This document shows, piece by piece, positions 1-35,997 of a DNA stretch of 35,997 nucleotides. Position 1 is the first letter of the stretch, and each line of letters begins with the position of its first letter. The stretch spans positions 1 to 35,997 of the forward strand of contig WQYG01000008.1 of the NCBI GenBank assembly GCA_009781395.1, given 5' to 3'. This DNA is from Candidatus Bathycorpusculum sp. GTDB lineage: Archaea; Thermoproteota; Bathyarchaeia; Bathyarchaeales; Bathycorpusculaceae. The position numbers were made by a program, and so were the translations under genes. The notes under the pieces were generated by a model. It was not told the origin of the DNA, did not search any database, and saw only the letters and a program-made list of their open reading frames with translations.

Positions 1-2
1 CT

Positions 3-113
3 AGAACTTTTGAAGAGCTGCAAAAAGCACTAAAGATTGCCTTTAGTGAAATTACTCTTAGCGATATTAAAAACTGGTACAAACACGACGGATACAAGAC
101 AATGTCAATTTAA
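3..113 (+). pseudogene. C-terminal fragment of an IS630-like transposase
   Basis: An open frame enters from the left edge and ends at a TAA at 111-113, giving 36 residues. The end of the peptide (EITLSDIKNWYKHDGY) resembles the C-terminus typical of IS630/Tc1-type DDE transposases, where a short helix is followed by a W-x-x-H-x-GY ending. The catalytic domain lies outside the window, so I cannot tell whether the full gene is intact. No terminal inverted repeat is visible between this stop and position 430. The assignment rests on pattern memory of the family's last 30 residues only. Confidence 0.45.
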
Positions 114-117
114 GTTG

Positions 118-224
118 CTATATGGTGCGTGTTAGTTGGGTTATTTCTGTTTTTAGTTGTTTGTTTTCCTGTGTGAGTTGTTCTAGTTTTTGGCAGGTTG
201 GGGGGTTGTACTTACGCAGGACAT
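118..224 (-). pseudogene. Small coiled-coil ORF with a displaced start (transposon-associated?)
   Basis: The minus-strand frame ending at 118 encodes a peptide beginning LRKYNPPTCQKLEQLTQ and continuing as a short Glu/Lys/Gln-rich amphipathic helix of about 25 residues, which looks like genuine coding sequence. The only nearby ATG (224-222) is one base out of register with it, so the gene has either suffered a one-base frameshift at its start or uses a non-ATG start. It follows the DUF2080-like gene on the same strand with about a dozen bases between them, which suggests both belong to one mobile element. Function unknown; the call of a broken gene is an inference. Confidence 0.3.
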
Positions 225-236
225 GATGAGGTTGGT

Positions 237-422
237 TTATGGTGTGGTGTTGGTGGTGTTGTTTTGTTTGGGCAGTATGATGATGTAGGCTTGGTGTCCG
301 ATGTATTCTTTTGGGCACCCTATTTTTGCGCCGTTGCCTATGGGTGTTACTGTGCCTTGGTAGTATCCTGTTATGTTTGTTATTGTTAGTGTTGTTTGTG
401 GGTTTTGTTTTTGTCTTGGCAT
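237..422 (-). CDS. DUF2080-like archaeal transposon-associated small protein
   Basis: A 61-residue protein from the chosen start (MPRQKQNPQTTL). Its core, V-T-P-I-G-N-G-A-K followed by C-P-K-E-Y-I-G-H-Q-A, matches the pattern I know for DUF2080, a family of short proteins found with archaeal transposons (a VxPxGNGAxIxxPKxxxG core). The frame stays open to 437 with an earlier ATG, but a good TATA sequence at 440-453 would place the transcription start almost on the ATG at 422, so I prefer that one and a leaderless message. The tail is Asn/Thr/Gln-rich. It lies opposite in strand to the transposase fragment at the window edge. The role of DUF2080 in transposition is not established. Confidence 0.6.
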   Translation of the reverse strand: MPRQKQNPQTTLTITNITGYYQGTVTPIGNGAKIGCPKEYIGHQAYIIILPKQNNTTNTTP

Positions 423-439
423 ACATAGTTTATACATTG

Positions 440-453
440 TTTATACTTATAAG
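440..453 (-). promoter_or_regulatory. TATA box of the DUF2080-like gene
   Basis: On the minus strand this reads TTATAAGTATAAAC, a good archaeal TATA element. Its centre lies about 25 bases from the ATG at 422, the spacing expected for a leaderless transcript. It sits in the 113-base gap between this gene and the divergent surface-protein gene at 536, so part of the same AT-rich stretch may serve the other direction. Confidence 0.45.
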
Positions 454-535
454 GTTTTTGGTGGCAAAACTCTTAAAAACGTTAATGAGCTGAATACATA
501 TCATACAAATAAGGATTATAACAAACAAAAAGGAT

Positions 536-3001
536 ATGACGATAATGAATACCACATCTAAACAATTATCAAGTATTTTACTAATTTTTTGTATAACTAT
601 AAGCATAGTGGCTTTTTCAACTCCCATAGTAACAGCCGCCACCGAGACCCCCCCAATGATAGTCGCTGGACATTTGCATTCTTTGGCTTTGAAAAGCGAT
701 GGCACCGTATATGCCTGGGGAAACAACAACAAGGGCCAGTTGGGAGATGGCACAACCACAAACCGACATGAACCAGTAAAAGTATCTGGCTTAACAGATG
801 TATGTGCTATAGCCGCCGGAGAATATCATTGTTTGGTTTTGAAAAGCGATGGCACCGTATATGCCTGGGGAGATAACGAATTTGGTCAGTTGGGAGATGG
901 CACAACCACAAACCGACATGAACCAGTAAAAGTATCTGGCTTAACAGATGTATGTGCTATAGCCGCCGGAAGTTTGTATTCTTTGGCTTTGAAAAGCGAT
1001 GGCACCGTATATGCTTGGGGAGACAACTATAGAGGTCAGTTGGGGGATGGCACAACCACAGACCGTTATGTGCCTGTACAAGTAGCTAGCTTAACAGGTG
1101 TAAGTGCTATAGATGCGGGATATTTGCATTCTTTGGCTTTGAAAAGCGATGGCACCGTATATGCCTGGGGATACAACAACTATGGTCAATTAGGTGACGG
1201 TTCTACTACAAGACGCCCTACGCCTGTGCAAGTGTCGGGTTTATCGGGGATTAGTGCCATAGCCGCTGGCGACCAACATTGTTTGGCTTTTAAAAACGAT
1301 GGCACCGTATATGCCTGGGGAAACAATTATTTCGGTCAGTTGGGAGATGGCACAACCACAAACCGTAACACACCTGTACAAGTATCTAGTTTAACGGGTG
1401 TAAGTGTTAGTGCCATAGTCGCTGGAGGTTTTCATTCTTTGGCTTTGAAAAGTGATGGTACGGTTTGGGCTTGGGGGCGTAATCTATATGGTGAGTTGGG
1501 GGACGGTACCACCACAGACCGTTATGTGGCTGTGCAAGTATCAGGTTTATCGGGTGTATGTGCTATAGCCGCCGGATATGGGTACTCTTTGGTTTTGAAG
1601 GGTGATGGTACGGTTTGGGCTTGGGGTGATAATGAGGTTGGGCAGTTGGGGGATGGCACCACCACACAACACAATACACCCATACAGGTAACAGGACTCA
1701 TTCTATCAACCCCTTCTACACCCCCATCTGCAACTATAAACGGCAGCAACTCCGCTATCGGCAATGTGGGCGACACAGTTATCATAAACTTTTACGATTT
1801 CACTGCTAATGGCGAGGTAGGCCTCTTCTGGGATGAATTATCTTTTGAGTGCATGATAAACTCTATTCAGCTAACCAACGATGATATCGACGGCGTTTTT
1901 ATGCAAGTTATTCCAGAGGATATTTGTGGCATACATACTTTAATCGTAGCAGAACTAACTCCTGCTGGAACTATTGATACTGCTCAATGCGTTGCAGTAT
2001 ACTTTACGATTAACCCAAGCATTACCCTATATCCAACAGTAGTTCACATAGGCAATGCTATAACAGTTACGGGAACAGGTTTTAACGCAAAAGTAGCTGT
2101 TGATGTCTTTTTCAACGATGTCCAAGTGGATACCGATCCTGATTCAGTAGAAACAGATGATTTGGGTAGCTTTATAGCAACTTTTCAAGTGCCTACAGGC
2201 ACAAGTGCCGGCGATTATGAGGTTGCTGCATATGACGGAGACAACCATGTGAAGACACAGCTTTCAATCTATCCAGAGTTTACTGTAACTGTTAATACTG
2301 ATTTGTCTACATATACTCAGAATTCTATAGGTAGTTTCCAATTAACCAGTACAACACCAGTAGACGGTGTAATTGAGATTTATACTCCGGAGGATAAACT
2401 CTTTGGCACCCTAAATATTAAGGCTGGAAATTGGGAATTAGACATCACAACAGGGTTATTTAATTATGTGGAGGGAAGTTTTCCAGCGGATGGTAATACA
2501 AAGTTTATGCTTTCAGCTGGTGCAAAAATAGGTGAGTACACATGGGTTGTAACTTTTGTTAATGCAGGTGTACCCGTGGTTTTTGATGGAGCCTTTAAAG
2601 TTGTTGATAAAAACATAGACATTATTCCTGGACCTCCAGGTGAACCAGGACCACAAGGAGAACCAGGACCACAAGGAGAACCAGGACCACAAGGAGAACC
2701 AGGTGATACCGGAGCAAAAGGTGATACCGGAGCAAAAGGTGATACCGGAGCAAAAGGTGATACCGGAGCAAAAGGTGATACCGGAGCAAAAGGTGATACC
2801 GGAGCAAAAGGTGATACCGGAGCAAAAGGTGATACCGGAGAGAGCGGGGCTGATGGGGCTCCAGGTGTTGATAGCACTCAAAGTTCAGCTGAACAAAGTT
2901 GGTTAATAACTGCTGTTGCTGTTTTAGCCGCTGTCTCTTTAGTTCTTGGCGTAGTGTCAACGTTTCTTGTCTTTACGTTACGCCGAAAAACACGTCTCTA
3001 A
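536..3001 (+). CDS. Membrane-anchored RCC1-repeat surface protein with collagen-like stalk
   Basis: An 821-residue secreted protein. Residues 1-34 look like a signal peptide (hydrophobic run [17 protein letters not shown], cleavage after VTA). Residues about 42-392 hold seven RCC1-type repeats of about 50 residues, each with a [14 protein letters not shown] core and GQLGDGTTT; these normally fold into a seven-bladed propeller, so this may be one complete propeller. Residues about 400-690 are beta-rich, with one stretch (about 500-580) like an Ig/TIG domain. Residues about 699-778 are collagen-like Gly-X-Y triplets: three GEPGPQ units, then seven GDTGAK units. A single TM helix (about 788-814) and a basic tail end the protein. 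The layout is a head on a stalk on a membrane anchor. The ligand is unknown. ATG at 545 is an alternative start. A pyrimidine tract follows the stop. Confidence 0.85.
2645..2698 (+). repeat. Three tandem 18-bp repeats encoding collagen-like triplets
   Basis: The unit CCAGGACCACAAGGAGAA occurs three times head to tail and encodes Pro-Gly-Pro-Gln-Gly-Glu. It begins the collagen-like stalk of the RCC1 surface protein. The copies are identical at DNA level, which points to recent slippage or unequal exchange. Confidence 0.85.
2702..2840 (+). repeat. Seven perfect tandem 18-bp repeats plus a partial eighth (GDTGAK stalk)
   Basis: The unit GGTGATACCGGAGCAAAA is repeated seven times without a single difference (2702-2827), and a partial eighth copy runs to 2840 before the sequence diverges. 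Each unit encodes Gly-Asp-Thr-Gly-Ala-Lys, two collagen-like triplets. Because the unit is a multiple of three bases, gain or loss of copies would lengthen or shorten the stalk without breaking the frame. The opposite strand carries long open frames here that are only shadows of the repeat. Confidence 0.95.
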
Positions 3002-3002
3002 A

Positions 3003-3028
3003 CTAACTTTTCTTTCTTTTTCTTTTAG
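3003..3028 (+). terminator. Pyrimidine-rich terminator after the RCC1 surface protein
   Basis: Directly after the stop codon lies a run of T and C (CTTTTCTTTCTTTTTCTTTT). T-rich tracts of this kind are the usual archaeal intrinsic termination signal and need no hairpin. Confidence 0.55.
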
Positions 3029-3507
3029 GTTAATTTTAGGTAATGTCTCAAAGTAGGTGGCGGACAAAAATGTTCGTTATGTCTTTAGTTTAGAGGTGGA
3101 GAATGATGATTTGGTTGCTTTGAGTTCATTTTGTGGGTTTATCAATAAGGGGTTGTTTGGGAATTGTTGGTACGGTAGGGTGCCGTCTTTTGTTTTTTAG
3201 TGTGTTGTTTGGTTTATAGTTCTAACTTTGGTAAGTTGCCCAATATGTCTATATATTTCTAAAATTATCCATGTGTTAGTGTTGTAGATGCAGCTGGGGA
3301 AAGCATTAAGACGAGTTGGGTGTAAATTTGGAAGGATATGTTTCTTTGCACTTACTATACGGGCTTTATGTGGAGATGTAGAGTCTTGTTTAGTACATGA
3401 AAGGATTGTCTAAACATAGTTTGTGTATGATTTGAAGGGTTATGGAACTATTTCCATTTTGCAGGTAGGAATTACTTATGGCTTGACCAGATGTAGAGAT
3501 AACAAAA
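3029..3507. other. Long gap upstream of gdhA with one doubtful small ORF
   Basis: The gap holds one open frame of 47 codons on the plus strand, GTG at 3057 to TAG at 3200, encoding a peptide beginning VADKNVRYVFSLEVEN. Its codon use looks gene-like, but it has no convincing Shine-Dalgarno sequence and I do not recognise it; it could be a remnant of a larger gene. A TATA-like TCTATATATTTC lies near 3247-3258. The remainder up to 3507 is G+T-rich on the plus strand, has many stops and shows no structure I can defend. The gdhA promoter should lie here, but I cannot pin it. Confidence 0.3.
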
Positions 3508-4866
3508 ATGAGTGTGATTGGTATGATGTATAAAACACCTGAAGATTTCATGGAGTATGTAAAAAGTAGGAATCCTAATCAACCAGAGTTTCATCAAGCA
3601 GTTCATGAGGTTGTTACGTCGGTTTGGTCGGTGATTGAGAGCAATCCCAAGTATCAGGCGGCTAGTATTTTGGAGCGGATGATTGAGCCTGAGCGTGTAT
3701 TGATATTTAGGGTTACTTGGACTAATGATAAAGGTGGTGTTGAGGTAAACAAGGGTTATAGGATTCAGATGAATAGTGCCATTGGACCATACAAGGGCGG
3801 TATTCGTTTTCATCCAAGTGTTAATTTAAGTATACTAAAGTTTTTGGCTTTTGAACAGGTGTTTAAGAATTCTTTAACCACTTTACCTATGGGTGGTGGT
3901 AAGGGTGGGACGGATTTTGATCCTAAAGGTAAAAGTGATGCGGAAATTATGAGGTTTTGTCATAATTTCATGTTGGAGCTTTCACGGCATATTGGTCCAA
4001 ATACTGATGTTCCGGCAGGGGATATTGGGGTTGGTGCACGGGAAGTGGGCTTTATGTTTGGAATGTATAAGAAGCTTCGAAACGAGTTTACAGGCGTGCT
4101 GACGGGTAAGGGTCTTAATTGGGGCGGTAGTTTGATTCGGCCAGAGGCGACGGGTTATGGGGTTACTTATTTTGCGCAAGAGATGCTTAAAACGCGTAAT
4201 GAAGATTTTAAGGGTAAGATTGTTGCCATTTCAGGGTCGGGTAATGTTGCTCAATATGCGGTGCAGAAAGTAAACGAGTTAGGAGGTAAAGTAGTGACGT
4301 TATCTGATAGTAATGGAACCATATATGATAGTGAGGGCATTGATAATTCAAAACTCGCATACGTAATGGATTTGAAGAATAAACGTAGAGGCCGAATTAA
4401 AGAGTATGCAAGTGAATACAAGAATGCAGAGTATCTTGAGGACAAACGACCTTGGGGAGTTAAATGTGACGTGGCATTACCTTGTGCTACACAAAACGAA
4501 ATCAGCGAAGAAGATGCAAAGACTTTGATTAACAATGGCTGTTACTGTATAAGCGAAGGCGCTAACATGCCCACTGTACCCGAAGGCGTAAAGGTGTTTC
4601 TCAAAAACAAAGTGTTATACGGACCAGGAAAAGCAGCCAACGCAGGCGGCGTAGCAACCTCAGGCTTAGAAATGACACAAAACAGCATGCGCCTTGCATG
4701 GACACGCGAAGAAGTTGACACACGCCTAAAAGCAATCATGACATCCATTCACCAAACCTGCGTCAAATACGGCAAAGAAGACGATTTCATCAACTATGTT
4801 AAAGGCGCAAACATTGGCGGCTTTGTAAAAGTAGCCGACACCATGATAGATCAAGGAACACTTTAA
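3508..4866 (+). CDS. gdhA: Glutamate dehydrogenase, bacterial hexameric NADP type
   Basis: A 452-residue protein that catalyses the reversible reductive amination of 2-oxoglutarate to glutamate in the cytosol. It follows Escherichia coli GdhA almost residue by residue from EFHQAV onward. The substrate-binding and catalytic region has SAIGPYKGGIRFHPSVN and PMGGGKGGTDFDPKG (Lys near residue 131); the Rossmann part has GSGNVAQYA (about 240) and the C-terminus has PGKAANAGGVATSGLEM. It has the length of the bacterial small-subunit type (about 450), not the roughly 415-420 of the usual archaeal enzymes, so I infer transfer from bacteria. No good Shine-Dalgarno sequence precedes the ATG; the two ATGs at codons 6 and 7 are alternatives. 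Its codons shift from T/G-ending in the first half to A/C-ending in the second, which argues that it is well established in this genome. Confidence 0.95.
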   Translation: MSVIGMMYKTPEDFMEYVKSRNPNQPEFHQAVHEVVTSVWSVIESNPKYQAASILERMIEPERVLIFRVTWTNDKGGVEVNKGYRIQMNSAIGPYKGGIRFHPSVNLSILKFLAFEQVFKNSLTTLPMGGGKGGTDFDPKGKSDAEIMRFCHNFMLELSRHIGPNTDVPAGDIGVGAREVGFMFGMYKKLRNEFTGVLTGKGLNWGGSLIRPEATGYGVTYFAQEMLKTRNEDFKGKIVAISGSGNVAQYAVQKVNELGGKVVTLSDSNGTIYDSEGIDNSKLAYVMDLKNKRRGRIKEYASEYKNAEYLEDKRPWGVKCDVALPCATQNEISEEDAKTLINNGCYCISEGANMPTVPEGVKVFLKNKVLYGPGKAANAGGVATSGLEMTQNSMRLAWTREEVDTRLKAIMTSIHQTCVKYGKEDDFINYVKGANIGGFVKVADTMIDQGTL

Positions 4867-4898
4867 CCCACACAACACACACTATAGGGACAATAAAG

Positions 4899-4973
4899 AG
4901 TGTTCCTGTATGCCGTGAACACAATATTCATGTGCATCATCAAGGCTACAGGTTCACACTTTTTAATTTTTTT
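4899..4973 (+). terminator. Large hairpin followed by a T-run after gdhA
   Basis: The left arm at 4899-4914 (AGTGTTCCTGTATGCC) pairs imperfectly with the right arm at 4944-4960 (GGCTACAGGTTCACACT), with two small internal loops. The loop region contains a further short TGAA/TTCA pairing. A T-rich tract begins at 4960 and runs to about 4973. The simplest reading is a terminator for gdhA. The stem is longer than most archaeal terminators, so a stable 3' RNA is also possible. Confidence 0.55.
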
Positions 4974-5103
4974 ATGATGAGATGTTATTTATTTTAGTTA
5001 GTTAGATTGGAGATAGATTGTTTTTTAGAATTGTAGTGTATTGTGAGTAAAAGGGTATAATTTTAAATGTGAGAGAGGGTAAAAGTTTGGTATGTGACAT
5101 GGT

Positions 5104-6120
5104 ATGAAAGCGCTTGTCCTTGAAGAAATAAAAAATCTTCATCTAGTTGATAGGGAAATGCCTGTTTGTGACGATGATCATAATGCTGATGAAGTGTTAC
5201 TAAAGGTTAATTATTGTTCTGTATGTCGGACTGATGCAAAGATGTGGTTCCAAGGTCAAAGAGATCTAGTTTTGCCAAGAGTTTTAGGTCATGAGATTTG
5301 TGGTCAAAAACTTGATTCAAAGGAGCAATATGTTGTTTGGCCGGCAAGGGTGTGTAATAAGTGTTCTAACTGTAGAAATGGGGTAGAGAATCTTTGCAGT
5401 AATCTTCAAATTATGGGGTTTCATCGTGACGGGGGATTTGCGCAGTACGTAAAAGTGCCCAAAGAAAGCCTTATAAGAGTACCTGAAACTGTTCCTGCGG
5501 AAATTGCTTGTATGACAGAATTGTTATCTTCAGCAGTAAATGCCGTTGAGCAGGTTGGTTTGCAGAAAGATCAAAATGTGCTCATTTTTGGCGGGGGACC
5601 TGCGGGGTTGATGCTTGGGTTGGCTTGTAAATTCTTTGGTGCTATTCCATTTATTGTTGAAAAAGACCATAAAAAACGTGGAAGAGTACAGCCGTTCTGT
5701 AAAAGTGCAGATATTCACCTATCTGACGATGAGATAGAAAAAGAGGGTTTTTTTGAGAGGTTTGATGTTGTGATAAATGCTGCGCCATATTCAGATATTT
5801 TGTCGGAGGGGATTTTGAGGTTAAATGTGGGGGGTAAATTTTGTTTATTTAGTGGGTTTATAAAAAATGTTAACCTGCCAAGTGATTTATTAAATGAGGT
5901 TCACTATAGGCAGTTAACTATAATTGGAGCTTATGGGAGTACGAAACGTCAAATGGTGGTGGCTTTGAAAATTTTAGAAGCCAATACTCAAAGTATTGGG
6001 TTGTTGATTGATAAAATAATAGGTCTTGAAAGTGTTCCATTAGTGTTGCCTGAGATTTTACAGGGTCAGGCTTTGAAGTATGTTGTAGATTTGCAGAAGG
6101 GTGAGGTTTTTGGTAACTGA
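5104..6120 (+). CDS. Zinc-dependent medium-chain dehydrogenase
   Basis: A 338-residue member of the medium-chain dehydrogenase/reductase family, similar to sorbitol and threonine dehydrogenases. An N-terminal GroES-like domain has catalytic-zinc residues (Cys in NYCSVCRTD near 40, GHE at about 62-64) and a structural-zinc loop with the pattern C-x2-C-x2-C-x7-C (about 83-98). The Rossmann domain starts with IFGGGPAGLMLGLA near 160. It should oxidise a secondary alcohol or polyol with NAD(P); the substrate cannot be read from the sequence. Its 3' end overlaps the next gene by up to 20 bases, so the two are almost certainly co-transcribed and probably act in one pathway. The ATG at 5104 has no strong Shine-Dalgarno sequence. 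Confidence 0.8.
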   Translation: MKALVLEEIKNLHLVDREMPVCDDDHNADEVLLKVNYCSVCRTDAKMWFQGQRDLVLPRVLGHEICGQKLDSKEQYVVWPARVCNKCSNCRNGVENLCSNLQIMGFHRDGGFAQYVKVPKESLIRVPETVPAEIACMTELLSSAVNAVEQVGLQKDQNVLIFGGGPAGLMLGLACKFFGAIPFIVEKDHKKRGRVQPFCKSADIHLSDDEIEKEGFFERFDVVINAAPYSDILSEGILRLNVGGKFCLFSGFIKNVNLPSDLLNEVHYRQLTIIGAYGSTKRQMVVALKILEANTQSIGLLIDKIIGLESVPLVLPEILQGQALKYVVDLQKGEVFGN

Positions 6121-7186
6121 GGAGAAATTAAGAGCCTTTGGTCAATTGATTTGTAAGGTGGCATCGGGTAAAACTTTGACTAGGGAGGAGTCTTGTGAGG
6201 TGTATAGGCAGATTATTTTAAATGAGCAGCCTGAGCTTCAGCAAGGAGCTTTTTTGGTAGCACATATTACGCGTAAGCCGACTACAGAGGAGCTGTCAGG
6301 TGTTTGGGATGCGCTGGACAGGTTTGATACGGAGAAGTTTAAGGCGGAGGTTGGGGGTGCTGTGTGTGATATTGTGGGTACGGGTTCGGATGCTCTAAAG
6401 ACTGTGAATGCTTCTTCGCCAGCGGCTCTTATTGCATCGGCTTGTGGAGTGCCTGTTGCTAAGAAGGGGGCTAAGAAAGTGACTGGTGTTTCGGGGGCTT
6501 CGGAGATTTTTGAAATTTTGGGGGTTAATTTGTCAAGTCCTATGAGTAAGGCTAAACAGAGTTTAGAGAGGTATAATATTTGTTATATGCCAGGGGAGGC
6601 TTTTTTGAAGTCGGGTTGGGCGCGGCTTATTCAGTATATGCGGTTTACGTCTGCGTTTAATATTGTTGGTCCGTTGACGTTGCCGTGTGAGAATACGAGT
6701 TGTATTGTTATTGGGGCTTATGCGCCTGAGGTGTGTGATCAGCTTGTTGCTATTTTGAAGGAGATTGGAATTAAACGTGCTGTAGCGCCTTATGGCATGG
6801 TTAACGGTGTTGAGAGCAGCAGGGGTATTGATGAGTTTTCGCCATGTGGTCCAACAAGAGTAGTTGAGTTAAAAAATGGAGAAATTCAAAACTATATTGT
6901 GGAACCTGAGGATTTTGGTATAAAAACGCATCCAAGCTTTGATGTTGCTTCCTTTAACAAAGCCTATGATAACGCCATGGCTATCAGACGAGTACTTTCA
7001 GGTGCTCATAACGATAATGCTAAGGATGGTCCATTGGCTGATTTGTTTTGTATGAACGCTGCAGCTGCTTTGTATGTATCAGGCATCAGTGATTCTTATA
7101 AGGATTGTATGGAGAGGGCACAGGAAGCATTACGTTTAGGCAAAGCTTTGAAACAACTTAACTATTTAGTTAATCAACAAGCCTAA
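6101..7186 (+). CDS. TrpD-like phosphoribosyltransferase, probably not anthranilate-specific
   Basis: A protein of up to 361 residues with the anthranilate phosphoribosyltransferase fold: an N-terminal helical domain (GKTLTREE, GAFLVAHITRKPTTEEL) and the PRPP loop DIVGTGSDALKTVNASSPAA near 90-110. True TrpD enzymes have GTGGD, NIST and KHGN; here these are GTGSD, NASS and KKGA, so the His-Asn pair that contacts anthranilate is missing. The NIVGPLTLP segment is kept. I infer a TrpD-family enzyme with another acceptor. The start is GTG at 6101 or TTG at 6110; the TTG has GGTGAGG just upstream, so I find it at least as likely. The gene overlaps the zinc dehydrogenase upstream. No other trp gene is in the window. 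The plus strand turns A+C-rich over the last third of the gene. Confidence 0.7.
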   Translation: MRFLVTEEKLRAFGQLICKVASGKTLTREESCEVYRQIILNEQPELQQGAFLVAHITRKPTTEELSGVWDALDRFDTEKFKAEVGGAVCDIVGTGSDALKTVNASSPAALIASACGVPVAKKGAKKVTGVSGASEIFEILGVNLSSPMSKAKQSLERYNICYMPGEAFLKSGWARLIQYMRFTSAFNIVGPLTLPCENTSCIVIGAYAPEVCDQLVAILKEIGIKRAVAPYGMVNGVESSRGIDEFSPCGPTRVVELKNGEIQNYIVEPEDFGIKTHPSFDVASFNKAYDNAMAIRRVLSGAHNDNAKDGPLADLFCMNAAAALYVSGISDSYKDCMERAQEALRLGKALKQLNYLVNQQA

Positions 7187-7312
7187 ATCAGCAGGCAACA
7201 AGAGCAGTATTTAGATTTCAACTGTAAGAGAAAGCGCATGCAGAAAAAATAAAAAAAGTAACAGCAACAGGCTTCATGTTTTGCTGTCAGGTTATTGCCG
7301 GTTGAGAGGCAT

Positions 7313-10102
7313 TTAATGTGTGTTAGACTGTTTTTTGCTGAGGATTTTTGTTACAAATACATTTTTTAATTGACCAAAGAGTTTTGTTAATTGACCAAAG
7401 AGTTTTGTTACAAAGGTACCTGCTGTTTGGCGGTGTTTTACGATGAAGGGTATGTTGTCAAAGAGTCTAAAGATTTCACACATTATCGTAGGCACTATGG
7501 ATAAACCTATTACAATTAACCAGTGGATACCGCCTATAGAAGAGAGGCCAAAGACGTGGTTAAACGGTGTTATGACCAACGCGGCGAGCACAAAGAGCAT
7601 AAGAACTGCACATCCGACTAGGGGTTTATTGTTTTTGATGGGAGTTTTAAAGATGGATTTTGTGCTGCGTACGTTGAAGACGTGAATTATGGAGGTCCAG
7701 CTTGTAATTAGAAAAGCCATCGTCCGCCCTATACCTACTGAGGGGGTAACTGTTCCAGATACTGTAGAGAAAGCACCTATATAGAAACCTATTAAAACTA
7801 CAATTGAACAGAAAATGGTCTGTTGAATAATTAAACGGAACAAGTAGCCGTTGAAAAAGCTTTCATTACGTTTTATTGGCGCGTTATCCATAACTTTTGG
7901 ATCAAATTCTTCACGAGAAAGATTTATACCCGGAATACCATCGCCTAGCAAGTTAATTAGCAATAGCATAACAGGTGTTAATATGATGCCCCAACCAGCC
8001 ATTTGGGCAAATAGCATAATGATAATCTCGCTGAAATTACAGACTATTAAGAAGGCAATTGTTTTTTTGATGCTTTCATAAACACATCTGCCCTCACCTA
8101 CGGCTTCAACAATAGTTGCAAAGTTGTCATCAACTAGAACCATGTCAGATGCGCTCTTGGCTACTTCGGTGCCAGATTTGCCCATGGCAATGCCGATGTC
8201 AGCTACTTTAAGGGCGGGAGCATCGTTTACACCATCCCCCGTCATAGCGACAACTTCTCCATTGGTCTGCCAAGCTTTTACAATACGAAGCTTATCTTCA
8301 GGAGATACTCTAGCGTAAACTGAAAAGTTTCTAACAGTGTCATTTAGCTCTACATCAGATATTTCTGCAAGATGAGCCCCCGTCATAACCTGTTGACCTT
8401 CTTCTAAAATACCCAAGTCTTTTGCAATAGCAGTTGCAGTTGCAGCGTGATCGCCTGTAATCATTACGGTACGAACACCAGCATGTTTTGCCTTTTCTAT
8501 GGCATCTGCTACTTCAGGACGAGGCGGATCAATTAGACCAACAAGACCATACAGTTTAAGATCATACTCTACTTCAGCTAAATTACTGTTATCAGGTCGC
8601 TCGTCAATATGTTTACCAGCCAAAGCGATGACACGTAATGCTTTTTCAGCAAGCTCATCATGAACACGTTGCGCTGTTTCCAAATCAGAAACATACTCAG
8701 GAGAAATATGTAACCGATCAAGTGCACCTTTAGTTAATACTATATAACCACTGTCTTTGTCTTTTAAGACAACGGTCATCTTTTTCCGTTCAGAAGAAAA
8801 CGGAATTTCTGCCACTCGCGGATATTCATGTATAGCTTTATCTACAGTGTAACCTTTTTCATTCAAAAGCCTAAGTATACCAATTTCTGTGGCATTACCC
8901 ATATACACCTTATTTCCATGCTCATCAATCTCAAAGGCAGCATTACCAGCCATAGCCAATTGTTTAAGAAACAGATTTTGATTTTCAGAAAACTCTACAT
9001 CATCAGCAAAAGGTTCTTCGCCACAAACCCAAAGACGCTTAACGGTCATACGATTTTGAGTAAGAGTACCAGTCTTATCTGAACAAATTACAGAAGTATT
9101 ACCCAAAGTTTCCACCGCAGGAAGCTTTCGAACAAGGGCATGCTTCTTTACCATCCGCTGCACACCATTTATCATAGTTAAGGTAACAATTAATGCAAGA
9201 GTTTCAGGAACCGCCGCCACCGCCAAAGCAATAGCAACTAGAAGCATATCACCAAACTCAGCACCACCACTCAAACCCATAGCCATAATAATAAAAGCAG
9301 AAATAAGAGCTATACCACAAATAGTTTTACCAAGCTGATCAAGACGCAACTGAAGAGGAGTTTTTGAAGATTTACTACCACGCAGAAAACCAGCAATACG
9401 CCCCATCTGAGTATTCATACCAGTAGTAGTAACTACGGCCGTACCACGACCCGCCGTAACAACACACCCAGTAAAAATCATATTATCCTGATCGCCTATA
9501 GGCATATTCCCAGAAAGCGTAAGAGAAGCATCTTTTTCTGCAGGTTCACTTTCACCCGTCAAAGCAGACTCATCAGAGAAAAAGCCCGTTGTTTCAAGCA
9601 ACCTAGCATCAGCAGGAACAATGTTACCCGTCTCTAGAAGAACTATATCCCCAGGAACTATCTCAGAAGTATCTATATTCTGCTTAACACCTCCACGCAA
9701 AACAACACAAATAGGAGAATTCAACTTTGCCAAAGCCTCAAGCGCCTTCTCAGCCTTACCCTCCTGAGTAAGCGCCAAAATAATATTCATAACAACTACA
9801 GCCAAAATAACAAAAGACTCAATCAACCCATCACCCTCATGAAGAAATGCTAACAAAAAAGAAAGCCCTACAGCAACCAACAAAACCATAACAGAAACAT
9901 CCCTAAGCTGATTAAGAATTTTTTGAAGCAAACCAGCTTTTTTGGGAGGATTCAGTATATTTTTTCCTTCACTCTCTTGACGCCTGACAACTTGCTCTTG
10001 AGATAAGCCAACATTAGGTTTTACATCCAACTTTTCCAATACAGATTGGGCATCCAATTCGTACCAGTTAATGTCACCTTGCTTTTCCTTTTCCATAGCC
10101 AT
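7313..10102 (-). CDS. Calcium-type (P2A) cation-transporting P-type ATPase
   Basis: A 929-residue integral membrane ATPase that would export Ca2+ or a similar cation. In order: N-terminal cation-ATPase domain (about 10-75), M1-M2, actuator domain with LTGESEPAEK, M3-M4 with VAAVPETLALIV, phosphorylation site CSDKTGTLT (Asp near 343), nucleotide domain with KGALDRL, hinge MTGDGVNDAPAL, and M5-M10. Compared with SERCA, the ion-site residues Glu309 (PE in M4), Asn768 and Glu771 (NFSE in M5), Asn796 and Asp800 (INLLGDG) are kept, but Thr799 is Gly. The sequence GTTGAG lies directly before the ATG; a second ATG two codons later is possible. The C-terminal tail carries a perfect seven-residue duplication (TKLFGQL twice). 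The gene converges on the TrpD-like gene. Confidence 0.93.
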   Translation of the reverse strand: MAMEKEKQGDINWYELDAQSVLEKLDVKPNVGLSQEQVVRRQESEGKNILNPPKKAGLLQKILNQLRDVSVMVLLVAVGLSFLLAFLHEGDGLIESFVILAVVVMNIILALTQEGKAEKALEALAKLNSPICVVLRGGVKQNIDTSEIVPGDIVLLETGNIVPADARLLETTGFFSDESALTGESEPAEKDASLTLSGNMPIGDQDNMIFTGCVVTAGRGTAVVTTTGMNTQMGRIAGFLRGSKSSKTPLQLRLDQLGKTICGIALISAFIIMAMGLSGGAEFGDMLLVAIALAVAAVPETLALIVTLTMINGVQRMVKKHALVRKLPAVETLGNTSVICSDKTGTLTQNRMTVKRLWVCGEEPFADDVEFSENQNLFLKQLAMAGNAAFEIDEHGNKVYMGNATEIGILRLLNEKGYTVDKAIHEYPRVAEIPFSSERKKMTVVLKDKDSGYIVLTKGALDRLHISPEYVSDLETAQRVHDELAEKALRVIALAGKHIDERPDNSNLAEVEYDLKLYGLVGLIDPPRPEVADAIEKAKHAGVRTVMITGDHAATATAIAKDLGILEEGQQVMTGAHLAEISDVELNDTVRNFSVYARVSPEDKLRIVKAWQTNGEVVAMTGDGVNDAPALKVADIGIAMGKSGTEVAKSASDMVLVDDNFATIVEAVGEGRCVYESIKKTIAFLIVCNFSEIIIMLFAQMAGWGIILTPVMLLLINLLGDGIPGINLSREEFDPKVMDNAPIKRNESFFNGYLFRLIIQQTIFCSIVVLIGFYIGAFSTVSGTVTPSVGIGRTMAFLITSWTSIIHVFNVRSTKSIFKTPIKNNKPLVGCAVLMLFVLAALVITPFNHVFGLSSIGGIHWLIVIGLSIVPTIMCEIFRLFDNIPFIVKHRQTAGTFVTKLFGQLTKLFGQLKNVFVTKILSKKQSNTH
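7368..7409 (-). repeat. Perfect 21-bp tandem duplication in the ATPase C-terminal tail
   Basis: The plus-strand unit AATTGACCAAAGAGTTTTGTT occurs twice in a row and encodes TKLFGQL twice near the C-terminus of the P-type ATPase. The copies are identical, so the duplication is recent and in frame. It lies after the last membrane helix in a basic cytosolic tail. Confidence 0.9.
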
Positions 10103-10488
10103 CTCAACTTCAATATTTACATAATGATGCAGCTAAGCACACGCAAAACAGCACCACCTTCTATAAACTGTCCTATATATCAGCTTTCGCCAACTACACC
10201 AAGTATTTCCATAAACCCACCACAAAACCCCAACACCAAAAAAGAAACAGAACTACCAAATTAATAAACAAGAAATAGAAAAAGCAAGTGAGAAATTAAT
10301 TATGAAAATGATTTGCCCTATCGGCGATATAAAAGGAAGATTACAACAAAGAGGAAACAGCAGACGAACACAACAGTATATGGGACGTAAAGAAGGAAAG
10401 CGTATCTATTCTCGTCACAAAATGGACTTACTTGGACATACACCAATGGACGTAAAAACCCTCAAATTGAACTTTAAAAATGGAAGAG
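10103..10488. other. Gap between ATPase and tRNA-Arg; candidate ATPase promoter
   Basis: On the minus strand TGATATATAGGA (10171-10182) and TTTATAG just downstream are TATA candidates for the ATPase, which would then have a leader of roughly 40-50 bases. The plus strand has an open frame from 10302, but it runs into the antisense of the tRNA gene and I do not accept it. A short run of Ts on the minus strand (A-run at 10476-10480 on the plus strand) follows the tRNA 3' end and probably terminates it. I see no other gene. Confidence 0.4.
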
Positions 10489-10596
10489 TGGCGGACGAGG
10501 AGGGATTTGAACCCTCGACCCCCAACTTAGGAGGCTGGTGCTCTATCCGTGATTGTTGATGGTTACAGCAATCAATCCGTACTGAGCTACTCGCCC
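10489..10596 (-). tRNA. tRNA-Arg (anticodon CCU) with a D-loop intron and encoded CCA
   Basis: Read on the minus strand from 10596: acceptor GGGCGAG pairs with CTCGTCC (one G-U), then TA, D-stem GCTC/GAGC, anticodon stem CCAGC/GTTGG with loop CTCCTAA (anticodon CCT), variable loop GGGTC, T-arm GAGGG-TTCAAAT-CCCTC, discriminator G and an encoded CCA at 10491-10489. All arms fold only if about 30 extra bases in the D-loop are removed; the mature tRNA is then 78 nt including CCA. It would read AGG codons. A TTATAAC sequence at 10632-10638 upstream may be its TATA box, and a T-run follows the gene. Confidence 0.9.
10545..10580 (-). other. 30-nt non-canonical tRNA intron in the D-loop
   Basis: The hexamer ACGGAT occurs at 10580-10575 and again at 10550-10545 (minus strand), exactly 30 bases apart. 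Removing one 30-base register leaves a normal D-loop AGTACGGATA containing the conserved GG. The repeat makes the exact cut ambiguous within this interval. The insert can fold: GATTG pairs with CAATC and the following TTG with CAA, one A bulging. Archaeal tRNA introns outside position 37/38 are known, cut by the splicing endonuclease at relaxed bulge-helix motifs. I could not fit a strict 3-4-3 bulge-helix-bulge by eye. Confidence 0.75.
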
Positions 10597-10826
10597 ATTT
10601 TTTATGATCAACACCAGTAGAGGCATTGGGTGTTATAACTTTAACGTTTAACTTGGAGAACAGTATAACTTGGATTTGTCTAACAGATTTTGCAGGAGGT
10701 TTGTTGAGCATGTTATTTGACCACCGTGAATATGTAGTAGTGTAAAATTGTGCAATTTATTTGTTGAAGCGTAAGACAAAAATAGTGTTACGCCTATTGA
10801 AGCGTGTATTTTTCATTGGTGAGTTT

Positions 10827-11354
10827 ATGCTTAAAGATTTCAATTTGATAGCGACCACGGTTCGAGGTAATGAGCGTGCTATGATTAACGAGATTTTGTT
10901 TTTGTTAAAAGATCATCTGGGTGATCAAGAAGCAGCTGCGGTTAAGACGGGTGTACGGGGGATCGTTGTTGCTAGGACAAGTTTGAATCCTTATGTGGTT
11001 GTGGAGAAACTTTATGGTTTGCTTAGTGAGCGCCCGTATGAGTTTCGGTTTGCGTTGCGCATTATTCCAATTGAGTGTGTTGTACCAACTGATTTAGAGT
11101 TGATAAAGCAGGCGTGTTTGAAACTTGCATTGCGCATTGGAGAGGGGGAAACTTATCGAATTACTGTTGAGAAACGGTATACTATGCTTCATTCAATGGA
11201 CATTATTTCTGCGGTTGCTGCTGAGGTGGAGCGTAAAGCAGATATGGAAAGCCCAGATAAAATTTTGCTTATTGAAATTATGGGTGCTGTGACAGGGATT
11301 TCGTTGATTAAGCCCAGAGAGATTATATCTGTTATGAAGGAGAAAATGATTTAA
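10827..11354 (+). CDS. THUMP-domain protein, TAN1-like (tRNA modification)
   Basis: A 175-residue protein from the start chosen here. The sequence follows archaeal TAN1-like THUMP proteins: an N-terminal domain (LIATTVRGNERAMINEI) and a THUMP domain in the second half (ELIKQACLKLALRIGEGETYRITVEKR, then the DIISAVAAEVERKADMESPDKILLIEIMG strand-helix pattern, described here by segments). In eukaryotes Tan1 acts with an acetyltransferase to form N4-acetylcytidine at position 12 of tRNA-Ser and tRNA-Leu; the archaeal protein is presumed to bind tRNA similarly. The frame is open from 10761, but GGTGA at 10818-10822 sits properly before the ATG at 10827. It lies beside a tRNA gene and converges on the Cgi121-like gene, overlapping it by four bases. 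Confidence 0.75.
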   Translation: MLKDFNLIATTVRGNERAMINEILFLLKDHLGDQEAAAVKTGVRGIVVARTSLNPYVVVEKLYGLLSERPYEFRFALRIIPIECVVPTDLELIKQACLKLALRIGEGETYRITVEKRYTMLHSMDIISAVAAEVERKADMESPDKILLIEIMGAVTGISLIKPREIISVMKEKMI

Positions 11355-11923
11355 AATTTTGTAGCTAATAACGCTATTTTTTCAGTCATCAAGTTTACAA
11401 GAGCTAAGTCAGTTGTTTCTCTGTTTTTAATAGTTGCTTGGATCATTGAGGGGGTTATGTTGAAGGTTTGTTGGATTTGGCTAGTTTTGTTTGGCGTTAA
11501 ATCCAACACTGCATCGCAAGGGTCTGTTTGTAAACTTTGAGATATATCGTTGAGGGTGGCTGTAATCTGGTGTTTGTTTTCGCTAATTATCGTTATTGCC
11601 ATCTCGGTCATGTCAGGTTTTAGGCCGATTGTTTGTATTGCTTTCTGTATTTGATGTTGTGTGGAGGCATATAGCAGGGTTTCCATTGCTAAACTTTTTG
11701 AAAGGTTTGTGTGGTTTTTAAAGGCATAGAGAGCATGTAGAGTTGCAAAGTATAGATGTTTGGGGGTTGCAATTAGGTTGGAGTTGAAGAATTGGATCCA
11801 GATATGTTGTTGCTTGTTTTTTCGGTTGTCTTTGAGGTAGGCGGTTGCCTGTTCGGCGCAGATTTTTTTGAAGCCAGTGATTTCGGCGTAAAAATTAAAT
11901 TCTTTGAAAAAATGTAGAGTCAA
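11351..11923 (-). CDS. Cgi121-like KEOPS complex subunit
   Basis: A 190-residue protein. The central region (ATPKHLYFATLHALYAFKN, then TNLSKSLAMETLLYAS and HQIQKAIQTIGL) matches the pattern of Cgi121/TPRKB: a conserved helix, a run of small and aliphatic residues before the QI..AI..GL signature. Cgi121 is the KEOPS subunit that binds the tRNA CCA end and Bud32; KEOPS makes t6A at position 37 of ANN-decoding tRNAs. Residues after about 125 are less conserved. Its ATG overlaps the stop of the upstream phosphoribosyltransferase gene by four bases, so the two are translationally coupled. Identification rests on motif pattern only; other KEOPS genes are not in the window. Confidence 0.7.
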   Translation of the reverse strand: MTLHFFKEFNFYAEITGFKKICAEQATAYLKDNRKNKQQHIWIQFFNSNLIATPKHLYFATLHALYAFKNHTNLSKSLAMETLLYASTQHQIQKAIQTIGLKPDMTEMAITIISENKHQITATLNDISQSLQTDPCDAVLDLTPNKTSQIQQTFNITPSMIQATIKNRETTDLALVNLMTEKIALLATKF

Positions 11924-12537
11924 AGTTGTGGCTCCTGTATTGTTTTTAGAATTTGCGCTAAAAGTTGTTTAGGTACGCCTGCTTTTATTAGTTTGGTAAA
12001 TTCATTATTTGCTGTTTGGGCATCTTTATGTTTTTGGAGGATGTGTTGTAGTGTTTCTTTGATTTCCCATGGGAAGACTATCCAGCTGTTGGCGGTTTTT
12101 TCGGCATAGTCTGGGGGGGTTTGAGTTGTTGTTTTTGTGTATAGGGTGGCGGTTTTTGTTTCTGTAGCTCCTTTTTGGGTGAGGTGTTGTTTTGCGAGTT
12201 TTAGGCTTTGTCCTGAGTCGGAGATGTCATCGACTAGGAGGATTTTTTTGTTGGCTATGGGGATAGTTAGGGGTTGTTTGAGTGTGGGGTGTTTGTTTGG
12301 TTGGGCGATGTTGGTGTAGTATTTGATTTCGATGGTGCTTGTTGTTATTATTGTTGTTTGGGGGTTTTTAAGTGCGAGGAGGTCTGTTAGAATACGTGCG
12401 GGGATAGTGCCGCCTTGGGCTATGGCAATTATGATGTCGGGTTGGAAGGGGGTTTTGTGGATTTTTTGGGCTTGGTTTAGCAGCATTTTATGGATTTGGT
12501 TCCATGTTGGTGCTTCGTATTGAATAGGATTTGCCAA
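11920..12537 (-). CDS. Purine-type (Gpt/Hpt-like) phosphoribosyltransferase
   Basis: A 205-residue type I phosphoribosyltransferase that would join a purine base or related substrate to PRPP in the cytosol. The PRPP loop ILLVDDISDSGQSL lies near residue 95-110, IAIAQGGTIPARIL near 38-52 forms the pyrophosphate-binding loop, and the W-x-V-F-P-W-E motif near 150 is characteristic of archaeal and bacterial Gpt-like salvage enzymes. The base specificity (guanine, hypoxanthine or xanthine) cannot be read safely. Residues beyond about 165 are an extra helical tail. It is the first gene of a two-gene unit with the Cgi121-like gene. The sense strand is strongly A+C-rich throughout, as in its partner. 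Confidence 0.8.
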   Translation of the reverse strand: MANPIQYEAPTWNQIHKMLLNQAQKIHKTPFQPDIIIAIAQGGTIPARILTDLLALKNPQTTIITTSTIEIKYYTNIAQPNKHPTLKQPLTIPIANKKILLVDDISDSGQSLKLAKQHLTQKGATETKTATLYTKTTTQTPPDYAEKTANSWIVFPWEIKETLQHILQKHKDAQTANNEFTKLIKAGVPKQLLAQILKTIQEPQL

Positions 12538-13014
12538 GGGTTTGCCTCATAGGAGATAGTCTTGCTTGTTATAAAAATACTGTGTTGGTATGTTTGTTAA
12601 GTGTAGAGTTATTGTTGGAATATAAGAGAGGGCTTGATTATACTGCTAATGTGACCAGTTTAATCTGTCATAAAATAGAAAATAAGCGTAAGGGTTTGTT
12701 TTTTGGGTTTTATTTGTTTTATTTTTTTCTTTTGTTTATGAAAAAAAAAGTTTTTATGAGACGTTTATGGAAGTGTATTTGTTAGTTTTTATTGATTTTG
12801 GGGAGGTGTGAAGGTTTAGTTTACGTGAACGTTTTTTTACTGTTTAAATATGATTTAGTATGACAGAAATATTGTTTATTAACATATAATACTACGATAG
12901 ATTTTTTACTGTACAAGACATCTACAGACATGTGTCATAAAGCGCAATACAGCATTTAAGGCAACTACAAGATATAATACAGTAGTTGAAATAAAAAGGC
13001 CTGGAAGGAAAGAC
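12538..13014. other. Divergent gap between the phosphoribosyltransferase and the regulator
   Basis: The left part (12538-12850) is G+T-rich on the plus strand with a long T-rich tract around 12696-12760. The minus strand has CTCTTATATTCC near 12618-12629, a TATA candidate for the phosphoribosyltransferase, though about 80 bases from its start. An 84-codon plus-strand frame over 12531-12785 has no family resemblance and a low-complexity T-rich composition, so I do not call it. The right part carries the regulator's promoter. No RNA gene is visible. Confidence 0.4.
12971..13009 (+). promoter_or_regulatory. TATA box and Shine-Dalgarno of the winged-helix gene
   Basis: GATATAATA at 12971-12979 is a TATA element, and GGAAGGA at 13003-13009 is a strong Shine-Dalgarno sequence five bases before the ATG at 13015. 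The expected transcription start near 13000 gives a very short leader holding just the ribosome site. This supports the annotated start. Confidence 0.55.
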
Positions 13015-13344
13015 ATGGGAAATATCGAAACCGAGGAAAAAACAAAACGCATCTTAAAAAACCCTAAACTTGCAGCAATTAAAACAGTTCTTGAAAAAGA
13101 TCACGCAATTGACTGCCTACTACTACTCTACATGGACAAAGGAAGATGGAAAGACGCCAAAGAATTCATAACAGAAAACAAACTCACCCTAAGCGATGGC
13201 ACATTTAGATCCAGAATGATTGAAATCGAAAACCTAGGCCTAGCCCAAAGCGGACGCATAGACCCACTAAAAAAATACTACCGAAAAACAGAACTAGGCG
13301 AAAAAGTCGCAGAACACCTACTCGAACTCTTCGACAACCTATAA
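13015..13344 (+). CDS. Small winged-helix DNA-binding regulator
   Basis: A 109-residue cytosolic protein. Residues about 30-105 have the helix pattern of a winged-helix domain: a first helix AIDCLLLLYMDKG, a helix-turn-helix around WKDAKEFITE and SDGTFRSRMIEIENLGLAQ, then a wing ending GRIDPLKKYYRKTELGEKV. The TxxGEKV ending is common in archaeal one-domain regulators of the MarR/HxlR/ArsR type. Residues 1-28 are a charged helix. It has no sensing domain or metal-binding cysteine cluster, so the signal is unknown. It lies 329 bases before the aminotransferase gene on the same strand. It may regulate itself or its neighbours, but no operator is visible. Confidence 0.7.
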   Translation: MGNIETEEKTKRILKNPKLAAIKTVLEKDHAIDCLLLLYMDKGRWKDAKEFITENKLTLSDGTFRSRMIEIENLGLAQSGRIDPLKKYYRKTELGEKVAEHLLELFDNL

Positions 13345-13673
13345 ACAAAAACACCCAACCCAAAAATTTTCACTACCCCAAAAACTCGGTTCACCCCTAT
13401 AACTACGGGACAAAAACCAATTTCTGCCCTTTTAAAAACTAAACACAAAACTCAAATCAAACCACCCAACCCACACTTATATACAAAAACTACAAAATAA
13501 CAGTTTAAACTTTAAATTCATGAAAAAAGTTGGCAAGGTTCTGTTAAAAACATTTTGCACACTCTAAACTGAAAAAATAACCAAGAACAAAATAACAAAA
13601 AAATAAAACTTGAGTTTCAAATAACATAAACCCTTATATTTTCAATAAGCTTCCTTGTTTTAGAGGAATTGAC
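13345..13673. other. A+C-rich gap with aminotransferase promoter
   Basis: The 329 bases are very AT-rich and strongly A+C-biased on the plus strand. CTTATATACAA near 13476 and TTATATTTT at 13634-13642 are TATA candidates; the second is correctly placed for the gene starting at 13674. GAGG at 13663-13666 is its Shine-Dalgarno sequence. No gene or hairpin stands out. Confidence 0.45.
13634..13666 (+). promoter_or_regulatory. TATA box and Shine-Dalgarno of the aminotransferase gene
   Basis: TTATATTTT at 13634-13642 is placed to give a transcription start near 13660-13665. GAGG (13663-13666) lies seven bases before the ATG at 13674 and supports that start. Confidence 0.5.
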
Positions 13674-14753
13674 ATGCATAAGAAACTTTTAATTCCAGGA
13701 CCAACAGAAGTTAGTAAAGAAATCCTACAAGAGCAAACCAACTACCTCATAGGACACAGAGAAAAAGAGTTTTCAACACTATACGGAGGAATTACGGACA
13801 AATTGACCAAATTCTTCCAGTTAACATCAGACATAAAACCAACTGTAACCACAGGCTCAGGTACACTGTGGTTTGACATCGTATCTAGAAGTGTAGTAAA
13901 ACAGAAAGCACTTGCATGCGTAAATGGGGCATTTTCAAAGAGAGCTGCACAAACACTTCAAGCATGTGGCAAAGAAACAGATATACTTGAAGTAGAAATG
14001 GGTAAAGCCATCAAACCAGACATGGTTGCAGAAAAACTTGAAAAGGGCAAATATGACACCGTGACAGTTTGTCACAATGAAACATCCACAGGTGTTCGCA
14101 GCCCCATTAAAGAAATTGCGCAAATGATACGCAAAGATTACCCAGAGGTCATATTAGCTGTTGATGCAGTGTCATCATTAGCAGGCGATAAACTGATTCC
14201 CTCAGAAATCGGCTGCGACATAATGTTTAGTTCCACACAAAAATGTTTTGCGCTACCACCAGGATTAGCAGTTGGGTTAGTCAGTGACCGAGCAATCGAG
14301 CGGACAAAAACCGTGCCAAATCGTGGCGGATATACAGATTTGGTTGAAATTTTTGAGTTTGAAAAGAAACAGCAAACACCGTCCACACCAAACATAAGCT
14401 TACTATACGCGTTAGATAAACGTATGGAACTTTTGCTTGCTGAAACCTATGACGGAGTCTATCAACGCCATCTGGACATGGCAAACTATACACAAGAATG
14501 GGCAAAGAAACACTTTGCAATGTTCCCTGAAGCAGGCTACGAATCAATCACCGTTAGCTGCATAAATAACACACAAAACAAAGACGTTAAAGCATTAAAC
14601 AAACAACTTGCAGAAAAAGGCTATCTGATTTCTGCAGGTTATGGCGCGTTGGCGGATAAAACCTTCCGCATAGGTCACATGGGCGAATGGAGACTTGAGG
14701 ACATAAAACAGGTCATCAACCTGATTGACGAAATCTGGCAAATAGGCAAGTAA
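13674..14753 (+). CDS. Class V aminotransferase (serine-pyruvate / alanine-glyoxylate type)
   Basis: A 359-residue PLP enzyme of the class V family, cytosolic. The N-terminal LLIPGPTEVSKEIL signature, TTGSGTLWFDIV for cofactor phosphate binding, NETSTGVRSPIKEI, AVDAVSSLAG (Asp that holds the pyridine ring) and SSTQKCFALPPGLA with the Schiff-base Lys190 are all present; FRIGHMGEW ends the protein as in serine-glyoxylate and alanine-glyoxylate aminotransferases. Length is normal for the family. It may transaminate phosphohydroxypyruvate, glyoxylate or pyruvate; the exact reaction is not readable. DUF1015 genes such as the one downstream often sit near serine-biosynthesis genes in other genomes, which favours a serine or glycine role. 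A structured element separates the two genes. Confidence 0.85.
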   Translation: MHKKLLIPGPTEVSKEILQEQTNYLIGHREKEFSTLYGGITDKLTKFFQLTSDIKPTVTTGSGTLWFDIVSRSVVKQKALACVNGAFSKRAAQTLQACGKETDILEVEMGKAIKPDMVAEKLEKGKYDTVTVCHNETSTGVRSPIKEIAQMIRKDYPEVILAVDAVSSLAGDKLIPSEIGCDIMFSSTQKCFALPPGLAVGLVSDRAIERTKTVPNRGGYTDLVEIFEFEKKQQTPSTPNISLLYALDKRMELLLAETYDGVYQRHLDMANYTQEWAKKHFAMFPEAGYESITVSCINNTQNKDVKALNKQLAEKGYLISAGYGALADKTFRIGHMGEWRLEDIKQVINLIDEIWQIGK

Positions 14754-14756
14754 AAA

Positions 14757-14843
14757 TCAGAGATGCTAAAATCTATAGGTGATAGTTGCTTTGGTGCAAG
14801 TAAAATTTGCACAAGGTTACAAGGGACTATTTTTAGCATTCTG
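14757..14843 (+). ncRNA. Predicted 87-nt structured RNA element (three-way junction)
   Basis: A closing stem of 15 pairs joins TCAGAGATGCTAAAAT (14757-14772) with ATTTTTAGCATTCTGA (14828-14843), with one bulged G. Inside are two perfect hairpins: CTAT-AGGTG-ATAG (14773-14785) and GTGCAA/TTGCAC (14794-14812). About 15 unpaired bases follow (AAGGTTACAAGGGAC). The fold lies four bases after the aminotransferase stop and about 180 before the DUF1015 gene. It has no T-run, so it is not a simple terminator. It may be a small RNA, a processing signal, a riboswitch-like leader or a short mobile palindrome. I matched no known RNA family. Confidence 0.4.
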
Positions 14844-15012
14844 ACTAACAATACGTGTTGCTGGGACGTTTTAATTGTCAGGCCAGCATCACACTATTGG
14901 AGGAGATTTTAGAAGAAGATAATTTGTTATTGTTCTTCATCGGTGTGTTCAAACTGAAGGGTCACAGTTAAAGGTTAGTGTGTATTAGCTACGCTATGTC
15001 TTAGAAATATTT

Positions 15013-15026
15013 GAGGGATTCCTTTG
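15013..15026 (+). promoter_or_regulatory. Shine-Dalgarno that decides the TTG start of the DUF1015 gene
   Basis: GAGGG at 15013-15017 lies six bases before a TTG at 15024-15026. No ATG is available near the conserved N-terminus (VRPFRA), and a GTG three codons later would be too far from this site. I therefore take TTG as the start. Confidence 0.6.
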
Positions 15027-16310
15027 GTTGATGTGAGACCGTTTAGAGCTATAAAGTACACTCCTAAAGCGGGTAATCCTGAAGTGTTGGTTACTCAGCC
15101 TTATGACAAGATTGACTTTAAAATGCAGCAAGAGTACTATGAAAAGTCGCCCTACAATTATTGCCGTTTAATTTTACCAATAGAAGCAGACAAGTATCAG
15201 ATTGCGCAGCAGCGTATTGCGCAGTGGTTAAAAGATGGCGTGATGGAGCGTACGATGTCGCCGGCAGTTTTTGTTGCGCGTCAAGTGTACATTATTAATG
15301 GAAAAAAACAGGTACTTACAGGCCTTATTGCTGCTTTACGGTTGTATTCTTACAATGAGAATGTTGTTTTTCCTCACGAGTTTACACATTCAGCACCAAA
15401 GGCAGATCGGTTAAATATGTTGCGAACTGTGCAGAAGGATCTTGAACAAGTTTTCCTGATGTATCCGGATTCGGAAGGTAAGTCTGTTGAGTTCTTCAGA
15501 GAGATTACAAAGTCTACACCGCTGGTCAGTGTCACAGATCCAGATGAGGTAGAGTATACTGTTTGGGAAGTTACGGATTGTGAAAAGATTCAGTTCATTC
15601 AACAGGTGTTAAGTGAGAAGTGTATGGTTATAAATGATGGTCATCATCGGTATGAAAGCGCTCTTGCTTATCGTGATGAAATGCGTGCCAAAGAGGAGGC
15701 AGGGGTTTGTAGTGATGATTTAGCGTTTAATTTCCACATGTGTTACATGGTACCTGTACAGGATGAGGGGTTAACAATTTTGCCGACACATAGGTTACTT
15801 AAAAAAACAAAGATAACTCCCAAGGTTATAGAAGAGTTCAAACGTTACTTTACAGTTACAGATATTGTACCAGATGTTGAAGCTTTAGACAAGTATCTTG
15901 CAGAACACATTGACGAGCATGCATTCTGTGTTTATGATGGAAAAAATGCTTACGGTTTAACGTTGAAGCATGATGAGAGAGTTTATCAATTTGTTAACGC
16001 TCACACGTCAAAGGAAACTAAAATTTTTGATGTTGTCATTTTACGAGATATTGTGTTTAAAACTATTTTGAAAACAGAAGAATTGAAAATTGATGAAAAC
16101 ATTATCTATGTGCGATGGACCAAAGCAGCCATGGAAAAAATTAACCAAGGAGAAGCTAGTGTAGCGTTTTTTGTAAATCCAATTAGTGCCAAAGCGGTCT
16201 TAGAACTCGCACTACAACATGAGCGTTTACCAGAGAAAAGCACCGATTTTTACCCTAAACCATTGTCAGGCTTTGTAATGATGGACATTTCATCATCAGA
16301 AAAACTCTAA
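15024..16310 (+). CDS. DUF1015 family protein
   Basis: A 428-residue cytosolic protein. The opening VRPFRAIKYTPKAG, the QPYDKID motif, the EFTHSAPKADRLNML segment near 115-130 and especially NDGHHRYESALAYRDEM near 205-220 are the hallmarks of DUF1015, a conserved family of about 400-430 residues without an agreed biochemical role. The two adjacent His and the Arg in NDGHHR look like a catalytic or metal site. Family members often stand beside serine or aminotransferase genes, and here a class V aminotransferase gene lies just upstream on the same strand, so a link to serine metabolism is plausible but not shown. The gene starts with TTG. The first half is G+T-rich, the last quarter A+C-rich. 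Confidence 0.85.
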   Translation: MVDVRPFRAIKYTPKAGNPEVLVTQPYDKIDFKMQQEYYEKSPYNYCRLILPIEADKYQIAQQRIAQWLKDGVMERTMSPAVFVARQVYIINGKKQVLTGLIAALRLYSYNENVVFPHEFTHSAPKADRLNMLRTVQKDLEQVFLMYPDSEGKSVEFFREITKSTPLVSVTDPDEVEYTVWEVTDCEKIQFIQQVLSEKCMVINDGHHRYESALAYRDEMRAKEEAGVCSDDLAFNFHMCYMVPVQDEGLTILPTHRLLKKTKITPKVIEEFKRYFTVTDIVPDVEALDKYLAEHIDEHAFCVYDGKNAYGLTLKHDERVYQFVNAHTSKETKIFDVVILRDIVFKTILKTEELKIDENIIYVRWTKAAMEKINQGEASVAFFVNPISAKAVLELALQHERLPEKSTDFYPKPLSGFVMMDISSSEKL

Positions 16311-16340
16311 TTCCTTTTTTCACAAACCACACTAACAGGC

Positions 16341-16395
16341 ATACTCAAAGATGCTAAGTAGCGTAGACCATGTGATTAGCACAAAAGTTGAGTAT
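16341..16395 (+). other. Intergenic long hairpin downstream of the DUF1015 gene
   Basis: ATACTCAA (16341-16348) pairs perfectly with TTGAGTAT (16388-16395), and TGCTAA (16352-16357) with TTAGCA (16376-16381), separated by an asymmetric internal loop; the apical loop is 18 bases. It lies 30 bases after the DUF1015 stop. It has no T-run. Its left arm shares 12 of 13 bases (TCARAGATGCTAA) with the left arm of the element at 14757. It could terminate both convergent units, or be a second copy of a small structured element. The rest of the gap to 16563 holds nothing I recognise. Confidence 0.4.
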
Positions 16396-16563
16396 ACGTC
16401 GTCACATGTTAACGAAAAAATCTTCAAGGATTGTATTCATTTGCTTTTTGATAGGGAACGTTATGAAAACTAAAGACACTATAAAATAGGTTGAGGAGAA
16501 AATAAATGTATAGTGCGTGTACAGCTTGACAGTATTTGTAGGTTCAGTAGTTAAATATGTGCA

Positions 16564-17499
16564 TCATAGAGAGCCAAGGCATTTTAAGCCGGGGTAATCA
16601 TCTGCGCAGCAAGTCATTTTCTCTATAAGAGCCATGTTTAAACCAGTTACTTCTACAGCATCAGGCATGTCAGATAAAGGTTTTAAAACAAAAGCTCTTT
16701 GCAAGTATTCTTTATGGGGTAAGGTCAAGCCTTTTGTGTTAATCACGCATCCGCTATAGGCGATTATGTCAATATCTATAAGTCTTGGACCCCATCTAAA
16801 AGTTTTTTTTCGCCCCAAATTATTTTCAATACTCTTAATTTGACTATACAATTCAAAAGGATTTAGCGTTGTTTCAATGAGAATTGCGGCGTTATAAAAC
16901 TTTTCTTGATCGATATAACCTACAGGTTCTGTTTCATACAATTTAGACTTATTTAATACAGTTATACCCGTGGAATCAGACAACATTTCCAGTGCTTTTT
17001 GGATATTTTGATTTCTGTCACCGACATTTGACCCCAATGCCAATACAGCTTTATATTCAACGTCTACTCCTGCCTTTGGAGCTACACCTGTATTAACAAC
17101 GACACCTTCGGAGCGTGCTTTCACATTTTTAGCCTGCATCAAAATATAATCTCGGCTTTTTTCAACCTCCACACCAATACAATCAACTTGCCCAGCTAAG
17201 GGTGCATTATTTTTCACAGTCCGAATTTTAATTCGTTGTATACGAGAATCATACAAGAAAACTTTTTCCATAATAACATACGAAAGCCGCTCAACAAGCA
17301 GGAAGCTTTGTGTTTCAACAACGGATGTTATTATATCATAAATACCAGCATAATTAACGGTATCTTGTAAATCATCACTTAAATAAGACTTTGAAATGTC
17401 GGCCCACAATTCCACATCCACAGTAAAAGCTTGAGGATGCTTCCTTTCAAAATCCAAAACACCATGTTTTCCCCAAACTTTTACACCTTCAATTACTAT
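16564..17499 (-). CDS. folBK: Bifunctional dihydroneopterin aldolase / HPPK (FolB-FolK fusion)
   Basis: FolB (about the first 115 residues) cleaves dihydroneopterin to 6-hydroxymethyl-dihydropterin; FolK (from LALGSNVGDRNQNIQKAL, through TEPVGYIDQEKFYNA and GPRLIDIDII) pyrophosphorylates it. The conserved FolB N-terminus IVIEGVKVWGKHGVLDFER is encoded upstream of the first usual start (TTG at 17457, which would remove it), and no ATG, GTG or TTG exists between the folP stop and 17457. The start given here is an ATA codon at 17499-17497, chosen only because it fits the FolB length. The frame continues directly from folP across one TAA (17532-17530), so a FolP-FolB-FolK read-through product is the alternative. 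The FolBK fusion is typical of Clostridia. Function is firm, the start is not. Confidence 0.8.
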   Translation of the reverse strand: MVIEGVKVWGKHGVLDFERKHPQAFTVDVELWADISKSYLSDDLQDTVNYAGIYDIITSVVETQSFLLVERLSYVIMEKVFLYDSRIQRIKIRTVKNNAPLAGQVDCIGVEVEKSRDYILMQAKNVKARSEGVVVNTGVAPKAGVDVEYKAVLALGSNVGDRNQNIQKALEMLSDSTGITVLNKSKLYETEPVGYIDQEKFYNAAILIETTLNPFELYSQIKSIENNLGRKKTFRWGPRLIDIDIIAYSGCVINTKGLTLPHKEYLQRAFVLKPLSDMPDAVEVTGLNMALIEKMTCCADDYPGLKCLGSL

Positions 17500-17529
17500 T
17501 TTATCAAAAGTTACATCGTAACTAACCGT

Positions 17530-18822
17530 TTACACGCCCCTAACCATTGCATCACTCATCTTTACAACCCTATACATTTCTTTCACATCGTGCACCCTTA
17601 TAAAATCACTTCCTTTAGCAATTCCAAGGGTAACAGTAGCAGCAGTACCTTCAACCCGCTCATTTACAGGAAGACCTAAAACTTTACCTATCATAGATTT
17701 TCGTGAAGTCCCCAACAAAACAGGATATCCAACACATTTAAGCTCATCTAACCGGCGCATAATTTCCAAATTTTGCTCCACCGTTTTACCAAAACCTATA
17801 CCCGGATCCAAAATAATATTCTCTTGTTTTAACCCTGCCTTCAAAGCTATATCAACACTCTTTCTTAAAAATCGGGTAATGTGACTTAAAATGTCCCCGT
17901 CAATAGGGCTATCGGGATTATGCATGGCAATAACGCCAGCACCATATGAAGCTGCGAGTTTGGCAATTTTAGGTTCTTTTATCAGCCCATTTACATCGTT
18001 AATTATATGGGCTCCTGCTTTGAGCACATTTTCTGCAACATACAATTTTGACGTATCAACTGAAATAGGCACATTAAGTGTTTTAACAAGTTTTTCAACA
18101 ACACCCAAGATTCTGGCTAATTCTTCTTTATCATCTATGGCGGTGTATCCAGGTCTTGTGGACTCCCCTCCAACATCAATTATATCAGCTCCGTCTGCAA
18201 CCATTTTTTCTGCTTTACGACAAGCAACATCAATAATAGAATCCTGACATTTTTTGGTAGAGGGTTTATTGGTTGTTTCTTTAATAAAGGACGTATCTGA
18301 TTCGTCTGCAAGAAGACCATCACCAGAAAAAGAATCATCGGTAATGTTCAAAATGCCCATGATATACGTTTTTTTACCAATTTCGAGTTTATGCCTACCA
18401 CAGCAATAGTGACGACAAACTTTTTCTTTATTTTCAATGACCTGCGTAACAAATTGTATTTTGGAACCTATGCCAGATAGTATTTCGTGCTGTGACCCAA
18501 GTTTCATAATCAGCTTATTTACCTGATCCAAGTTACCTATGATAAGCGCATTTGTATTTTCTATCGAACCCTTAAGGGAATCTTTCTGAATAACTGCAGT
18601 TCCACCACTGTTAAACATTTCCTGTTTAATAACATCTGCCGCAAAAAAAGGGATATCTTCAACATGCATACAAAGAGGAACAGCTTGAGAAACCACACTT
18701 TGCATGATACTGCCATCTGTTTCTATTTTGCGCATTTCAGCTCTTGCATCAGTTAGATTTTTTGGATAGACTAGTCGTACATTAACTATAATTACCGCCG
18801 CCCCTAACGGTGGATACATCAT
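17530..18822 (-). CDS. folP: Dihydropteroate synthase, long clostridial-type form
   Basis: This enzyme joins 6-hydroxymethyl-dihydropterin pyrophosphate to p-aminobenzoate. The TIM barrel begins near residue 150 with [16 protein letters not shown], followed by [41 protein letters not shown] and RVHDV. About 20 extra residues lie after SFSGDG. The first 150 residues ([17 protein letters not shown] and similar) match the N-terminal extension I know from clostridial FolP proteins, not typical archaeal ones. The frame opens with ATG at 18822, overlapping folE by 41 bases; family alignment would place the start near NVRLVYP, just after the folE stop, where again only ATA or ATT codons exist. The gene lies between folE and folBK on the minus strand. 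Its stop is in frame with folBK. Confidence 0.92.
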
Positions 18823-19339
18823 TCTCGCTGATATCGCCTTTTATGCAAGTGGTAACGGTTTTAGCTCCAGGCTTTTTTACACCTCGCATGGTCATGCATA
18901 AATGCTCTGCCTCAACATAGACATACACACCTTTTGGATTCACGATATCCATTATCGTTTCAGCCAACTGCGCAGTAAGCCTTTCTTGTAACTGAGGTCT
19001 TCCAGACAATACATCAATAATACGAGCTATCTTACTGAGCCCCAATATACGCCCACCATTAGGCTTGTACGCTATACAGGCTTTCCCTATAAAAGGTATT
19101 AAATGATGCTCACATACAGATTGAAAAGGAATATCTTTCACCATGACAAGCCCACTGTTTTCGGGTTCATAAAAAATTTTAGTACACTCTTTTGGGTTGG
19201 CATGTAAACCAGCAAATATTTCCGCATACATATCAGCTACCCTTGAAGGTGTTTCAACCAGCCCTTCCCGATCAGGATTTTCGCCAATCGCATACAAGAC
19301 TTCCCTTATTGCGTTTTCGATTCTCTTTTTATCGATCAT
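18782..19339 (-). CDS. folE: GTP cyclohydrolase I
   Basis: A 185-residue protein that converts GTP to 7,8-dihydroneopterin triphosphate, the first step of the folate pathway; it works as a decamer in the cytosol. The signature regions are complete: [19 protein letters not shown], the zinc site with [10 protein letters not shown] (Cys and His) and the second Cys in [12 protein letters not shown], plus [10 protein letters not shown] and RPQLQERLT. Length is normal for the bacterial type IA enzyme. Most archaea use the unrelated FolE2/MptA route, so this gene and its two partners probably came from bacteria. GTGAGCGG just before the ATG acts as a weak ribosome site. It is the first gene of the folE-folP-folBK unit. 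Confidence 0.96.
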
Positions 19340-19737
19340 CCGCTCACTCTTGCTTATCTGTTTATATTTCGTTAAATATACTTCACTTCAATGTAAACTA
19401 AATCGTCGCTGTCCGATTTAAAGACTAATGAGTGAAATTATACTTGACGGCTATTTGAAACCCTTCCAAGTACCAGTCTCCTGTAGGGTTTTTCATTGCT
19501 ATGTAATTTTTTATATGCCAATATAAAGAGTTTCCGCAACAAAATACACCAACAACCCAAAATTATCCCATCTTATGCACTATTTAACAAAGTTGGAAAC
19601 GTGCCACAAAAAAACAGTAGCCTAAAGGTTTACTTTCCAGTTGGACGTGTTTGTTTTGGAGACTGTTGTTTTTTGGTTAACGTAATGCTTAATTAACATG
19701 GTATTGATGTTTTCTTAAAGAAAGAGGAAAGAAAAAT
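19340..19737. other. Divergent gap between folE and aquaporin, with two hairpins
   Basis: On the minus strand AGTATATTTAAC (19371-19382) and GAAATATAAA (19361-19370) are TATA candidates for folE. Farther away lie two hairpins: AAATCG/CGATTT at 19399-19418, and AAACCCT/AGGGTTT at 19457-19489, the latter followed by Ts on the plus strand and holding an inner CAG-GAGA-CTG hairpin on the minus strand. Upstream of the aquaporin, ATATAAAG near 19522 is a weak TATA candidate, and AGAGG sits before the ATG. I could not match the hairpins to the tetrahydrofolate riboswitch, and they lie upstream of the probable folE promoter. Confidence 0.4.
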
Positions 19738-20499
19738 ATGAGCGAGTTTAATTTGGAAGTAAAAAAATATGTTGCCGAGTTAATCGGGACGTTTATACTT
19801 GTTTTTGCAGGTTGCGGTAGTGCAATCATTGCAGGTAGTGTTATTGGGAATGTGGGTGTGTCGCTTGCGTTTGGTCTTTCGGTGCTAGTGATGGTTTACA
19901 CGATAGGCAGTGTTTCAGGTTGTCACATTAATCCAGCTGTTTCAGTCTCTATGTTGGCTACTGGAAAAATGAAAGCAAAAGATACGGCGTTTTACATTAT
20001 TTTCCAGTGTATAGGTGCAATAATGGGGGCAGGTGTACTTTATTGCATTAAGGCAGACAAACTTGTATCGGGTGCAGCTATAACGGAATTGGCACAAAAT
20101 GGTTATGCTGCTGCTGTGGTAGGAGGAAATTATTCACTTATGGCGGCAGTTGTTGCTGAAATAATTTGTACATTCATCTTTGTCTTGGTTATACATGGTT
20201 CATTGAGTAAGAAGGCTCCTAAGGGATTTGCAGGAATATCAATCGGACTTGCGTTAACACTGGTTCATCTTGTGTTAATTCCGATAACTAATGCAAGTGT
20301 TAACCCAGCTAGAAGTTTAGGTCCAGCAATGTTTGTTGGTGGTTTAGCCTTAGAGCAGCTTTGGCTGTTTTGGGTAGCACCAATAGTTGGCGGATTGTTT
20401 GCAGCTGCTGTATGGAAAATAATAGAACCCACAGATGTCCAAGAGCAAACCATTGAATCTAAAGAAATACACCCATCAGTTAAAACAGTGACCTCTTAG
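19738..20499 (+). CDS. Aquaporin (MIP family, AqpZ-like)
   Basis: A 253-residue membrane channel with six TM helices and both half-helix motifs, HINPAVS near residue 62-68 and SVNPARSLGPA near 184-194. In the selectivity filter I can place Phe of LAFGLSV in the first helix set, His of LVHLVLIP and the Arg of NPAR, as in the water channel AqpZ, while the Thr of E. coli AqpZ (NTS before NPAR) is Ala here. This favours water over glycerol. The archaeal AqpM filter, with Ile in place of His, is not seen. AGAGG precedes the ATG. The protein ends with a 30-residue polar tail. Its 3' end is followed by a hairpin terminator, and it converges on the small YHS gene. Confidence 0.93.
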   Translation: MSEFNLEVKKYVAELIGTFILVFAGCGSAIIAGSVIGNVGVSLAFGLSVLVMVYTIGSVSGCHINPAVSVSMLATGKMKAKDTAFYIIFQCIGAIMGAGVLYCIKADKLVSGAAITELAQNGYAAAVVGGNYSLMAAVVAEIICTFIFVLVIHGSLSKKAPKGFAGISIGLALTLVHLVLIPITNASVNPARSLGPAMFVGGLALEQLWLFWVAPIVGGLFAAAVWKIIEPTDVQEQTIESKEIHPSVKTVTS

Positions 20500-20738
20500 A
20501 GAAGCTAAAACAGAAAATTGCAAACAAACACGTGTATAGCAGAATATGAAACACATAACAATAAGCTGTGTAACAAAATCTGTCTTGCACCAACCGTCCC
20601 CCTTCTTTTATAACTTTTTCATCAGAATATTATTATCAACGGTTAGTTTTGTCATCAACATAATGTTTACAGTCATTGTTGAAAAGTTTCAATACACAGG
20701 AGTATTGTTAGTGAGTAATAAACTAAAAGAAGAAGTAT

Positions 20739-20763
20739 GGGAGCCCAAAAGCTTCCCTTTTTT
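20739..20763. terminator. Hairpin with T-run between aquaporin and the YHS gene
   Basis: GGGAGC (20739-20744) pairs with GCTTCCC (20751-20757), leaving one T unpaired, and six Ts follow at 20758-20763. This is a textbook terminator for the aquaporin transcript. It lies 13 bases from the stop of the convergent YHS gene and overlaps a second possible pairing, GCCCA/TGGGC. The gap before it (20500-20738) shows a 75-codon frame that I do not accept. Confidence 0.6.
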
Positions 20764-20775
20764 ATGGGCTTAAAG

Positions 20776-20922
20776 TTATTTAGTGTATTTTATTGGTTGG
20801 CGTTTGAATTTTTTTTTGCAGATTATGCTACAGAAGCGATAAGTTTCGCCTTCGTAGGTGATTTTGAATTTAGCGGTGTTTTCGTCTAGAACCATGCCGC
20901 AGACTGGATCTCTAAATGACAT
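20776..20922 (-). CDS. Small YHS-domain metal-binding protein
   Basis: A 48-residue protein encoded entirely by one YHS domain. From the start: MSFRDPVCGMVLDENTA, then FKITYEGETYRFCS and CKKKF. The pattern D-P-V-C-G-M, an aromatic YEG-x-T-Y-R-F-C-S and a Cys four residues on is the YHS signature, found at the ends of heavy-metal ATPases and in small standalone proteins, thought to bind copper or another soft metal through the cysteines. AGAG precedes the ATG. It is convergent with the aquaporin gene and just downstream, on the same strand, of nothing closer than the helicase. CTCTATATG near 21014-21022, read on the minus strand, is a possible TATA box. It is easily missed because of its length. 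Confidence 0.8.
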   Translation of the reverse strand: MSFRDPVCGMVLDENTAKFKITYEGETYRFCSIICKKKFKRQPIKYTK

Positions 20923-21092
20923 TCTCTGGGTTAAACCTCAGGGTAGAGTATACTTGCAATCATTTATGGTTAGTGGTAGAGTGAGAACAAAGCTTCAAAA
21001 GAAACAAAAAAATAGAGTTCATATAGAGATTTATTGTGAGCAGCAAGTGTCTAATTGTGGGAGGGAGAGAGGGAGAAATTTGAGGGGATGTT

Positions 21093-22280
21093 TTAGTAGA
21101 AGCTTTGTATTGGTGAGTCGTTGTTGTCTTGTTCGTTTTTGTTTTTTGTGTTAATTTCTTCGATGCGTGTTTTTGTTAGGGCTTTGATGTTGTTAAAGTT
21201 GCTCAATTCGCCGTAGCTGACAAGGGTAATGGCGGTGCCTGTGGTGCCTTTGCGTGCTGTTCTGCCGATGCGGTGGAAGTATACTGGAGGGTCGTTTGGT
21301 ACGTCGTAATTGATGATGTGGGTGATTCCTTGAATGTCTAGACCTCTTGCGGCTACGTCTGTTGCAACGAGGAGGCTAAGTCGTCCGGTTTTGAATTCGT
21401 TTATTGCACGGTCGCGTTGTGCTTGTGTAAATCCTGCGTGTAGGGCTTGGACGCGGAAGCCTTTTTTGTGCATTTGGTCTGAAACTCGGCTGGTGTCTCT
21501 GCGGGTTCTGCAAAAGATTATGGCTTTTTCTACGGCATCTTGGCGTAAAATGTTGCAGAGGGTATCGAATTTGCCGTGTTGATTGATGACGGTGTAGTAT
21601 TGTTTCATGTGAGTAACGGCGATTTCGTCTTTACTTACTAGTATTTGTTCAGGGTTTTTCATGTATTTATTGCATATACGCATGACTTGGTGGTCGATAG
21701 TTGCGCTAAAGAGGCTTGTTTGCCTGTCACGGGGGGTTCTGTAGAGGATGTATTCAACATCTTCTAGAAAGCCCATGTCGAGCATTCGATCAGCTTCGTC
21801 TAGCACTACGGTTCTAACGGAGGACAAGTTTAGGATGTTGCGTTTCATTAAATCGATTACTCTGCCAGGTGTGCCTACGACTATGTGGATGTTGCCTTTT
21901 AGGGCGTGGATTTGTTTGTTTATAGATTCGCCGCCATATACGGGTAGAACACGGGTTTTTGCGTATTTACCAAATTTTGATAGATTGTCGGCTACTTGTA
22001 CGGCTAATTCACGTGTTGGGGCTAAAATTAGTCCTTGAACTCCTTTGATGTTTGAGTCTAATCGTTGAATCATAGGTACGCCAAACGCAGCAGTTTTACC
22101 TGTTCCAGTTTGTGCTTGCCCGATAACATCTTTGCCTTCAAGCAGAGGCATTATTGCTTGCGCTTGAATTGGAAAAAGAGCATCAAATCCTATCTCGTTT
22201 AAACTTTTTAAAATTTCCCCACTTATGGGTAATTCTTTAAATGATTGTGGTGATTGCAAACTATTTTTTTCTCCTGCCAC
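21093..22280 (-). CDS. DEAD-box RNA helicase
   Basis: A 395-residue ATP-dependent RNA helicase. In order: Q-motif (FKELPISGEILKSLNEIGF with FPIQAQAI), motif I AQTGTGKTAAFG near 55, Ia PTRELAVQ, GG, Ib TPGR, motif II VLDEADRMLD near 155, III SAT, IV IIFCRT, V ATDVAARGLDIQG, VI HRIGRTARKG. The C-terminal tail is short and polar (about 25 residues), so it is a minimal core enzyme like archaeal homologues of the eIF4A/DeaD group that help RNA folding or cold adaptation. GTG at 22280 is the chosen start; an AGGAG lies just inside the frame, which would instead suit a TTG seven codons on, leaving some doubt. The gene follows the giant adhesin gene at 409 bases and need not be in its transcript. Confidence 0.92.
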   Translation of the reverse strand: MAGEKNSLQSPQSFKELPISGEILKSLNEIGFDALFPIQAQAIMPLLEGKDVIGQAQTGTGKTAAFGVPMIQRLDSNIKGVQGLILAPTRELAVQVADNLSKFGKYAKTRVLPVYGGESINKQIHALKGNIHIVVGTPGRVIDLMKRNILNLSSVRTVVLDEADRMLDMGFLEDVEYILYRTPRDRQTSLFSATIDHQVMRICNKYMKNPEQILVSKDEIAVTHMKQYYTVINQHGKFDTLCNILRQDAVEKAIIFCRTRRDTSRVSDQMHKKGFRVQALHAGFTQAQRDRAINEFKTGRLSLLVATDVAARGLDIQGITHIINYDVPNDPPVYFHRIGRTARKGTTGTAITLVSYGELSNFNNIKALTKTRIEEINTKNKNEQDNNDSPIQSFY

Positions 22281-22689
22281 AGAATGTTCATGTCATAGTT
22301 TTTGAAAGCTCAGGAGCTTAAAGGATATACATGAGTTAATGTGACACGCTTCCATCAGTTTACGTCAGAAATATAAAAAGATTTGTAAGATCAAAACGTG
22401 AATAGAACGTGAAATAGTCAAAAGCATAGGTAATTATTCGAAAATCGTCTATCAGTTATACTTTGGTAATACAGGATTAGTAATTGAAATAACAACTGTT
22501 TACCCACCAAAAGTTTTCGCAAACTAATCTGGTTTGATAAAAAAAATGGATGGTGGGTTGTCATGAAGCATTTTGTGGATTAGTTGTTGTTTTATGTGTT
22601 AGCAATGTTTTAACGGGTTTTTCTTTTTCAAAACTTGAAGCATTCACCAATCATAGTGGGCATGACGCGAATTTTTCCCTTTTAAAGGG
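22281..22689. other. Gap between helicase and giant adhesin
   Basis: On the minus strand CATGTATATCC near 22325 is a TATA candidate for the helicase. At 22677-22689 the palindrome CCCTTTTAAAGGG touches the adhesin stop codon and, with the Ts before it on the plus strand, may form part of a transcript end. The middle, about 22380-22660, shows no ORF with coding character and no structured repeat. Confidence 0.4.
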
Positions 22690-25600
22690 TTAAGTTTTTT
22701 GAATTAACACTGCCAAAATGTTTTTTTTAAAAAGAAGGTGTTTTGTTTGTTTATTGTTTGAGGTGTTTGTTTTTGTTGTTTGGAACGTGTTAGTTATGTC
22801 GTCTTTGTCATCAGTATTCTTTTTGTGTTTAAATGTTAGAGCTATGGCAATGGTTTCTACTATAAAGATTATAGCGTTTACAATAGTCCATTTGTCAAAT
22901 AGGACCATTGGTCGGCTCATGTCTTCGGTGAGTATAAACACTATGATACCGGCAATGCTCATAATAATACTTAGCAGGAACCACAACATTCGACGTTGCT
23001 TCTGCTTCTTAACAGTCTTATCGACGTCATCGTTATCTTGCTCAGTGTTGTGTTTTGTACTGTTTTGTTGACTTTTAGAATCTTTTTGTTCAATCTGTTG
23101 CTGCTCTTGGTTCTGTTTACGTTGCAATAACACGCAAATAACTAGGATAGCTACCAATATGAGACCTACCACACTTAGAACCAAGTTTACAAGAGCCCAT
23201 ACAGGATAACCCCCGCTATTGGGGGTGTTAGGCTCAATAACGGGCTCACTATTACTTGGGGTTTGGTCTGATGGAGTGTTGTTTGGCGTATCTTTTGTAG
23301 GTGATTTGGTTGTAGAAGACTTATCGTTACTACTGCTACCGCTGCTGTTGCCAGAATTGTTGTCGCTTGGAGTGGATTCATCAACTGGCGGGTTTTGTTC
23401 ATATTGGGCTTCTATAACTTGATCAGAGACTATGTTACTAAGGGGTTTGCTCCAGTTTTTGAAGGTGTAACCATTACGTGTGGGGGGAGTTGGAGGTGTA
23501 ACGGTTTTGCCAGATTCAACTTCTACTTCAGCGATGACGTTACCATCAGGATCTATAAAGGTAACTGTGTATTTTTTGAGGGCCCATTGAGCCTCATAAA
23601 TAGCGTTGTCTGTGACTGTTTCAGTTGGTTTAGGGGACCAGCCGTTAAATACCCATTCGCCATCGTCGTTTACTTTAGGTGCAGTAGGTGTTGGAACACC
23701 AAAGAAGAGCCCGTCTGTAACCTGATCTTCAAAGGTGCCATGTGTACCACTAGTATAAATTACCGTATACAACTCTGAAATCTCTTCCCACACTGCAAAC
23801 AGTTGCATCTTTTCTTGGGTAATAACAAAGGTGGAACTAGGCATATGAGTTACAACAGTTGTAGTATTACTTGTGGCCCAACCACGGAAAGTATAACCTT
23901 TTCTGCTCATGTTGCCTTGACTTAGTACTATTACGGTACTGCCGGAAACATATTGTTGAGAATCTACAGGCGTAGAACCAAAGTCATTTCCATTGCCATC
24001 ATAAGTTATTGTGCAATATTTTGTACCTACGTCAGTATTGTTTAGCCAGTGAGCAGTCAAAATAATATCTCCTGAGGTGTTTGGCAGAATTTTGTAGGAC
24101 AGCACCAATGGCATAGTTACACTAGTACCATTTTCATATTTTATAGACCAACCAAGAAAAGTAGAATCAGCCAAAGTTGGATCTTTTATATTAATTTGGG
24201 AAGAAAAGATAAGATCTTCTACAGTATACGATTTTGGATTATCCGCAGGATTATTCCCACCGTTCATCACATAATTGATATTGTAGGGAGTGGGTTTCCA
24301 GTTGGCAATTAACGTAAGATCACCTGTAGTTCCTAATGGAATTATAAAGTTAGGTTCTACAGATAAGATTGTATGATTAGCATACACTAAGGTCCAACCT
24401 TCGAAAATATAATGTGCTTTAGTAGGATTGGTGATTGGTAGAGGGAGATTTAGGGTATTATATGTTGAGGGGGTCATAGGATGGTTGCCGCCGTTCAAAG
24501 TATAAGTTATAGTATATGTAGAGTACCAAGCAGCCGTCAAACGGATTTCACCTTCAGTTCCTGTTGGAATTACATAAGATATTAAGCCGTAATCATCAGA
24601 TATAGCCGTAGATGCATCAAACTCTACAAAGAAGGGTTGTCCATCCGCAATAGTTACGCTCCAGCCTACGAATATAGCTCCGCCTCCGTGCATAGTAGGC
24701 ACATATATATTAAGGGGAAGAAGATCGTCCCAGTATAAATCTGGATTTTTAGCATGGTTAATTCCGCCCACGCCTAAATTATATAAAATATCAAAGGAGG
24801 GTTTCCATACAGCCATCAAAAGGATATCCCCCACAGTACCTTCCAAGAGCTCAACATCAGAAAAGAGATCAGTAACAGTTTCGTGTGGAATACCCTCACA
24901 GATAACTCTACTACCATCAGCAACATACATTACACGCCAACCCCAGAAATTTAACCCGGCAGCTTCCATCTCAGGCGTTAGAACAGGGTTAGATATAGTA
25001 AGGGGGAGTCCATCGGGGTTATATGAAATCGGATAGTCTCCCGCTTCATCAAATGCTCCGCCGTTTAAATGATATTTGATACTATAGGATTGATCCCAGT
25101 TGGCGGTCAATACAAGATCACCCGTAGTGCCTGCTTTAATATAGATGACATTTGCAGTAACAGAAACATCATCAACTTTATAGTGAACAGTGTCTTCAGT
25201 GTAGAGTGTTTCGACATTACCATTAGCATATTGTACAGTCCAACCAAGGAAAACAGAATCTTTCAATGATGGCTCGTATATCATAAGTTGAAGACAGCTT
25301 TCAGAATACCATAAGGGATTGCGGAAATCATTATCTGCATTAGGACTACCCAAGCGATATTCAATTTTATAGGAAGGCTCCCAATGGGCAACCAAAATAA
25401 TGTTCCCAGTGGCTCCGTTTGGAATGGTATATTCTTTTAAAACACCATAAGCTCCATTTTCGATGGCATCATGATAGACGTTGTTAAATTCATTGTTACC
25501 AACATATACTACAGTCCAACCCAAGAACAAAGACCCATTTCTGGAAGGGTTAGGAATTTTAAGTGGAAGATCGCCAGAAACATACAATACAGGAGCGCCT

Positions 25601-28302
25601 GTAGTAGATACAAAATCGTAAGCCTCATAGTCCACATTATAGTAAGTAATAGTATATACGTCCTCACGTCCCCAGTTAGCTATCAGAAAAAGATCACCCT
25701 CGACATTCTCAATATCAGAAGGTCCACTACCGCTATAAGGCGGTACAAAACAGACAGGGTACGTACCAGAAGTATAAAACACAGACCAACCTAAGAAAAC
25801 ATGATCTACATCCCACTCAGGATCAAGTATCGTAAGCCCCACTTCATCAGCAACCACCGCAACACCATACCCATTAACAGTTACCTCATACAAAACGCCC
25901 GTGTCATCAACAATATAGAATTCAGGATTTCCATTAGCAGACAACTCACTACCACTGGAACTAAAATATTTGATACTATAAATTGGAATCCATTTTGCCG
26001 TCAGGATGAGATCACAAATAAAAACATCAACAATAGAATCATCATCAGGGTCATACGTACCCAAATCCACAGAGACATCACCGAAGGGCACAATACCTGT
26101 CACGGTCCAACCTAAGAAAAGATAGCCAACTCTTACAGGACTATATATCATCGTAAGAGCATTACCTGTCTGAACATCACCATCAACAATAGTTACCGCA
26201 TACGGAACACCATTTTTAACAATAAATAACGCAGGATTATCCTCATGATTCTGCCCATCTGAACCTAACATATAGGTAACAGCATATACAGTCTCTCCAT
26301 CATCACCCACAACCCCTCCAGACACCGTCCACAAAGCTGTTAAAACAAGATCACCCATAACACCGCTCTTAATGGTAAAACCAATACCAACTTCTTCAGA
26401 TACAGCTACCATATTACCACTTACAGATTCAGGATTTGAGATCCAACCAGAGACAACATCGATCCAACCTAAAACATCACCATTAGCATTTTCCACGATC
26501 CACCCCAAGAAGTCATAATCAACTCTTTCAGGATTATATATCGTAAGCGGATTTTCATCTAACGTAAGTGGAATACCATTAACAACAATATAGGATAGGG
26601 GATTCCCAGGATCAAGTACACCTGAACCTAAATTGTACTCAATGTTATAGTATGATCCTGTGTTGTCAGTGTTACGCCAGTTTGCCATCAGAGTAATATC
26701 ACCTGTAGTACCAGCCGGAATTTTATAACTTGGGTTTTCATTTGCCCAAGTGTTATTAGCATAGAACACAACCCAACCTAAGAATTCATAACCTGATCGC
26801 ACAGGGTTACCTATACTAATTGGAAAACTATTACTGTTAGAATACACTTGGGGATTATTACTAATATAAAGTTCATCGTTATAACCCAAGACGTAATTGA
26901 TGTTATACGAAGGCTCCCACAGGGCTATAAAGTAGATATCCCCCATAGTACGACCGTTTATCAGGTAGTCACCAGATTGTGGATAATCTATAGTGCCATT
27001 TGCATATATCACAATCCAGCCTAAGAATTTATAACCCGACCAGGAAGGATCTTTTATCGTAACGGGCAGTTTGGTGGGGTAATATGAACGGGGGTTAACG
27101 ACATTATTGACACCGCCAGATAGGTCATAGTTAATTCTATATGCACTCTCATCCATTAACTCAATATAGCCTTGGTCAGATAGATTTGTAATAACTTCAG
27201 TGCCATTCCAAGTAAATTTGGCGTCTTTTTGACCTGTGTTATAGAAAATAGTTTTGTCACTGGGAACAAGAGAAGCATGGCCACCATTTTGAGGGACACT
27301 TATGGGATAAAATAGATAGTTAATATCCTTACCAAAAATATTGTCGGTAGAAGAAGGTTTTACCCAAAAATGATAGGCCTTATTTGGTTCATACATTTTA
27401 TAGCTACCCCAATAGTAATCATCAGGTGCCGCCTCAGGTGTCTTACTATCGCCAAGGTAATGATATGTAACGCCATCAACCACTATGTCACCGACCTTAG
27501 GGTCAAACATTATAACAACGCCATGCTCATCTAGAGTTGTATCTATAATGACTAGGTTTGTAAAGCCTTGTTCACTATTGTTCCAATTGAATTTAGATAC
27601 AGTAAATGCAGCTGGCACAACTTCTTTCATCATACCGTAATAGTGTCTATTACCAACCGCAGGAGTAAAGGTGGCACAGACGCCATCGTCTGTGTAATAA
27701 GGTGTGTCTATATTCCAACCTTCATTTAATTCTACAGTAAAGCTAACCTGTGCAGAGCTAGCAGGAGCTTGAATATAAGATTCAGGTATTGTCCAAGTTA
27801 TCCCGTCAGGTGTAACATCAAACAATGCAGAGGAGGGTGCATCTTTTAGAGAAAACTGGGAGCCGAAAGTATAGACAAAAATAACAGAAGAACCCGTCTC
27901 TAAAGTAGGCATCCAATCAGGGGTGAAATCGTCTATGTTCTCATCAAACACATAGCAATCACTTAGTGTAACATATAGTGTTACATCAAAAACTCCATCT
28001 CCAACATAGGTGACCCCTTTAGATACATAAACCTCGCCTGTTTTCAAATTAGTAGGTTTGGTTAATGTAACTTCTCCATAATTGACTTTGACATCTGATG
28101 GGAGGGGTATAACACCCACATTCTCTATGGCACAGGTTAATAGGGGTGTGGAAAGAAGAGCCAGTATTAATGTTATAGTGAATAACGTTTTTAGACTAAA
28201 TGTTTGTTTGAATGTTTTTGCGGAAAAATGAGTTTTGCTATAAACTCTTTTGGTGCAAACAGATTGATGATGTTTTGTTATAACGGTTTTTAGACTATCC
28301 AT
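22690..28302 (-). CDS. Giant InlB-type repeat adhesin with three-TM tail
   Basis: An 1870-residue surface protein. Residues 1-60 are a basic leader and a hydrophobic segment (about 39-58) ending LLTCA, a long-n-region signal peptide or anchor. Residues about 60-380 form a unique beta-rich region. Residues about 384-1632 hold some fourteen repeats of the InlB B-repeat / Listeria-Bacteroides kind, each with an NGG...NP-xSY opening, a G-Y-x-F-L-G-W core and a G-T-T-G-D-I-x-L-x-A-x-W end; the last three are shorter. A Ser/Thr/Asn/Pro linker follows (about 1632-1695), then TM helices at about 1697-1725, 1771-1791 and 1804-1824 with charged tails. Long spaced repeats suit adhesion or a fibre. It shares repeats and tail with the partial gene at 34396. 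The TATA candidate TTTAAATATAAC lies near 28337. Confidence 0.88.
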   Translation of the reverse strand: MDSLKTVITKHHQSVCTKRVYSKTHFSAKTFKQTFSLKTLFTITLILALLSTPLLTCAIENVGVIPLPSDVKVNYGEVTLTKPTNLKTGEVYVSKGVTYVGDGVFDVTLYVTLSDCYVFDENIDDFTPDWMPTLETGSSVIFVYTFGSQFSLKDAPSSALFDVTPDGITWTIPESYIQAPASSAQVSFTVELNEGWNIDTPYYTDDGVCATFTPAVGNRHYYGMMKEVVPAAFTVSKFNWNNSEQGFTNLVIIDTTLDEHGVVIMFDPKVGDIVVDGVTYHYLGDSKTPEAAPDDYYWGSYKMYEPNKAYHFWVKPSSTDNIFGKDINYLFYPISVPQNGGHASLVPSDKTIFYNTGQKDAKFTWNGTEVITNLSDQGYIELMDESAYRINYDLSGGVNNVVNPRSYYPTKLPVTIKDPSWSGYKFLGWIVIYANGTIDYPQSGDYLINGRTMGDIYFIALWEPSYNINYVLGYNDELYISNNPQVYSNSNSFPISIGNPVRSGYEFLGWVVFYANNTWANENPSYKIPAGTTGDITLMANWRNTDNTGSYYNIEYNLGSGVLDPGNPLSYIVVNGIPLTLDENPLTIYNPERVDYDFLGWIVENANGDVLGWIDVVSGWISNPESVSGNMVAVSEEVGIGFTIKSGVMGDLVLTALWTVSGGVVGDDGETVYAVTYMLGSDGQNHEDNPALFIVKNGVPYAVTIVDGDVQTGNALTMIYSPVRVGYLFLGWTVTGIVPFGDVSVDLGTYDPDDDSIVDVFICDLILTAKWIPIYSIKYFSSSGSELSANGNPEFYIVDDTGVLYEVTVNGYGVAVVADEVGLTILDPEWDVDHVFLGWSVFYTSGTYPVCFVPPYSGSGPSDIENVEGDLFLIANWGREDVYTITYYNVDYEAYDFVSTTGAPVLYVSGDLPLKIPNPSRNGSLFLGWTVVYVGNNEFNNVYHDAIENGAYGVLKEYTIPNGATGNIILVAHWEPSYKIEYRLGSPNADNDFRNPLWYSESCLQLMIYEPSLKDSVFLGWTVQYANGNVETLYTEDTVHYKVDDVSVTANVIYIKAGTTGDLVLTANWDQSYSIKYHLNGGAFDEAGDYPISYNPDGLPLTISNPVLTPEMEAAGLNFWGWRVMYVADGSRVICEGIPHETVTDLFSDVELLEGTVGDILLMAVWKPSFDILYNLGVGGINHAKNPDLYWDDLLPLNIYVPTMHGGGAIFVGWSVTIADGQPFFVEFDASTAISDDYGLISYVIPTGTEGEIRLTAAWYSTYTITYTLNGGNHPMTPSTYNTLNLPLPITNPTKAHYIFEGWTLVYANHTILSVEPNFIIPLGTTGDLTLIANWKPTPYNINYVMNGGNNPADNPKSYTVEDLIFSSQINIKDPTLADSTFLGWSIKYENGTSVTMPLVLSYKILPNTSGDIILTAHWLNNTDVGTKYCTITYDGNGNDFGSTPVDSQQYVSGSTVIVLSQGNMSRKGYTFRGWATSNTTTVVTHMPSSTFVITQEKMQLFAVWEEISELYTVIYTSGTHGTFEDQVTDGLFFGVPTPTAPKVNDDGEWVFNGWSPKPTETVTDNAIYEAQWALKKYTVTFIDPDGNVIAEVEVESGKTVTPPTPPTRNGYTFKNWSKPLSNIVSDQVIEAQYEQNPPVDESTPSDNNSGNSSGSSSNDKSSTTKSPTKDTPNNTPSDQTPSNSEPVIEPNTPNSGGYPVWALVNLVLSVVGLILVAILVICVLLQRKQNQEQQQIEQKDSKSQQNSTKHNTEQDNDDVDKTVKKQKQRRMLWFLLSIIMSIAGIIVFILTEDMSRPMVLFDKWTIVNAIIFIVETIAIALTFKHKKNTDDKDDITNTFQTTKTNTSNNKQTKHLLFKKNILAVLIQKT
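23400..27160 (-). repeat. About fourteen InlB-type beta-grasp repeats
   Basis: Each unit is about 75-110 codons and diverged at DNA level, unlike the perfect repeats of the collagen-like gene, so the array is old or under diversifying pressure. I count cores with FLGW, FWGW, FVGW, FEGW, FRGW, FNGW and FKNW variants. Three units near the middle are longer, with insertions between the core and the end motif. Repeat limits were placed by eye. Confidence 0.7.
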
Positions 28303-28465
28303 GTTAGAGACCTAAAACACCTAAACCAACGCAGTTATATTTAAAAGTTAAGTCATAAGACATACGCAACAAGATATTGAAAACGAAAAGGATAAACCAA
28401 AAACACAAAAACGTTTAGTGCATCTAAAAAAATAACTCGACAAAACAAGAAAAGGGAGGAAAGGA

Positions 28466-29836
28466 TTATTTTTGTAGGAATTTTCGGAGTTCTTCCATTT
28501 TATGTATTTCTATAGAGTTGCTTGCGTGTCTTGTTGTGGTGCGTGTGCCGGCAGTGAATAACAGGGTGTCTTTGTCAGAGAGAAAGTGGGCAGAGTAAAG
28601 TTTGTTTGCAACAAAGGAGATTGTGTCTTTTTCGTTTAAGTATTCGATGTGTACGGGTTGGACTCCAAAGGTTAATTCTAATTGTTTTTTAACTTTGATG
28701 TCAGGGGTTACGGCGATTATAGGTTGGGAAATTTTGAAGCGGGTAATCATTCTTGCAGTGTAGCCAGTTTTGGTTAGGGTTATGACTTTGTCAAGGGGCA
28801 TGCTTTGGCATATTCGGTGGATAGCTCGGCTGATGGTGTCAGAGATGTTAATAAAAGAAGTGTCTTCAACTTTACTTTTAACAGCAGTTTCTGTTTCGTT
28901 GGCGATGCGGCTCATCATTTCTACAGCTTCCACAGGGTATTGTCCGATAGCCGTTTCACCTGAGAGCATAACAGTATCAGAACCATCCAAAATGGCATTA
29001 GCAACATCACTTACTTCAGCTCGCGTAGGTTGAGGCTGGTGTACCATAGATTCCAACATTTCAGTAGCCGTCACAACCAATTTTCCACGTTGATTACACC
29101 GTTTAATTATAGATTTTTGAACCAGAGGCACCTTTTCAGGTTCGATTTCAACACCTAAATCACCGCGGGCAACCATTACACCATTTGCCACTTCCAAGAT
29201 GGCATTGACATTTTGAACACCCTCAAAATTTTCTATTTTAGCAATAATACCGCCCTTATAAACGTCAGCAAGATCTTCAACATCACAAACATTTCGAGTG
29301 AAAGAAAGCGCAATATATTCTACATCAAACTTTTTAGCAAAAGCCACAATCTCCAAATCATAATCCGTAAGAGAAGAAACCGTCAACCGTTTATTTGGTA
29401 AATTAACCCCTTTGCCATCCTCAATGGTACCACCAACTATAACAAGCAAACACAGATGTTCATCAACTTTTTCAGTAACAATGGTTCGAATTTTTCCATT
29501 ATCAACAAGAAGAACATCGCCCACAGATACAGAATCATAAAAATTATGATTAAAACTTACCTCGTTTGCACTGTCAAACCCAACTTCTAATATTTCACCC
29601 TTACGCAAAATTTTTTTCTGTAAAGTTTTAAGCCTAATCTCAGGACCTTTAAGGTCAATAATTATAGGGATATCAGCAATTTTACGCACAGTCTCAATTA
29701 CAGTCTGATACTGAGCAAGATTTCCATAAGCAGTATTAATTCGAGCACCATTCATTCCGGCATTTACCATTTTCTTAACTATGTCTCTAGTACAACTAGC
29801 CGGACCAATTGTAGCAATGATTTTTGTCTTCTTCAT
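28466..29836 (-). CDS. pyk: Pyruvate kinase
   Basis: A 456-residue glycolytic enzyme (phosphoenolpyruvate + ADP to pyruvate + ATP). The start is the ATG at 29836 (MKKTKIIATIGPAS), where the family begins; the frame opens 18 codons earlier without resemblance. Seen in order: GPAS, IIDLKGPEIR, VDNGKI, IALSFTRN, IIAKIENFEGVQN (catalytic Lys), VMVARGDLGVEI, TEMLESMV-x-P-x-PTRAEVSDVANAILDG (segments) and LSGETAIG, then a full C-terminal domain. Two cation-site changes stand out: INTAYG where most have NFSHG, and DLKGPE where K+-dependent enzymes have DTKGPE. The C-terminal domain is normal, without the extra PEP-utiliser domain of some bacteria. It is divergent from the coiled-coil gene, with about 150 bases between the starts. 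Confidence 0.95.
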   Translation of the reverse strand: MKKTKIIATIGPASCTRDIVKKMVNAGMNGARINTAYGNLAQYQTVIETVRKIADIPIIIDLKGPEIRLKTLQKKILRKGEILEVGFDSANEVSFNHNFYDSVSVGDVLLVDNGKIRTIVTEKVDEHLCLLVIVGGTIEDGKGVNLPNKRLTVSSLTDYDLEIVAFAKKFDVEYIALSFTRNVCDVEDLADVYKGGIIAKIENFEGVQNVNAILEVANGVMVARGDLGVEIEPEKVPLVQKSIIKRCNQRGKLVVTATEMLESMVHQPQPTRAEVSDVANAILDGSDTVMLSGETAIGQYPVEAVEMMSRIANETETAVKSKVEDTSFINISDTISRAIHRICQSMPLDKVITLTKTGYTARMITRFKISQPIIAVTPDIKVKKQLELTFGVQPVHIEYLNEKDTISFVANKLYSAHFLSDKDTLLFTAGTRTTTRHASNSIEIHKMEELRKFLQK

Positions 29837-29961
29837 ACTATCCACATATGATAATAAGACATAATTCAAAATTAAAGCATGACGGTACAAATAACCGTAT
29901 AACTAAATAATCTAAATAGAAAACAACAATCTAACTTGCTAATTTATTTTGAGTACATAAT

Positions 29962-29973
29962 AAATACTATAAA
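29962..29973 (+). promoter_or_regulatory. TATA box of the coiled-coil gene; supports a leaderless ATG
   Basis: AAATACTATAAA is a TATA candidate centred about 22-25 bases before the ATG at 29989. The expected transcription start falls on or next to that ATG, so a TTG at 29983 would be upstream of the transcript. This favours the ATG and a leaderless message. Confidence 0.4.
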
Positions 29974-29988
29974 CACATACTCTTGTTT

Positions 29989-30828
29989 ATGGGGTACCGT
30001 CCTCGAACACGTTCATCTAAAAAGATAACACGTGAATACAGAAAAGTCTTTCGAGAAAAAAACAAACCAGTTAAACAAAACAGCTATGACGCCAAATATG
30101 TTAGAGAGGAAAAACTTGTCACTTCTCAGCAGCAAGTTTTTGAGGTAACTCTTAAACGTCTACATACGCTGGGTAATCAAAAATTTGGTTCGTCGCCTTT
30201 TAGTGAACATTTTGATCGATGGTTACGAACTGTTGAAACAGTTTTAGACGAATTTGAAACACATCCAAATATAAAAATTGATCAACAATTTACAGAAGAA
30301 CGTAAGCAAGCTCTTGAAACAATTAAACTGCAATTTGGAAATTATCGAGAAAAAGAGTTAACTCTTGAGAAACAAGTAAACGATTTATCAAATACTAAAA
30401 AACGTCTTCAACAAATAAATAAAGAGTATCTAACTAAAATATGTGTAATTAGAGAGCAAAAAATGGTCATATTAAGACGGTTGAATAATGAGTTGGAGAT
30501 TTTAAAGAAAGAGCAAGATCAAATAGTTAAATTGAAAACAGGTTTTTTTAGGGGTATATCTAAAAAAGAGCGGGAGCAAAAAGAAGTTATGGTGGTGCAA
30601 AGATATGTTGATAAGCAGCATGAATTTGAGGTGGTTGCACTTGATTTTAAGGAAAAGCAAAAACGGCTTAAAGTTGAGTGTGAGAACAAGCGAGATCTTT
30701 TGCTTGAAGATGAGAAAGATTTTCAGAAGTGTGTTAAAGAAATGGAGGAGGATAGTTCATTGGAAGAGCGATGGCTTACCTGTGAAGTTTTAAAAGATGT
30801 TCTTAATAATTTTTTTCAAAGAAAGTAA
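29989..30828 (+). CDS. Coiled-coil protein of unknown function
   Basis: A 279-residue, highly charged protein. The first 40 residues are very basic (GYRPRTRSSKK, REYRKVFREKNK). Residues about 40-100 (QQQVFEVTLKRLHTLGNQKFG, PFSEHFDRWLRTVETVLDEF) look globular and helical; residues about 100-260 are almost unbroken coiled coil rich in Lys, Glu, Gln and Leu, with one GFFRGISKKER break near 183-193. The shape recalls SMC-like or flagellin-adjacent archaeal coiled-coil proteins, but there is no ATPase motif or TM segment. I do not recognise it. The basic N-terminus could bind DNA, RNA or membrane. It stands alone, divergent from pyruvate kinase and convergent with aspartate dehydrogenase. Unlike its neighbours it runs from A+C-rich to G+T-rich. 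Confidence 0.6.
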   Translation: MGYRPRTRSSKKITREYRKVFREKNKPVKQNSYDAKYVREEKLVTSQQQVFEVTLKRLHTLGNQKFGSSPFSEHFDRWLRTVETVLDEFETHPNIKIDQQFTEERKQALETIKLQFGNYREKELTLEKQVNDLSNTKKRLQQINKEYLTKICVIREQKMVILRRLNNELEILKKEQDQIVKLKTGFFRGISKKEREQKEVMVVQRYVDKQHEFEVVALDFKEKQKRLKVECENKRDLLLEDEKDFQKCVKEMEEDSSLEERWLTCEVLKDVLNNFFQRK

Positions 30829-30888
30829 AAATAAGGTTGTAAAGGTGTTTGTGGAGTAAAATAAGGAAGTGGTTAGTTATCTGTTTTG

Positions 30889-31635
30889 TTATGTTTCGAG
30901 TAGGTTTTTTAGTAGGTTTATTGCTGACCATGCTGCTAGGGCGCTGGTGTGGGGGTTGTCTGGGTGGGGTTCGTTTGCAAATTGTAGTTGCATTTCTCCG
31001 TAGGGCCATTTTATGTTGATTTTGTGGGTGTTTCGTTTGATTTTTGGGTCTGAGATGACTTGTACTTTGACTTTGGCGGGTTTGACGGTTAAAGCAAGGG
31101 TGGCGGCTACGTTCATTTCTTTTGGGAAGCGTTGGGCGGCTTCTTTGGCGTAGCCTTCATAGATTATGAGTTCTTCTTGGGTGTTGTTTTGGCCTAAAGT
31201 TTTTGGGGGTTTATGGGTTGTTAGGGTTATTTCGTCTATGCCTGCAAGAGTGGCGCTGGAGAGGGCGTCTAAGCCGCCTATGGCGCCTGAAGGGAAATGT
31301 ATGTGGGGGCTTCCGGTGCCAAGGTTTAGTAGTGCGCCGGTGCTCATGACTATGATGTCGATGTTGGAGGTTAAGAGTTTGTCAAAGTATTCAGTTATGG
31401 CTTGTTGTGATGCGGCTTCCACGATTACTTTGGGTTTTTGGGCGATTAGGGTGTCTATGTTGGCAACTATTTTTATGGGAAATTGGAGTTTGTTTTTCAA
31501 TGTTTGTGCACGTTGTAGATCAGTGTCATAAATGACAAGTTCATCGCATATTATGAGTTCACGTTGAATTGCTTCAGCGAGTACTGTGCCAATGGCGCCT
31601 GCGCCAATTAGACCGACACGTTTAGGTTTAGCCAT
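30889..31635 (-). CDS. nadX: L-aspartate dehydrogenase
   Basis: A 248-residue NAD(P) enzyme that oxidises L-aspartate to iminoaspartate, the first step of NAD biosynthesis in many archaea; the reverse reaction fixes ammonia. The dinucleotide-binding motif VGLIGAGAIG is at residues 8-17, VEAASQQAITEY near 72-84 and MSTGALLN near 97-104 form the nucleotide site, FPSGAIGGLDAL near 114-125 and KEMNVAATLALT near 172-183 are family landmarks, and EPHPDNPHTS near 224-233 has the expected conserved His. Length is normal. It lies 39 bases downstream of the valyl-tRNA synthetase gene on the same strand and may share its transcript. No quinolinate synthase (nadA) or nadC is in the window. The sense strand is A+C-rich throughout. 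Confidence 0.9.
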   Translation of the reverse strand: MAKPKRVGLIGAGAIGTVLAEAIQRELIICDELVIYDTDLQRAQTLKNKLQFPIKIVANIDTLIAQKPKVIVEAASQQAITEYFDKLLTSNIDIIVMSTGALLNLGTGSPHIHFPSGAIGGLDALSSATLAGIDEITLTTHKPPKTLGQNNTQEELIIYEGYAKEAAQRFPKEMNVAATLALTVKPAKVKVQVISDPKIKRNTHKINIKWPYGEMQLQFANEPHPDNPHTSALAAWSAINLLKNLLET

Positions 31636-31674
31636 TTTGTTTTCATCTTTTTTCTTTTTTTGTTGTTGTTATTG

Positions 31675-34158
31675 TTAATATTCTGTTTGGATGTATACGT
31701 CGGTGGAGGGGATTTGTCGTCCTTGGGTGGTTTTGTCAGGGGTGATTTTAAGGTTTTCAATTTTTAGAGTGGATGTAAGGTCAGTTGTGCCTTTCTGTAT
31801 TATTGTGGCAGTTTCTGTGTTGCCTGCGTAAATAATGACGTTTTTTATGGGTGCGTTGAGGGGTAGTTTTTTTTGTGCTTTGTCGTTGCGGATTTCGCCT
31901 AAAATAGTGATGATTAAATCGCCTTGTTTTTCTGTTTCTTCGTTTATAAGGTCGGGGTTGAATTTTGGCCATTTTGAGATTTGTATGCTTTTGTAGTTTT
32001 TGGTGTTAAGATACATGTGTTGATAAATTTCTTCTGTTAGGTGGGGAGCAATGGGTGCAAATAGTTGTAGTATGCGGTAGAGGATTTTGTGGAGGGTGTA
32101 TTGTGCGGCTATGCGGTTTTCTTTGCCGTGAATTTCAGGGCGATAAAGTCTGTCTTTGATAGCTTCTAAATAGTAGTCACATACGATGTGCCAAGTAAAG
32201 TTGCGTATGTCTTCGACTGCGATGTTGAATTGGCATTTTTCAAAAGAGTCAGTGACTTTTTTTGTTAGGTTTTCAGTTTTGCTAATTATCCATTTGTCAA
32301 GTAATTGTAATTCAACAGCAGCAGTATCATCGTTCGTATTAGTTGTTGTTTGGGGGGTGTAGTCTTCGAGGAGTTTGCTTGCAAATGCTGAGGCGTTCCA
32401 AAGTTTGTTTAGGAATCGTTTGCCGTATTCTACGTCTTGTATGCGGTAGGGTATGTCTGAGCCTGTGGCGCCTCCGCCTGCTGCCCATTGTCTTACGGCG
32501 TCAGCACCGTTTTTGGCGAGTGCTTCAGGGGCAGCTGCATAATTTTTAAGTGATTTGCTCATTTTTCTGCCATCAGCGCCCAGAACCATGCCGTTTATAA
32601 GAACACTGTTAAAAGGTCGCATATCAAACAATGCTAAATGGCGTACCATGAGATAATAGGCCCAAGTGCGTATGATGTCTGTTCCGGAGGGATGCATACT
32701 TGCCGGAAATAGACGTGTCCAGTTAGAACGATCAGGCCAACCGGCATGAACCGCACAAGTAATGGAACTATCCATCCAAGTGTCCATAACGTCTTGTTCG
32801 CCTATAAAATCGTGGCCACCACATTTTGGACAAACATCAATTCGTGGACCCTCCAATTTGGGATCAATAGGCACCCATTCAGGCTCAGCAACAACAAGCT
32901 CACCGCAATCTTTACAGTACCAAACTGGAATGGGAGTGGCAAATAATCGTTGACGGCTAATAACCCAGTCCCAATCAAGACTGTTTGCCCAATCAATTAA
33001 ACGATTTTTCATATAGTCAGGATACCAAGAAATTTCGTTAGCATTTTTTTCAACTGCCGTAGATAATTTCATGGTTTTCATAAACCACTGTTTACGTTCA
33101 AGAATTTCAACAGTAGTTTTACAACGATCACAAACACCAACTTCCTGCTGAATTTTTTCAGTTTTTTCAAGCAACCCAGCCTGCGTTAAATCAGCAACAA
33201 CAGCAGTACGTGCCTGGTTTAAATAAAGGCCAACATATTTACCGCCAGCTTCATCAGTTATTCTGCCATTTTCATTGATAAGACGAATCACAGGAAGTTT
33301 GTGTTTTATAACAGTTTTAACATCGTCTTTGTCGCCGTAGGTGCATATTTGAACCGCTCCAGTGCCAAAGGTCATGTCAACAGCTTCATCAGCTATAATA
33401 GGAACTTCTCGGTTTACAATAGGCACCACAATTTTTCTGCCAACAAATTTGCCATAACGCTCATCTTTGGGGTTAACTTTAACGGCTACGCAAGCAGGAA
33501 TAAATTCAGGTCGGGAAGTAGCAATCAAAAGATACTCATCTGCTACAGAGTTAGATAAGGGAAATTTGATGTATTGTAAGGCACCTTCTTTTTTGACATG
33601 ATCAACTTCTGCATCAGCAATAGCGGTCTCATCACGGGGGCACCAATTAACAGGATGAGTCCCTTGGTACATGTAACCTTTTTTATAGAGTTGTATGAAG
33701 CTAAGTTGAGTGCATCGCCAATAATTTGGGTCCATAGTACGATACTCAGTAGTCCAATCAATACTACTACCAAGTTTAAGCAGACCCTCTTTCATCATGC
33801 CAATGTATTTTTCAACAAGAGCCATACACATATTACGAAACTGGTCAGAAGGAAGATCACGTTTACGAATGTTATTAGTTTTCTCAACCTGAATCTCTAT
33901 ACCTAAACCATGGCAGTCCCAACCCTGTGGAAAAAGCACATTGTAGCCCTGCATGCGTTTGAATCGAGCTACAATATCAAAATAGGTCCAGTTAAGAACA
34001 TTACCCATGTGAAGTTCCCCTGAAGGGTAAGGCGGAGGCGTATCAATACTAAACGATTCACGTATCGGGTCATTCCAATCATAGTGGTAAAGTTTCATTT
34101 CTTCCCATTTACTCTGCCACTTCTGCTCAATCTCAGTAAACTTGTAATCTTTAGGCAT
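31675..34158 (-). CDS. valS: Valyl-tRNA synthetase
   Basis: A class I aminoacyl-tRNA synthetase of 827 residues from the start chosen here, attaching valine to tRNA-Val. It shows the HIGH-type motif PPPYPSGELHMGN near residue 45-57, the zinc-binding HPVNWCPRDETAIADAEV, the editing domain with YLLIATSRPEF, a second zinc ribbon (VCDRCKTTVEI and CKDCGELV with CPKCGG), MDTWMDSS, and GRKMSKSLKN near 530. The valine-type anticodon domain (YLEAIKDRLY, FAPIAPHLTEEIYQ) follows. The C-terminus lacks the long coiled-coil arm of bacterial ValRS, as is usual in archaea. The frame opens with several ATGs (34176 onward); I prefer the ATG at 34158 (MPKDYKFTEIEQKW), the family start. No clear Shine-Dalgarno sequence was seen. 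Confidence 0.93.
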   Translation of the reverse strand: MPKDYKFTEIEQKWQSKWEEMKLYHYDWNDPIRESFSIDTPPPYPSGELHMGNVLNWTYFDIVARFKRMQGYNVLFPQGWDCHGLGIEIQVEKTNNIRKRDLPSDQFRNMCMALVEKYIGMMKEGLLKLGSSIDWTTEYRTMDPNYWRCTQLSFIQLYKKGYMYQGTHPVNWCPRDETAIADAEVDHVKKEGALQYIKFPLSNSVADEYLLIATSRPEFIPACVAVKVNPKDERYGKFVGRKIVVPIVNREVPIIADEAVDMTFGTGAVQICTYGDKDDVKTVIKHKLPVIRLINENGRITDEAGGKYVGLYLNQARTAVVADLTQAGLLEKTEKIQQEVGVCDRCKTTVEILERKQWFMKTMKLSTAVEKNANEISWYPDYMKNRLIDWANSLDWDWVISRQRLFATPIPVWYCKDCGELVVAEPEWVPIDPKLEGPRIDVCPKCGGHDFIGEQDVMDTWMDSSITCAVHAGWPDRSNWTRLFPASMHPSGTDIIRTWAYYLMVRHLALFDMRPFNSVLINGMVLGADGRKMSKSLKNYAAAPEALAKNGADAVRQWAAGGGATGSDIPYRIQDVEYGKRFLNKLWNASAFASKLLEDYTPQTTTNTNDDTAAVELQLLDKWIISKTENLTKKVTDSFEKCQFNIAVEDIRNFTWHIVCDYYLEAIKDRLYRPEIHGKENRIAAQYTLHKILYRILQLFAPIAPHLTEEIYQHMYLNTKNYKSIQISKWPKFNPDLINEETEKQGDLIITILGEIRNDKAQKKLPLNAPIKNVIIYAGNTETATIIQKGTTDLTSTLKIENLKITPDKTTQGRQIPSTDVYIQTEY

Positions 34159-34369
34159 AGACGACATAAACATCAATCCAAAGGTAAATTACTACTACTA
34201 ATAGTTTAGCAAATAAAAAAAGCCCCTAAAAACATTACCCCAACTTTCCTTTTAAACCACTGTTCAATCTGCCTTGCCTTCTTTTAGATAGAAGAACAAA
34301 AGGATTCTTACAAACATCGACAACAAATCTAAAAAAATAAAAAGAGATTGTTTCAAGTTATAGTGTTGT

Positions 34370-34402
34370 TAGATAGAGGAGAAAGATCTCGCTCTCTATC
34401 TA
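34370..34402 (-). terminator. Perfect 9-bp hairpin over the stop codon of the second adhesin
   Basis: TAGATAGAG (34370-34378) and CTCTATCTA (34394-34402) are perfect inverted repeats around a 15-base loop. The stop codon of the partial adhesin gene (34398-34396) lies inside one arm. It may end or stabilise that transcript. The remaining gap to valS (34177-34369) is AT-rich; TTTAAAAGG near 34246-34254 on the minus strand is a weak TATA candidate for valS. Confidence 0.4.
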
Positions 34403-35997
34403 TTGTTGTTGCTATCAGTTGCAGTAGCGGTTGTTGTGGTAGTGGTGGTTGTTTTTTTGTGTTTGAATATTAAGGCTATGGCGATGATTTCTACTACAAA
34501 TATGACGGCGTTTACGATAGTCCATTTATCCACTAAAGTCATTGTGTAGTTCATGTTTTCAGTTAACAGAAACACTACGATGCCTACAATACCCATAACA
34601 AGTGCTGTGATCAGCCATATAATTCTGTGTTGTTTTAATTTGTGCTCCGTTTCAGATTGCAACTGTGCACCATTCTTCTTTTGTGTTTGTCCAGTGCTGA
34701 CATGGCGGTTATTGCGTCGTGACAATATGCAGACAAGCAGTACTACAATGATTGCCAATATAAGACCAACAACGCTCAGTACTAGATTTACAAGAGCCCA
34801 CACTAACAAAGGCTCAGTTGTAGGTGGAATATCATCATCAATAGGTTCAATATCGTTTGGAGTCTCAGGAACATCAATTGGGGCAGTGTTTGGAGTAGTT
34901 TTTGCAGGCGTTTTGCTCGATGAAGACGAAGAAGAGGAGCCACTGCTGCTTGGAGTAGATGAAGGTTGGTTTTGTTCATATTCTGCAGTTATAACAGTAT
35001 CAGATGTAATGTTTGTAAGAGGATGACTCCAGTTTTTAAAGGTGTGACCAGAACGAGTGGGCGCCGTTGGAGGTGTAACTGTACCGCCAGAGGGTACCTC
35101 TATCTCAGCAATAACCCTACCGTCATGATCTACAAATGTTACGGTATATGTTTTAGACGTCCATTGAGCCGTATAGACGGCGTCGCTCTGAACTGTTGCA
35201 CTAGGCGTTGGTGACCATCCAGCAAACACCCATTCTCCAGCACCAGTTACAGACGGCGGAGTAGGGGTATTCTCACCATATGAAAGACCACTATAGACTT
35301 GCTCATCAAATGTGCCATGTGTACCAGGTCGATAAGTCACCGTGTAAGTAGACTCAGAAACACTTTCTGCACGCCACACCGCATACAATGCTACATCTTT
35401 AGTAATAGTAAACGTTGATCCAACACCATAAGACACCTCCGCAGCACCAAGACTTGTAGCCCAACCCAAGAAGACATAACCGTTTTTAGAAAGACTACTC
35501 TGACCTTGCACTACTACTTGACTGCCACTAACGTAACTCTGAGAAATCACCGCTACTGAATCATCAACACCATCAGCACCATTACCAAAGTAATCCACCA
35601 CATAATACACCGTATCCTCAACATCACTTAGAATCCAATGAGCAGACAAAACAACATCGCCAATCGAACCAACAGGAACACTATAGGAACGCATCGGCAC
35701 CGTTACACTGCTGCCATCAGCATACCGCACAGTCCAACCCAAAAAGGTGTAACCCACCCTATACGGATCAGCAATAACACACGGAAGATCGCCTACACCA
35801 TACATAGAAGGATTACCCGCATCATTAACACCACCATTTAACACATAAACGATATTGTACTCACCTGACCGCTGCCACTGCGCATACAACACATGATCCT
35901 CAGCATCAGCCACAACCGTCGTAGACACCACCTTCTCACCACCCACATCAGAAGTAAACCAACCACCAAAGACATACCCAGGCCGCTTACCAGACAA
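34396..35997 (-). CDS. InlB-type repeat adhesin, C-terminal part (runs off the right edge)
   Basis: At least 533 residues; the N-terminus is beyond the window and the apparent start at the edge is not real. The visible part has about five InlB-type repeats (YVFGGW, YTFLGWTVRYADG, YVFLGW, WVFAGWSPTP, HTFKNWSHPL) up to residue about 340, a Ser/Pro/Thr linker, then three TM helices at about 396-420, 459-480 and 490-512. The tail closely matches the adhesin at 22690: WALVNLVLSVVGLIL, a basic-polar loop, GIVVFLLTENM and DKWTIVNAVIF, FKHKK. It ends with an eight-Thr run. Both proteins probably sit in the membrane by this tail and display their repeats outside. The shared last repeats, linker type and tail point to duplication or domain exchange. 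Confidence 0.85.
   Translation of the reverse strand: MSGKRPGYVFGGWFTSDVGGEKVVSTTVVADAEDHVLYAQWQRSGEYNIVYVLNGGVNDAGNPSMYGVGDLPCVIADPYRVGYTFLGWTVRYADGSSVTVPMRSYSVPVGSIGDVVLSAHWILSDVEDTVYYVVDYFGNGADGVDDSVAVISQSYVSGSQVVVQGQSSLSKNGYVFLGWATSLGAAEVSYGVGSTFTITKDVALYAVWRAESVSESTYTVTYRPGTHGTFDEQVYSGLSYGENTPTPPSVTGAGEWVFAGWSPTPSATVQSDAVYTAQWTSKTYTVTFVDHDGRVIAEIEVPSGGTVTPPTAPTRSGHTFKNWSHPLTNITSDTVITAEYEQNQPSSTPSSSGSSSSSSSSKTPAKTTPNTAPIDVPETPNDIEPIDDDIPPTTEPLLVWALVNLVLSVVGLILAIIVVLLVCILSRRNNRHVSTGQTQKKNGAQLQSETEHKLKQHRIIWLITALVMGIVGIVVFLLTENMNYTMTLVDKWTIVNAVIFVVEIIAIALIFKHKKTTTTTTTTATATDSNNNR

Follow-up and report, generated by a model that had tools for sequence, protein, structure and literature searches.

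A probable protein-spliced intron in the D-loop of tRNA-Arg(CCU) in Bathycorpusculum-group Bathyarchaeia

The window, by which we mean the whole stretch of 35,997 nucleotides that was analysed, lies in contig C8 of the 2.13-Mb genome of a termite-gut archaeon (G000; 163 contigs, completeness 94.7, contamination 2.5), for which the closest named relatives are Ca. Bathycorpusculum MAGs within the Bathyarchaeia, members of which have been described from the termite gut (PMC7886697). Read directly, the minus strand from 10596 to 10489 is a tRNA-Arg(CCU) gene whose D-loop is split by 30 nt (10574-10545), and its reverse complement consists of the 5' exon GGGCGAGTAGCTCAGTACGGAT, the intron TGATTGCTGTAACCATCAACAATCACGGAT, and the 3' exon AGAGCACCAGCCTCCTAAGTTGGGGGTCGAGGGTTCAAATCCCTCCTCGTCCGCCA. 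The features of the locus are as follows, with slashes in the motifs standing for predicted cuts.

10489..10596, minus strand: tRNA-Arg(CCU) gene, unspliced, with encoded CCA (direct reading; ARAGORN on the spliced form; RF00005, 30.9 bits)
10575..10596, minus strand: 5' exon, positions 1 to 20a (register set by 25 genes)
10545..10574, minus strand: 30-nt intron between 20a and 21 (register comparison; homologous intron in 8 genomes)
10489..10544, minus strand: 3' exon, position 21 to CCA (register comparison; ARAGORN)
10529..10531, minus strand: anticodon CCT (ARAGORN call of the spliced form)
10577..10580, minus strand: 5' strand of the central helix, ACGG, pairing with 10547-10550 as A.G, C-G, G-C, G.A
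10547..10550, minus strand: 3' strand of the central helix, ACGG
10574..10576, minus strand: 5' bulge AU/U, predicted cut after the second base
10544..10546, minus strand: 3' bulge AU/A, predicted cut after the second base
10566..10573, minus strand: 5' strand of the intron hairpin, pairing with 10551-10558 around a 7-nt loop
10551..10558, minus strand: 3' strand of the intron hairpin
10302..10558, plus strand: short ORF reading into the tRNA 3' end from the opposite strand (position and direction compared with the L151 element)
10761..11354, plus strand: THUMP-domain gene adjoining the tRNA, used as synteny anchor (Pfam THUMP; orthologues beside the intron-bearing tRNA in L031, L032, and L034)

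Removal of the intron leaves a complete cloverleaf with encoded CCA and the D-loop AGUACGGAUA, and ARAGORN calls the joined exons as a 78-nt tRNA-Arg(cct); together with the retention of the insert in relatives, this bears out the 30-nt D-loop intron put forward in the original prediction, which had also suggested that the gene could escape standard gene finders. It does: the unspliced gene receives no call from ARAGORN in default mode and is miscalled as tRNA-Ile(gat) once anticodon-loop introns are permitted. The Rfam tRNA model RF00005 scores the gene at 30.9 bits in a search of the genome (gathering score 29) and gives no match in a scan of the window. The archaeal mode of tRNAscan-SE 2.0 looks for introns of this sort (PMC8450103). 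The encoded CCA, which had been taken to add to the unusualness of the gene, is present in most tRNAs of this genome and adds nothing of the kind.

To place the insert among relatives, we used the 3' exon to search the genus (32 genomes) and the family (91 genomes) and then read the loci. An insert of 29-67 nt, always in one position of the D-loop, was found in 25 genes, namely the window gene and 24 related ones; the window's own clade has it in all nine recovered genes, and an intron homologous to the 30-nt sequence occurs in eight genomes. At the locus marked by the THUMP gene, L031 and L034 carry a 30-nt insert of the window's sequence family, and in L032 this site is occupied by another insert, of 54 nt and different sequence. 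Intronless tRNA-Arg(CCU) genes, in which the D-loop is ordinary, are found both in the genus (G008, G014, G021, G022, G023, and G029) and outside it (G033, G034, G035, G051, G058, G063, G070, G072, and G082). Three genomes, G007, G009, and G032 (L066, L069, and L112), have an intron of 28-30 nt between positions 9 and 10 of this tRNA, with a central helix of CGAG with CUCG in G007 and G009; 9/10 is not among the positions named in the text of PMC4090602. In G016 the insert lies in the anticodon loop, the gene of G015 is broken by a contig end, G005 has a 3' fragment only, and the 3'-exon search found no tRNA-Arg(CCU) in G017 or G025.

Other tRNA genes were observed with inserts as well. Wherever a tRNA-Leu(UAA) gene was found in the genus, it too nearly always had an insert in its D-loop (L153, at G000:C4:19406-19468 and upstream; L152-L173, L175, and L176), with a hairpin such as GGTG..CACC and AT/A at both ends; this appears to be a further D-loop intron of the type seen in tRNA-Arg(CCU). 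A tRNA-Trp(CCA)-like gene has a long intron at the anticodon loop (L123:896-1033, G000:C13).

The hexamer ACGGAT is repeated on both sides of the intron, and the register is open from the window gene alone, as the original prediction had stated in calling the splice site ambiguous. The relatives settle it. We moved both cut points jointly from -6 to +6 (13 registers) in the 25 genes, and register 0, after U20a and before A21, gave one consistent mature tRNA in 25 of 25, against at most 11 at any other register. The central helix has a mean of 2.68 of 4 pairs at register 0 (at most 1.96 elsewhere) and the intron stem a mean of 5.52 of 6 (at most 3.2 elsewhere), and 8 or more of the 10 pairs form at register 0 in 20 of the 25 genes and at the other registers in none. 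Because relatives in which the intron 3' end departs from the perfect repeat (ACGTAG, ACGTAA, ACGCAA, CCGCAG, or ACGGAC), those of L034 and L061 among them, share the single consistent register 20a/21, the splice site is not ambiguous. The repeat itself follows in part from the splice motif. The central helix has two Watson-Crick pairs, formed by CG opposite CG; since this dinucleotide is its own complement, the intron end must repeat the CG of the exon. Elsewhere in the hexamer the letters differ from one relative to another. A consistent register in a D-loop insert across 25 genes also fits the earlier proposal of a non-canonical archaeal tRNA intron.

At this register, and at no other of the 13, a relaxed bulge-helix-bulge motif forms. 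The bulges across the 25 genes read AU/N and NN/A, fitting the 3-nt bulge form. In the window gene two of the four central-helix positions hold standard pairs, these two Watson-Crick pairs lying between purine-purine mismatches; in 17 of the 25 genes the count is three of four. The description of the motif as weak was thus apt. A strict bulge-helix-bulge with four standard pairs was also sought; it is absent at the relatives' register, and none was found by hand at neighbouring registers of the window gene. In a shuffle test with ten introns, each representing a different sequence group, the intron stem had 5.5 of 6 pairs, compared with 2.5 for shuffled introns (SD 0.37, maximum 3.9, 5000 shuffles). 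In the eight homologous 30-nt introns, 81% of cells are paired at the structure and at most 50% when it is slid; covariation in these eight did not rise above a column-shuffle control because they vary too little, and we make no claim of formal covariation.

The genome has two EndA-family genes that score above the PF01974 cut-off, both also above that of TIGR00324, and it encodes RtcB. One EndA subunit aligns best with catalytic subunits of the Sulfolobus/Aeropyrum type, and the regions of the catalytic motif, GPGVEHAPY and VRKRF, are preserved in it. The other aligns with the M. jannaschii enzyme, with DKEHSVY opposite GKDSASY and HSVRKK opposite QNQKKE, and on this alignment, with residues judged by eye, lacks the catalytic His and Lys positions. 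The solved structures used in these alignments are presumably those of the organisms just named. A catalytic and a non-catalytic subunit, as the alignments indicate, is the arrangement of an (alpha-beta)2 enzyme. Subunits for a two-subunit endonuclease, one of the two types that the original prediction had proposed to look for, are accordingly encoded, and relaxed specificity of the enzyme is predicted, enzymes of this type being tolerant of relaxed motifs (PMC4090602; PMC7714728; PMC12397907).

From gene structure, register, and enzyme genes, which are all seen directly, we infer how cutting and joining would proceed. The precursor would fold so that the D-stem is preserved and the D-loop extends into a hairpin, the foot of the hairpin being the relaxed bulge-helix-bulge (AU/U, a four-position central helix, and AU/A). 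The (alpha-beta)2-type EndA would cut in both bulges, and RtcB would join the exons into an ordinary tRNA-Arg(CCU). We therefore regard the insert, with high confidence, as an archaeal tRNA intron that is removed by protein enzymes from a non-canonical position.

Among other explanations, the one that survives best is that the gene is a pseudogene, disrupted when a short sequence was inserted or duplicated in tandem, its work being done by another copy. The direct repeat around the insert would suit such an origin, and the assembly does contain a second, intact and intronless tRNA-Arg(CCU), called by ARAGORN on the 3.6-kb contig C136 (L122, G000:C136), which is part of what the original prediction had named as grounds for doubt. 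The copy exists, but the contig very probably belongs to another species. Its 5S rRNA is 97-99% identical to those of G012, G020, G022, G023, and G029, which belong to another sub-clade. Against the other two 5S copies in the genome the identity is 90-91%, and these two are themselves 99-100% identical to that of G031. The contig's tRNA-Arg(CCU) is identical to the tRNA of intronless species. Because its 5S rRNA belongs to another sub-clade, we judge C136 to be foreign, most likely contamination from another species of the genus, and we reject its tRNA gene as a functional replacement; an IS-like part of the contig is widespread in the genus and so does not decide its membership. Most related genomes, moreover, have no other complete CCU gene, and in 24 relatives the insert sits at one position with intact exons and a constant excision register, which makes the pseudogene reading very improbable. 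A tRNA-Arg(UCU) gene is present on contig C14, and since AGG is also readable by that tRNA, the tRNA-Arg(CCU) gene need not be essential.

We give almost no credence to a tRNA that functions unspliced, its D-loop hairpin simply being larger than usual. That hairpin is stable, with z at -3.54 over the whole transcript, but the insert varies freely in length (29-67 nt) and sequence while the exons and the cut-site motif are kept, it interrupts the D-loop directly behind G18-G19 in the standard numbering of tRNAs, and the D-loop of intronless orthologues is ordinary. Equally far-fetched is a mobile palindrome with a target-site duplication and no relation to splicing, for although a palindrome does sit between 6-bp direct repeats, the repeat is imperfect in many relatives, the genome has no further copy at up to 3 mismatches, and across the 32 genomes the family is confined to tRNA-Arg(CCU) genes with the exception of one 3-mismatch hit in G024.

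For the D-loop intron, a ValRS tree built from 46 genomes requires eight state changes, six of which are forced by well-supported branches. Intron families A, B, and C, grouped partly by eye, each occur in two separate, strongly supported clades and need four changes on this tree against a minimum of two, evolution being read here from one gene tree. The THUMP locus has family B in G002 and family A in G000, G031, and G028. These distributions point to families being replaced or exchanged at one site. A transposed sequence was also considered as the nature of the intron and rejected, no other copy having been found; family A introns were not found in other tRNAs. Position 20a/21 of tRNA-Arg(CCU) in this family might be a site where the intron of one species can be swapped for, or displaced by, the complete and dissimilar intron of another. 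Gene conversion or horizontal gene transfer of the tRNA would be the route, perhaps assisted by integrative elements that insert at this tRNA; we offer this proposal tentatively and consider it less probable than not.

The same tRNA gene is an integration target in relatives. In G062 (L151:3077-12400) a stretch of about 9 kb lies between a 3' fragment of tRNA-Arg(CCU) and the intact gene; it starts with an ORF matching PF16795, an archaeal phage integrase family, and ends with an ORF running into the tRNA, and it is apparently an integrated element whose integrase gene is split at the attachment site. Three further loci (L085, L086, and L118) have 3' fragments of the gene that start at the anticodon loop. 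In G024 (L230 and L078) the 5' half with its intron is joined to other sequence at the anticodon loop and the full gene is on another contig; the pair perhaps represents occupied and empty sites within one population. At L050 (G000:C3:50985-51030) we noticed part of a tRNA-Arg(GCG), its 3' portion beginning at the anticodon loop, which is a possible attachment-site relic.

Short ORFs with an RGNS..HY motif were observed directly 3' of tRNA-Arg(CCU) and tRNA-Arg(UCU), reading into the tRNA (10302-10558 in the window; L003 and L179), and an ORF related to that of the window flanks the tRNA-Arg(UCU) gene on C14. These ORFs matched no family, and Pfam and PHROGs gave nothing reliable for the window's ORF; we infer from its placement that it may be an integrase relic, since in position and direction it resembles the N-terminal piece left when integration splits an integrase gene.

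Introns at 20/21 are among the non-canonical archaeal positions already listed (PMC4090602) and relaxed motifs have likewise been described for archaea, so the type is known and its presence here is not surprising; contrary to the earlier view, such an intron is not very unusual, and tRNA-Leu(UAA) of the genus has a D-loop insert too. The present intron shares with the published 20/21 introns the D-loop position, predicted splice sites of bulge-helix-bulge type, and a lineage with a two-subunit endonuclease, and differs in its host group (Bathycorpusculum-group Bathyarchaeia), its tRNA (Arg(CCU)), and a very relaxed central helix with two standard pairs in the window copy. Thermoproteales tRNA introns occupy many positions and undergo transposition (PMC4090602, PMC3218864), and as there, several positions in one tRNA are used among relatives and turnover is rapid; here, in contrast, no copy of the present intron was found in another tRNA, and different families occupy the same site. 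The tRNA-Thr(GGU) locus of Caldiarchaeum (PMC3293823) is likewise a tRNA gene that gains introns and serves as an integration target, whereas in our case the duplicated fragments span the anticodon loop to the 3' end and the D-loop intron stays with the host 5' half. In the literature searched we found no description of tRNA introns from this Bathyarchaeia lineage. The fresh points are that introns turn over at a single site, that the intron families do not follow the gene tree, that relatives have introns at 9/10, and that the tRNA is used as a target of integration.

For annotation, a finder built for ordinary tRNAs misses this tRNA-Arg(CCU) gene or assigns it the wrong amino acid. For evolution, closely sampled genomes allow intron gain, loss, and replacement to be traced at a single tRNA site, in a gut lineage of Bathyarchaeia where at least two tRNA genes appear to retain D-loop introns whose splice motifs are very weak.
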